IMG/VR virus record: IMGVR_UViG_3300009597_000018
Location: 1 to 50,161 of that record
Strand: one strand, 5' to 3'
DNA length: 50,161 bases
Source: a virus
The position numbers and the translations under genes were made by a program. This document shows positions 1-50,161 of the stretch, piece by piece; position 1 is the stretch's first letter; the number at the start of each line of letters is the position of its first letter. The notes under the pieces were generated by a model. The model was not told the origin of the DNA, did not search any database, and saw nothing but the letters and a program-made list of their open reading frames with translations.

Positions 1-1
1 A

Positions 2-247
2 GGCACGTTCAAGATCCCAGCCGAGGCAGCACGGGACGGTGTGGCGTTCAAGGTGAGGACGAGTTCGCAACGCCGGTTCGTCGTGTTCGCGGACGGCTCG
101 ATCGTGAAGCGATCGGACAACTTCGCGACCGCGAAGTACGTGGCGTTCCTTCGCCGGGGTGTCATCATCGACACCTCGAACGGCGACATTGTCAGGTTCG
201 TCTCGCCGAGCTGGCGGGCATGGCCGGGAGGTGAGAACGGTGGGTAG
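2..247 (+). CDS. Unknown protein, 5' truncated by window edge
   Basis: The reading frame is open from the first bases of the window to a TAG at 245-247, giving at least 82 residues. A GTG at 41 could start a 68-residue protein, but no convincing ribosome site precedes it, so the true start is probably upstream of the window. The product is rich in Arg and Val with alternating hydrophobic residues, suggesting a small beta-rich protein. I recognise no family. The stop overlaps the next gene's GTG by a few bases, so both belong to one transcript. Confidence 0.6.
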   Translation, partial: GTFKIPAEAARDGVAFKVRTSSQRRFVVFADGSIVKRSDNFATAKYVAFLRRGVIIDTSNGDIVRFVSPSWRAWPGGENGG

Positions 248-500
248 GGGAGACGCACGGAGGGACGCCCGTGACGCGGCCCTCGTGACCGTGGTGCTCG
301 CTAAGGCCCGCGTCGTCCGCGTCTCGCCTCAGACGGGGCGGGTGTTGAAGGTGATTGCCGAGTTCCGCGACGTTGATCCGCGCCAACTGGCGGCGTGGTG
401 CGACGGGTTCGGCCGGACACCGGAGGAGACGGGCGGTCTGTGGATTCGCTCCGAGTTCTGGGACCCGGTCGAGCGGCGGTGGGACAGGCTGCTCGTATGA
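240..500 (+). CDS. Hypothetical protein (86 aa)
   Basis: I chose GTG at 240 because GGGAGGTGAG lies just upstream and the start overlaps the end of the preceding gene. The product begins MGRGDARRDARDAALVT and ends with an acidic and aromatic stretch (IRSEFWDPVERRWDRLLV). No cysteine pair, membrane segment or recognisable motif is visible. Its TGA at 498-500 overlaps the ATG of the next gene at 497, indicating translational coupling. Function unknown; its place ahead of the prohead protease suggests a head or packaging accessory. Confidence 0.6.
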   Translation: MGRGDARRDARDAALVTVVLAKARVVRVSPQTGRVLKVIAEFRDVDPRQLAAWCDGFGRTPEETGGLWIRSEFWDPVERRWDRLLV

Positions 501-1477
501 CCGGCCCGGAACGCAGGCCGACGTGGAGGGACGCCTACGACACACAGATGGCGGTGTGGCGGTGGCTGCGTACCGAGCGCGGGATCGCGCACCTGAAACG
601 TCACTTGGCGTACAACTCCGGGGAGACGCAGTACCCGGAGACGAAGCGGCTTCTCGCGCGTCTCTACGCGAGCGAGGAGCAGCGCGTCATGGTGGCCGAC
701 CCGGTGTTCGTGTCGGCCGAGATGTGCGAGCTTACCACGGCGGCATCGGCCACGTTCGCGCCGGAGCCGCTGCTGCGGACGGACATCATCACCCCGCTCG
801 GGTTCCTCGTCTACGAGACACCCGCCGACGTGCTCGACCGGTTCGAGGCCCCGTTGAACATCGCGGGCCTGTCGTGGGGGCCGATCATCACGGCCGACGA
901 AGACGTGGACGCGCGCGAGCGGCCCGATCTCCTGGAATCGTGGGGCGACGGCGACGGCGACGGCATAGGGATCACGGTCTACGCGAACCTGCAACGGCTT
1001 GCGGAGGTGTCCGAGATGACCCTCACGTGGGGGCCTCCCCCGCTCGTACCTGTCCACGTGACCCCGTGGTACTTCGGGATGGAGCACAAGGGCAACGAGG
1101 TGGACGAGCACGGGAAGCCGACCGGCGCCGGGTGGTGGTGGAAGCTCGCGCAGGCGACGTTCCGGCTGATGCAGCAGCAGATCAGCGTCCACCACACCGA
1201 GCGGCCCGACAAGGGCCAGCGGCGCGAGGCTACACGGCGCGGGTTTCCGGAGCGCGAGACACTCGTGGTTCGGCTTCGTCGGGAGAAGGGCGAGCACGAG
1301 ACGTCAGGCGACGACGCGAACTACTCGCACCGGTTCATCGTGTCAGGGCACTGGCGTAACGCGTACTACCCCTCCATCAACGGGCACCGCCAAATCTGGA
1401 TTAGTCCCTACGTGAAGGGACCGGCTCACCTCCCGCTTCGTGTCAAGCCGAGGCGGGCGTTCCAGTGGACACGATAA
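497..1477 (+). CDS. Conserved phage protein of unknown function (326 aa)
   Basis: The ATG at 497 sits in an ATGA overlap with the previous gene. The protein has an acidic Gly-Asp tract near residues 148-157 and a C-terminal block with HRFIVSGHWRNAYY, a Pro-Ser, and QIWISPYVKGP. That C-terminal block resembles a motif I recall from many actinobacterial and actinophage proteins of unknown role; this is recollection, not a search. There is no signal peptide or membrane segment. It is the last gene of its cluster: a promoter cassette follows within 15 bases. Confidence 0.7.
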   Translation: MTGPERRPTWRDAYDTQMAVWRWLRTERGIAHLKRHLAYNSGETQYPETKRLLARLYASEEQRVMVADPVFVSAEMCELTTAASATFAPEPLLRTDIITPLGFLVYETPADVLDRFEAPLNIAGLSWGPIITADEDVDARERPDLLESWGDGDGDGIGITVYANLQRLAEVSEMTLTWGPPPLVPVHVTPWYFGMEHKGNEVDEHGKPTGAGWWWKLAQATFRLMQQQISVHHTERPDKGQRREATRRGFPERETLVVRLRREKGEHETSGDDANYSHRFIVSGHWRNAYYPSINGHRQIWISPYVKGPAHLPLRVKPRRAFQWTR

Positions 1478-1489
1478 GGGTGTGAAGTG

Positions 1490-1519
1490 TGCTATCATGT
1501 CTGTGTGGGGTTGACCGAC
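1490..1519 (+). promoter_or_regulatory. Promoter-leader cassette 1 (extended -10)
   Basis: TGC (1490-1492) plus TATCAT (1493-1498) forms an extended -10 without a clear -35. It is followed by GTCTGTGTGGGGTTGACC and a GGAGGGAGGGG ribosome site before the ATG at 1538. The same arrangement recurs near 37093, 37682, 39506 and 40361, which is the main evidence that it is real. Confidence 0.7.
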
Positions 1520-1537
1520 GACTAGGAGGGAGGGGAG

Positions 1538-1930
1538 ATGGGCTACTCGATCACGCAGAAGACGGCGGACAGGATCAACAGGTACCGCCGCGAGGACAGG
1601 CTGTGCCAGGGCAGCGGCCGGTGCTCAAGCCGGGCGACGTACGTGATCCTGTTCCGCAGCGAGGGGAAGATCGGAACGCACGTGCTCTGCAAGCGGCACC
1701 TGCGGCAGACCCTCGACGGGTTCAAGCACTACGGGTACCTGTTCGAGAACGACCGGGGGTCAGAGGTGCTCGGCGCGACCGACATCGGCCGTGGCGAGCA
1801 CGGGACGGACGCGCGGGCCGCGATCTACGAGGGCGCGCGCAACCACGGCGGGATCACGGAGGACGACGTGGCCGGTTTCTACGAGCGCGAGAAGCTCGCG
1901 TTGCGACGCCTCGAAGTTCACGCGAAGTGA
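1538..1930 (+). CDS. Hypothetical protein with early cysteine cluster (130 aa)
   Basis: The ATG at 1538 follows a strong GGAGGGAGGGGAG ribosome site and promoter cassette 1. Residues 23-29 read CQGSGRC and a further Cys lies near residue 52 (VLCKRHL), so a small zinc site is possible but not shown. The rest is mixed helical and charged; no family is recognised. Having its own promoter within the head region suggests expression timing different from its neighbours. The gene is followed at once by a perfect inverted-repeat element. Confidence 0.8.
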   Translation: MGYSITQKTADRINRYRREDRLCQGSGRCSSRATYVILFRSEGKIGTHVLCKRHLRQTLDGFKHYGYLFENDRGSEVLGATDIGRGEHGTDARAAIYEGARNHGGITEDDVAGFYEREKLALRRLEVHAK

Positions 1931-1933
1931 GGT

Positions 1934-1988
1934 CTATGGTTGCCAACCAACCCTCAAGTTGAGGTTGACGGTTGGTTGGCAACCATAG
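1934..1988. repeat. 55-bp inverted-repeat element, copy A (perfect)
   Basis: The left arm CTATGGTTGCCAACCAACC (1934-1952) and right arm GGTTGGTTGGCAACCATAG (1970-1988) are perfect 19-bp reverse complements. They flank a 17-nt loop that starts CTCAA and ends TTGAC, and the loop itself holds CTCAA-G-TTGAG. Related copies lie at 14837, 39441 and 46163 with the same 17-nt loop length. Operator or RNA control element are both possible; no T-run makes it a classic terminator. Confidence 0.85.
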
Positions 1989-2023
1989 GCTCCCTCGTCC
2001 GATAGTGGTGGCACGATGGACGC

Positions 2024-2197
2024 ATGAGCCGCCCCTACAAGAGCCGCGCACAGTGGAGATTTTTTTTCGCTAACCCGCGCCTCCGGAAGTGGGCGAAGAA
2101 GAAGGCTCATGCGACGCAGCGGGCCGGTGGCGGCAAGAAGGTCGCGTACCGGAAGCTGCCTCGTCGTGTCGGCGTGACTCGCAAACGGAGGAGGTAG
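2024..2197 (+). CDS. Small basic virion-type protein (57 aa)
   Basis: The ATG at 2024 opens a 57-residue frame ending in TAG at 2195-2197. The product is extremely basic (about 20 Lys/Arg), starts MSRPYKSRAQWRFFFANP and ends in RKRRR. The pattern SRAQWRF followed by W-A-K/H and a GGKK segment resembles short phage proteins I recall near capsid genes, probably binding DNA or RNA or part of the virion. The GGAGGAGG ribosome site of the next gene overlaps its last codons, so the two are coupled. Function is inferred from composition only. Confidence 0.65.
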   Translation: MSRPYKSRAQWRFFFANPRLRKWAKKKAHATQRAGGGKKVAYRKLPRRVGVTRKRRR

Positions 2198-2199
2198 AC

Positions 2200-2598
2200 G
2201 TGCCAGCTCTACGGTTGATGCCGAGCGCGGGCGTCGGCAAAGGCAAGCGGAAGCGTCCGGCTATCCGGAGAAGGTGGGGGACTGCGGCGCAGAAGGCGGC
2301 GCAGTTGAAGGCCGCGAAGGCGTCGGCGGCGAAGCGGCGCGGGAAGAAGAAGCCGATCACCGCGCGCGGGCGGGCGAAGCTCGCGTCCGCGAAGGGACGC
2401 CGGTTCGCAGCGACGAGGCCGATGAAGAAGCGGCAGGTCCTCAAGGGCTACAACAAGCGGCTCTCGTCTGCGAAGTATCTCTCGAAGGCCGAGTTCAAGA
2501 AGCGTCGTCCGGCGGGCAGCTTCAAGCGTTACCGCCGCTACGTGATGCGGAAGACCGGCCAGTCGAGGCGGCAGTTCCGGAGGCGCGTCACGAAGTAA
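2200..2598 (+). CDS. Lys/Arg/Ala-rich basic protein (132 aa)
   Basis: GTG at 2200 is chosen because GGAGGAGG lies directly before it; upstream residues in this frame overlap the previous gene. The product is about one third Lys+Arg with Ala-rich helices around residues 28-60 (AAQKAAQLKAAKASAAKRRG) and ends RRQFRRRVTK, like histone H1 tails or nucleoid-type proteins. It has no cysteine or membrane segment. Plausible roles are DNA condensation in the head or a minor capsid component. It sits between another basic protein and the prohead protease. Confidence 0.7.
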   Translation: MPALRLMPSAGVGKGKRKRPAIRRRWGTAAQKAAQLKAAKASAAKRRGKKKPITARGRAKLASAKGRRFAATRPMKKRQVLKGYNKRLSSAKYLSKAEFKKRRPAGSFKRYRRYVMRKTGQSRRQFRRRVTK

Positions 2599-2629
2599 CG
2601 TCCGGCCGGGGTGCGACAGTTTCACCATC

Positions 2630-3940
2630 ATGGAAGAGCTTGAGCGCAAGATGTTCCGGGTCGATTTCGGGTTCACGAAGTCGGCTACGCCTACCGGCGA
2701 CTTGGAGCTGAAGGGGTACGCGTCAACGTGGGTGGAGGATCGCGACAGCGAAGTTGTTGCCCGTGACGCGTTCTCGGGAACCCTTGACCCGTACCTGAAG
2801 GGCAACCCGATCCTGCTCTGGCAGCACGACCAGTCGAAGCCGATCGGGTCGGTGCGTGACGCCCGCGTTGACGACAACGGGCTGTCGGTGAAGGCGTACA
2901 TTCCGAAGCCGGATTCGTCGGAGCCGGATTGGGCGCATCTCGCGTACCACAAGGTGAAGAAGGGCGTCGTCCGTACGTTCAGCATCGGCGGCGTGTTCCA
3001 CAAGCAGGTTCAGCGTGGCAAGCGGCTCATCAAGTCCGTCGATCTCATGGAGATCAGCGTCGTGTCGGTGCCGTCGAATCCGCGCTCGATCTTCGAGTGT
3101 GCCGTCAAGAGCTTCGATGGCCCGTTGCGGCCGGAGCTTTCGACGGAGGCGATCGGCCAGATGAAAATGCTGATCGGGATGGAGGGGATCTCCGACCCGG
3201 AGTTGGCGACGATGGACGACGGCGAGCTGCGCGAGCGGTACGTGGAGCTGGCGGGCCTGTACCGGGACGCTGGCCGTGTCCCTCCGGGCCTTGACGAGTG
3301 GCGGCCGATCAGCGCACGGGTCAGGGAGGCCGGGGCGAAGGGTGCGCCGGACGTGTTCGAGGCGGCGGCCGGGGCGGTCGAGATGGTGAAGCGGGTGCGT
3401 GGCGAGGTGTCGCCGGTTGACTCGTTGGACGACGCGACGGTCGAGCGGCTTGTCGAGACGAGCAACCTGCTGGCCGGGTTCTTGGAGCGGCTGGCGGAAA
3501 AGCGGTTCAACCCGCGTCAGCCTCGGGACTCTCATGGCCGGTGGCGCGACATGCCGGGTGGCGGTGACGGGGTAGGTGGCATCGGGCGCTCGAATACGGA
3601 ACGGCCCTACTCCAACCTGTCGGACCCGTATGGCACCCCGGTGTCCGAGCGTGTTTCCAACCTCCCCGACATGAGTGGGCCGGAGGCGGTGAGGTGGAAG
3701 AACAACATCGACCAGCTACGGCGTCGGACGCTCGATCCTCGCCAAAAGGAAATCTACTCCAAGTGGCAGGAGCGCGCCGACGAGGTGAATCGCTCGGCGA
3801 GCAAGGGCAAGTTCATCGCAGCGGTCGTTGATCTTGAACGTGAGTACGTGAACGCGAAAGCGAGGCCCGACGAGCCGGACTTCGCGGCGTTGAACGCGAT
3901 CTACGGCTCCCTCATCGGTGCGCTTGACAGCACACAATAG
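2630..3940 (+). CDS. HK97-type prohead protease with long C-terminal extension
   Basis: This is the serine peptidase (U35/S78 type) that cleaves the scaffold part of the capsid protein during head maturation. Residues 1-160 show the fold: LELKGYAST, LLWQHDQSKPIG with catalytic His66, RTFSIGG with probable catalytic Ser118, and EISVVSVPSNP. The family is usually around 200 residues; this one runs to 436. The extension holds a QPRDSHGRW motif (residues ~298-307), like segments seen in other phage head proteins, and a helical C-terminus that may act as scaffold. ATG at 2630 has a weak ribosome site; ATG at 2651 is an alternative. Confidence 0.9.
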   Translation: MEELERKMFRVDFGFTKSATPTGDLELKGYASTWVEDRDSEVVARDAFSGTLDPYLKGNPILLWQHDQSKPIGSVRDARVDDNGLSVKAYIPKPDSSEPDWAHLAYHKVKKGVVRTFSIGGVFHKQVQRGKRLIKSVDLMEISVVSVPSNPRSIFECAVKSFDGPLRPELSTEAIGQMKMLIGMEGISDPELATMDDGELRERYVELAGLYRDAGRVPPGLDEWRPISARVREAGAKGAPDVFEAAAGAVEMVKRVRGEVSPVDSLDDATVERLVETSNLLAGFLERLAEKRFNPRQPRDSHGRWRDMPGGGDGVGGIGRSNTERPYSNLSDPYGTPVSERVSNLPDMSGPEAVRWKNNIDQLRRRTLDPRQKEIYSKWQERADEVNRSASKGKFIAAVVDLEREYVNAKARPDEPDFAALNAIYGSLIGALDSTQ

Positions 3941-4005
3941 GGCGAACGCCACGTCCAACCTGAAGGTCGATGATCCAGAGGCAGCGAGCTGAAATGGAGG
4001 ATCAG

Positions 4006-4170
4006 ATGAGTCCGGTGAAGACCAGTATCAACGTAACGGCGGGGTTGCTCATCCTTCTCGCGGGGGTGGTTCTGATGCTGCTGGCCGCGTTCGACATCGG
4101 CAGCAACGACACGGTGTCGCTCGCGTGGCTCGGCGCGGCGCTCGCGTTCATCGGGGTCAAGGTCCCCTAG
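4006..4170 (+). CDS. Small membrane protein (54 aa)
   Basis: ATG at 4006 is chosen because GGAGG lies 6-7 bases ahead; upstream ATGs at 3970 and 3994 lack one. Two hydrophobic segments (about residues 9-30 and 37-52, the second SLAWLGAALAFIGV) predict a hairpin membrane protein with short ends. It lies among head genes, where a membrane protein is unexpected. No family recognised; a holin role is unlikely given the separate lysis region near 30-33 kb. Confidence 0.65.
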   Translation: MSPVKTSINVTAGLLILLAGVVLMLLAAFDIGSNDTVSLAWLGAALAFIGVKVP

Positions 4171-4173
4171 AAG

Positions 4174-4362
4174 GTGGCCCGGAAGAAGCGGCCAAAGCTC
4201 GGCTCGGGCGCACGGTTTCGCGCCCTGAAGGGTAAGCTCGCGAAACGGGGTGTCCGCAATCCGGGGGCCTTGGCCGCAAGCATCGGTCGCAAGCGTTACG
4301 GAAAGAAAAAGATGGCCGCTATGGCGGCAGCGGGGAAAAGACGACGGAGGAGGAAGCGGTGA
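4174..4362 (+). CDS. Small basic phage protein (62 aa)
   Basis: GTG at 4174 follows AGAAG. The product reads GARFRALKGKLAKRGV, then NPGALAASIGRKRYGKKK and an Arg-rich end. This resembles a small conserved phage protein I recall from head regions, basic at both ends with a central GALAA-IG-KKYG block. It likely binds nucleic acid or another virion protein. Its TGA overlaps the GTG of the next gene at 4359, so they are coupled. With 2024 and 2200 it makes three basic proteins near the capsid genes. Confidence 0.7.
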   Translation: MARKKRPKLGSGARFRALKGKLAKRGVRNPGALAASIGRKRYGKKKMAAMAAAGKRRRRRKR

Positions 4363-4934
4363 TCGTCGGAGCACGGCGGAGCGTGACGAACGGCAACGAG
4401 ATCCAGACGGTGACGATCACCGGCACCCCGAACGGCGGCACGTTCACGCTCACCTACGACGGCGCCGAGACGGCCACGATCAACCACAACGCCAACGCCG
4501 CCACCGTCGCCACACGGCTCGAAGCTCTCGCCACGATCGGCGCAGGCAACGTGGCCGTGACCGGCGGCCCCGGCCCCGGCACACCGTACGTGGTCCAGTT
4601 CATCGGGGATCTCGCCCGGCTTGACCTTCCGCTGATGACAGCCGACGGTGCGCTCCTGACGGGCGGCGCTTCCCCGGACGCGGCCGTTGCTTTGACGCAG
4701 ACGGGCGGCGTCACGATGGTGTGGGACGAGGAGCCTGACCCGGTCAGGGTGTTCGTCAGGAACATCAACGCGACCGCCGTCGATCTCGGCGGCCCCGACG
4801 TGGTGTCCGGCGCGGGGTTCTCGCTTCCGCAGAACGCTGACGTGGCGTTGTGGCTTGACGCTGGCGAGGTGCTGCACGCGATCGCGGCGTCGGCGGCCGT
4901 CGAGATCCAGGTGCTCGTCACGTCGGCGCGATGA
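4359..4934 (+). CDS. Decoration/virion surface-type protein (191 aa)
   Basis: GTG at 4359 overlaps the previous stop. Residues ~13-100 contain the pattern EIQTVTITGTPNGGTFTLTY, then a T-L-E-A-L segment and GAGNVAVTGGPGPGTPYVV, an Ig-like beta domain I recall from many phage virion and actinobacterial surface proteins. The second half is another beta-rich domain with PVRVFVRNINATAVDLGGP. Threonine-, valine- and glycine-rich composition without Cys fits a head decoration protein. Location before the capsid gene supports this; direct evidence is lacking. Confidence 0.7.
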   Translation: MIVGARRSVTNGNEIQTVTITGTPNGGTFTLTYDGAETATINHNANAATVATRLEALATIGAGNVAVTGGPGPGTPYVVQFIGDLARLDLPLMTADGALLTGGASPDAAVALTQTGGVTMVWDEEPDPVRVFVRNINATAVDLGGPDVVSGAGFSLPQNADVALWLDAGEVLHAIAASAAVEIQVLVTSAR

Positions 4935-5560
4935 CGCTCGGCGTCTACATCGTCCACCACCCGGAGCGCGACCCGATCCTCCCGGATCTGCTCGAAGCTC
5001 TCGGTGAACCCGCGACCGTTGTCGTTGACGACGTGCCGGAACGGATGAACCCGTGGAAAAACTGGGCGAACGCGATGCGGGTCGCGGCCGTGTCGGGCGA
5101 CACGCACGCGCTGTTCTTGGAGAACGACGTGAAGCCGTGCATCGACTTCGTCGCGGCCGTCCGCAAGTGCGTCGCGGTGAGGCCCGACGATCTGATCCGG
5201 TTCTACCACCCGGCGGAGCCGTACGGTGCCCCCACGTGGCGGCAGGTGCTCGCGGACGGCGGCCACTGGTTCCCGATCGAGGGGCATTGGGGGTGCGTGC
5301 AGGCGGTCGCGATGCCGGTCGAGTGGATCACCGACTTCCTCCACTACGGCGAGTCGGTCGCGAAGGCGACTTCGATCTTCCCGGACGCCCGGCTGTCGAT
5401 GTGGATGCGTACACGGATCTGCCAGCCGGTGTGGACGACGGTGCCGTCACTTGCCCGGCACGGGTGGCCGTCGATGTGCGGCCAGCCTCACCATGACTGC
5501 CCGGATGAACTTTGGATCGGGGATGACGTGTCGGCGCTCAGCATCGATTGGACGCCGTGA
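4931..5560 (+). CDS. Glycosyltransferase-like protein (209 aa)
   Basis: ATG at 4931 overlaps the previous stop (ATGA). The N-terminus reads TLGVYIVHHPERDPILPDLL, and residues ~58-70 show HALFLENDVKPC, in the position where GT-A glycosyltransferases of the GT25 type carry the metal-binding ED-V motif (here N replaces D). Aromatic and His-rich patches follow (GGHWFPIEGHWG). It may sugar-modify a virion protein or another target. The pairing with a methyltransferase two genes later supports a modification role. Enzyme class is inferred from a short motif. Confidence 0.55.
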   Translation: MTLGVYIVHHPERDPILPDLLEALGEPATVVVDDVPERMNPWKNWANAMRVAAVSGDTHALFLENDVKPCIDFVAAVRKCVAVRPDDLIRFYHPAEPYGAPTWRQVLADGGHWFPIEGHWGCVQAVAMPVEWITDFLHYGESVAKATSIFPDARLSMWMRTRICQPVWTTVPSLARHGWPSMCGQPHHDCPDELWIGDDVSALSIDWTP

Positions 5561-5808
5561 CGACGGGCTACCGTGCCGCGAACTTCGAGGCGCTGCTCAA
5601 CGGGCCGCCGGGAGGGTACACGCCTGGTGTCAGCGAGCGCGAAGCAGGATGGTGGTGGATCAAGGACCCGACCGGATATGTCGGCAATCTGTCGCCCGAG
5701 CTACACACCGTCGTCGAGCACGAGGACGGGACGATCACCGTCTCCCCGTCGATTCTCGCGCCGCACTGGCACGGGTTCTTGGAGCACGGCGTCTGGCGGC
5801 AGGTGTGA
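5557..5808 (+). CDS. Small DUF6527-like protein (83 aa)
   Basis: GTG at 5557 overlaps the preceding TGA; a TTG at 5548 is an alternative start. The core runs GWWWIKDPTGYV and then ITVSPSILAPHWHGFLEHGV, matching the W...PSI...H-x-F pattern I associate with the small DUF6527 family found in phages. Function of that family is unknown. The gene is embedded between the glycosyltransferase-like and methyltransferase genes in one transcript. Confidence 0.65.
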   Translation: MTTGYRAANFEALLNGPPGGYTPGVSEREAGWWWIKDPTGYVGNLSPELHTVVEHEDGTITVSPSILAPHWHGFLEHGVWRQV

Positions 5809-5815
5809 GGGGACG

Positions 5816-6313
5816 ATGCACCGGTCGGTGATGACGTTCGTGGAGGCCGCCGCCGCCCGTTACGGGCTGAACCATCCTGGGCTGCACGTCCTTGAGGTTG
5901 GGGCGCTCGACGTGAACGGGAGCGTCCGTTCTCTGTTCGGAAAGGTCGAGCGGTACGTCGGGATCGACCAGCTCGCCGGGAAGGGCGTCGATCATGTAGC
6001 GAACGCGCACGCGATCCCGTTCGAGCACGACGTGTTCGACGTGGTCGTGTCAACCGAGATGCTTGAGCACGACCCGGAGCCGTGGCTGTCCGTGTCCGAG
6101 ATGGGCCGCGTGCTCAAGATCGACGGGATTCTTGTCGTGACGGCGCGCGGGATCGGGTTCCCGCACCACAGTTATCCAGACGACTTCTATCGGTATACGC
6201 CAGAGGCGATCCGGCATCTGGTCGAGGAGTACGCGGGGCTTTCGGTGCTTGAGATCCGCGACGACCCTGAAGCATCGGGCGTGTTTGCCGTCGCGCAGAA
6301 GCTACCCTTGTGA
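5816..6313 (+). CDS. Class I SAM-dependent methyltransferase (165 aa)
   Basis: ATG at 5816 follows GAGGGGAC. Motif I is LHVLEVGALDVNG (residues ~23-35), the acidic residue of motif II lies in VERYVGID (D51), and VFDVVVSTEMLEHDPEPW resembles Methyltransf_11 motif IV. The protein is short, without a substrate-recognition domain, so the target cannot be read; with the neighbouring glycosyltransferase-like gene, sugar or protein modification is likelier than DNA. It is the last gene before the control region of the capsid gene. Confidence 0.8.
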   Translation: MHRSVMTFVEAAAARYGLNHPGLHVLEVGALDVNGSVRSLFGKVERYVGIDQLAGKGVDHVANAHAIPFEHDVFDVVVSTEMLEHDPEPWLSVSEMGRVLKIDGILVVTARGIGFPHHSYPDDFYRYTPEAIRHLVEEYAGLSVLEIRDDPEASGVFAVAQKLPL

Positions 6314-6317
6314 TCTA

Positions 6318-6374
6318 GGCAAGGCTCGGCCCGGTGGGGCAAGGTTCGGTTTGGTTGGGCGGGGCTAGGCGTGG
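6318..6374 (+). repeat. GGNNN pentamer array (12 units)
   Basis: GG doublets occur at 6318, 6323, 6328, 6333, 6338, 6343, 6348, 6353, 6358, 6363, 6368 and 6373, twelve in exact 5-nt register, beginning five bases after the methyltransferase stop. The last doublet overlaps the base of the following terminator hairpin. GG with 3-nt loops could form two-tetrad quadruplexes, or be read by a ring-shaped RNA-binding protein. A related array lies at 42576-43060. Confidence 0.85.
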
Positions 6375-6403
6375 GGGAAGGGGGGCTTCGGCTCCCCTTC
6401 CCC
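6374..6403 (+). terminator. Strong hairpin terminator before capsid gene
   Basis: GGGGAAGGGG (6374-6383), G, GC pairs with GC, T, CCCCTTCCCC (6391-6403) around a TTCG tetraloop, giving 13 bp including one G-T wobble. Downstream sequence GTTCGTT is only weakly T-rich. It separates the modification genes from the capsid promoter. Confidence 0.75.
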
Positions 6404-6435
6404 GTTCGTTCCCTCGCGAAACCCTAGACCTCTAC

Positions 6436-6464
6436 TTGACGCTGTGACTTTCGCAGCGTATGGT
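6436..6464 (+). promoter_or_regulatory. Consensus sigma70-type promoter for major capsid gene
   Basis: TTGACG (6436-6441), 17-bp spacer, TATGGT (6459-6464). This is the best classical promoter in the window. The sequence CTACTTGACG around the -35 also occurs in the loop of the inverted-repeat element at 46163-46213. Confidence 0.75.
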
Positions 6465-6470
6465 TGACAG

Positions 6471-6615
6471 AAGCCGGGGAGGATAGCCCGCCCCGGCCCC
6501 GCACCTCGGGCCGAAACTTCCGCGTCAAGCGGTGGGGGGTCAAAGGGGCAGCGGTGTTTGGAAGGCGGTTCTACACACCGCCGGTTCTTCCACCCGCAGT
6601 CCCAGGAGGCGCACC
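6471..6615 (+). promoter_or_regulatory. 145-nt leader of the capsid mRNA
   Basis: No gene is seen here. GCCGGGG (6473-6479) can pair with CCCCGGC (6491-6497), putting a hairpin at the predicted 5' end, and GGCGG...CCGCC pairs near 6564-6583. The ribosome site AGGAGG lies at 6604-6609. A stable 5' hairpin would suit a highly expressed capsid message; this is inference. Confidence 0.4.
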
Positions 6616-8106
6616 ATGCGAGAGATCCCTGTTATCCGGGGAGGCGAGGACCTCGATGAGGTGCTCGACATCATCTCGGCCGATCTGAAGGCGTTGCTCG
6701 AAGCCGAGAGCAAGGGCGAGGACGTGGCCGACAAGAAGGCCGCGCTCGTCGAGGAACAGAAGCGCGTCGAGGCTCAGAAGGAGGCCGAGGAGAAGGCCGA
6801 GGCCGAGACGAAGGCAGCCGAGGCGAAGGCAGCCGAGGCGAAGGCGGCCGATGGCGACGCTGGCGACGAGAAGCTCGCGAAGATGATCGCGCTCGCCGTC
6901 AAGTCCGCCCTGTCGGAGCACGATGGCACGTCGCGCTACGTCGGCCCCGGCGCAGATCCCGAGGTCGTCAAGGACATCGCGGAAGGCAAGAGCTACCGGA
7001 TCGTCGAGCCGCGCGGCGGCGAGATCAAGGTCGGGGACAACCGGGCCGTCAAGGGCTTCATCGAGCGCAAGTCGTTCGCGGAGCTGATGCAGGCGATGGT
7101 GTCCACGAAGGAGGGGATGGGGACAGACGACCAGCGCGACTTCCTGCGCTACCTGTCCGCGAAGGCGCTCGCTGAGGGCACACCGTCCGCAGGAGGCGTC
7201 CTCGTTCCCGAGGAGTGGATGCCCGACCTGCTCACGCTGCTCCGCGCGAAGGCCGTCGTCCGACGGGCCGGACCGCGCTTCGTGCCCTTCAACAAGCAGA
7301 TGAACCAGACCTCGATGAGTTCTGGCGGGACGGCGTACTACTTCGCGGAGAACACGGAGATGACCACGTCGGAGCCGACGTTCGCGGAGGTCGCGATCCT
7401 GACTCCGAAGAACATGGGCGTCCTGGTCCCGGTCAGCAACTTCCTGCTCGCTGACGCGGCCCAGGCCGAGTCCATCGTCCGTGAGGACATGGCCGAGGTC
7501 ATGGCGCTCCGCGAGGACCTCGCGTTCCTGCGCGGCACCGGCACCTTGCAGCCGCTCGGGTTCCTGAACATGGTGAGCATCACCGAGGACCCGATCTACG
7601 ACTCGACGTCCGGGAACGGGATCGAGCCGACGCTGCCGGAGCTGCGCCGGATGAAGGCGGTGTTCCGGTCGCAGAACGCGGGCGCGATCCGGCCTGCGTG
7701 GTTCGCGCACCCGGACTTCCTGACCTACCTCGAAACGCTGACCGACGCGGACGGCAAGTTCCTCGCGGACAGCTCGCTCCTGAAGATCAACGACGACCAG
7801 ATCAGCGGCACCCTCGACGGTGTCCCGATCTACACGACCACGCAGAACCCGATGAACCTGACCATCGGCACATCGGCCGACTGCATGGACCTGTTCATCG
7901 TCAACATGGCCGAGGCCATCGTCGGGATCAACATGGAGCTTCAGCTCGACGTTTCGACGGAGGCGACCTACAACGTCGGCGGCACGTGGCACGGCGCGTT
8001 CCAGGACAACCAGACGTTGTTCCGGGCGATCATGCGCCACGATATCACCCACCGGCGGCCTGCACAAGTCGTGGTTCAGCACGGAGTTCGCCCGGCTGCC
8101 GTCTAG
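6616..8106 (+). CDS. Major capsid protein, HK97 fold, with N-terminal scaffold domain
   Basis: ATG at 6616 follows AGGAGGCGCACC. The first ~90 residues are a charged coiled coil rich in Ala, Glu and Lys (AETKAAEAKAAEAKAAD), the delta or scaffold domain that the prohead protease removes in HK97-type phages. The capsid fold follows: SAGGVLVPEEW (~residue 194), GTAYYFAENTEMTTSEPTFA (~238-257), VPVSNFLLADA, LRGTGTLQPLGFLN and WFAHPDFLTYLETL. Total length 496 is long for the family because of the scaffold part. It has its own promoter at 6436 and is followed by an HNH gene insertion before the connector genes. Confidence 0.95.
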   Translation: MREIPVIRGGEDLDEVLDIISADLKALLEAESKGEDVADKKAALVEEQKRVEAQKEAEEKAEAETKAAEAKAAEAKAADGDAGDEKLAKMIALAVKSALSEHDGTSRYVGPGADPEVVKDIAEGKSYRIVEPRGGEIKVGDNRAVKGFIERKSFAELMQAMVSTKEGMGTDDQRDFLRYLSAKALAEGTPSAGGVLVPEEWMPDLLTLLRAKAVVRRAGPRFVPFNKQMNQTSMSSGGTAYYFAENTEMTTSEPTFAEVAILTPKNMGVLVPVSNFLLADAAQAESIVREDMAEVMALREDLAFLRGTGTLQPLGFLNMVSITEDPIYDSTSGNGIEPTLPELRRMKAVFRSQNAGAIRPAWFAHPDFLTYLETLTDADGKFLADSSLLKINDDQISGTLDGVPIYTTTQNPMNLTIGTSADCMDLFIVNMAEAIVGINMELQLDVSTEATYNVGGTWHGAFQDNQTLFRAIMRHDITHRRPAQVVVQHGVRPAAV

Positions 8107-8125
8107 GACGACGAGAGCAGGTATA

Positions 8126-8164
8126 GTCATGGCAACCATCATCTATCCGGAGGGTTGCCATGAC
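8126..8164 (+). repeat. 12-bp inverted repeat spanning HNH start codon
   Basis: GTCATGGCAACC (8126-8137) and GGTTGCCATGAC (8153-8164) are perfect reverse complements with a 15-nt loop. The loop holds the GGAG of the ribosome site and the right arm contains the ATG at 8160, so the mRNA hairpin would mask translation start. A TATAGT hexamer overlaps the left edge at 8123. The GGTTGCCA core is shared with the 55-bp element. Confidence 0.75.
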
Positions 8165-8846
8165 CCCTGCTTTGTGCGCGTGCGGGTGCGGGAAGCCTGT
8201 GCTGATCTCTACGAAGACCGGCAAGCCGAACCGGCATCTGAGAGGGCACTACGCCAACAGGAAGGGCCGGTCGGTGGGCGGCGCGAAGCCAAGGTCGTTC
8301 ACGCCAGACCCGCCACGTCTGTGCGAGTGCGGATGCGGCGCGGAGACAGGGTTCTCCCGCAAGACGGATTCCGTTCACGGACTTCGTCGTGGGCAGCGAT
8401 TCAGGTTCTTGCCGGGGCACCATCGGAAGCTCGCGGCGAGGCTGAACTGGTCGTGGACGGTGGACGAGACGACCGGATGCTGGCTTTGGCAGGGTACGGT
8501 GAACAGGGACGGGTACGCCATCGGCACGCAGGAGGGCCGTCGCGTTCTTGTCCACCGTTTCCTTTGGGAGCAGAGACACGGGCCGATGCCGAGTGGCCTC
8601 GTTTCGGATCATCTCTGTCACGTGAGGCGTTGCGTGAACCCGGCCCACATCGAGCCGGTTTCTCGATTCGAGAACGCGCGACGTGGGGATCGAACGCGGA
8701 TCACTTTGACGCAGATCGAGGAGATCCGCGAGTTGTCAGAGCACACGCCGGTCAGTCGGATCGGAGAGATCGCGGATGCATACGGGGTGTCTCCGCGAAC
8801 GGTGCTCGGATACGTGCTGCGCGAGCGCGGCGTTACGCGCCCGTAG
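8160..8846 (+). CDS. HNH homing endonuclease-like protein (228 aa)
   Basis: This is a site-specific nuclease of the free-standing homing type. Two Cys clusters at the N-terminus (CACGCGKPV and CECGCGAETG) suggest zinc binding. The HNH_3 core runs from RVLVHRFLWEQRHG to SDHLCHVRRCVNPAHIEPVS (residues ~126-166), including the catalytic His region and the N-P-A-H helix. The C-terminus reads IGEIADAYGVSPRTVLGYVL, a helix-turn-helix-like end. Codon use is less GC-biased than the capsid gene. It sits between capsid and connector genes with a start-masking hairpin, as expected of an inserted element. Confidence 0.85.
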   Translation: MTPALCACGCGKPVLISTKTGKPNRHLRGHYANRKGRSVGGAKPRSFTPDPPRLCECGCGAETGFSRKTDSVHGLRRGQRFRFLPGHHRKLAARLNWSWTVDETTGCWLWQGTVNRDGYAIGTQEGRRVLVHRFLWEQRHGPMPSGLVSDHLCHVRRCVNPAHIEPVSRFENARRGDRTRITLTQIEEIRELSEHTPVSRIGEIADAYGVSPRTVLGYVLRERGVTRP

Positions 8847-8928
8847 CGGCACACGTCAAGTCAGGCAGGCGAGGGGGGCGAAGGCCGCCCCTCCGTCTGT
8901 CGTTGCCTACGAGAACGGAGGTGAGGAC

Positions 8929-9411
8929 GTGGCGAGACTGATCGCAACAGGGACGGCACCGAAGGAGGAGTGTCTCGCGACCGCTGGCAAGGTGTTCGAC
9001 GTTCCAGCGTTCGCTGAGGCGTACGACACGCTGCTCGCTCGCGGTTGGGCTGTCCCGTACCCGGAGGGAACCGATCCGGGCGTGGACGTGGTTCAGGTCG
9101 CGAACGCGATGGTCAGGGGCGACTCGCTTCTGACGCCTGCGGAACAGGCGATCGCTGCGGCGATCGGCCGGTCCGCTCACGAGATCGTGGCGGCTCAGGC
9201 TTCGACGCTTGAGGTCGTGTCGGCAGCTCCCGTCCAGACGACTTCGGACTCTCCGGAGCTTGACAGGGGCGCGCAGGACATGGCGCTCGGTGTAGGCGCG
9301 GTGCCGGAGGTCGGAGAGTCCCTGCCGATGGTGTCCGAGGCTGAGGTCGAAGACGACAAGCCTGCGGCGGCTGCGAAGCCGAGGGCATCCAGGTCGAGGA
9401 AGAAGGCGTAG
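8929..9411 (+). CDS. Hypothetical head/connector-region protein (160 aa)
   Basis: GTG at 8929 is preceded by GGAGGTGAGG. The N-terminal half is helical with Cys15 (KEECLATAGKVF) and the pattern AFAEAYDTLLARGW; the C-terminal third is low-complexity, Ala-, Pro- and Lys-rich, ending RASRSRKKA. No family is recognised. Position immediately after the capsid gene (if the HNH is removed) and before the head-tail connector fits a minor head protein. A GC-rich imperfect hairpin lies ahead of it at about 8870-8893. Confidence 0.7.
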   Translation: MARLIATGTAPKEECLATAGKVFDVPAFAEAYDTLLARGWAVPYPEGTDPGVDVVQVANAMVRGDSLLTPAEQAIAAAIGRSAHEIVAAQASTLEVVSAAPVQTTSDSPELDRGAQDMALGVGAVPEVGESLPMVSEAEVEDDKPAAAAKPRASRSRKKA

Positions 9412-9416
9412 GGCCG

Positions 9417-9992
9417 ATGCCCTTGACGACGCGGGAGCTTGTGCTCGCTCTGCTCGGGGCGGAGGACCGCCACGTGGACCCGGTCGTGCTCGACCACCTG
9501 TTGGAGTCGGCAGACGACTTCTTCTGGCAGGCGACGCACCGGGTGCTCGAACCGGACCCCGCTTCCGACACAGACCCGCCGGTAGCCAAGACGTTCAGGG
9601 CGCTCGGGACGGAGGTCAGGATTCCCGATCTCCGTGAGGCCGATTCGGTGGTGCTCGACGGGGTCGAGCTGACGGAGCACGAGGGTTTCGAGATCGAGCC
9701 TCACCCGTCTCTCGGGGAGCCTTCGACGCATCTGCGTCTGCTCGAACGGACGACGTACCCCGACAACGGGGTGCTGATCGTCACGGGGTGGTGGGGGTTC
9801 AATCCGCCCCCGCCGTTCGTGAGGAAGGCCGCCGCCGATCTTGTGATCCGGTGGTTGAAGGAACGGAACATGAACTACGCGGACGCGATGGTGACGCCGG
9901 AGGGGATGCAGTTCTCGTACTTCCGGCAGCTTCCCGCGACCGTCCAAACGGCGATCACTCGTCTGCGCGTGCCGCGCTTCGCTTTGGTATGA
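9417..9992 (+). CDS. Head-tail connector protein (adaptor, gp6-like)
   Basis: ATG at 9417 lies 6 bases after the previous stop. The C-terminal half carries VLIVTGWWGFNPPPPFVRKA followed by ADLVIRWLKERN, the G-W-G-F/W ... P-P-x-V-K/R-x-A-A pattern of phage head-tail connectors that dock under the portal. N-terminal region residues 10-45 is an acidic helix. Length 191 is in the family range. Order connector, gp10-like, terminator, tail tube matches other siphophages, which supports the call. Confidence 0.75.
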   Translation: MPLTTRELVLALLGAEDRHVDPVVLDHLLESADDFFWQATHRVLEPDPASDTDPPVAKTFRALGTEVRIPDLREADSVVLDGVELTEHEGFEIEPHPSLGEPSTHLRLLERTTYPDNGVLIVTGWWGFNPPPPFVRKAAADLVIRWLKERNMNYADAMVTPEGMQFSYFRQLPATVQTAITRLRVPRFALV

Positions 9993-10555
9993 GGGTCGAG
10001 GTGACAGGGGGGCCGCCGCCGAGGCCCGAGGTTGTGGACAGGATCTTCCTGGCGGAGATGAAGCGCGCGGTGAACGAGGCCGCGCGCGAGGTCGAGTTCC
10101 GATGGAAGGAGACGATCCCGAAGCGAACCCGCACGTCGGCGCGGTCGATCCATTCGTCCCCGGCGGTGATCGTCGGCAACAAGGTGATCGGCGGCGAGGT
10201 CGGGTCGCTCTACAAGGTGGTCGAGTTCTTGGAGAAGGGCACCGGGATCTACGGGCCGCGCAAGCGGAAGATCGTCCCGACCCACGCGAAGGTGCTCAAG
10301 TTCCCGAACCCCGGACAGGGGTTCGGGAAGGGAACGCCGTTCACGCTGTCTGGGCGGCCGTACGCGGGCCGTCGGGGAGCTGGCGCGCAGTTCCTTTTCC
10401 GCCGGTCGGTGAAAGGCATCAGGGCGGGCCACTTCGGGGCCGAGGCACGGCGTTACGTTGACCCGCAGATCAAGCGGAAGTGGCAGATGGCTGGTGGGCG
10501 GATCGCTGCCAGGATCGGCGGCGGGTTCGGCGGCAAGGTCAGAGGTGTCCCGTGA
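9989..10555 (+). CDS. HK97 gp10-like head closure/neck protein (188 aa)
   Basis: ATG at 9989 overlaps the end of the connector gene. The pattern YKVVEFLEKGTGIYGPRKRK followed by IVPTHAKVLKFP and later GAQFLFRRSVKGIRAGHF is the signature of HK97 gp10-type proteins (E-x-G-T-G-x-Y-G-P ... V-x-G-x-x-x-x-x-F). These join head to tail during assembly. A basic, glycine-rich tail ends the protein. It is followed in GTGA overlap by the next neck gene. Confidence 0.8.
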   Translation: MRVEVTGGPPPRPEVVDRIFLAEMKRAVNEAAREVEFRWKETIPKRTRTSARSIHSSPAVIVGNKVIGGEVGSLYKVVEFLEKGTGIYGPRKRKIVPTHAKVLKFPNPGQGFGKGTPFTLSGRPYAGRRGAGAQFLFRRSVKGIRAGHFGAEARRYVDPQIKRKWQMAGGRIAARIGGGFGGKVRGVP

Positions 10556-11007
10556 GCCAGTCCCCGATGCTGCCGGGAGTGCCGGGCAAGTTCCAGGCGT
10601 TCATGGACGCGCTCGTCACTCTTGAGAAGACGATCCATCCGGACCTGCCGGTCTACCGGTGGCAGCCGTACTCGTTCGAGCCTCCGGCCGTGTTCAACTG
10701 GCTCGGAGACTCCCCGTTCGAGATACGCGACCAGTCGCGGTGGCGGGACACGTTGCAGGTGCTCGTCAGGGTCGGCTGCCGGTACACGGAACAGAACGTC
10801 CTGATGGAGAAGGTCGAGGAGTTCACGGACGCGGCGCGGGAGACGCTCGACGCGGCGTTCGCGGCCGATCAGACGTTGGGTGGGACGGCCCGAGAGGTGC
10901 ATCGGACATTGATGCGGTTCTCGACGTTCCACGTCGGGGACATCGACGTGTTCGGGCCAGAGCTTGTGGTGTCGGCTCAGATCGACCGGCATCTCTCACC
11001 GAACTGA
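10552..11007 (+). CDS. Probable tail terminator/neck protein (151 aa)
   Basis: GTG at 10552 overlaps the previous TGA. The size, the position between gp10-like and tail tube genes, and a compact alpha/beta sequence (DTLQVLVRVGCRYTEQNVLM, then a helix EEFTDAARETLDAAF) fit tail-completion proteins that cap the tail tube. No catalytic motif or family signature can be named from sequence alone, so the role rests mostly on gene order. Confidence 0.6.
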   Translation: MSQSPMLPGVPGKFQAFMDALVTLEKTIHPDLPVYRWQPYSFEPPAVFNWLGDSPFEIRDQSRWRDTLQVLVRVGCRYTEQNVLMEKVEEFTDAARETLDAAFAADQTLGGTAREVHRTLMRFSTFHVGDIDVFGPELVVSAQIDRHLSPN

Positions 11008-11020
11008 GAGGAGGTGAAGC

Positions 11021-11542
11021 GTGCCGCAGGTGATGAAAACACGGAAGGGTGACCGGCGGCGGGTCGTTGTCGTCAACGTCGGCGTCATCGGCGCGAACGG
11101 GCTTGGCGGTATACCGATCGAACGGGCCGCCGAACGGATGCCCGAGTTCCAGCAGCGCAACCCGAACGGGTCGCTTCTACAGCCCGCGCGACCGTTGCGT
11201 GGCGAGAAGCTGATGGCGGCCGTGAAGGCGTACACACGTGCGCGGGATCTCGTGCTCGTGGAGCTTTCGGAGGACGAGATCGCCACGCTCGATCAGGAGC
11301 TTGGGAAGCCTGCTCCGCCGCCGCCGGTCCGTGACGTTGCGCTCGGGATCGCGAAGCGGTCGAAGGGCAAGCCGCTTCCGGTGGAAGCGGAGAGCGCCGC
11401 CGAGGTCGAGACACCGGCCGCGAGCGGTGGTGACGAACCCGGCGAGGTGGAGAAGCCTCAGCGGCGTTCGTCCCGGTCAGGGGCGACAGAGCCGGAGGCC
11501 GAAACGAAGGAGGCCACGAACACGAAGGAGGATGAGGACTGA
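11021..11542 (+). CDS. Hypothetical protein upstream of tail tube (173 aa)
   Basis: GTG at 11021 follows GAGGAGGTGAAGC. Residues 1-95 may be folded (VVVVNVGVIGANGLGG, then LVLVELSEDEIATLDQELGK), while residues 100-173 form a disordered Pro-, Glu- and Lys-rich acidic tail. The stop overlaps the ATG of the tail tube gene (TGATGG), so they are translated together. No family is recognised; a tail assembly accessory is likely from context. Confidence 0.7.
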   Translation: MPQVMKTRKGDRRRVVVVNVGVIGANGLGGIPIERAAERMPEFQQRNPNGSLLQPARPLRGEKLMAAVKAYTRARDLVLVELSEDEIATLDQELGKPAPPPPVRDVALGIAKRSKGKPLPVEAESAAEVETPAASGGDEPGEVEKPQRRSSRSGATEPEAETKEATNTKEDED

Positions 11543-12600
11543 TGGCGGTCAGACGGCTTTTCGGAATGAAGAAGGACGTGGTGGAAGGGGGGTCGGACTT
11601 CGACACGTTGACGGCGGGTGCGATCCCCGACAGCGACATCTTCTGGCCGGTGACGGGCGGAACGATGGACTCGAACATCACCCGGATCGACAGGAACGCC
11701 GAGGTTCGTGGCCGCCGTGCCGCGTCGGCCCCGGTCGTGTTCCAGGCGGCCCCGATGACAACGGTGCCGGTGGCGGCGTACCGGTCGTGTGTCGAGGTCG
11801 CGCTCGCGTACGCGCTTGGGGCTGACACACCGTCCGGGTCGGCGGCCCCGTACACGCACACCCTCGAACCGCTCGACTTCGCGGAGATCGCAGCCGGTGA
11901 AGTGCTGCCGTGCCTGCACACGCAGATCATCCGGGACGACCTGAACCACAAGATGAGCGGTGGCACGGTCAACCGGGTCGCGCTGTCGTTCCCGCTCGAC
12001 GGCGAGGGGACGATGGAGCTTGAGCTGTGGGGCCTCTACTACGCGCAGTTCGCGGACGCGGCACCGTCGGTTGACTTCGGTGCCCTGTCGGCCGATGTGC
12101 TCACGCTCCGCGACGCGTCCATGACCATCGACGGCGGCCCGACCGCGATCCCTGACTTCCAGGGGTTCGACTTCAGCTTCACGAACAACCTGAACCGGAA
12201 GCCGTACGGCAACCGGAACGTCGAGAGCAAGCTGCTCGACGACGGGTTCACCCGGAAGCTGTGGTGGCCGACCGAGAACAAGATCGGCGCGATGCAGGAC
12301 GTGACGTTCGGCTTCCAGATCGGGAACACCTCGACGGCGCAGGACATCGCGCACGACTGGGGCCAGATCCAGGAGTTCGTGTTCGAGTGCGTCGGCGGCC
12401 CGCTCGCCACGGGCGACGAGGTGCTCCGCATCACGATCCACAGCGGTGTCCTGACCGGCGGCGGCGCTGACCCTCTGACGGCCCGCGACGACATCACCGC
12501 CCGCTACGAGGGCGGCGCGTTCTACGACGAGGTCGCGGCGGCTGACATCACAATCGAGGTGGTCAATGATCTTGCGACTGACCTCATCACCGGAGTCTAG
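11542..12600 (+). CDS. Major tail tube protein (352 aa)
   Basis: The ATG at 11542 lies in a TGATG overlap. The N-terminus has FWPVTGGTMDSNITRIDRN, then AAPYTHTLEPLD, NHKMSGGTVNRVALSFPLDG, and C-terminal beta segments such as DVTFGFQIGNTST. This is the Ser/Thr- and Asp-rich, all-beta character of siphophage tail tube proteins, and the length fits. It should be one of the most abundant virion proteins. Its TAG is followed by a GIY-YIG gene inserted before the next virion gene. Confidence 0.8.
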   Translation: MAVRRLFGMKKDVVEGGSDFDTLTAGAIPDSDIFWPVTGGTMDSNITRIDRNAEVRGRRAASAPVVFQAAPMTTVPVAAYRSCVEVALAYALGADTPSGSAAPYTHTLEPLDFAEIAAGEVLPCLHTQIIRDDLNHKMSGGTVNRVALSFPLDGEGTMELELWGLYYAQFADAAPSVDFGALSADVLTLRDASMTIDGGPTAIPDFQGFDFSFTNNLNRKPYGNRNVESKLLDDGFTRKLWWPTENKIGAMQDVTFGFQIGNTSTAQDIAHDWGQIQEFVFECVGGPLATGDEVLRITIHSGVLTGGGADPLTARDDITARYEGGAFYDEVAAADITIEVVNDLATDLITGV

Positions 12601-12601
12601 A

Positions 12602-13231
12602 GTGAAAGAGGTTTCCGTATACGCCCTCCTCGACCCGCGTGTCGGTAAGGCGCGGTACGTGGGCCGTTCGGTTGATCCCGAGCGGAGGCTTTCCGAGCAC
12701 GTCACGCGTGCGAGGAAGGGGTTGGGGCGGAGTCATCGGTGCAACTGGATTCGTCAGCTCGACGGCGAGGGGCTACGGCCGGGGGTCGTGGTCTTGGAGC
12801 ACGGGTTGACGGCTGACGAGTCCGTTGTTGCGGAGCGGTGGTGGATCTTGAAGCTCCGCAGTCTCGGGCTTCCTCTCGTGAATCACACGGACGGTGGTGA
12901 GGGTTCGCGGGGGAAGCTCAGGGGGCCGATGTCGGAGGCGCAGAAGCGGAAGCTGAGTGAGGCGAAGAAGGGGCATCCCCCGACTCCGGGGATGACTGGC
13001 AAGAGGCACAGCGCCGAGACTCGTCGTGCTCTCTCGGACAGGAAGCGTGAGGCGTGGGCTTCCGGGAAGTTCAAGGATCGGCGGAGCTGTTGGACGCCGG
13101 AGCGGCGTGCGGCTCACGCCGAGCGGATCAGGCTGCTTTGGAAGGGGGGGCGGTACGTCGATCACGGAGAGAAGGTGAAGGAGGCGTGGGCCGAAGGTCA
13201 GTTCGCTGGCCGAGGTTCCACTGGCGTGTAG
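12602..13231 (+). CDS. GIY-YIG homing endonuclease with NUMOD3-type motifs (209 aa)
   Basis: The GIY-YIG core is VYALLDPRVGKARYVGRSVD (residues ~6-25), with the catalytic Arg in RSVDPERRLSEH and Glu in SVVAERWWI. C-terminal repeats of the NUMOD3 type (SEAQKRKLSEAKKGH, TGKRHSAETRRALSDRKREA) bind DNA in homing nucleases. GTG at 12602 starts right after the tail tube stop; ATG at 12566 would overlap that gene. The gene adds nothing to virion assembly and breaks an otherwise tight cluster. A GC hairpin follows it at 13249. Confidence 0.88.
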   Translation: MKEVSVYALLDPRVGKARYVGRSVDPERRLSEHVTRARKGLGRSHRCNWIRQLDGEGLRPGVVVLEHGLTADESVVAERWWILKLRSLGLPLVNHTDGGEGSRGKLRGPMSEAQKRKLSEAKKGHPPTPGMTGKRHSAETRRALSDRKREAWASGKFKDRRSCWTPERRAAHAERIRLLWKGGRYVDHGEKVKEAWAEGQFAGRGSTGV

Positions 13232-13248
13232 GCAAGTCCTCGCGCAGT

Positions 13249-13266
13249 CCCCGCCGTCCGGCGGGG
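13249..13266 (+). terminator. GC-rich hairpin after GIY-YIG gene
   Basis: CCCCGCC (13249-13255) pairs with GGCGGGG (13260-13266) around GTCC. There is no T-run, so termination is uncertain; it could mark the downstream edge of the inserted endonuclease gene. Confidence 0.4.
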
Positions 13267-13297
13267 GAGTCGAAGCAACACGAAGGAGGAACACGGA

Positions 13298-13990
13298 ATG
13301 AGCAAGAACGAACATGGCCGGTGGTACCGGGGTTGGGAGCGGTGCGAGCGCGCGTCGCTGCCTGTCACGTACGTGTCGGCGGACGCGACGTTCCCGTTCG
13401 ATCCGCAGGACGCCGAGGTGATCCTCGCGGACGTTCGGATGCACGAGTTCTTGGAGACGGCGCTGACCGGGGCCAACAACGATCTCGTGTGGATCGCCCG
13501 GCAGCCGGACACGTCGGCTGTCACGGTCGCGTACGTCGATCCGGCGCTCGCGTCGCAGGCGTTGTCGATCGAGGTGACCGGTGATGACATCGTGGTGAAC
13601 CTCGCCACGAACGGTGCGCTGGCGATCACTTCGACGGCGGCGCAGATCATGGCGCTCGCGAACGCGACGAAGGAGGTCACCGACCTCGTGACCGTCCAGC
13701 TCGCGCCTGGCAGCACCGGGGTCGGCGTCGTGATCGCGCTGGCCGCGACGGGCCTCGGTGTGCCGCAGGGCACGACGCCGACGCTCGACATCACGCTCGA
13801 CGGGTCGCCTGACGACTCGGTGTGGACGGCGATGGCGACGTTCACGCAGAAGGCCGCGACCATCGTCGCGTCCGAGAAGAAGCACGCGGCCGGGTTCCCG
13901 CCGTACTGCCGGTGGAACCTGAACCGTGGCGCGGACGCGGACGAGCGAATCGCGATCTCGATTGTCTCCCAGGCCAAGAGCGCCCGGTAG
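13298..13990 (+). CDS. Tail/virion surface protein with Ig-like domain (230 aa)
   Basis: ATG at 13298 follows AAGGAGGAACACGG. Residues ~70-130 read ALSIEVTGDDIVVNLATNGA and ITSTAAQIMALANATKEV, a beta domain I recall as a repeated unit in phage virion proteins (a strand pair followed by TSTAAQ and a helix). The rest is beta-rich with one Cys near the C-terminus. Between tail tube and chaperone genes, it may decorate the tail. Exact role is not known. Confidence 0.65.
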   Translation: MSKNEHGRWYRGWERCERASLPVTYVSADATFPFDPQDAEVILADVRMHEFLETALTGANNDLVWIARQPDTSAVTVAYVDPALASQALSIEVTGDDIVVNLATNGALAITSTAAQIMALANATKEVTDLVTVQLAPGSTGVGVVIALAATGLGVPQGTTPTLDITLDGSPDDSVWTAMATFTQKAATIVASEKKHAAGFPPYCRWNLNRGADADERIAISIVSQAKSAR

Positions 13991-13993
13991 GCG

Positions 13994-14296
13994 ATGACGA
14001 AGGCGGCTCTCACGAACGCGAACGGCAGCCTGAGACGGCTTGACCGTTCGCTCCGTGAGGCCCGGAAGGCGCTGATCCTGCTCACGGAGGCCCGGCTTGG
14101 GGACGTGCTCGGAAGCTACGTCGTCGAGCCGGGCGAGCAGGTGGACAGGGAAGAACTGCGGCGCTTCGTGAGCGCCGTGCTTGCCGAGTACCACGGCCAG
14201 GGGCTTGAGGTCCTTGTCGTGGCGGGAGGCGAGCCACTTCAGAGCCGAACAGGCAGAGAGGAAGGCAGTCATGGCGGTAACGGGGTACGACGCTGA
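13994..14296 (+). CDS. Hypothetical tail-region protein (100 aa)
   Basis: ATG at 13994 starts 4 bases after the previous stop; the ribosome site is weak, suggesting coupling. The N-terminal part is a basic, Leu-rich helix (RRLDRSLREARKALILLTEA) that could form a coiled coil. The last 25 residues overlap the start of the chaperone gene in another frame. No family recognised. Confidence 0.6.
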   Translation: MTKAALTNANGSLRRLDRSLREARKALILLTEARLGDVLGSYVVEPGEQVDREELRRFVSAVLAEYHGQGLEVLVVAGGEPLQSRTGREEGSHGGNGVRR

Positions 14297-14627
14297 CAAG
14301 AAGGCGGCGGAGCGCGCGAAGCGCATCGTCACGATCGGCGGCACGAAGTTCGTGCCGGTCAAGAAGACCGGCGAGGTGATCGAGGAGCTGCTCGGGAGCG
14401 AGACGAACGCGCCTGATGACCCGGAGCTGATGTCGGCGGACGAGCGCCGCCAGTTCTCGATCACGACGATGCGGTCGCAGTACGGGCAGCTTGCGTTGCT
14501 CCTGCTAGACGAGGAAGGCAACCAGGCCGACGAGGAGTTCCTGCGGAAGAACCTCGACCTTGAGGATCTGGCGGAGCTGATGGAGATTCTGATGCCGTCG
14601 GCGGAACGTGAGGCCCGGTTTCAGTGA
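14271..14627 (+). CDS. Tail assembly chaperone, G-type (118 aa)
   Basis: ATG at 14271 follows GAGAGGAAGGCAGTC. The product is small, acidic and mainly helical (KTGEVIEELLG, QYGQLALLLLDEEG, LDLEDLAELMEILMPSAERE), matching the first of the two tail assembly chaperones encoded just before the tape measure in siphophages. Its end overlaps the next frame by 20 bases around GCCCGGTTTCAGTGA, where a +1 (or -2) frameshift would fuse the two products. Confidence 0.7.
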   Translation: MAVTGYDADKKAAERAKRIVTIGGTKFVPVKKTGEVIEELLGSETNAPDDPELMSADERRQFSITTMRSQYGQLALLLLDEEGNQADEEFLRKNLDLEDLAELMEILMPSAEREARFQ

Positions 14628-14832
14628 GGAGTCGCCGCTGTACGGCTACTACGAGACGATGGCTCGGGCGGCGTACTACGGGCACATTCAGCCGTCCGAG
14701 TTCCGGCAGCTTGAGTTCGGGCTGGGCCTGCTGCTGACCGATCTCGTTACCAAGATGCACCTAGAGGAAACGGAGTTCAAGCTGAAGACCGACATCGAGC
14801 TGACGAAGGCGCAGATGGGGATGACTCGGTGA
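14608..14832 (+). CDS. Tail assembly chaperone, T-type extension (74 aa)
   Basis: The frame opens at GTG 14608 inside the previous gene and runs to TGA 14830-14832. It has only a weak ribosome site, as expected if it is made by frameshifting from the G-type gene. The product is helical and aromatic (LYGYYETMARAAYYGHI) with an amphipathic C-terminus. Gene order directly before the tape measure supports the call. In other siphophages the shift is usually -1; here the frames require +1 or -2. Confidence 0.6.
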   Translation: MRPGFSEESPLYGYYETMARAAYYGHIQPSEFRQLEFGLGLLLTDLVTKMHLEETEFKLKTDIELTKAQMGMTR

Positions 14833-14836
14833 AAGT

Positions 14837-14872
14837 CTCAAGTAGAGGTTGAGGGTTGGTTGCCAACCATAG
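14837..14872 (+). repeat. Half copy (B) of the 55-bp inverted-repeat element
   Basis: A 17-nt loop sequence (14837-14853, CTCAAGTAGAGGTTGAG) is followed by GGTTGGTTGCCAACCATAG (14854-14872), differing at one base from the right arm at 1970. The left arm is absent, replaced by the end of the upstream gene. It lies 12 bases before the tape measure start. Confidence 0.8.
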
Positions 14873-14883
14873 GTGGGCATTGA

Positions 14884-17800
14884 GTGTCTGAAACGATCGT
14901 CGTTTCCTTCGTCTCGACTTATATCGACCGGGGCGGTGCCCGGAAGATCATGGCCGACTACGAGCGGGTCAAGCGGGCCGAGAAGCAGGCTGCGACCGAC
15001 GAGGCCACGGCGGCGAAGAACCGCGACACGTACTCGAAGCAGTCGGTCGCGAACAACCGGAAGGTCGCTGACTCCGAGAAGACGCTCGCGGCCCGCGTGA
15101 AGGAGACGGGTGAAGCGGTCAGGCGAATGTCGGATTCGTTCGGCCTCGCGACGACCGAGCGCACCCGGTTCGTCAGGGCGTCTCAGCGGTGGATAGAAAT
15201 GGGCGCCAAGGACTCTGATGTGCTCTCGCGGATCAACACGGAAATGCACAAGGTGTCCGAGTCAACGAAGTCAGCGAACAGTGGGCTGCGTGGCCTCATG
15301 TCACATTTCAGGGGACTCCATCCGCACATCAACGACAGCGACCGCGCGATCCTCCGTTTCAACGGGTCGATCGCGGCGATGGGAAAATCGTTGAAGCTGC
15401 TCAAGCTCCCCGTCTTGTTCGCCGGGGCGGGGTTGGCGGCGCAGCTCATCAATGCGCTCGCGGCAGCCGCGATCGGCCTCGTAGGTTCGCTGGGGCCGTT
15501 GTCGAGCGTGCTGGTCGGGTACCCGGCGATGCTCGGCGCGCTCGGGCAGGGGTTCATCGCTGTGAAGCTCGGCCTGAAGGGCGTCGGGGACGCGTTGAAG
15601 CAGATGGACGACCCGGAGAAGTGGGCTGAGGCGTTGAGGAAGCTGACCCCGGCCCAGCGCGAGTTCGCGAGAGAGATGAAGGAGTCGAAGAAGGTGCTGG
15701 ACGCTCTGTCGCAGTCGGCGGCGAAGGGTTTGATGCCGGGTCTGACGGAGGCGTTGAAGGGGCTGATCGGTAACCGCGGACTCATCGGCATCTTGAAGTC
15801 GGAGCTGGAAGCGACCGGCGAGGCCGTCGGCGGGCTGGCGGTCAGGTTCTCGGAGGCGATGAAGTCGGCTGACCGGATGGCCGACCTGAAGACGATCATG
15901 GCCGGGAACCGGGGGATGATCGATGACCTCGGGACGGGGCTTGGCGGGTTGGCGGACGCGCTCCGTCACGTGATGGTGGCGGCGCAACCGTTCATCGAGT
16001 GGATCGGGCAGGGGATCGCGAAGTTCGGTCAGTGGGCCGCGAAGTCGGCGGAGGCGGGCCGCGAGACAGGCAAGCTGGCGGCGTTCTTCGAGCGGTCGAA
16101 GGAGTCGATTCGGATATGGGGCGACTTCCTCGGGACGATGGCCGAGATGCTCGTCAAGGTCGGGGCGGCAGCGAAGCCGCTTGGAGACTCGATCCTCCGG
16201 TCGTTGACGACGGAGATGAAGGGTGTCAACGAGGTGCTCGACACCCCGGCCGGGGCCGAACGGCTGCGCCGGTGGTTCATGGACATGCACGACCCGATCT
16301 GGGAGATGGCACGGCTGATCCGTGACTTGGGGAGCGCGATGGGCAGGATCGGCTCTGATCCTGATTCGACCAAGTTCGTCGAGATGATCCGGGTTGATCT
16401 TCTCCCGGCACTTGAGTCGCTCGTCACGTCCTCGCTGCGCGATATAGGGCCGTATCTGATCGACCTTGGCGAGTCGTTCGCGAGCCTGTTCGCGATCCTC
16501 GGAGGCACGAACGGTCCGCTTGTAGCGATGACGAGAGCCATTGCCGGGTTCATCGACTTGATCGTCAAGGTGGCAACGAACTTCCCCGGCGGTTCTGCGC
16601 TGTTCTCGGGGTTGGTTACGACGTTCGCGGTCTTGAAGGGGCTGAAGTTCGCGGCGATGATAACCGGCCTCAAGGGCGTCTACGGGTGGATGCTCAAGAT
16701 CGTTGGGTTGGGCGCGGGCGGCGGCGCGCTGTCGTTGCTGGCCGGTGGCGGCTTGATGGGTCTTCTTGGCAAGGGTGGGGTTGCCGCTGGCGGTGCGGGC
16801 GCGGCCGTGCGCGGGGCGGCGGGGCGAGGTGTCGTCCCGGTGTTCGTCACGAACATGGGCGCGGGCGGTGCCCTCGCCGGAGGGAAGGGCGGTGTCCTCG
16901 CCGGAGGGAAGGGCGGTGTCCCTGCGGTTGTCGCGTCCGGAGGCAAGGGCGGCAAGATCGCGAACATTCTGCGGGGCGCTGGCCCTATCGCGTCGATCCT
17001 TGCCGGGCTTGGCTTGGTCGCGGGCGGGACGATGTTGGGAGACAAGGTCGGCGGCAACAAGGGGAGCGCGCTCGGGAATATGGCGATGGCGGGCGGTGCC
17101 GGGCTGATGTTGGGCGGCCCACTGCTCGGTGCGCTCGCGGCGCTCGTCGCTGGCGGCGGCACCGCGCTTTGGAAGGGCAACAAGGACGGCGGCGGCGGCT
17201 GGACGGACGTGTTCGACTTGACGCCGTGGAACAATCGTGGGGATCAGCCGTCGAGGTGGGGTACCCGTGGTGGGCCTCCGGGCGGCGGGCCTGCCGTGGC
17301 GGGGGCCGGGCTAGGCAACGAGCTTGCGTCTGGCGCGCAGGCGAAGGCGCGCAAGCAGGCGATCTCGGACTTGAAGGCGTACAACGAGGAGCTGAAGGCT
17401 GGCGCGAAGATCGCGGAGCGCAACCTCGCCAACGCGAAGGGGCCGAAGGAGCAGGCAAAGGCGTTCCGCGAGCTAATGAACATTCGGAAGGAGCAGGTCG
17501 CGGTCGAGAAGGATCTTGCGGAGCAGTCGAGGCTTCAGGGCATCGGGGTGTCGCAGCACGCGAAGGCGCTCCGGAAGGTCAGCGACGAGTACCGCAAGCA
17601 GGGGCAGGCCGCTCGCAAGTCGGGCGACATGGGCAAGGTGATGGAAAACGCCAAACAGTACGCCGCCCACATGAACGAGGTCGCGAAGGCGTACGGGAAG
17701 GCCGACCCTGCCGCGTCGAAGTATGCGAAGACGGCGGCGGCGCTCGCGAACGAGCTTGGCCGTGTCCCGTCGGAGAAGGAAATCCGGGTCAAGATGTCCT

Positions 17801-20772
17801 CCGACGACGCGGAGCGGAAAGCGGAGCGTCTGAAGAAACGCACGGACGACATCAAGTCCAGCATCTCTATCGCGACCACGATGAAGGACAACGCGACCGC
17901 CACGATCGACCGGATCGACCGGCGGATGAAGGGGTTGAAGGACCGGATCGTCGCGGCGAAGGTGAGGGGTGACTGGCGGGAAGCCGACCGTCTCCAAACC
18001 CGCCTGGACAGGTTGAAGGCGAAGAAGCTCGAACAGAAGGTCCTTGTCGGGGCGGCGATGGCCGAGATCGAGCGGCTTCAGAGGCGACTCAATCGGTTGG
18101 AGAACATCAACAGGACGATCACCTACCGGGGGATCGTCGTCGGCAACTTCCCTGGGCAGGCTCCGGGCCGCGCGGGCGGGCGTGTCGGCGCCGACGGTGT
18201 TATCCGAGCAGCGGTTGGCGGCCGGATCGGGAAGGTCGCGGCGGCGGCGAAGGGTGTGCTCCGGGCTGCTGGCGGTGCCCGCGTTCCTGGTGGCATGTCG
18301 GGGGTGGATCGGGTTCCGGCGTTGCTCGCACCGGGCGAGTTCGTCGTCACCGACGACGGGGAGCGGATGCTTGAGCGGATGACCGGGATGCCCGGCGTGC
18401 TCGACTATTTGCAGGGGAGGCAGCGTCCGCACATGGCGGCCGGGGGCGGCCGGGTCGATGGTCTGCTTGGGTCGCTCGGGATGCAGACGGGCGGCAACGT
18501 CAGGAAGGCGTTGATCGCCCGGATGCGTCGCATCCAGGCGCTTCTGCGGTTCCCGAAGCAGTTGACGCCGAAGCGGAGGATCGCGTTGCGGAAGGAGCTG
18601 CGCGCGATCATCGCGAAGTTACAGAGGCCGATCGACAAGACGCCGATCTATGCGGGCGCACCACCTCTGACGCCGTCGCAGGACGCCGCCTTGCTCGCTT
18701 CCGATCCGGCCGCGTGGTACGCGCAGAACATTTCGCCCGGCCCTGGCCCCGATGGGCGCCCGGTGCCGCAGACGCGCCCGGTGTCGATGCGGTGCGCGAC
18801 GGGGTGTTTCCCGTGGGGCGGGCTGTGCTGGTGCCAGGGCGACCTTGAGGAGTTCTACGCGTGGCTGCGCGGCCACGGCGGTGCCCACAAGTTCAACTCG
18901 TGGTGTGCTGCGCATCCGAAGCAGTGCGCGATCCTCGGGTACAAGGCGGCGTCGGTGCAACGTTCGGCGAAGCCGGGCGCGGCGGTGTTGCCGCCGTCTG
19001 CGTATGCGGCGCCACCGCCGGGGGTGAGGTCGAACATGGGCGGGGCGGCCGGGGCGGCGGGATCGTATTCGTCCGGGTCGCTCGCGAGGTCGTTGTGGGA
19101 CGAGGCGGCGCTTGCGAAGTCGTATGGGGCGTACCAGATCCAGACGCACAACCCTTCTTCGACTCTTCCGTCGGGTGCGCCGTCCGACCATGCCCGGTAC
19201 CCGTCGAGGGCGCTCGACGCGATGTTCTCCCCGGCGACGGGGACGAAGAACCCGAAGGCGCTCGGGTTCTACCGGGCGATGATCGGGCGGCCTGGCATCC
19301 ACTATGCGATCTTGGGCGGCACGATTTGGTCAACGTCGCGTGGGCAGCACTCGTACTCTCCGGCATCTGCTCACGCGAACCACGTTCACGTGTCCGGGTT
19401 CCGCCGCGGCGGCCGTGCGCTGGGCAGAATGATCGGGTTGGCAGGCGGCGGCAAGGTCGGCGACACCGTCCCGGCGATGCTGACACCGGGCGAGATCGTG
19501 TTGAACGCCGGGCACCAGGCGCGGTTGAGCAGGATGATCGGCGGCCCGGCGGGCGCGGACGCGGGCGAGTACCTGGCGATGACGCTCGGGCTGCCTGTCG
19601 TGTCCCCGAACGGCGGCACCGTCCGCGCGGCCGATTCGACGTGGCTGACGTGCGGGACGCACGGGTCGGCGGCCACGAACGGGGCGTGCCCGCCCGGCCG
19701 GTTCTACTGGAAGGGCCGCTGCTACGCCCCCGGTTCCTGCGACGGGTTCAAGCTCGACCTGGCGAAGTGCGGCAGCAGCAGCTTCCTCACGTGGTGCTGC
19801 GCCCACACGGTCGAGTGCGAGATGTTGGACTGCTCGCCGAGGCCGCTTCAGTGTTTGCCGCCGCTCCCGCCCGGTTCGGCCGAGGAGGACGTTCCTGCTT
19901 CGACGGGCGGCATCGCGCCGGGCGGCCAGGGCGGCACGACGACCGGAACGACCGGCGGCACCACGGGAGGTTCGACCGGCGGCACCACGGGTGGCTCTAC
20001 GGGTGGCTCTACGGGCGGCACGACGGGGGGTTCGACGACGAACCCATGCGGAGGGGGGGTCCGGTACTTCGGCGGCAAGTTCTACGCGACGTGGCCCGCG
20101 ATGGCGGACGCCGTCGAGGCGGCCGGGATCAACCCGTGTACGTTCGCGGCCCGCCACTTGTCTCTGATGGCGTGCTACGGGATCACCGCCGAGGAGGCGT
20201 GCGGGACGATAGGTGGATGCACCGAGTGTGACGACATCTGTTCCAGCCCGACGTGTTGCGGCTGGGACTCCGAGCTGTGCGCCGAGCCGCCGGTCGAACC
20301 CGACGACCCCGGTGGCGGCGACATTGGAGGCGGCGACGGCGGGGCGGTTGATACGGGGCCGACTCTCGGCGAGCGTGTCCAGTCGTTCCTGTCGCCGTCG
20401 CAGACGGCGGCCCGGATCGCGCAGATCCAGTTCGAGCGGCTCGGCATCCAGCAGCGGCTCGGCGGCATGTACGACTCCGGGGGCGCGGCCCGCGCCGAGT
20501 TCATCAAGAACACGATCATCCCGGCGTTGCAGGCCGAGCTTGCCGCGATCCAGGCGGCGATCACGATGGCGGCCGGTGACACCGAGCTTCAGAACAACCT
20601 GCGTGAGGCGTTCGAGTCGAAGCAGAACGAGATCCTTCAGGCGCAGTTGGAGGCGCAGGAGTCGATCAAGACGAACACCGGGGAGCTGCTCAAGGCGTTC
20701 CAGGGCAGCCTCGGTTTCGAGTTCGGCGGGGCGAGGCAGACCGATCTGCTCGGGATGGGAGTTGGGGCCTGA
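14884..20772 (+). CDS. Tape measure protein with M15-like peptidase domain and Cys-rich modules
   Basis: The 1962-residue product sets tail length and is the largest protein here. It starts at GTG 14884. Residues ~20-120 are coiled coil; ~170-235 are hydrophobic (VLFAGAGLAAQLINALAAAA); ~840-1090 are coiled coil. GGMSGVDRVPALLAPGEFVV and a second copy, DTVPAMLTPGEIVLN, are typical tape-measure motifs. Residues ~1394-1505 resemble an M15-type zinc peptidase (SDHARYPSRALD with His1436, Asp1445; HANHVHV with His1500 and His1502), likely for wall passage. Three Cys-rich modules lie at ~1302-1356, ~1590-1650 and ~1721-1766, and a Gly-Thr-Ser repeat at ~1682-1722. An element half-copy precedes the gene. 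Confidence 0.9.
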   Translation: MSETIVVSFVSTYIDRGGARKIMADYERVKRAEKQAATDEATAAKNRDTYSKQSVANNRKVADSEKTLAARVKETGEAVRRMSDSFGLATTERTRFVRASQRWIEMGAKDSDVLSRINTEMHKVSESTKSANSGLRGLMSHFRGLHPHINDSDRAILRFNGSIAAMGKSLKLLKLPVLFAGAGLAAQLINALAAAAIGLVGSLGPLSSVLVGYPAMLGALGQGFIAVKLGLKGVGDALKQMDDPEKWAEALRKLTPAQREFAREMKESKKVLDALSQSAAKGLMPGLTEALKGLIGNRGLIGILKSELEATGEAVGGLAVRFSEAMKSADRMADLKTIMAGNRGMIDDLGTGLGGLADALRHVMVAAQPFIEWIGQGIAKFGQWAAKSAEAGRETGKLAAFFERSKESIRIWGDFLGTMAEMLVKVGAAAKPLGDSILRSLTTEMKGVNEVLDTPAGAERLRRWFMDMHDPIWEMARLIRDLGSAMGRIGSDPDSTKFVEMIRVDLLPALESLVTSSLRDIGPYLIDLGESFASLFAILGGTNGPLVAMTRAIAGFIDLIVKVATNFPGGSALFSGLVTTFAVLKGLKFAAMITGLKGVYGWMLKIVGLGAGGGALSLLAGGGLMGLLGKGGVAAGGAGAAVRGAAGRGVVPVFVTNMGAGGALAGGKGGVLAGGKGGVPAVVASGGKGGKIANILRGAGPIASILAGLGLVAGGTMLGDKVGGNKGSALGNMAMAGGAGLMLGGPLLGALAALVAGGGTALWKGNKDGGGGWTDVFDLTPWNNRGDQPSRWGTRGGPPGGGPAVAGAGLGNELASGAQAKARKQAISDLKAYNEELKAGAKIAERNLANAKGPKEQAKAFRELMNIRKEQVAVEKDLAEQSRLQGIGVSQHAKALRKVSDEYRKQGQAARKSGDMGKVMENAKQYAAHMNEVAKAYGKADPAASKYAKTAAALANELGRVPSEKEIRVKMSSDDAERKAERLKKRTDDIKSSISIATTMKDNATATIDRIDRRMKGLKDRIVAAKVRGDWREADRLQTRLDRLKAKKLEQKVLVGAAMAEIERLQRRLNRLENINRTITYRGIVVGNFPGQAPGRAGGRVGADGVIRAAVGGRIGKVAAAAKGVLRAAGGARVPGGMSGVDRVPALLAPGEFVVTDDGERMLERMTGMPGVLDYLQGRQRPHMAAGGGRVDGLLGSLGMQTGGNVRKALIARMRRIQALLRFPKQLTPKRRIALRKELRAIIAKLQRPIDKTPIYAGAPPLTPSQDAALLASDPAAWYAQNISPGPGPDGRPVPQTRPVSMRCATGCFPWGGLCWCQGDLEEFYAWLRGHGGAHKFNSWCAAHPKQCAILGYKAASVQRSAKPGAAVLPPSAYAAPPPGVRSNMGGAAGAAGSYSSGSLARSLWDEAALAKSYGAYQIQTHNPSSTLPSGAPSDHARYPSRALDAMFSPATGTKNPKALGFYRAMIGRPGIHYAILGGTIWSTSRGQHSYSPASAHANHVHVSGFRRGGRALGRMIGLAGGGKVGDTVPAMLTPGEIVLNAGHQARLSRMIGGPAGADAGEYLAMTLGLPVVSPNGGTVRAADSTWLTCGTHGSAATNGACPPGRFYWKGRCYAPGSCDGFKLDLAKCGSSSFLTWCCAHTVECEMLDCSPRPLQCLPPLPPGSAEEDVPASTGGIAPGGQGGTTTGTTGGTTGGSTGGTTGGSTGGSTGGTTGGSTTNPCGGGVRYFGGKFYATWPAMADAVEAAGINPCTFAARHLSLMACYGITAEEACGTIGGCTECDDICSSPTCCGWDSELCAEPPVEPDDPGGGDIGGGDGGAVDTGPTLGERVQSFLSPSQTAARIAQIQFERLGIQQRLGGMYDSGGAARAEFIKNTIIPALQAELAAIQAAITMAAGDTELQNNLREAFESKQNEILQAQLEAQESIKTNTGELLKAFQGSLGFEFGGARQTDLLGMGVGA

Positions 20773-22760
20773 TGGCGGTACGCGATCTGAAGCTCGGGAG
20801 CATCGACCTTGTCACGCTGCTCGGGGTCCCGACCGAGGGGTTGGGCGCGACCGTCGAGGTGTCGGGCGGCACCCCGGTTGCGGGCCAGCCCGCACCGGTC
20901 GCGTTCTCGCTTGAGATCCCCGTGTACGGCGGCCAGGACGAGTCGAACCCGTACACGCGCGGCCTCGTGTTGCGGCGGGCGCTCCGGTCGCTTCTGAATA
21001 ACACGGCGGCGCGCACCGAGGGCATCTACATGCAGTTCGCCCGTGACAGCGAACTGAACGCGTGGCTGATCGTCGGCAAGGCCGACCTCGCCTACGGGGA
21101 CGGTGGGATCACGCTCGCGGACTTCAAGCTGACGCTGGCGGAGTGCTACGTGCTAGGCCGCCGCAGGACGCACCGGCCCGCGAGGCGGTGCGAGTTCTAC
21201 ACGCTCGGGGACGGCGAGATCGCCCGTGACGTGCTCGGCCGCGCGTACTCGTCGGCGTTCGCGGGGTTCACGGCGCTCCCGTTGGGGAGGCTGCCGTCCG
21301 GGGCGACCGACGTGTGGCTGAATGAGCAGGAGCCGGTGTCCCCGGCGACGCTGTCTGGCTTGTGGACGGACACGGCGCAACTGTGGGGCCGCACCGCCGC
21401 CACGTTCCCCCACGCTTCGATCCTGTCGTTCGAGCAGCCCGAGGCGTCCGAGAACGTCGGGGACGCCCGGATCTTCGACCGGAAGGGCCTCACGGCCCCG
21501 ACGCTGACGCTGGCCGGGGACAAGGACCCGTCCGTGTACGGGTGGGAGCAGGTCTACGGGCCTGACTTCCCGTTGACGGCGGCCGAGGTTCCCGCGCTCG
21601 ACAACGGGGTGTGCCGCCTGACGTGGAACGCGACTCAGAAGGCGATGGTGGTCGAGTTCGCGACCGGCGGTGCCGCCTACGTCGAGGTGGGACGGCTGAT
21701 GTTCCGGAACGCGACGGAGGCGCTTGTCGCCCCCACGAACATCAGCGTCCACTCGTGGACGCGGGAGCGGGCGACGATCCGGTTCGACGTGAAGACGGCG
21801 ACGCAGACGCAGCGCGTGTACGTGACGTTGGCGCGCGGGTGGACGGGGCCGAAGGTGGACTGCTACATCACGAACACGTCGGGCACCGTGAACGGGACGG
21901 CGAGGTGGGCACCGTTCAACAACGGGGCCGCTACGGTCATCCGTGCCGCCGATTGCGACATCAGCGACGACACGACCGGGTACTCGTGGAACGACACGGC
22001 GTGGTGGACGGTCGGGGCGGCCGACGAGCCGTGGTTCATGCACCACGTCAGGAGCCAGGTTTTGTACGCGGGGTTCGTCCCGGCGGATTCCGGGGTGGTG
22101 ATCCAAACGATCGACGACACCCTCGGGTACGGCTCAACGAGGAAGGCCGTGGAGGTGAGGAGGTCTACGGGGGTGACGACCACCGGCCCCGCGTACTACG
22201 GGTTCCGGATGAACGTCGGTGTCGCTCACGCGTCGTGGGAGCTTGAGGCCGAGGCGTGGATCAACTCGGGTGGCACCCGGACGTTGGTTGCGGACGCGAA
22301 CGCTTCGCCGGGCAGCGGCAACTCGGCGGTGAACGACACGCAGACGGCGGAGACGGCGGCGACGGTGATCTTCACGAACGCGGGCGCGCTGTCGGGGCTG
22401 GCTGCCTCCACGTACGGGCTGTGGGCGCGTGTGCGTATCCAGACGGGCACGGGAACCTTGAACGCGCGTGGGTACTACGGTGCCTCACCGATCGCGGCAG
22501 CGGCCACCTCGACGACGACGGGCACGAGCTTCTACTGGCTCTACCTCGGTGACTGGACGAAGGCGTCGAGCGATCTGTCTGTGCGTCTGTGGGGCACGGG
22601 CGGTGTGACGGCCTGCCGGATCGACCGGATCGCTCTGGTGCCGGGCGCGGACGACTCGGCTGCGTTGACGCACACGCTGTTGAACTCGACACGGACGGTC
22701 GCGGCCACTGCGATGCTGGACTCCCGGATGGTGCCGACGCTTGTTTCGCGAGGCTTGTAG
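20772..22760 (+). CDS. Distal tail protein / minor tail protein (662 aa)
   Basis: ATG at 20772 overlaps the tape measure stop (TGATGG). The gene after the tape measure in siphophages is normally the distal tail protein, which forms the tip ring and carries the baseplate. The N-terminal ~150 residues (FSLEIPVYGGQDESNPYTRG, GIYMQFARDSELNAWLIVG) are beta-rich as expected; the larger C-terminal part has further beta domains (SWELEAEAWINSGGTRTLVA), perhaps carbohydrate-binding. The family is often ~250-300 residues, so this has an added domain. Confidence 0.7.
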   Translation: MAVRDLKLGSIDLVTLLGVPTEGLGATVEVSGGTPVAGQPAPVAFSLEIPVYGGQDESNPYTRGLVLRRALRSLLNNTAARTEGIYMQFARDSELNAWLIVGKADLAYGDGGITLADFKLTLAECYVLGRRRTHRPARRCEFYTLGDGEIARDVLGRAYSSAFAGFTALPLGRLPSGATDVWLNEQEPVSPATLSGLWTDTAQLWGRTAATFPHASILSFEQPEASENVGDARIFDRKGLTAPTLTLAGDKDPSVYGWEQVYGPDFPLTAAEVPALDNGVCRLTWNATQKAMVVEFATGGAAYVEVGRLMFRNATEALVAPTNISVHSWTRERATIRFDVKTATQTQRVYVTLARGWTGPKVDCYITNTSGTVNGTARWAPFNNGAATVIRAADCDISDDTTGYSWNDTAWWTVGAADEPWFMHHVRSQVLYAGFVPADSGVVIQTIDDTLGYGSTRKAVEVRRSTGVTTTGPAYYGFRMNVGVAHASWELEAEAWINSGGTRTLVADANASPGSGNSAVNDTQTAETAATVIFTNAGALSGLAASTYGLWARVRIQTGTGTLNARGYYGASPIAAAATSTTTGTSFYWLYLGDWTKASSDLSVRLWGTGGVTACRIDRIALVPGADDSAALTHTLLNSTRTVAATAMLDSRMVPTLVSRGL

Positions 22761-24128
22761 GTGGCGAAACCTCCTGACGACCCGGTCGCGTGGGGCGTCC
22801 ATCCTCGCGGACGCGAGATCGTGGCGCGCCGCGAGAGGGACGCTAAGACGTTCTGGCTGCCGGGGCCGGGCAAGGCGGAACCTGTCCACACCACACTGTT
22901 CGGCAAGAACCTTCACTTCGACGGCGGCGGCGGATGGGACACGGTCGAGCTGCGCTTCGTGGAGGACGGGGTGGGTGGCTGGCACGCCCCGAAGGCTCCG
23001 TACTCCGCGGCGGTGGGTGCTCTCGGCGTCGAGATTGCAAAACGGGAGAACGGACGCGGGCTGAGATGGCTAACCGACCGGGCGGTCACTGTCGATCCCG
23101 GTACCGGCCATTGCTTCATATCGGGGTCGGAGTTGGTCGGGACGCCGCTCGCGTTTCTGACAGATGGGCTTCACTGGTATCTGACCAGGAGCGGTCTGAA
23201 GTTCAAGACGAGGATCAGTTCTCCGATCGGGCAGCGCGGGTTTGCCTTCCCGTTCGCGAAGCTCGGGGCGGGGCCGAACCCGTCGATTGACGCGGCCGGG
23301 AACGTCGTGTTCGGAACCGATTTCTTCGTGCGTAAGCCTTACGCACTCGGGGCCGACGGCGAGACGTACGAGGGGGGCGGGTGGGAGATCGGGCCGGGAG
23401 CAAGGCTAGGGTTCACGTGGGATGATTCGACGTTCCCGGCGGCGGCGTTCCCTTACGTGCTCGACCCGACGACCGAGTTCCCGATCGGGGTCAGCTCCGA
23501 TGACGGGTACACGGGCGGCCCCAAGTTTTTCCCGGTCCCGGAATACTGGCCGTGGGACGTGACTGCGGAAAACACCGTCTCTGAAACGCTCATGCTTGCG
23601 AGGACGCACATAGCTACGAGGTATTACGATCAGAGGACGGTTCATCTGCGATGGGACACGTCATCGCTCCCTAGCACCGTGGACGTGCTTGAAGCGTCTT
23701 TGCTGGTCTACATCGTGGGAGCAGACAACGCGGATTTCGATCCTGATTACTGGTATCGCGACGATGGCGACCACGATATTGCGATGGTTTGGAGGGATTT
23801 CGGGGACACCATCGACGCGGAAACCGACCACGTTTTCGATGAAAGCAGCCCGGATGCTGGACTGTTCGACATCACGACGCTCACACTCGACGGCGTCCAT
23901 GAGTTCGTGCTGACGGACGCAGACACGGCCGTCAACAAGGACGGCAACACAGGACTTCGGATTCTGATTGACGGAGTCGGTCTCCCGACCGACGAGACGA
24001 CGAACACGGTTGCGTTCCCGTCGTTCGACACCACGTTGGAGTACCCGATCCCGATTCTTGCCGTGACGCACACCGCGCCGCCGGTAGAGGTGCTAGTCGC
24101 GCGCACCTACGTGGGGACGGCCTTCTGA
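22761..24128 (+). CDS. Tail protein, paralogue 1 of tandem pair (455 aa)
   Basis: GTG at 22761 abuts the previous stop. Shared features with the next gene: an R-D-A-K-T-F-W-L-P start, FGKNLHFDGGGGWDTVELR, a conserved AAFPYVLDPTTEF segment (~residue 232) and a C-terminal tail PILAVTH...PPVEVLVARTYVGTAF. The C-terminal half (VHLRWDTSSLPSTVDVLEAS) resembles DNRLRE/CBM96-like beta domains seen in secreted and phage tail proteins that bind surfaces. Codon use is slightly less GC-biased near 23500-23800. Likely a baseplate or fibre component. Confidence 0.65.
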   Translation: MAKPPDDPVAWGVHPRGREIVARRERDAKTFWLPGPGKAEPVHTTLFGKNLHFDGGGGWDTVELRFVEDGVGGWHAPKAPYSAAVGALGVEIAKRENGRGLRWLTDRAVTVDPGTGHCFISGSELVGTPLAFLTDGLHWYLTRSGLKFKTRISSPIGQRGFAFPFAKLGAGPNPSIDAAGNVVFGTDFFVRKPYALGADGETYEGGGWEIGPGARLGFTWDDSTFPAAAFPYVLDPTTEFPIGVSSDDGYTGGPKFFPVPEYWPWDVTAENTVSETLMLARTHIATRYYDQRTVHLRWDTSSLPSTVDVLEASLLVYIVGADNADFDPDYWYRDDGDHDIAMVWRDFGDTIDAETDHVFDESSPDAGLFDITTLTLDGVHEFVLTDADTAVNKDGNTGLRILIDGVGLPTDETTNTVAFPSFDTTLEYPIPILAVTHTAPPVEVLVARTYVGTAF

Positions 24129-25831
24129 TGCTGATCGAGCTGGAACGCACCCGTGACGCCAAGACGTTCCAGCTCCCGGACGGGCGGCGGCGCACCACGT
24201 TCGGCCACTCGGTTCACTACCTGTCCGGCGGCGAGTGGCGCGACACCGATCTGCGCCTCCGGCCGATGTCGGACAGGCTGCTCATGGACGGCTTCGACTA
24301 CCACGCGCAGGTCGGGGACCGGGGTGTCGCGATCTACGACCCGGTGGCGCACACCGGGGTGCGGTGGCTGACGCCGAACCGGCCGCGCGCACACGGCGGC
24401 GGGCGCACCGTCGGGTTCCGGCAGGACGGGTTGGTCTGGCGGTGGGAGATCCTGAAGGCGGGGCTGAAGCTCGCCGCCCGCGTCCACCGCCGCCGAGGGC
24501 CGCGCGTCTACACGTTCCGGTACGAGCCGGTCGGTGACGGCGGCCACTTCGAGCAGGACATCAACGGGCACCTGTGGGCCGGGAACCTGATGGTGAAACG
24601 CCCCATTGTGGTCGGGGCCGACGGGATGGTGTGGCAGACCTCGCCGTGGATCAGCTCGCCCGGCAAGGCGTCGTTCGTGTTCGACGACAGCCTGCTCCCG
24701 GACTCGGCGTTCCCGTACGTGATCGACCCGACGACGAACTACAGCCTCGCGGCGCAGGCGAACGACGGGTACACGTCCGGGTCGAACGCGTCCTACCCGC
24801 CCGGCTCGGCGTCGGTTGCGGACACGACCGGCACCGTCCTGTACGTCACGCGCTCCTACGTGGCGGTCACCGGCATGTACCCCGGCACCGGCACGAACGC
24901 GGACACGGGCGAGTTCGACGATCAGCCGTGGAGCAACGCTTCCCGTGTTGTCGCGCAGGACGGGTCGTACGCATCGGTCACCATCTACGACTTCGACGAA
25001 ACGTTCCGCGACAACTCCGAGCTGTTGCGAGCCACGAACTACGGGTTCGCGGTGTCAGGAACCGTCACCGGGATCACGGTGCGCGTCCGCTGCTACGCGA
25101 CCGTTTCGCCTTCCGATGTCCGGATGTTCGTGAAGATGCTGAAGGCTGGTTCCCCGGTCGGCACGCAGAAGACCGAGGACTCGGACATTCCCGGCAGCAT
25201 GGGCGACCTGACGTTCGGGTCGTCGTCGGATCTGTGGGGCACCACGTGGACGAGCGGCGAGGTGAACGCGTCGAACTTCGGGGTGCAGATATCGGCTGAC
25301 AACTCGCTCAGCTCGGGGTCGTCGTCGCTCCGGGTAGACACGGTACAGGTGACCATCCACACCTCGACGGGCGGTGCCTACACCGTCGATGTCGGGCATC
25401 TCCGGTGGGACACGTCGGCGCTCGACGACACGGTGACGGTGGACTCGGCCGCGCTGAAGTTGTACGTCGTCAGCAAGGCCGACGGTGACGCGAGGAACCT
25501 GTCGGCCGAGTGGAACGAGCCGGGCACGATCACGGTGGCGGACTGGACGAGCACGCCCGCGTCCGGGGCCGGGGCGTGGGACATCACAACCCTGACGGCG
25601 GGGGCGCAGAACACGTTGGCGCTCGCTACCGTCTCGAACGTGTCGAAGACCGCTCACACGGGGCTGCGTCTCCACATCGACGGCGGCAGCCCTGCCGGGT
25701 CGAATCAGGTCGCGATCGCGTCGTACGACCACGCGTCCTACGCGGAGCCGATCCTTGCGGTCACGTACTCTGTTTCGCCGCCGCCTGCACCTGTTGAGAT
25801 CCCACGGGTGCTTGTCGGGAGCGCGCTCTGA
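24128..25831 (+). CDS. Tail protein, paralogue 2 of tandem pair (567 aa)
   Basis: ATG at 24128 overlaps the previous TGA. The protein repeats the plan of its neighbour: TRDAKTFQLPDG, FGHSVHYLSGGEWRDTDLRL, SAFPYVIDPTTNYSLAAQAN, VGHLRWDTSALDDTVTVDSA and an end PILAVTYSVSPPPAPVEIPR. It has an inserted ~110-residue beta region between the two homologous halves (residues ~240-420). Duplication followed by divergence is the simplest reading. Probably a second tail-tip or receptor-facing subunit; function is inferred only from position and domain type. Confidence 0.65.
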   Translation: MLIELERTRDAKTFQLPDGRRRTTFGHSVHYLSGGEWRDTDLRLRPMSDRLLMDGFDYHAQVGDRGVAIYDPVAHTGVRWLTPNRPRAHGGGRTVGFRQDGLVWRWEILKAGLKLAARVHRRRGPRVYTFRYEPVGDGGHFEQDINGHLWAGNLMVKRPIVVGADGMVWQTSPWISSPGKASFVFDDSLLPDSAFPYVIDPTTNYSLAAQANDGYTSGSNASYPPGSASVADTTGTVLYVTRSYVAVTGMYPGTGTNADTGEFDDQPWSNASRVVAQDGSYASVTIYDFDETFRDNSELLRATNYGFAVSGTVTGITVRVRCYATVSPSDVRMFVKMLKAGSPVGTQKTEDSDIPGSMGDLTFGSSSDLWGTTWTSGEVNASNFGVQISADNSLSSGSSSLRVDTVQVTIHTSTGGAYTVDVGHLRWDTSALDDTVTVDSAALKLYVVSKADGDARNLSAEWNEPGTITVADWTSTPASGAGAWDITTLTAGAQNTLALATVSNVSKTAHTGLRLHIDGGSPAGSNQVAIASYDHASYAEPILAVTYSVSPPPAPVEIPRVLVGSAL

Positions 25832-28800
25832 TGCAGATACCGAGGGTCGTTCTCCCTATCCCGATTCGGCTCCGTCACGTGAAGGCGGGTACCGGGGCTG
25901 GCGCGGTCACCGTGCTCGGCACGTCGTTCGTGCCGTCGTGGCAGGGCGTCAACGGCCCCGGCGGGTTCCTGACCGGCGAGTACGAGACACGGCTTAGCGA
26001 GGAGGGCAAGTTCACGGTCACGTTCCCGAACGGCCCCGGCGACGACGGCATCTACCACCGCGAGCGGTTCCTCGTCATCACGGAAGGGAAGCGTGTCCCC
26101 GGCGTGACGGCGACCACCTACGGGGGCGGCACGTACCGGCCGGGCGACGAGTGGATCGAGGTGTGGTGGGGCGATCCCGGCGAGTGCGTGTTCGTGGGGA
26201 CGCCGACGCAGGCGGAGGTGACTTCGGCGGCGGTGACGATCAGCGGCTACGACCCGGTGTGGCTGACGAAGAAGGCGCGCGAGACGAGCATCGGCCTGTG
26301 GAATCACGCGCCCCGTGATGTGATCGACCACTACTCCGGGGTGTGGCAAGCGTCGCTCGTGGATCACTTCGACGGTGACGTGACGTACACGTGGTCGGCG
26401 TCCCCGGCGGACTCGTCGGACGGGAAGTGGAACTACGTGAAGTGCGCGAACACCGGTACGAACGCGGGCCGGGAGGGGTCTGTCAGGCTGTACCCGGCCG
26501 CTCCGTCCGCGACGGCGACGATCAAGGGGAAGGTCCCGTTCGTGGACGGGTGGACGGGGTTCGAGGAGACGTTCCAGGATGGGGTACTCGACCCGCGTTG
26601 GACGACCGTGTACTCGTCGGCTGGCGCGACGGTGACGGAACAGAACGGGCGGCTTGAGCTGGCGGTGGACAACTCGGCCGCGTCGGTCTATGCGGACTTG
26701 CGGACGGTGGCGTCGGTTGACGCGCGCGGGCGGGCGACCGTCCTTGAGGTGAAGGCTCCCGGCACCCCGCGCGTGAACTCCGAGGTTGGGATGCGCCTCG
26801 GATCGGACACCGACAACGTCACCCTCACCATCAACAACGGCACGACGGTGGCGTGGAAGTGCGTGGCAAGCGTGTGGACGCAGGTCGGCTCGACGCAGAA
26901 TGTTGTCCCGAGGTTTCTGCGGATCAGGGAGAGCGACGGCACGACGTACTGGGCCTACTCGGATGATCGGGTGACGTGGACGGAGTTCACGTCGGCCGCG
27001 AACCCGGTCGCGTTGTCGGCCGTCAAGATCATCATTATCGGGGGTCACTTCACCGCTGCCGGGGCCAACTTCTTCGTCGTCGGCTCCATCAGGTTCGGTG
27101 AGGAGCCGTACGCGTCGTGGCGGATGGAAGCGATGTTCACGCGCTCCACCCTGTTCTCGGCAACCGATTCGCTCCGTGTCGGCGTGATCGACCTCAACAC
27201 GGGGACGGAGGCGGCCTATGTCGCGGTCGGGACGGCCCCCGGCGCCCCTGTCGATGCCGGGTTGGACAACGAGCCGCCCGGCCCGTTCCGGATCGCGCTG
27301 GAAGCGCACGGGCGGTACATTTACTGCTTCGCGAACGGCCGGTTGGTCGGGCATCTCCCGAACGTGGACAAGCCGTTGATCCCGTTCATCACGTACGTGC
27401 GTGGCGCAACCACGTACACGGGGATCGGGGCCGGTGAGGCGTGGGTTGACGTGGACTTCGTGGTGATCCGCCGTGTCCGCCGGTTCCTGATGCGGGGCGA
27501 CACGACCGGCGACTTCATCCTGCCGGGCTTGCCGACACCGGACGGGCTGGTCGCGACCTACTACGACGACCACGACCTGTCGTCGGAGGTGTCGGACGCG
27601 TCGTACGAGGAGCGGGTGTTGGCACCGATCCGGCAGCCGTATGCGCGCCGGATCGAGAGGACGGTGAACGGGGCTATCGACGCGGTCGGGGTGTCGTCGT
27701 GGACGCCGAGCGGCCCGTACGGCGGCACGTACTTCTCGGCCCGGTGGAAAGGCAGCATCTACCTCGATCTCGCGACGTACGACTACCGGTTCCGGCAGCT
27801 CGCGTCCGACCGGATGCGCACGTGGGTGTCACGGACGCGGCATGGCGAGGAGATGCTGAACGACTGGACGGAGGCGGGGCACGCGCCTGCGATCACGACG
27901 GGCGGGTGGTTGAAGGCAGACAGGGGGTGGCCCGCTACGAGCGGGTGGTACCCGATCGTGGTCGAGCACTCCGAGTCCACCGGGTACGCGCTCGGGGTGT
28001 TGCAGATCGCCCGGTCGGGCAACGTCGATGTGTGGGACGCGGTCGGGGAGGGCGGCTACTCGCGCGCGGTGGTGACGGACAGCCCGTCGTCGTACTGGCG
28101 GCTGAACGACTGGCTGACCGTGAACGACGGGGTCGCGGAGGACACGACCGGCTCGGTGAACATGACCTACAAGACGTGGGGCAGCTCGTTCTACGGTGTC
28201 GGCCCGGTGTGGCCCGGCATGAACGCACCCGACTTCGACGGCACGGCCGGGTATCTCGACGGCGGCGACAACTACGACTTCGGCGGCACCGCGAACTTCA
28301 CCGTCGAGGCTTGGGTGTGTTTCGACTCGGTGACGACGAGCGACCGGCCGATCGTCACGAAGATGGAGAACGTCGCCGCCGGGTCCGCGGACGGGTGGGA
28401 CCTGTATCTCGCGGCGTCGGACTCGAAGATCAAGCTCCGCAGGATCGTCGCCGGGACGGCCGTGTCGGCGACCTCGACGGCCGCGTGCGTGCCGGGCGTG
28501 TGGTACCACGTCGTCGGCGTTTTCAACGGGACGCAGCTTCAGGTCTACCTCAACAACGTGGCCGGTTCCACGCAGGCGAACTCGGCGTCGCTGGCCGGGC
28601 ACACGACCGCGTTGATGATCGGGAAGTGGGGTTCCACGTTCAACGCGGGACGGTTGGACGGCCGGGCCTGCGACGTGGCGATCTACTCGGCCGCGCTGAA
28701 CGCGACACAGATCGGGAACCACTGGAACGGGATGGACGCGCTCGGCTCGATCGCGCCGTGCTCCCCGATCGGTGTGTACGAGGAGCACGTCCGGTACGAC

Positions 28801-29796
28801 TCGCATTTCGACACGTTGAAGGCGGTGGTCGAGGCTTTCGGGTACCAGTTCCTCGTCGAGCCGAAGTCGCTTGAGTCGGGCCTGTTCCCCGGCCAGCTTG
28901 CGCCACGGGTCCGGGTGGGCCGCGACACCGAGTACGTGCTCGACGCGGCTGACGCGACCGGGTACGGGTTGCGGATCAACGCCGAGGACGTGGCGGACAC
29001 GCTGCTCGCGGACGCGGCCGGGCTTGCCGACACGGAGGGTGCGCAGCTCACGGCCGAGTCGATCAACTTCGAGCAGCTCGGCGGCCACATGGTCGCGTCG
29101 CAGGAGTACACGTCGCTGTCGGAGATCAGCTTCCCGATCCTGTTCCAGCAGCGGCTCGACTCGATGATGGTGTTGCGCGGGTCGGCGTGGGAGGAGGTGT
29201 CCGCGACCCCTCGCGGCGGCCGGGAGCTTCTCGACTCGTTCCCGTTGACGGGGACGCTCGCGGAGTTCTCGTGGCTGCCGGGCGACGGTGTCCGGTTGCG
29301 TCTCGACAGCGTCGGGGTGCATGACGTGCTGCCGCGCCAGATCCTCGGGCTGACCCGCCAGTTCGTGCAGGGCGGGATGACCGGGGTGACGGCGTCGTTC
29401 CGGCAGCGGCCGAGGAACCTGCGGGAGATGCTGCGGCAGGTGTCGCGGACGGCGCTGAACCAGATCCGCAACTACCAGGGCCAGATCGGGGTCGCGTCCG
29501 GCACGGTCGGCGTGTTCGCCGCAATCGACGACAACGACATGACGCGGGTGGTGTTGCCGTTGTCGTGGCAGGCGCAGGTGTTGACCGCCGAGTTCGTGGT
29601 GGTCGCGAAGTCGGATTCCTCCACGATGAACGTCGAGATCAACGGGACCAACCGGTTCACGGTGACGGCGACGGGAAGGTATGACGTGCGCGCGTACGTG
29701 GGGCCGTTGACGGCGGCGGACAAGGTGATGCAGGCGCGGTTGACGGGCGGGACGGGGACGGCGTCGTATGCGTTGGAGCTGACGTTCCGGGCGTGA
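25831..29796 (+). CDS. Large tail-tip protein with PA14 and LamG domains (1321 aa)
   Basis: ATG at 25831 overlaps the previous stop. The N-terminus (LTGEYETRLSEEGKFTVTFP) resembles siphophage tail-associated proteins. Residues ~245-440 form a concanavalin-like domain (FQDGVLDPRWTTVYSSAGAT). Residues ~571-730 match PA14: DGLVATYYDDHDL, YFSARWKGSIYLD, YDYRFRQLASDRMRTWV. Residues ~751-966 match LamG: SYWRLNDWL, FTVEAWVCFDS, GVWYHVVGVFNGTQLQVYLN. PA14 and LamG usually bind sugars, so receptor binding is likely. The C-terminal ~250 residues return to a tail-like fold. It ends the tail operon. Confidence 0.75.
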   Translation: MQIPRVVLPIPIRLRHVKAGTGAGAVTVLGTSFVPSWQGVNGPGGFLTGEYETRLSEEGKFTVTFPNGPGDDGIYHRERFLVITEGKRVPGVTATTYGGGTYRPGDEWIEVWWGDPGECVFVGTPTQAEVTSAAVTISGYDPVWLTKKARETSIGLWNHAPRDVIDHYSGVWQASLVDHFDGDVTYTWSASPADSSDGKWNYVKCANTGTNAGREGSVRLYPAAPSATATIKGKVPFVDGWTGFEETFQDGVLDPRWTTVYSSAGATVTEQNGRLELAVDNSAASVYADLRTVASVDARGRATVLEVKAPGTPRVNSEVGMRLGSDTDNVTLTINNGTTVAWKCVASVWTQVGSTQNVVPRFLRIRESDGTTYWAYSDDRVTWTEFTSAANPVALSAVKIIIIGGHFTAAGANFFVVGSIRFGEEPYASWRMEAMFTRSTLFSATDSLRVGVIDLNTGTEAAYVAVGTAPGAPVDAGLDNEPPGPFRIALEAHGRYIYCFANGRLVGHLPNVDKPLIPFITYVRGATTYTGIGAGEAWVDVDFVVIRRVRRFLMRGDTTGDFILPGLPTPDGLVATYYDDHDLSSEVSDASYEERVLAPIRQPYARRIERTVNGAIDAVGVSSWTPSGPYGGTYFSARWKGSIYLDLATYDYRFRQLASDRMRTWVSRTRHGEEMLNDWTEAGHAPAITTGGWLKADRGWPATSGWYPIVVEHSESTGYALGVLQIARSGNVDVWDAVGEGGYSRAVVTDSPSSYWRLNDWLTVNDGVAEDTTGSVNMTYKTWGSSFYGVGPVWPGMNAPDFDGTAGYLDGGDNYDFGGTANFTVEAWVCFDSVTTSDRPIVTKMENVAAGSADGWDLYLAASDSKIKLRRIVAGTAVSATSTAACVPGVWYHVVGVFNGTQLQVYLNNVAGSTQANSASLAGHTTALMIGKWGSTFNAGRLDGRACDVAIYSAALNATQIGNHWNGMDALGSIAPCSPIGVYEEHVRYDSHFDTLKAVVEAFGYQFLVEPKSLESGLFPGQLAPRVRVGRDTEYVLDAADATGYGLRINAEDVADTLLADAAGLADTEGAQLTAESINFEQLGGHMVASQEYTSLSEISFPILFQQRLDSMMVLRGSAWEEVSATPRGGRELLDSFPLTGTLAEFSWLPGDGVRLRLDSVGVHDVLPRQILGLTRQFVQGGMTGVTASFRQRPRNLREMLRQVSRTALNQIRNYQGQIGVASGTVGVFAAIDDNDMTRVVLPLSWQAQVLTAEFVVVAKSDSSTMNVEINGTNRFTVTATGRYDVRAYVGPLTAADKVMQARLTGGTGTASYALELTFRA

Positions 29797-29822
29797 ACGT
29801 CATCCGCCGACCTGCGTATCGT
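29794..29822 (+). promoter_or_regulatory. Possible promoter for endolysin gene
   Basis: TGAACG (29794-29799), a 17-bp spacer and TATCGT (29817-29822) precede the ATG at 29830. The match to consensus is modest and the ATG lies within 8 bases of the -10, so the transcript would start at or inside the gene; treat as weak. Confidence 0.2.
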
Positions 29823-29829
29823 TTAGCGC

Positions 29830-30645
29830 ATGAACACCTCCCTGGCTCTTGACACGTACGATCCCGCACTCGACCTGGACGATCTCGTGTGGGCGACCTT
29901 CAGTGCGTTCCAAGCGGAAGCGGTCGCGGCGACCGGTTCGATCCCGTTCGTGCGGGTGTTGAAGCGGGGGATGGCCGGGCCTGATGTGCTCGCCGTCCAG
30001 CGGGCGTTGAAGGTCGCGAAGGTCGCGCCCGAGGAGTACGAGAAGATGCGCGTGTACGGGTTGCGGACAGCGAAGGCGGTTGAGCGGTTCCAGACCGCGA
30101 ATGGGTTGAAGGCGGACGGCGAGTACGGGAAGGCGACGCACGCGAAGATGCTCCCGTTCTTCGACGCGTGGGGTGCGACGCTGATGCGGCGCGCGAAGAA
30201 GAACGAGGTGGAGGATGGGTCGGGGTTGCGGCCGAAGATCGCGGAGGCGGCGTGGCGTGCCTATCGGGTTCGCGACCAGGTCCACTACTTCCAGGAACGG
30301 CCGATGGAGTGGATCTACTGGACGGATCATCTGAAGGTGCCGACCCGCCAAGATTGCTCAGAGTTCGCAACGTGGGCGTACTGGGCGGCTGGCGCGCCCG
30401 ACCCCAACGGGTTCTCGTTTTCTGGAAATGGCTACACAGGTACGCTTTGTGTGCGCGGCCAGCGGATCGCTCTGTCGCAGGCCCGGCCCGGCGATCTCGT
30501 TTTCTACGGTGGCGGCGCCCCGTGGGGCCATGTCGCGATCTACGTCGGTGGCGGCAACGTGCTGTCGCATGGTTCGGAGACGGGGCCGCACTACGTGGCG
30601 GCCGGGTACCGGCCGGTGGGCGACGTTAGGTCGTATCTGCCATGA
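29830..30645 (+). CDS. Endolysin: peptidoglycan-binding plus NlpC/P60 peptidase
   Basis: This cell-wall hydrolase frees progeny phage. Residues ~45-108 form a PG_binding_1 domain (VLKRGMAGPDVLAVQRALKV, TAKAVERFQTANGLKADGEY). Residues ~165-270 form an NlpC/P60-type peptidase: catalytic Cys176 in RQDCSEFATWAYWAAG, GDLVFYGGGAPWGHVAIYVG with catalytic His234, and VLSHGSE. There is no signal peptide, so release would need a holin; a run of membrane proteins follows. ATG at 29830 has only a weak ribosome site; binding domain ahead of catalytic domain is the reverse of many endolysins. Confidence 0.88.
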   Translation: MNTSLALDTYDPALDLDDLVWATFSAFQAEAVAATGSIPFVRVLKRGMAGPDVLAVQRALKVAKVAPEEYEKMRVYGLRTAKAVERFQTANGLKADGEYGKATHAKMLPFFDAWGATLMRRAKKNEVEDGSGLRPKIAEAAWRAYRVRDQVHYFQERPMEWIYWTDHLKVPTRQDCSEFATWAYWAAGAPDPNGFSFSGNGYTGTLCVRGQRIALSQARPGDLVFYGGGAPWGHVAIYVGGGNVLSHGSETGPHYVAAGYRPVGDVRSYLP

Positions 30646-30671
30646 AAACCGAGCGAAGGGGAGGTTGAGGC

Positions 30672-31373
30672 GTGAGCAGCAGTTCCCCCGAGAGGGAAGT
30701 TGCTGGTGTGGGGTACCGACAGGACGAGGCTTCGGATCTTGTGCCTCGGCCGGACCCGACGACGCTGACGACACAGCTCGTCGATCGGGCGCTGGCGGCG
30801 TTCCGTGAGGTGATGGAGACGAGGCTGGCCGCGCTCGACGAGGCGACGAGGCTCGCGGCCGAGAAGGTCGATGAGATACCCGTGCGGGCGGCGGCGCAGC
30901 GCGACATTCTGCGGCTCGACCTCGAACGGCTGATAAAGGCCGAGCGCGAGCTTCAGGTACACGACCTCGCCGCGCTCGACCGGATCATGCTGGAGAAGTT
31001 CGACGGCATCGACAAAAGATTTTTGGAAAGCAAGGAAGCTCTCGCCGCAGCGTTGGCCGCGCAGAAGGAAGCCGTGGCCGCACAGAACGAGTCGAACGCC
31101 GAGGCGATCCGCAAGTCGGAGGCGGCGACGCAGAAGCAGATCGACGAGGTCAAGGTCGGGGTGGGCGCGAGCGTCCGGGCGCTCGACGACAAGATCGCTG
31201 ACCTCAAGTCGCGGCTCGACCGTGGCGAGGGCGAGACGCGCGGCACGGAGTTCTACCGGAAGGGCGAGCGCCAGCAGGGCATGGACGCCCGCGCGCTCGT
31301 CTTCTCGATCATCGGCGTCGTCGTCGCGGTCGCGGTGATCGCGGTCGCGATCATCAACGCCAGCGGTTCGTGA
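30672..31373 (+). CDS. Coiled-coil membrane-anchored lysis-region protein (233 aa)
   Basis: GTG at 30672 follows GGGGAGGTTGAGGC. Residues ~30-205 are a long Ala/Glu/Lys coiled coil (EALAAALAAQKEAVAAQNES, SEAATQKQIDEVKVGVG), and the last ~25 residues are a membrane helix (VFSIIGVVVAVAVIAVAII). I recall similar coiled-coil proteins downstream of endolysins in many phages with unknown role; a spanin-like or holin-accessory function is possible. TGA overlaps the next ATG (TGATGG). Confidence 0.75.
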   Translation: MSSSSPEREVAGVGYRQDEASDLVPRPDPTTLTTQLVDRALAAFREVMETRLAALDEATRLAAEKVDEIPVRAAAQRDILRLDLERLIKAERELQVHDLAALDRIMLEKFDGIDKRFLESKEALAAALAAQKEAVAAQNESNAEAIRKSEAATQKQIDEVKVGVGASVRALDDKIADLKSRLDRGEGETRGTEFYRKGERQQGMDARALVFSIIGVVVAVAVIAVAIINASGS

Positions 31374-31456
31374 TGGACTTCCTGATGGTGTGCTTCCTCG
31401 TCCTCGTAACGATCGCGCTCGCGCTCGCGATCTACGGGGTGTCGCTGGCCGTCTGA
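31373..31456 (+). CDS. Tiny single-helix membrane protein (27 aa)
   Basis: ATG at 31373 overlaps the stop of the coiled-coil gene. The whole product is one hydrophobic helix (MDFLMVCFLVLVTIALALAI followed by YGVSLAV). Short membrane peptides in lysis cassettes may act as holins or holin regulators. It is below most gene-finder limits; coupling to the gene upstream and its uninterrupted hydrophobicity are the only support. Confidence 0.5.
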   Translation: MDFLMVCFLVLVTIALALAIYGVSLAV

Positions 31457-31458
31457 GG

Positions 31459-31860
31459 GTGCTTGTGCTTCATCTCGCCCACCTCACGTACGAACGGGCA
31501 ACACGGCTCTCGATCATCCGTCAGTTGAACTTCGTGTTGATGATCGGGTGGGCGTGCGTGCTCACGTTCGCTCAACCGTTCGAGACGGCCCCGGCGGTCT
31601 ACACGGCGATGGAGACTATCGCCCCCCAGACGACATGGGGATGGCTGTGCTTTGGACTCGTCGCGCTCGGGTTGGCCGCGTTCGTGTGGACACGGATCGT
31701 CATGGTCGCGTTCCCGGTCTGGATTAGCTGGTGGGCGTTCACGGCTTCGATCTTCGCCGTCGGGTCGCTGCACTCGATGGCGTGGATGATGAGTGCCGCG
31801 TGGACGGTTCTGCTCGCGCGAGCCTACGCTGACTTCTACCGCCACCCTGAGCGTCGATGA
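31459..31860 (+). CDS. Multi-pass membrane protein, holin candidate (133 aa)
   Basis: GTG at 31459 (or 31465) lies just after the tiny membrane gene. Three to four hydrophobic segments are visible: FVLMIGWACVLTF, WGWLCFGLVALGLAAFVW, VMVAFPVWISWWAFTASIFA and WMMSAAWTVLLA. The N-terminus is basic and the C-terminus charged (YADFYRHPERR). Location and topology suit a holin, though no family motif is seen. Its stop overlaps the ATG of the next gene (GATGATC). Confidence 0.65.
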   Translation: MLVLHLAHLTYERATRLSIIRQLNFVLMIGWACVLTFAQPFETAPAVYTAMETIAPQTTWGWLCFGLVALGLAAFVWTRIVMVAFPVWISWWAFTASIFAVGSLHSMAWMMSAAWTVLLARAYADFYRHPERR

Positions 31861-32216
31861 TCGTCGCGGCCGACGCCACGATCATCGTCGGGCCGATTAT
31901 CGCGGCGGTACTGGCACCCCTCCTCGCGTTCTATTTCGCGCGGCGAGCGCACTCCGGGGAGTTGCGCTCGACCGAGGCGGGCCAGTTGTGGGAGGAGTCC
32001 CGGTCGGTCCGTGGCGAGCTTCGCCACGACGTTGATGAGCTTCAGGCCCGTGTGGCGTCCCTGCTCGATTCCAACGAGGAGCTTAGGGTGCGGATCGTTC
32101 AGCTTGAGCACGAACAGGCAGCTCTCAAGCGTGCCAACGAGAAGCTGACGGCGGAGAATGTTCGTTTGAGGGCGATTGCGGACGGCGGTACGTCCAAGCC
32201 CGACGGGGGGGCATAG
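31857..32216 (+). CDS. Membrane-anchored coiled-coil protein (119 aa)
   Basis: ATG at 31857 overlaps the previous stop. One N-terminal membrane helix (IIVGPIIAAVLAPLLAFYFA) is followed by a basic residue pair and a heptad-patterned coiled coil (residues ~45-105, LDSNEELRVRIVQLEHEQAA). This is the layout of i-spanin-like or Rz-like proteins, but there is no clear o-spanin partner and an actinobacterial host would not need one. Function therefore open. Confidence 0.65.
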   Translation: MIVAADATIIVGPIIAAVLAPLLAFYFARRAHSGELRSTEAGQLWEESRSVRGELRHDVDELQARVASLLDSNEELRVRIVQLEHEQAALKRANEKLTAENVRLRAIADGGTSKPDGGA

Positions 32217-32701
32217 TGGCCGATCTCCCGAACATGCCGGACGTGACGAAGGGCCAGATCGGCGGGATCTTGACGGCGATCGCGTCTGCGGCCATCGCGT
32301 TCGGTGCCCCGATCTCGCAGGAGCAGTCGCTCGCGATCGTCGGGATCGGCGGCGCGGTCGCGGCAACGGTGGTCGGCGCGGACGCGCACATCAGGGGGAA
32401 ACGCGCCGAGCACATCGGGGCGGTGATGGCCCAGGCGGTCGCGGCACCGCCACCCTCGGAGGCCGAGATGGATGGTCTGCTCGACGGGGAGGTGTCGCAG
32501 GGAGGCGACACCGTGTTCCCCGGCCCGGTGGTGGCTCCGCCCTCCCCGGAGCAGGGCGGCGACGTGCCGGTGGCGGAGGGTGGCGACACGGGCGCGACAG
32601 TGGTCGGGGTCGCGGCCGTCTTGGTTGTGCTGGCCGGGGCCTACGCTCTCGGGCGGCTCACGGGACGCGGCTCGGGTCTACGGGTGGAGGTGCGGAGATG
32701 A
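32216..32701 (+). CDS. Membrane protein with two hydrophobic segments (161 aa)
   Basis: GTG at 32216 overlaps the previous TAG. An N-terminal segment (IGGILTAIASAAIAFG, then LAIVGIGGAVAATVVG) forms a hydrophobic hairpin, a Pro/Glu/Gly-rich acidic linker spans residues ~75-125, and a final membrane helix (GATVVGVAAVLVVLAGAYAL) precedes a basic tail. The N-terminal hairpin looks holin-like. It is one of four or five membrane proteins in tandem, so the true holin cannot be picked from sequence. Confidence 0.65.
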   Translation: MADLPNMPDVTKGQIGGILTAIASAAIAFGAPISQEQSLAIVGIGGAVAATVVGADAHIRGKRAEHIGAVMAQAVAAPPPSEAEMDGLLDGEVSQGGDTVFPGPVVAPPSPEQGGDVPVAEGGDTGATVVGVAAVLVVLAGAYALGRLTGRGSGLRVEVRR

Positions 32702-32937
32702 AGATAGGTTCGTTCACGTTCGTTGACGTGGTCGTCGGGGTCGTCGTCGTCATCGTTGCGGGCGTCGGCGGCGTCGTGGTGTGCGCCGGGTCGCTCAGCT
32801 ACGAGACGTACGCGGACACGCTTGTGCGGATGATGCTCGGACTCGGGATCTACAGCGTCGGCCGGGCCGGACTCGCTGGCGCGCGCGCGTACGCGCTGAA
32901 GAACGGGGTGTCGGCCTCGCAGACCCGTTCGCTTTAG
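32698..32937 (+). CDS. Small membrane protein (79 aa)
   Basis: ATG at 32698 is preceded by GGTGGAGG and overlaps the previous stop. A very hydrophobic Val-rich helix (VDVVVGVVVVIVAGVGGVVV) is followed by a second weaker segment (LVRMMLGLGIYSVGRAGLAG) and a polar tail. Another candidate holin or holin partner. No family recognised. Confidence 0.6.
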   Translation: MKIGSFTFVDVVVGVVVVIVAGVGGVVVCAGSLSYETYADTLVRMMLGLGIYSVGRAGLAGARAYALKNGVSASQTRSL

Positions 32938-33180
32938 GTGATCGTCCGGAACGTCAACGGCACGACCGAGGTTCGTGGACGGCCACCACGGAAGGGCGTC
33001 CGGTTCCTGCGGGACTACGGCGACGACACCTACCTGATCGAGTGTTCTCATCCGAACGACGCTCTACGCTTCGGGAGACGTGACAGTCAGGCGGTATGCG
33101 AACTGTGCGGTGCCGAGGACGCGGTTGACGCGCCCCGCCTCCGTGTCGAGGTCGTGTGGACACGGCTGGACGGTGGCTGA
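32938..33180 (+). CDS. Hypothetical protein with CxxC motif (80 aa)
   Basis: GTG at 32938 directly abuts the preceding TAG. The product has LIECSHPNDALRFGRR and then AVCELCGAED; the CELC pair with the upstream Cys and His could bind zinc. It ends in a beta-like LRVEVVWTRLDGG. Unknown function; it ends just before the second HNH gene. Confidence 0.6.
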   Translation: MIVRNVNGTTEVRGRPPRKGVRFLRDYGDDTYLIECSHPNDALRFGRRDSQAVCELCGAEDAVDAPRLRVEVVWTRLDGG

Positions 33181-33200
33181 GACGACGACCTGTTCGGGGG

Positions 33201-33677
33201 GTGAGTGATCGCGTGCCGATCACAGCGAGAGATCCAGGGGAGCGATTCATCGAGAAGGTCGTTGTCGATGGCGTCGGGTGCTGGCAATGGACGGCGTGCT
33301 TGAACGAGAGCGGGTACGGACAGTTCAGGGTCGGGAGCAGTTCTGACGGGACAGCCGCGATGGTTCTCGCTCACCGTTGGGCGTACGAGCACTACGTTGG
33401 CCCGACGGATGAACCTCTTGACCATCTGTGTCGTGTCCGGTCATGTGTCAATCCGGCCCACCTAGAACCAGTCTCGTTGCGGGAGAACATTATGCGCGGG
33501 GACGGGCCAGCAGCTCGAAACGCGGCCAAGATTGCGTGTATTCACGGCCACCCGCTCTCGGGTGGAAATCTGAGGGTCTACGTCGAGGCGACGGGGGCGA
33601 GAAGGCGGTGCGTGGCATGTCAGCGTGAAACCCAACGAAGATACCGGGCTGCGAGGCGGCGGACGTGTACGGGCTAG
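33201..33677 (+). CDS. HNH homing endonuclease-like protein 2 (158 aa)
   Basis: GTG at 33201 follows GGGGGG; GTG at 33213 is an alternative. The N-terminus has GCWQWTACLNESGYGQF, as in many HNH_3 proteins, then AHRWAYEHYVGPTDEPLDHL, CRVRSCVNPAHLEPVSLREN (catalytic His and N-P-A-H). The C-terminal part carries C-x-H-G-H-P and CVACQRETQRRYRA, a likely zinc site. It overlaps the start of the intein-bearing peptidase gene by 13 bases. It differs enough from the HNH at 8160 to be an independent arrival. Confidence 0.85.
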   Translation: MSDRVPITARDPGERFIEKVVVDGVGCWQWTACLNESGYGQFRVGSSSDGTAAMVLAHRWAYEHYVGPTDEPLDHLCRVRSCVNPAHLEPVSLRENIMRGDGPAARNAAKIACIHGHPLSGGNLRVYVEATGARRRCVACQRETQRRYRAARRRTCTG

Positions 33678-35452
33678 GGTGGGCACCCGACCCGGAGGAC
33701 GACCGTGACGTGAAGTGGCGGTCAGTCGTTCGGGCCGCCCTGCCGCTCCCGGCCCGTTTCATCTTGAAAGGCCGAGGGCCGGTGCTAAACCAGGGCACCA
33801 CCCCGATGTGCTTCCCGGCCGGAACGCTCATCCGGCTTGCTGACGGGACACATCGCGCCATCGACGAGCTTCGCCCGCTTGACCGTGTGATGACGGCTGA
33901 GGGAATGAGCGGCCTCGTCGTGAAGGTTGGAGTGCGATTCCACGACGAGGGGCTTGTGCGGATTCGTCTACGAGGACGGAGCGACGGACTGCGCTGCACC
34001 GCCGAGCACCCGATCCTGACGCATCGAGGGTACGTTCCGGCGGGAGAGCTGAGGCTTCGCGACGAGGTGGCGCTTCCTCGACGGACGTGGCATGAACGTG
34101 ATGACCTGTTCCTTCCCGGCGTCATCGCGACATGGCCGAAGGAGAGTCGGCGCGTCCACCATGCAGGGGGCGTCGCGACGGTTGTGAGCGCACCGCCAAC
34201 GACAGTCAAGCTCGACTTTCGTTTCGGTCGTCTGCTCGGTCTCTATGCGGCAGAGGGGTACGCTCGGAAGACACGCAGTCAGGTGAGTTTCTCGTTCGGC
34301 AAGCACGAGGCAGAGACGCTTGTTCCCGAAACCGTCGAGCTTCTTCGTGACCTGCTTGGAATCGAGGCTCGCGTTCAGCATCGAGCGCACAACGTCGTCA
34401 TCGTGAACGTAGGCGGGAAGCACTGGTGCGAGATGTTCACGGCACTGTGCGGACAGGGTGCGAAGGGGAAGCGCCTCGCGATAGACGGGCCGCCAGAGTT
34501 CAAGCGAGGGTTCTTCTCGGGGTGGATGGACGGGGACGGCTGGAAGCCGTCCAAGAAACCCGACCGGGCACTTCGCCATATCGGGGTGACGATCTCTCAT
34601 TGTCTCGCGCTCGATGCGTGGGCGATCGGGAACGATCTCGGGATCGCGCCGACGCTCGCGTACAGCGACCCGAAGTTGTCCGGGAGCGTCAGGCAGCGTC
34701 GCTACGACCTTACGTTCGCGCCCGAGGCGAAGAACCCCCACAGCCGCCTTACGGATGAAGCTTGCTGGCGGCGAGTCACGGCACTGGAGCACGAGGATTT
34801 CGCCGGATACGTCTACAACCTCGAAGTCGAAGGCGACCACTCCTACGTCGCCGAAGGATTCGGTGTCCACAACTGCGTTGCGTACACGTCCGCGTCGATC
34901 CACCAGCACATGCAGTGGGCCGACCACGGCAAGTTCCTGACGTTCGACCCGGCCGAGCTTTACACGCGGTGCAAGGAACGTGACGGGTTCGCGGGCGAGG
35001 GGACGTTCATCCGGATCGCGATGGCGGTGATGCGCGAGCGCGGCATGTGGGCGCGGAAGTCACGGTATCTGGCCGCCGACGCGGTGTTCCCGATCCAGTC
35101 GTACGTGCGGCTGAGAGCGGCGCAGGAGATCAAGGAGGCGCTCTACACGGTCGGCCCGGTCGCGTTCGGGACGATGGTGGACGAGGGGATCTACAAGCCG
35201 GTGCCGCGTACGGGCAAGGTCGCGGTGTTGCCGCCCCCGGCCCCGTCGAAGAAGATCGGCGGCCACGCGATGTGCGTTGTCGGGTACGACGCAACGGACG
35301 GGCTGCTCCTCAAAAACAGTTGGAATACCTCTTGGGGGACGGGCGGGTACGCGTGGATGGGGTGGGGCTACCTGACGACGTACCCGGCATGGGACGCGTG
35401 GAGAAGCATGGACCTCCCCGACGACGTGCTCGCGGAGATCCTCGGAGGATGA
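33665..35452 (+). CDS. Papain-like (C1A) cysteine peptidase precursor containing an intein
   Basis: The 595-residue precursor encodes a 240-residue peptidase split by a 355-residue intein. Exteins: LGWAPDPEDDRDVKW (typical C1A start), VLNQGTTPM with oxyanion Gln43, then after splicing the nucleophile Cys in CVAYTSASIHQ; catalytic His534 in GGHAMCVVGYD and Asn551 in LLKNSWNTSWGTGGYAW (precursor numbering; 179 and 196 after splicing). No signal peptide is seen. Start GTG 33665 overlaps the HNH gene. Among the lysis genes it could cleave host or wall-linked proteins; substrate unknown. Activity requires intein removal because the nucleophile is the +1 residue. Confidence 0.9.
   Translation: MYGLGWAPDPEDDRDVKWRSVVRAALPLPARFILKGRGPVLNQGTTPMCFPAGTLIRLADGTHRAIDELRPLDRVMTAEGMSGLVVKVGVRFHDEGLVRIRLRGRSDGLRCTAEHPILTHRGYVPAGELRLRDEVALPRRTWHERDDLFLPGVIATWPKESRRVHHAGGVATVVSAPPTTVKLDFRFGRLLGLYAAEGYARKTRSQVSFSFGKHEAETLVPETVELLRDLLGIEARVQHRAHNVVIVNVGGKHWCEMFTALCGQGAKGKRLAIDGPPEFKRGFFSGWMDGDGWKPSKKPDRALRHIGVTISHCLALDAWAIGNDLGIAPTLAYSDPKLSGSVRQRRYDLTFAPEAKNPHSRLTDEACWRRVTALEHEDFAGYVYNLEVEGDHSYVAEGFGVHNCVAYTSASIHQHMQWADHGKFLTFDPAELYTRCKERDGFAGEGTFIRIAMAVMRERGMWARKSRYLAADAVFPIQSYVRLRAAQEIKEALYTVGPVAFGTMVDEGIYKPVPRTGKVAVLPPPAPSKKIGGHAMCVVGYDATDGLLLKNSWNTSWGTGGYAWMGWGYLTTYPAWDAWRSMDLPDDVLAEILGG
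33809..34873 (+). mobile_element. Intein with LAGLIDADG homing endonuclease domain (355 aa)
   Basis: The intein starts at Cys49 (CFPAGTLIRLADG, block A), has TAEHPILTHRGYV (block B, T-x-x-H), two dodecapeptide motifs RLLGLYAAEGY and GFFSGWMDGDG (endonuclease), and ends with YVYNLEVEGDHSYVAEGF (block F) and VHN before a +1 Cys (block G). All splicing residues (Cys1, His, penultimate His, terminal Asn, Cys+1) are present, so it looks class 1 and splicing-competent; both endonuclease acidic residues are kept. Its codon use is a little less GC-rich than the exteins. Confidence 0.93.
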
Positions 35453-35667
35453 GGAGCGTGGGCGTCGCGGACAAGGTCGAGGAGGTCGAGGAGCTTTCCG
35501 AGGAGGAGGCCCTGTGGGGGTTCCGCTTCGACGGGCTTATCCTGTTGGGGTTCTCGACCGACGACGCGGAACGGCTTTGCCACCTGACCGACGTTGTCGC
35601 GCGCGCGCGCGCGCTCACGGAACGCGGCTGCCCGGCCGAGGTTGCGACACGCATCCTTCTGCCGTAG
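35449..35667 (+). CDS. Hypothetical acidic protein (72 aa)
   Basis: ATG at 35449 overlaps the peptidase stop (GGATGAGG). The product opens with an acidic helix (VEEVEELSEEEALWGFRFDG), then LILLGFSTDDAERLCHLTDV and a helix ending in ATRILLP. No membrane segment or motif is seen. It is probably translated with the peptidase; unknown role. Confidence 0.6.
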   Translation: MRSVGVADKVEEVEELSEEEALWGFRFDGLILLGFSTDDAERLCHLTDVVARARALTERGCPAEVATRILLP

Positions 35668-35700
35668 CTGCTAGGGTCACGTCAACCTGACATAGCGGAC

Positions 35701-35806
35701 GCGCACCCGCGTTTCGGTGGTTCCTTCAGCCGAGGCGCTTCGGGGCGGTCATCGGCTGTCTGGCACTTCACCTTCCGCGCGGGTGCGCTCCTTACACGTA
35801 AGGAGG
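35701..35806 (+). promoter_or_regulatory. Structured leader before secreted lysozyme-like gene
   Basis: GCGCACCCGCG (35701-35711) is perfectly complementary to CGCGGGTGCGC (35778-35788), closing a 66-nt interior that holds a further AGCCGA/TCGGCT pairing. CCTTAC-AC-GTAAGG follows, overlapping the AAGGAGG ribosome site. The leader could fold over or present the ribosome site; a regulatory RNA is possible. Confidence 0.5.
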
Positions 35807-35814
35807 ATGCCGTC

Positions 35815-36306
35815 GTGGGGAAAGCACGACTACTGGCCTCGACCTTCGCGCTCGCAATAGTACTCGCGCTCGGGGTGTCGATGTCGGCTTCCGCGCACAC
35901 TGGTGCGGGGATCACGAAGCACGAAGCCGCCGTTACGCTGAAGAACCTCAAGGCGAACGGGTGGGTGTGGCTCGACAAGGACCGCAACTTCCACCGGATC
36001 ACCCGTCTGTCGGCCGCGTATTGGGGCGTGTCGTACGCGTGGATGCACAACTGCGCCCACTCGGAGGGGCTTCAGGGGCACACGATCTTGTGGGCCGACA
36101 ACTACGCCGGGGCCGGAGGGCCGTTCCAGTACTTGGATGGAACTTTCAGCGGGTTCTCGCGTCACGCGTGGGCGGCGATGAAGGCGCGCGGGCTGCGGGT
36201 GCCGGTCGTGTACCGGTCGAAGGGCAGCTTGGTCGGGCAGGCGTTGACGACCGGGTGGGCGTTCCGTAACGGCCTGTCATTTCACTGGTACGGAACCGGA
36301 TGTTGA
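35815..36306 (+). CDS. Secreted lysozyme/transglycosylase-like protein (163 aa)
   Basis: GTG at 35815 follows AAGGAGG with 8-base spacing. A Sec signal peptide is clear: MGKARLLASTFALAIVLALG, then SMSASAHT with a likely cleavage after an Ala near residue 27. The mature part has CAHSEGLQ, with a possible catalytic Glu, then AGAGGPFQYLDGTFSGFSRH, like the E...G-G-x-x-Q-F/Y-x-x-x-T-W/F arrangement of lysozyme-fold transglycosylases, and ends YRSKGSLVGQALTTGWAF. Phage proteins with their own signal peptide can act outside the host wall. Enzyme class is inferred. Confidence 0.65.
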   Translation: MGKARLLASTFALAIVLALGVSMSASAHTGAGITKHEAAVTLKNLKANGWVWLDKDRNFHRITRLSAAYWGVSYAWMHNCAHSEGLQGHTILWADNYAGAGGPFQYLDGTFSGFSRHAWAAMKARGLRVPVVYRSKGSLVGQALTTGWAFRNGLSFHWYGTGC

Positions 36307-36364
36307 GGCGGCACCGTCCCTTCCCCGGAGTAGAGTGTGGGAGGAACCACGAAAGGGGAACAGA

Positions 36365-36892
36365 ATGGGAGTGATTGACGAAACCAAGAGCCGCATCATG
36401 GGGGTCTTCTCCGAGGGCGGCGACATCATCAAGGGTGTCGTCACGGCGGTCGTGGGCATCGTGGGCAACGTCGGGGCGGACACGCTCGGCACGTTCACCA
36501 CGATCGTCCGGGGCGGCGTCGAGGCGGCCGTCGCGGTCGGCGGCAACGCCGTCGCTTCGATCTCCGCGATTGTGCGTACCGCGATCACCGAGGCGGTCGC
36601 TGTCGGGGTCGATACCCTCGAAGCGGTCGAGGCGCTCGTCCGGAACGCGATCACGTCCAGTAGCGAAGCCGGTGGTGACGTGGCGCAGACGACGGTCGAT
36701 GCTGTCCAGGGCGCGGTCGAGGGGGCGGTCTCTGCCGGGGCCGACCGGGATGACGCGGTCGAGGCTGCGGCGAAGGGTGCGATGGAGGCCGCTGCTGAGC
36801 TTTCGCGCGACGCTCGGGGCGAGGTCGAGGGTGCGTTGCTTGGCCTTGTCACCGTCCCGAACGAGCTGCTTGAGCCGAAGGACTCGCTGTAG
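36365..36892 (+). CDS. Ala/Val/Gly-rich amphipathic helical repeat protein (175 aa)
   Basis: ATG at 36365 follows AAAGGGG. Residues ~18-150 repeat a pattern of about 22 residues, V-x-x-x-V-x-G-x-V-x-x-G-A-D-T-L or similar (GGDIIKGVVTAVVGIVGNVG, TAITEAVAVGVDTLEAVEAL, GAVEGAVSAGADRDDAVEAA), predicting long amphipathic helices of the LEA/phasin type. No cysteines. It stands alone between a promoter-like TAGAGT (36331-36336) and an intrinsic terminator, so it may be strongly and separately expressed. Function unknown; membrane or polymer surface coating is a guess. Confidence 0.75.
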   Translation: MGVIDETKSRIMGVFSEGGDIIKGVVTAVVGIVGNVGADTLGTFTTIVRGGVEAAVAVGGNAVASISAIVRTAITEAVAVGVDTLEAVEALVRNAITSSSEAGGDVAQTTVDAVQGAVEGAVSAGADRDDAVEAAAKGAMEAAAELSRDARGEVEGALLGLVTVPNELLEPKDSL

Positions 36893-36912
36893 GGTAAGCT
36901 GCCGGGGAGAGC

Positions 36913-36941
36913 GGCGGACAGAAATGCCCCGCCGTTTCTGT
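36913..36941 (+). other. Alternative stem pairings before terminator
   Basis: GGCGG (36913-36917) pairs with CCGCC (36929-36933), and ACAGAAA (36918-36924) pairs with TTTCTGT (36935-36941). The pairings interleave, so they are probably exclusive alternatives rather than one pseudoknot, as connecting loops are only 0-1 nt. Confidence 0.4.
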
Positions 36942-36956
36942 GCTTCCCTCCTTGTC

Positions 36957-36991
36957 CACGAGAGGCCCGTCACGGCGGGCCTCTCGTGTTT
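36957..36991 (+). terminator. Intrinsic (rho-independent) terminator
   Basis: CACGAGAGGCCCG (36957-36969), loop TCACGG, CGGGCCTCTCGTG (36976-36988), then TTT. The 13-bp perfect stem with following T residues is the clearest terminator in the window and closes the late region. Confidence 0.9.
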
Positions 36992-37092
36992 CAGGCTTCG
37001 TCCACGAACGACACCGAGTTCACGTGCTGGCGACCGACACGGGCTTCGCGTGTCCCCACCGTGATCCTGACGGTGCTTTTCCGCTGGCACAG

Positions 37093-37117
37093 TGCTATCA
37101 TGTGTGTGTGGGGTTGA
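37093..37117 (+). promoter_or_regulatory. Promoter-leader cassette 2
   Basis: TGC (37093-37095) TATCAT (37096-37101), then GTGTGTGTGGGGTTGACC and GGAAGGGGGTGAGG before the ATG at 37139. It opens the early-type gene block after the terminator at 36957. Confidence 0.8.
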
Positions 37118-37138
37118 CCGATGGAAGGGGGTGAGGTT

Positions 37139-37642
37139 ATGGGAACGGTGACCGAGTACGGGTCGCTCCGTGAGAAGATCGCGGCCGAGAAGGTCGCGAA
37201 GATCGCGGAGCAGGCGCGGTGGGCTGAGGCCCTCGCGGCTGTTGCGGAAGAGGCGCTCGCTGCCGGTGAGGCGGCGGTTCCCGCGCCGATGGTGGTCTAC
37301 GAGGCCGAGGGCCTGTCTGACAGGCCGAAGCCGGGCGGGAAGGCGTGGTTCGAGGCCGAGGGTGCTTGCGGGTTCGCTTGGGTGAACATCTGGCCCGAGC
37401 GCGGCGGCGAGACTCGCCGGTTCGTGAACTGGCTGACCGGCCGGACGAAGTCGAAGACGCCTCCGGTGATCGAGGCCAAGGCCGGGAACTACAGCTACGG
37501 GTCTGGCGGCGGTTTCGGGATCTGGTGCCCGATGATGACGCAGTCGATGGCCCGCAAGGAAGCGTGGGCGCGCGCGATGGCTGACGGCCTGAGCGAGATC
37601 GTGCCCGGGCTGAAGGCGAACGCCGGGTCGCGGATGGACTGA
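37139..37642 (+). CDS. Conserved phage protein of unknown function (167 aa)
   Basis: ATG at 37139 follows AAGGGGGTGAGGTT; an ATG at 37121 lies before the ribosome site. The N-terminal ~50 residues are an Ala/Glu helix (EQARWAEALAAVAEEALAAG). The C-terminal block runs CGFAWVNIWPERG, RRFVNWLTG, GGGFGIWCPMMTQSMARKEA: the pattern C/GFAWV ... F-x-x-W-L ... QSM-x-RKEA is one I recall from many phage early proteins with no assigned role. Driven by cassette 2 as a single gene; a GC hairpin follows. Confidence 0.8.
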   Translation: MGTVTEYGSLREKIAAEKVAKIAEQARWAEALAAVAEEALAAGEAAVPAPMVVYEAEGLSDRPKPGGKAWFEAEGACGFAWVNIWPERGGETRRFVNWLTGRTKSKTPPVIEAKAGNYSYGSGGGFGIWCPMMTQSMARKEAWARAMADGLSEIVPGLKANAGSRMD

Positions 37643-37652
37643 GCGGGACGGG

Positions 37653-37676
37653 GGGGGCGGTCGAAGGGCCGCCCCC
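37653..37676 (+). terminator. GC-rich hairpin, possible terminator
   Basis: GGGGGCGG (37653-37660) pairs with CCGCCCCC (37669-37676) with an 8-nt loop; no T-run follows. It sits just before promoter cassette 3. Confidence 0.5.
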
Positions 37677-37681
37677 AAGTG

Positions 37682-37708
37682 TGCTATCATGGCGGGTGTG
37701 GGGTTGAC
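37682..37708 (+). promoter_or_regulatory. Promoter-leader cassette 3
   Basis: TGC (37682-37684) TATCAT (37685-37690), then GGCGGGTGTGGGGTTGACC and GAAGGGGG before the ATG at 37727. The bases AAGTG ahead match those of cassette 1. Confidence 0.8.
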
Positions 37709-37726
37709 CGACGAAGGGGGTGCGCG

Positions 37727-37930
37727 ATGACGACGGTTCTGCTTGACCTTGAGGTCGAGAACCACGGCAGCATCTTCCTGTTGCGGGCGGTGTCCGCGAC
37801 GGGGCGTGAGTGGATCGACGAGCACATCGGGGACGACGCTCCCCGGTTCGGTGGCGCGGTCGCGGTTGAGCACGGGTACATCGTTGCGATCGTTTACGGC
37901 GCGCTCGGTGACGGTTTGGGAGTCGGCTAG
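37727..37930 (+). CDS. Small conserved phage protein (67 aa)
   Basis: ATG at 37727 follows GAAGGGGGTGCGCG. The product contains HGSIFLLRAVSATGREWIDE, then a GGAVAVEHGYIVAIVYGA segment. I recall near-identical small proteins (H-G-S-I-F-L-L ... A-x-x-W-I-x-E ... V-E-H-R/G-Y-I) in very many phage and prophage genomes; none has a known function. First gene of a seven-gene overlapping run. Confidence 0.85.
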   Translation: MTTVLLDLEVENHGSIFLLRAVSATGREWIDEHIGDDAPRFGGAVAVEHGYIVAIVYGALGDGLGVG

Positions 37931-37944
37931 GGCAGGGGGGCGCG

Positions 37945-38163
37945 ATGTTGTACGGGATCAAGCTGAGGGCTTACAAGGGGGAGCTTCCCTCGGTGATCGG
38001 GGAGGTAGCCGCGACGCAGTCCGGGAACCTGATTCTCCGGGTCGGCCGCGTGATCGAGGATGGCGGGTGGGAGCAGACCGAGTACGTCGTCCTGAACCCG
38101 GTCGAGGCGATCAAGCTGGTCGGCGAGATCCGCGAGAAGCTCGGGGTCGGGGTGGAGCCGTGA
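37945..38163 (+). CDS. Hypothetical protein (72 aa)
   Basis: ATG at 37945 follows GGCAGGGGGGCGCG. A compact alternating beta pattern (LYGIKLRAYKGELPSVIGEV, LILRVGRVIEDGG) ends in a helix (PVEAIKLVGEIREKLG). No motif recognised. The TGA overlaps the next GTG at 38160. Confidence 0.65.
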   Translation: MLYGIKLRAYKGELPSVIGEVAATQSGNLILRVGRVIEDGGWEQTEYVVLNPVEAIKLVGEIREKLGVGVEP

Positions 38164-38558
38164 GCGCGGCGGATCTTCCGGCGGTGTCGTTCAAGACGGT
38201 GCAGGAGCGGCTCGGTGGCTTCAACGAGTACCCGGTCGGGTGGGTGGAGATCACCGAGTCCGAGTTCGGGTGGCGGTCGGGCGGGGTCGGCGGCTTCAAC
38301 TGCTACCGGCAGGTCATGTACGACGGGAGGCCGGTGTCGATGCACCTGTTCGTGGGCGCGGACTTCTCCGGGATCGGGTTCATCGTCGAAGAGAGGCCGC
38401 TTGCGGCGCGTGAGGTCGTTGGGGATAGGTACCGGCTCGTGTTCGGGAAGTTCGCCGCGTGCGCCCACGAGTACGCGACGGTTGGGCAGGGCCGGTGCTA
38501 CTGGAAGGGCCGGTGCAAGAAGTGCGGGTACGAGCACGTGGTCGATTCGAGCGACTGA
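38160..38558 (+). CDS. Hypothetical protein with C-terminal zinc-ribbon-like motif (132 aa)
   Basis: GTG at 38160 overlaps the previous TGA. The main body is beta-rich (HLFVGADFSGIGFIVEERPL). The C-terminus has CAHEYATVGQGRCYWKGRCK then KCGYEHVVD: four cysteines and two histidines in 30 residues, suggesting a zinc-binding knuckle. Possibly a nucleic-acid or protein adaptor. No family assigned. Confidence 0.65.
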   Translation: MSAADLPAVSFKTVQERLGGFNEYPVGWVEITESEFGWRSGGVGGFNCYRQVMYDGRPVSMHLFVGADFSGIGFIVEERPLAAREVVGDRYRLVFGKFAACAHEYATVGQGRCYWKGRCKKCGYEHVVDSSD

Positions 38559-38574
38559 GGAGGGGGGGCAAGAA

Positions 38575-38823
38575 GTGGTTGAGAAGAAGCGACGTATCGA
38601 GTACGAGGTGCAAACCGATTGGGACGCCAAGCGCGGCGAAGTGCCTTGGGAATCCGTCACCACGGTGCGCGTGCGGCCCGGCGGCGCGACGGGCGCGGTG
38701 GGCGAGGCTGTCGAGCTTCTCGGAGCGTGGCAGCGCGACTACCCGCACCACAAGTTCCGGGTTGTCCGGCGCGTAGTGGTCACGACGGAGACGGTCGTGG
38801 CCGGGGAGGGGAGCAATGTCTGA
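38575..38823 (+). CDS. Hypothetical protein (82 aa)
   Basis: GTG at 38575 follows GGAGGGGGGGCAAGAA. The product is charged, with VPWESVTTVRVRPGG and a beta hairpin near the end (FRVVRRVVVTTETVVAG). No motif recognised. Its end overlaps the ATG of the next small gene at 38816. Confidence 0.6.
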   Translation: MVEKKRRIEYEVQTDWDAKRGEVPWESVTTVRVRPGGATGAVGEAVELLGAWQRDYPHHKFRVVRRVVVTTETVVAGEGSNV

Positions 38824-38989
38824 GTTGCCGTTCGGGATGACGGACGAGGAGTATGAGCGGCGGATGAAGGCCGCGCGGGCGCGCGCGGAGTGGGAGCTTG
38901 GGTGGAGGTCGTGGGCCGGGGTGATCGTCGGGGCGTTCCTTTACCCGGAGCAGGACACCGATGCGTTGCGAAAGGAGATGGAGGGATGA
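38816..38989 (+). CDS. Small hypothetical protein (57 aa)
   Basis: ATG at 38816 follows GGGGAGGGGAGCA and overlaps the previous gene. The product begins MSELPFGMTDEEYERRMKAA, has a short hydrophobic stretch SWAGVIVGAFLYP and ends ALRKEMEG. The stop overlaps the ATG of the following gene (GGATGACA). Too short to classify; overlap on both sides is the support. Confidence 0.55.
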   Translation: MSELPFGMTDEEYERRMKAARARAEWELGWRSWAGVIVGAFLYPEQDTDALRKEMEG

Positions 38990-39333
38990 CACCGTTTACG
39001 GTTGACAGCGACGACGGCCGAGCGGTCGTCCTGACGTTCACGGACTGGCGGATCGTGGAGGGCGCCTCCGGCGACGCCCGGCTCGCGGTGCTGGTGCGTC
39101 TCGACAACGCCGACGCGGCCGACCTGCTGGCGGCGCTGCGGCACGAGGTCGGCGAGTGGGCGGCCGAGCGCGAGCAGGCCCGCGTCGAGTTCAACGCCGG
39201 GATCGTGCCGCCGATGGCGAGGCCGCCCGAGTGCCCGGAGTGCGACGGCCGCGGATGGGTGTTCTCGCAGGCGTATCGCCCCGAGGTCGGCCAGGACGGG
39301 TGCCCCGAATGCGGCGGCAGGGGGGTGCTATGA
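38986..39333 (+). CDS. Protein with DnaJ-type zinc motif (115 aa)
   Basis: ATG at 38986 follows GGAGATGGAGG. The N-terminal ~75 residues are beta then helix (VVLTFTDWRIVEGASGDARL, AADLLAALRHEVGEWAAERE). The C-terminus carries two CxxCxGxG units, CPECDGRGWVF and CPECGGRG, the zinc module of DnaJ-like proteins. Without a J domain it is not a co-chaperone; such modules occur in small phage adaptors of unknown role. Confidence 0.7.
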   Translation: MTPFTVDSDDGRAVVLTFTDWRIVEGASGDARLAVLVRLDNADAADLLAALRHEVGEWAAEREQARVEFNAGIVPPMARPPECPECDGRGWVFSQAYRPEVGQDGCPECGGRGVL

Positions 39334-39440
39334 CCGTCGCGGAGATCCAGGCGTGGGTCCAGGTGGCCGTGATCGCTGGCGTGGCATTGACCGGCCGGGT
39401 GATCTGGCGGTGCCTGATCCGGTGGCGGCGGGAGAACTGA
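39330..39440 (+). CDS. Tiny membrane protein (36 aa)
   Basis: ATG at 39330 overlaps the previous stop (CTATGACC). The product is one hydrophobic helix (AWVQVAVIAGVALTGRVIWR) with a basic end. It closes the cassette 3 gene run; the 55-bp element begins at the next base. Support is overlap and composition only. Confidence 0.5.
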   Translation: MTVAEIQAWVQVAVIAGVALTGRVIWRCLIRWRREN

Positions 39441-39492
39441 ATGGTTGCCAACCAACCATCAAGCAGTGGTTGAGGCTTGATTGCGAATCAAG
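39441..39492. repeat. 55-bp inverted-repeat element, diverged copy C
   Basis: The left arm ATGGTTGCCAACCAACC (39441-39457) is intact. The 17-nt loop (39458-39474) ends TTGAG. The right arm has changed to a sequence that folds on itself: CTTGATT-GCG-AATCAAG (39476-39492). Promoter cassette 4 follows 14 bases later. Confidence 0.75.
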
Positions 39493-39505
39493 GATCGCGG
39501 CAGTT

Positions 39506-39532
39506 TGCTATCATGTGGGTGTGGGGTTGACG
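39506..39532 (+). promoter_or_regulatory. Promoter-leader cassette 4
   Basis: TGC (39506-39508) TATCAT (39509-39514), then GTGGGTGTGGGGTTGACG and GAAGGAGG before the ATG at 39548. It is the only cassette with a 55-bp element copy directly ahead of it. Confidence 0.8.
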
Positions 39533-39547
39533 AACGAAGGAGGTCTG

Positions 39548-39787
39548 ATGATTGTTCTCGGTAACGGCTACGAGGTCGGTAGCGAGGCTGATGCTGCTTG
39601 CGTCGCCGCGCTCGTCGGTCGTGACCGTCGTGACCACCTCGGCCTGTACGACTTGAACTTCGCGTTTGCGCTAACCGTCAGGAGAGGCGACCCGAACGAT
39701 CCTGAGCACCGGGCGCTCGTCCGTCGTCTCGACGCGCTCATCGACGACGCGCAGGCGCACCGCACCTACGACTACGAGGGGCTGTGA
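39548..39787 (+). CDS. Hypothetical protein (79 aa)
   Basis: ATG at 39548 follows GAAGGAGGTCTG. The product (VLGNGYEVGSEADAACVAAL, FALTVRRGDPNDPEHRALVR) is mixed alpha/beta and acidic at the end (AHRTYDYEGL). No motif recognised. Its TGA overlaps the next ATG at 39787. Confidence 0.65.
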   Translation: MIVLGNGYEVGSEADAACVAALVGRDRRDHLGLYDLNFAFALTVRRGDPNDPEHRALVRRLDALIDDAQAHRTYDYEGL

Positions 39788-46766: not shown

Positions 46767-48039
46767 CCTCCCCCGTGCCACCCGTGACGGCGAACGGCAG
46801 GTGCTCGGCGCGATGCTGTTCAGCCGCGACGCGTGCCGGGTCGCGCTCGAACGGCTCGACGGCCACCACTTCTGGTTCGCCGGGAACCGGATCGTGTTCG
46901 AGGTGCTCCGCCAGCTCTACGTCGCAGACTCCCCGATCGACCCGGCGATCCTCCGCCACCACCTCGCAGACCACCCGCGCGTCAAGGACCTCAACAAGCT
47001 CGTGGACGCGATCGTGCAAGGCGGCCACGGAGCCGAAAACGTGAACGCCTACGTCGGGATCGTGCTCGTCGTGTTCGCCCGCCGCGAACTCGTCCGCTAC
47101 TCGCGCGCGCTCGCTGACCGCGAAGCCAAAGGCGGCGACTTCCCGGACATGCTCGCGTTCGCGGAAGCCGAGCTGATCGCGCTCCGCCGCCGGTTGGAAA
47201 CCGCCGACGACACGTTCGCAACATGGGGCAAGATCGCGGACATGTGGGACGAACGGATGGCCGACAGCGAGAACGACCCGGAGCGCGGGATTACGACCCC
47301 GTTCCACGAACTCAACTCCCGCAGCGACGACTACCGGCCCGGCCGCCTCTACGTCCTCGGGGGCTGGCCGGGTGACGGGAAGAGCATCATCGCGATGCAG
47401 GTCGCGATCCAGGCCGCCCGGCTCGGGAAGGCCGTCGCGTTCATCAGCATCGAGATGTCGCTTGAGGACATGGTCGGCCGGACGGTGACCGCGCTCGGTG
47501 TCCCGTACGAGCAGGCCGAGTCCGGGAAGGTGACGGAGCTTCACCGCGCCCGTGCCCGCTCGTTGCAGGACGAGCTGCGCCGCTACCACGGCGGTGTCGT
47601 GGACGACCCCGGCGCTACCGCTGACAAGGTCGCGACGTACGCCAGGATCATGCGGCCCGACCTCGTGATCGTCGATCATCTCCATCAGATCCAGTACCGC
47701 GACCGGATGGAGCTTGAGGCCCAGGTGCGAGGGTTCGCCGCGCTCGCACGCCGCGAGCGGGTGCCGGTGCTTCTGCTCGCGCAGTTCCACCGGGGCACCC
47801 GCGACGACTTCCCTCGCCCTACGATGAAGTCGTTTCGCGAGTCGGCGGTGATCGAGATGCTGGCGACACGAGCCGACGCGATCTTCCGCCACCGGTCAGA
47901 GGAGAACGAGGCGCTCGACTCGGCTGACTACATGGTGATGAAGAACCGGTTTGGCCGAACGTACGGGTTCGGCGTCGAGCTTGACAGGCGTCTGCTCGTC
48001 TACAACTCGACCCGTGAAAGCGCGGCGGCGACGTGGTAG
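46747..48039 (+). CDS. dnaB: Replicative DNA helicase, DnaB type
   Basis: This hexameric helicase unwinds DNA at the phage fork. GTG at 46747 follows CGGGAGATGAACC. Residues 1-100 form the DnaB N-terminal domain ([20 protein letters not shown]). The RecA-type domain has Walker [10 protein letters not shown] with Lys212, then [16 protein letters not shown], Walker [12 protein letters not shown] (Asp305-Asp310) and [20 protein letters not shown], ending with an arginine-finger-like [14 protein letters not shown]. Length 430 is usual. It is preceded by a likely initiator and the 55-bp element. Confidence 0.92.
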
Positions 48040-48064
48040 AATCGCGGGGCATGTGTGGGTTGGC
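48034..48064 (+). promoter_or_regulatory. Possible promoter cassette 8 (variant)
   Basis: TGG (48034-48036) TAGAAT (48037-48042) is followed at a longer distance by GTGTGGGTTGGCC, resembling the recurring cassette. The -10 overlaps the helicase stop codon. The downstream GTG is at 48113, farther than in other cassettes. Confidence 0.4.
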
Positions 48065-48112
48065 CTGTGTTGCTCGTCCGTTCCTGCACCGTTGCGTTCC
48101 CGGACGAGCCTC

Positions 48113-49264
48113 GTGAGCGACCCGTTCTATCGGGAGGCCGGGGTGATCCTGTACTGCGGAGATGCGGCCACGGTGCTCGCCGGGTTGCCGTCCGAGTCCG
48201 TGGACTGCGTCGTCTGCTCGCCCCCATACTGGTCGCTCCGCGACTATCAGGTCGAGGGGCAGATCGGGTTGGAGGGTTCGCCGGATGAGTACGTGGAGCG
48301 CCTCGTTAGCGTGTTCCGCGAGGCGAGGCGTGTGCTGGCCCCTCACGGTGTCGTGTTCGTGAACATCGGGGACAGCTACGCGGCGAACAGGTCGTACCAA
48401 GTCGTAGACAACAAGCACAAGTTCGTCGGGAACGATCGAGGCATGAGAGTCCCCGAAGGCGTCAAGCCCAAAGACTTGCTTGGCGTCCCGTGGCGGTTCG
48501 CGCTTGCGATGCAGGACGACGGATGGTGGCTTCGTTCCGAGATTATCTGGGCGAAAGGCGTGTCGTTCCTCGACTGCTGGTCGGGGAGCGTCATGCCCGA
48601 ATCGGTGCGCGACCGGCCGACGCGGTCCCACGAGCAGGTGTTCATGTTCACGAAGAACGCTCGCTACCACTACGACATCGACGCCGTGCGTGAGCCGAAT
48701 CGTGGTGAACGGTGGGGCGGAAGCGTGATCCGTCAGCCCGACACGTCGAAGTACGCGGACGGGGAGGGCGACGGGGCGGCCGGTGCGCTCTCCCGGCCGG
48801 GCCGCGAATGGGACGCGTTCCCGGAGGGAGGCCGGAACCTACGGACGGTGTGGGCGATCTCGTCCGGCTCGTCGCCGGAGGTTCACTTCGCCACGATGCC
48901 GCAGAAGCTCGTGACCCCGATGGTCCAGGCCGGGTGCCCCGAGAAGGTGTGCTCCACGTGCGGGAAGCCGTCGGAGCGGATCATGCCCGCCGACAACGAG
49001 GAGGGTCAGCAGCCGCAGAAGTGGCGGGAGTTCTACGGGGACGAGCCGCCTGCCTGCGAGCGGGAACCGGTCGTCTTCACCGATTGCGGGCACGACAACT
49101 GGCGGACCGGCGTGGTGCTAGACCCGTTCGCCGGGTCGGGAACCACGCTGTACGTCGCTCGCCTCCACGGCCGCCATTCCATCGGGGTCGAGCTGAACCC
49201 GGAGTATTGCGGCATCATCGAGCGGCGGCTGTCGCAGCAATCCCTGTTCGCGGAGGCCGAGTGA
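48113..49264 (+). CDS. DNA methyltransferase, beta-type (383 aa)
   Basis: GTG at 48113 gives the usual start ([17 protein letters not shown]); GTG at 48143, with GGGAGG ahead, is an alternative. The catalytic motif is [16 protein letters not shown] (SPPY, motif IV) near residue 37 and the SAM motif [20 protein letters not shown] is at the C-terminus, so the order is beta-type, giving N4-methylcytosine or N6-methyladenine. A central region has [11 protein letters not shown] and a later C-G-H, a possible zinc site in the target-recognition part. No restriction enzyme is seen beside it; protection of phage DNA is likely. Confidence 0.85.
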
Positions 49265-50161
49265 TGGGCTGGCGGATGATCCACGGCGACTGCGTCGAGG
49301 CGATGGCCGCGATGGACGAAGTGTCCGTGGACGCGATCGTGACCGATCCGCCCTACGGGTTGGAGTTCATGGGCCGCGAGTGGGATTCGTTCTCCGCGTG
49401 GCAGACCGGGGCGGGGTTCTCGAAGCCGGGGATCGGGGAGCGCGACACCGCGTGGCCGTCGTTTACGGGCGCGAACGACGAGTTCGGCGGCGCGAACCCG
49501 ACGTGCGCGACGTGCGGGGGCCGCGCGAGGGGGCAGAAGAAATGCTCGTGCGACGAGCCGGACTGGCGGGTGAAGGGGGAGCCGCCGGACAAAATGTACG
49601 CGCGGCTGCGGCAGATGCGCGCCTACCAGGAGTGGACGGGCCGGTGGGCGGCCGAGGCGTTCCGTGTGTTGAAGCCGGGCGGGTTCCTGCTCGCGTTCGG
49701 CGGCACCCGGGTTGGGTACGAGGTTGGTGGGAGCATGGCAAGCAACCCGAGTCTCCGTGACGCGATCACGCATGGCCGCCCGTGGTGGAAGTGGATGGAA
49801 GGTTCGATTGAGACTGGCGAGGGGGTTCCGCATACGGGTGGGCGGTGGCCCGCGAATCTCGTGCTGTCCCATGATCCGCGCTGCGTCGAGGACCACGGCT
49901 ACGCCGCCGAGGACGGCATGGAGACGGTAAAGGAGTGGGCGTGCGTTCCCGGCTGCCCCGTCAGGATGCTTGACACTCAGGGGGGGCTGGGCGACGCGGC
50001 CAGTCCGTCTCGGTTCTACTACTGCGCGAAGGCGTCGAAGGCCGAACGCGAAGCCGGGCTTGCCGAAATGGAGCTACGCAGCCGCGACGACCAGTCAACG
50101 TGGTACCGGGTATGCAACGTGTGTGGCCTGACGTTCGAGAAGTCAGGGCAGCCCACGTGCG
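49264..50161 (+). CDS. DNA methyltransferase 2, 3' truncated by window edge
   Basis: ATG at 49264 overlaps the previous TGA. The frame stays open to base 50161 (at least 299 residues). It begins WRMIHGDCVEAMAAMDEVSV, has DAIVTDPPYGLEFMGREWD (DPPY, residues 28-31), a Cys cluster (CATCGG, CSCDEP), FRVLKPGGFLLAFGGTR, GRWPANLVLSHDPRC, CVPGCPVRMLDTQGG and SRFYYCAKASKAEREAGLAE. This is the layout of phage adenine methyltransferases I recall. The helical segment that usually follows GGTR looks shortened or replaced. Confidence 0.85.
   Translation, partial: MGWRMIHGDCVEAMAAMDEVSVDAIVTDPPYGLEFMGREWDSFSAWQTGAGFSKPGIGERDTAWPSFTGANDEFGGANPTCATCGGRARGQKKCSCDEPDWRVKGEPPDKMYARLRQMRAYQEWTGRWAAEAFRVLKPGGFLLAFGGTRVGYEVGGSMASNPSLRDAITHGRPWWKWMEGSIETGEGVPHTGGRWPANLVLSHDPRCVEDHGYAAEDGMETVKEWACVPGCPVRMLDTQGGLGDAASPSRFYYCAKASKAEREAGLAEMELRSRDDQSTWYRVCNVCGLTFEKSGQPTC

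Follow-up and report, generated by a model that had tools for sequence, protein, structure and literature searches.

The stretch at 6315-6403 of the window, i.e. the complete 50,161 nucleotides of the virus record IMGVR_UViG_3300009597_000018 analyzed here, can with good confidence be assigned to a guide RNA of the VIPR type (vrRNA) and not to a switch of the neighbouring capsid gene. VIPR systems were described in a 2026 preprint (PMC13142463). According to this work, Vipr is a phage-encoded Cas7-like RAMP protein that binds vrRNAs, guide RNAs of about 100 nt in which 9-16 YNNGG repeats with hypervariable NN precede a structured 3' tail; double-stranded DNA is read through the NN pairs, with a skip of one base, and the VIPR complex represses genes of competing phages (PMC13142463). 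The 6315 array is very probably a further member of this very recently described guide class. The features discussed below are collected in Table 1.

Table 1. Features of the window around the 6315 array and around the RAMP gene
Feature	Position	Strand	Evidence or remark
Methyltransferase gene (Methyltransf_11), stop codon abuts the array	5573..6313	+	Pfam
Putative guide tract, 12 YNNGG (= GGY/NN) units	6315..6374	+	pattern count, shuffles; vrRNA definition of PMC13142463
Putative 3' tail: 13-bp hairpin (TTCG loop), without a gap after the last unit	6374..6403	+	folding, z = -3.8
Promoter-like site TTGACG-17-TATGGT, sigma-70-like	6436..6464	+	scan: 1 found, 0.1 expected
HK97-type major capsid protein gene	6616..8106	+	ATG at 6616
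Divergent Vipr-like RAMP (P0003), candidate partner protein	41853..42575	+	profiles, predicted structure
Putative second guide array, next to the RAMP gene	42576..43066	-	GG lag-5 z = 7.6; 11 GTCGC separators at intervals of mostly 8+5n nt
Small HicB/ribbon-helix-helix-like protein, encoded just past the RAMP-side array	43115..43318	+	domain search

The first-pass annotation had described GG at twelve consecutive 5-nt steps in this region. This is borne out (6318-6374) and can be sharpened, as the array reads from 6315 onwards as twelve perfect YNNGG units (Y = C/T), in the order CTAGG CAAGG CTCGG CCCGG TGGGG CAAGG TTCGG TTTGG TTGGG CGGGG CTAGG CGTGG. All twelve units start with a pyrimidine (P = 0.0024 in a within-unit permutation); the conserved triplet is GGY. 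The dinucleotides between Y and GG are TA AA TC CC GG AA TC TT TG GG TA GT, with 8 different ones among the 12 units, i.e. the array has the number of tandem repeats as well as the hypervariable NN of a vrRNA. When the local 65 bases were shuffled (100,000 times by mononucleotides, 50,000 times by dinucleotides), the longest in-register GG run was 9, so that none of the 150,000 reached the observed 12, and in 100 Markov sequences of the whole window the maximum was 7. The second-longest YNNGG run in the window, on either strand, has 3 units. A comparison of the array with Rfam matched no family.

The array is located in the 3' UTR of the methyltransferase gene. As in vrRNAs, a structured tail follows directly after the repeats, here the hairpin at 6374-6403, whose stem starts inside the last GG of the array. 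The hairpin had previously been taken for a terminator. Its 13-bp stem indeed overlaps the last unit, but it has no T-run (GTTCGTTCCC comes next) and was not called by the terminator scan; it may best be regarded as intrinsic-terminator-like, without a U-tract. The promoter-like site sits between the hairpin and the capsid gene, which is probably a downstream neighbour and not part of the element. When DNA relatives of the window were searched for, the left half gave no megablast match and the distant mode returned only capsid-gene stretches of about 100 bp.

Furthermore, a viral collection was scanned for the bare pattern GG(N3GG)x11 without any gene criterion. At least 120 stretches were obtained, and 90 of the 120 listed contain non-tandem arrays. 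Over the arrays of the 120 loci listed, the unit consensus is GG followed by C (69%) or T (18%) and two nearly random positions, and the number of units ranges from 12 to 50. In Escherichia phage SUSP1 (KT454805) the Vipr gene was located, with a 12-unit array beside it, and linkage was tested on the pattern-fetched loci by an iterated profile with the SUSP1 Vipr as the single seed. A homologue is encoded in 81 of the 120 loci listed, SUSP1 itself being in the same set. Among the matches listed, it lies at most 1.1 kb from the array in 69 of the 90 non-tandem loci, and 111 of 114 linked arrays of non-tandem loci are on the Vipr strand. With a period-7 control pattern 116 loci were found, 6 of them non-tandem and none with a Vipr. 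Since 69 of the 90 listed non-tandem loci are linked as compared to none in the period-7 control, strict non-tandem arrays of GGYNN units specifically mark VIPR, and a plain period-5 GG scan recovers VIPR loci at high specificity. The arrays of these relatives adjoin RAMP genes, or lie near RecT-like, tail-fibre and helicase genes, and not specifically capsid genes. The notion that such arrays are markers of capsid genes was dropped after other solitary arrays had been inspected.

A candidate partner protein, P0003, is encoded in the window itself. This protein of 240 amino acids was first spotted by its C-terminal motif in the tblastn output obtained with SUSP1 Vipr and then analyzed by profiles and structure prediction. 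SUSP1 Vipr directly compared with the window by tblastn gave no match, and neither did P0003 with Pfam. P0003 carries the C-terminal G-loop GFLGLGADRSQGEGTF, and its AlphaFold model (mean pLDDT 75) has a Csm3/Cas7 fold (Foldseek E 4.7e-8, VIA Z 12.9), in agreement with the description of Vipr as a single-domain protein of about 20 kDa with an RRM-type RAMP fold and G-loop (P0003: GLGADRSQGEGTF). In a search with a profile of array-linked Viprs only, P0003 was the top match below the inclusion threshold. Its relatives L131 and L132 match the SUSP1-type profile at 2.7e-8 and 2.5e-6, respectively, a reverse profile search from the P0003 subfamily matches array-linked Viprs (L050, 3.2e-7), and with a profile of 27 Viprs, 3 of them from the P0003 subfamily, P0003 is the sole match in the record (E 5.8e-12). 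At the level of sequence profiles, the homology of P0003 to SUSP1-type Viprs is weak alone (E = 0.0024) and firm through the relatives.

P0003 is also flanked by an array in 5-nt register, as expected for a Vipr (z 7.6; p 1.6e-5). Directly downstream of the gene and on the opposite strand, a non-coding stretch of 490 bases (42576-43066) contains short NNNGG runs divided by GTCGC-type separators. GTCGC occurs 11 times in this stretch as compared to a shuffle mean of 1.0 and a maximum of 6, and the separator spacings equal 3 modulo 5 in 10 of 13 cases, from which the p value above is derived. In L285, whose RAMP is the closest relative at 54% identity, the region has the same layout, with a GG lag-5 z of 5.6 (10664-11000). 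A weaker form of the separator layout is seen in Mae-JY09 (L130) and L286. Other RAMPs of the P0003 subfamily come with 5-nt-register arrays whose consensus is RGCNN-like and not GGY (L138 520-840, L141 10235-10714 and L135 2400-2790). Taken together, 41853-43066 has the appearance of a VIPR locus whose subtype uses looser units, and the RAMP-side array that of a VIPR format in which short guides are numerous. Immediately upstream of the RAMP gene, a 453-aa gene (40370-41731) strongly matches PHROG 2319 (function not annotated; E 2.5e-74) and is a possible operon partner. The HicB/ribbon-helix-helix-like protein behind the array is a possible DNA-binding accessory protein. Further upstream in the window, at 33665-35452, a papain-family cysteine protease gene is split by an intein with splicing/Hint domains and a LAGLIDADG endonuclease, as assigned by Pfam.

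The 6315 array and the RAMP gene are 35 kb apart in the same record, and the RAMP gene adjoins the other array. As compared to the latter, the 6315 array has a stricter consensus (Y in 12/12 units versus a pyrimidine after GG in 20/36), its tail is a plain hairpin, and it lacks GTCGC separators. L285 has the RAMP-side array, but its 51-kb record contains no solitary strict one. Arrays detached from a vipr gene occur elsewhere. One array of G008 lies 17.7 kb from vipr, and one array of G012 lies 2 kb from vipr on the opposite strand and ends in a terminator-like hairpin. G002, the 56-kb record of L024, has strict GGY arrays at 7260, 40924, 41052 and 51017, three of the four with terminator-like hairpins, and no Vipr recognizable in the record by two profiles; it either encodes a very divergent Vipr or uses its guides in trans. 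The layout with a hairpin after the array is also found in L005, L014, L024, L072, L116 and three arrays of G002. Upstream of some solitary arrays a small Vipr seemed to be present; these ORFs match neither of the two Vipr profiles and were rejected.

The first-pass annotation had compared the array to TRAP attenuation, where a ring protein on the repeats would decide if transcription stops at the hairpin or continues into the capsid gene. One part of the analogy holds, as 5-nt units each read by a subunit of an oligomer come close to the VIPR model (PMC13142463); the mechanism does not. The 5-nt spacing, the about 11-12 units and the overlap of the last unit with the hairpin speak for TRAP-like attenuation, but the record's own genes include no TrpBP homologue (PF02081, E up to 10), (G/U)AG occurs only twice in 68 bases with GGY as the triplet instead, and the number of units in relatives is not fixed at 11. 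The missing U-tract, the negative terminator scan, the promoter-like site downstream of the hairpin and the linkage of relatives to RAMP genes instead of capsid genes further argue against it. We thus consider TRAP-like attenuation very improbable and abandon the idea of gated read-through into the capsid gene. A G-quadruplex switch of RNA or DNA with two tetrads and 3-nt loops, which had been named as the other option, is hardly more attractive. Any GGN3 array fits a two-tetrad motif, but the pyrimidine at the third position of all units and the free NN would be left unexplained, as would the linkage and co-orientation with RAMP genes and the absence of an equivalent period-7 class; neither the conserved Y nor the linked Cas7-like gene would be needed. 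Chance, or low-complexity G-rich sequence in front of a hairpin, could be invoked for a region with 51% G, but in view of the shuffling results, the short next-best YNNGG run and the near absence of non-tandem runs in the period-7 control (6/116) its probability is practically negligible.

A more serious alternative, which we rate somewhat below an even chance, concerns the use of the guide and not its nature. The 6315 vrRNA could be a relic, or could act in trans with a Vipr that comes from the host, a prophage or a missing part of the phage genome, whereas the RAMP of the window would serve only the array at 42.6-43.1 kb. The two arrays of the window are unlike in consensus and tail, several phages have strict arrays with terminator-like tails and no recognizable Vipr in the record (e.g. 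G002), and the linear record may lack part of the genome. On the other hand, the register and all twelve pyrimidines of the 6315 array are intact, and the array is therefore not decayed. In addition, a RAMP is encoded in the same record, and vipr-distal arrays exist in G008 and G012. Because detached arrays are known in G008, G012 and G002, the 6315 array would most likely be a working guide derived from the methyltransferase 3' UTR. Whether the window's own RAMP is the partner of this guide we regard as evenly balanced.

For the putative vrRNA at 6315-6403 the following mode of action can be proposed. A short non-coding guide comprising the twelve GGY/NN units and the 3' hairpin would arise from the 3' UTR of the methyltransferase mRNA, and the hairpin may end or protect it. 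In analogy to VIPR, Cas7-like RAMP subunits would assemble along the guide, each GGY being held, so that the twelve NN dinucleotides could be offered to double-stranded DNA. The complex would recognize a gapped target, predicted as TANAANTCNCCNGGNAANTCNTTNTGNGGNTANGT, and the target, likely to be a gene in a rival phage or satellite, would be silenced. From the analogy we infer that the 6315 RNA is transcribed, is bound by protein, reads DNA with a skip of one base and silences a rival. The exact 11-unit pattern of the predicted target is absent from viral and genome contigs, and its first nine units gave no match in the collections searched. The last eight units occur in 13 stretches, and eight or nine units in 4 stretches in genomes, none of which extends beyond chance. 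The best partial target in the viral and genome collections agrees in 10 of 12 units and 21 of 24 positions, which is chance level, and no self-target with up to 3 mismatches is present in the window.

VIPR has been proposed as the ancestor of CRISPR effectors. With the window, the VIPR systems gain a high-GC phage that has a divergent Cas7-like protein, an array format of its own in which separators set the spacing, and a strict guide detached from the RAMP gene. The 6315 case offers a way to test whether guides work in trans and can be shared between elements. Tentatively, solitary terminator-tailed vrRNAs might represent free-standing guide cassettes in phage 3' UTRs, far from vipr, which would work in trans, either with a Vipr from the same phage that belongs to another subtype or with one from another element, and one phage would then run two guide-array formats; we think this plausible, with the balance tilting slightly against it.

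When compared to known systems, TRAP (MtrB) attenuation of trp operons shares with the 6315 array the 5-nt spaced repeats for an oligomer near a hairpin and differs in the triplet, whereas the window has no TRAP gene, no U-tract terminator and a variable number of units in relatives. The Csm3/Cas7 RAMP backbone proteins of type III and VII CRISPR have the fold and the C-terminal G-loop in common with P0003; unlike them, P0003 has no Pfam match and adjoins a 5-nt-register array instead of a CRISPR array. The terminator-tailed GGY arrays (L005, L014, L024/G002, L072 and L116/G012) resemble the 6315 array in that they comprise 12-15 or more units with the last GG flush with a stem-loop. Among them a Vipr is adjacent in L005, 2 kb off in G012 and not recognizable in G002, L014 and L072. 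Like the 6315 array, the SUSP1 vrRNA is phage-borne and non-coding, with a structured 3' tail behind about 12 GGY/NN units. The SUSP1 vrRNAs, however, flank vipr and share a pseudoknotted tail, whereas the 6315 array is a single solitary unit with a simple GC hairpin and a RAMP gene at a distance.
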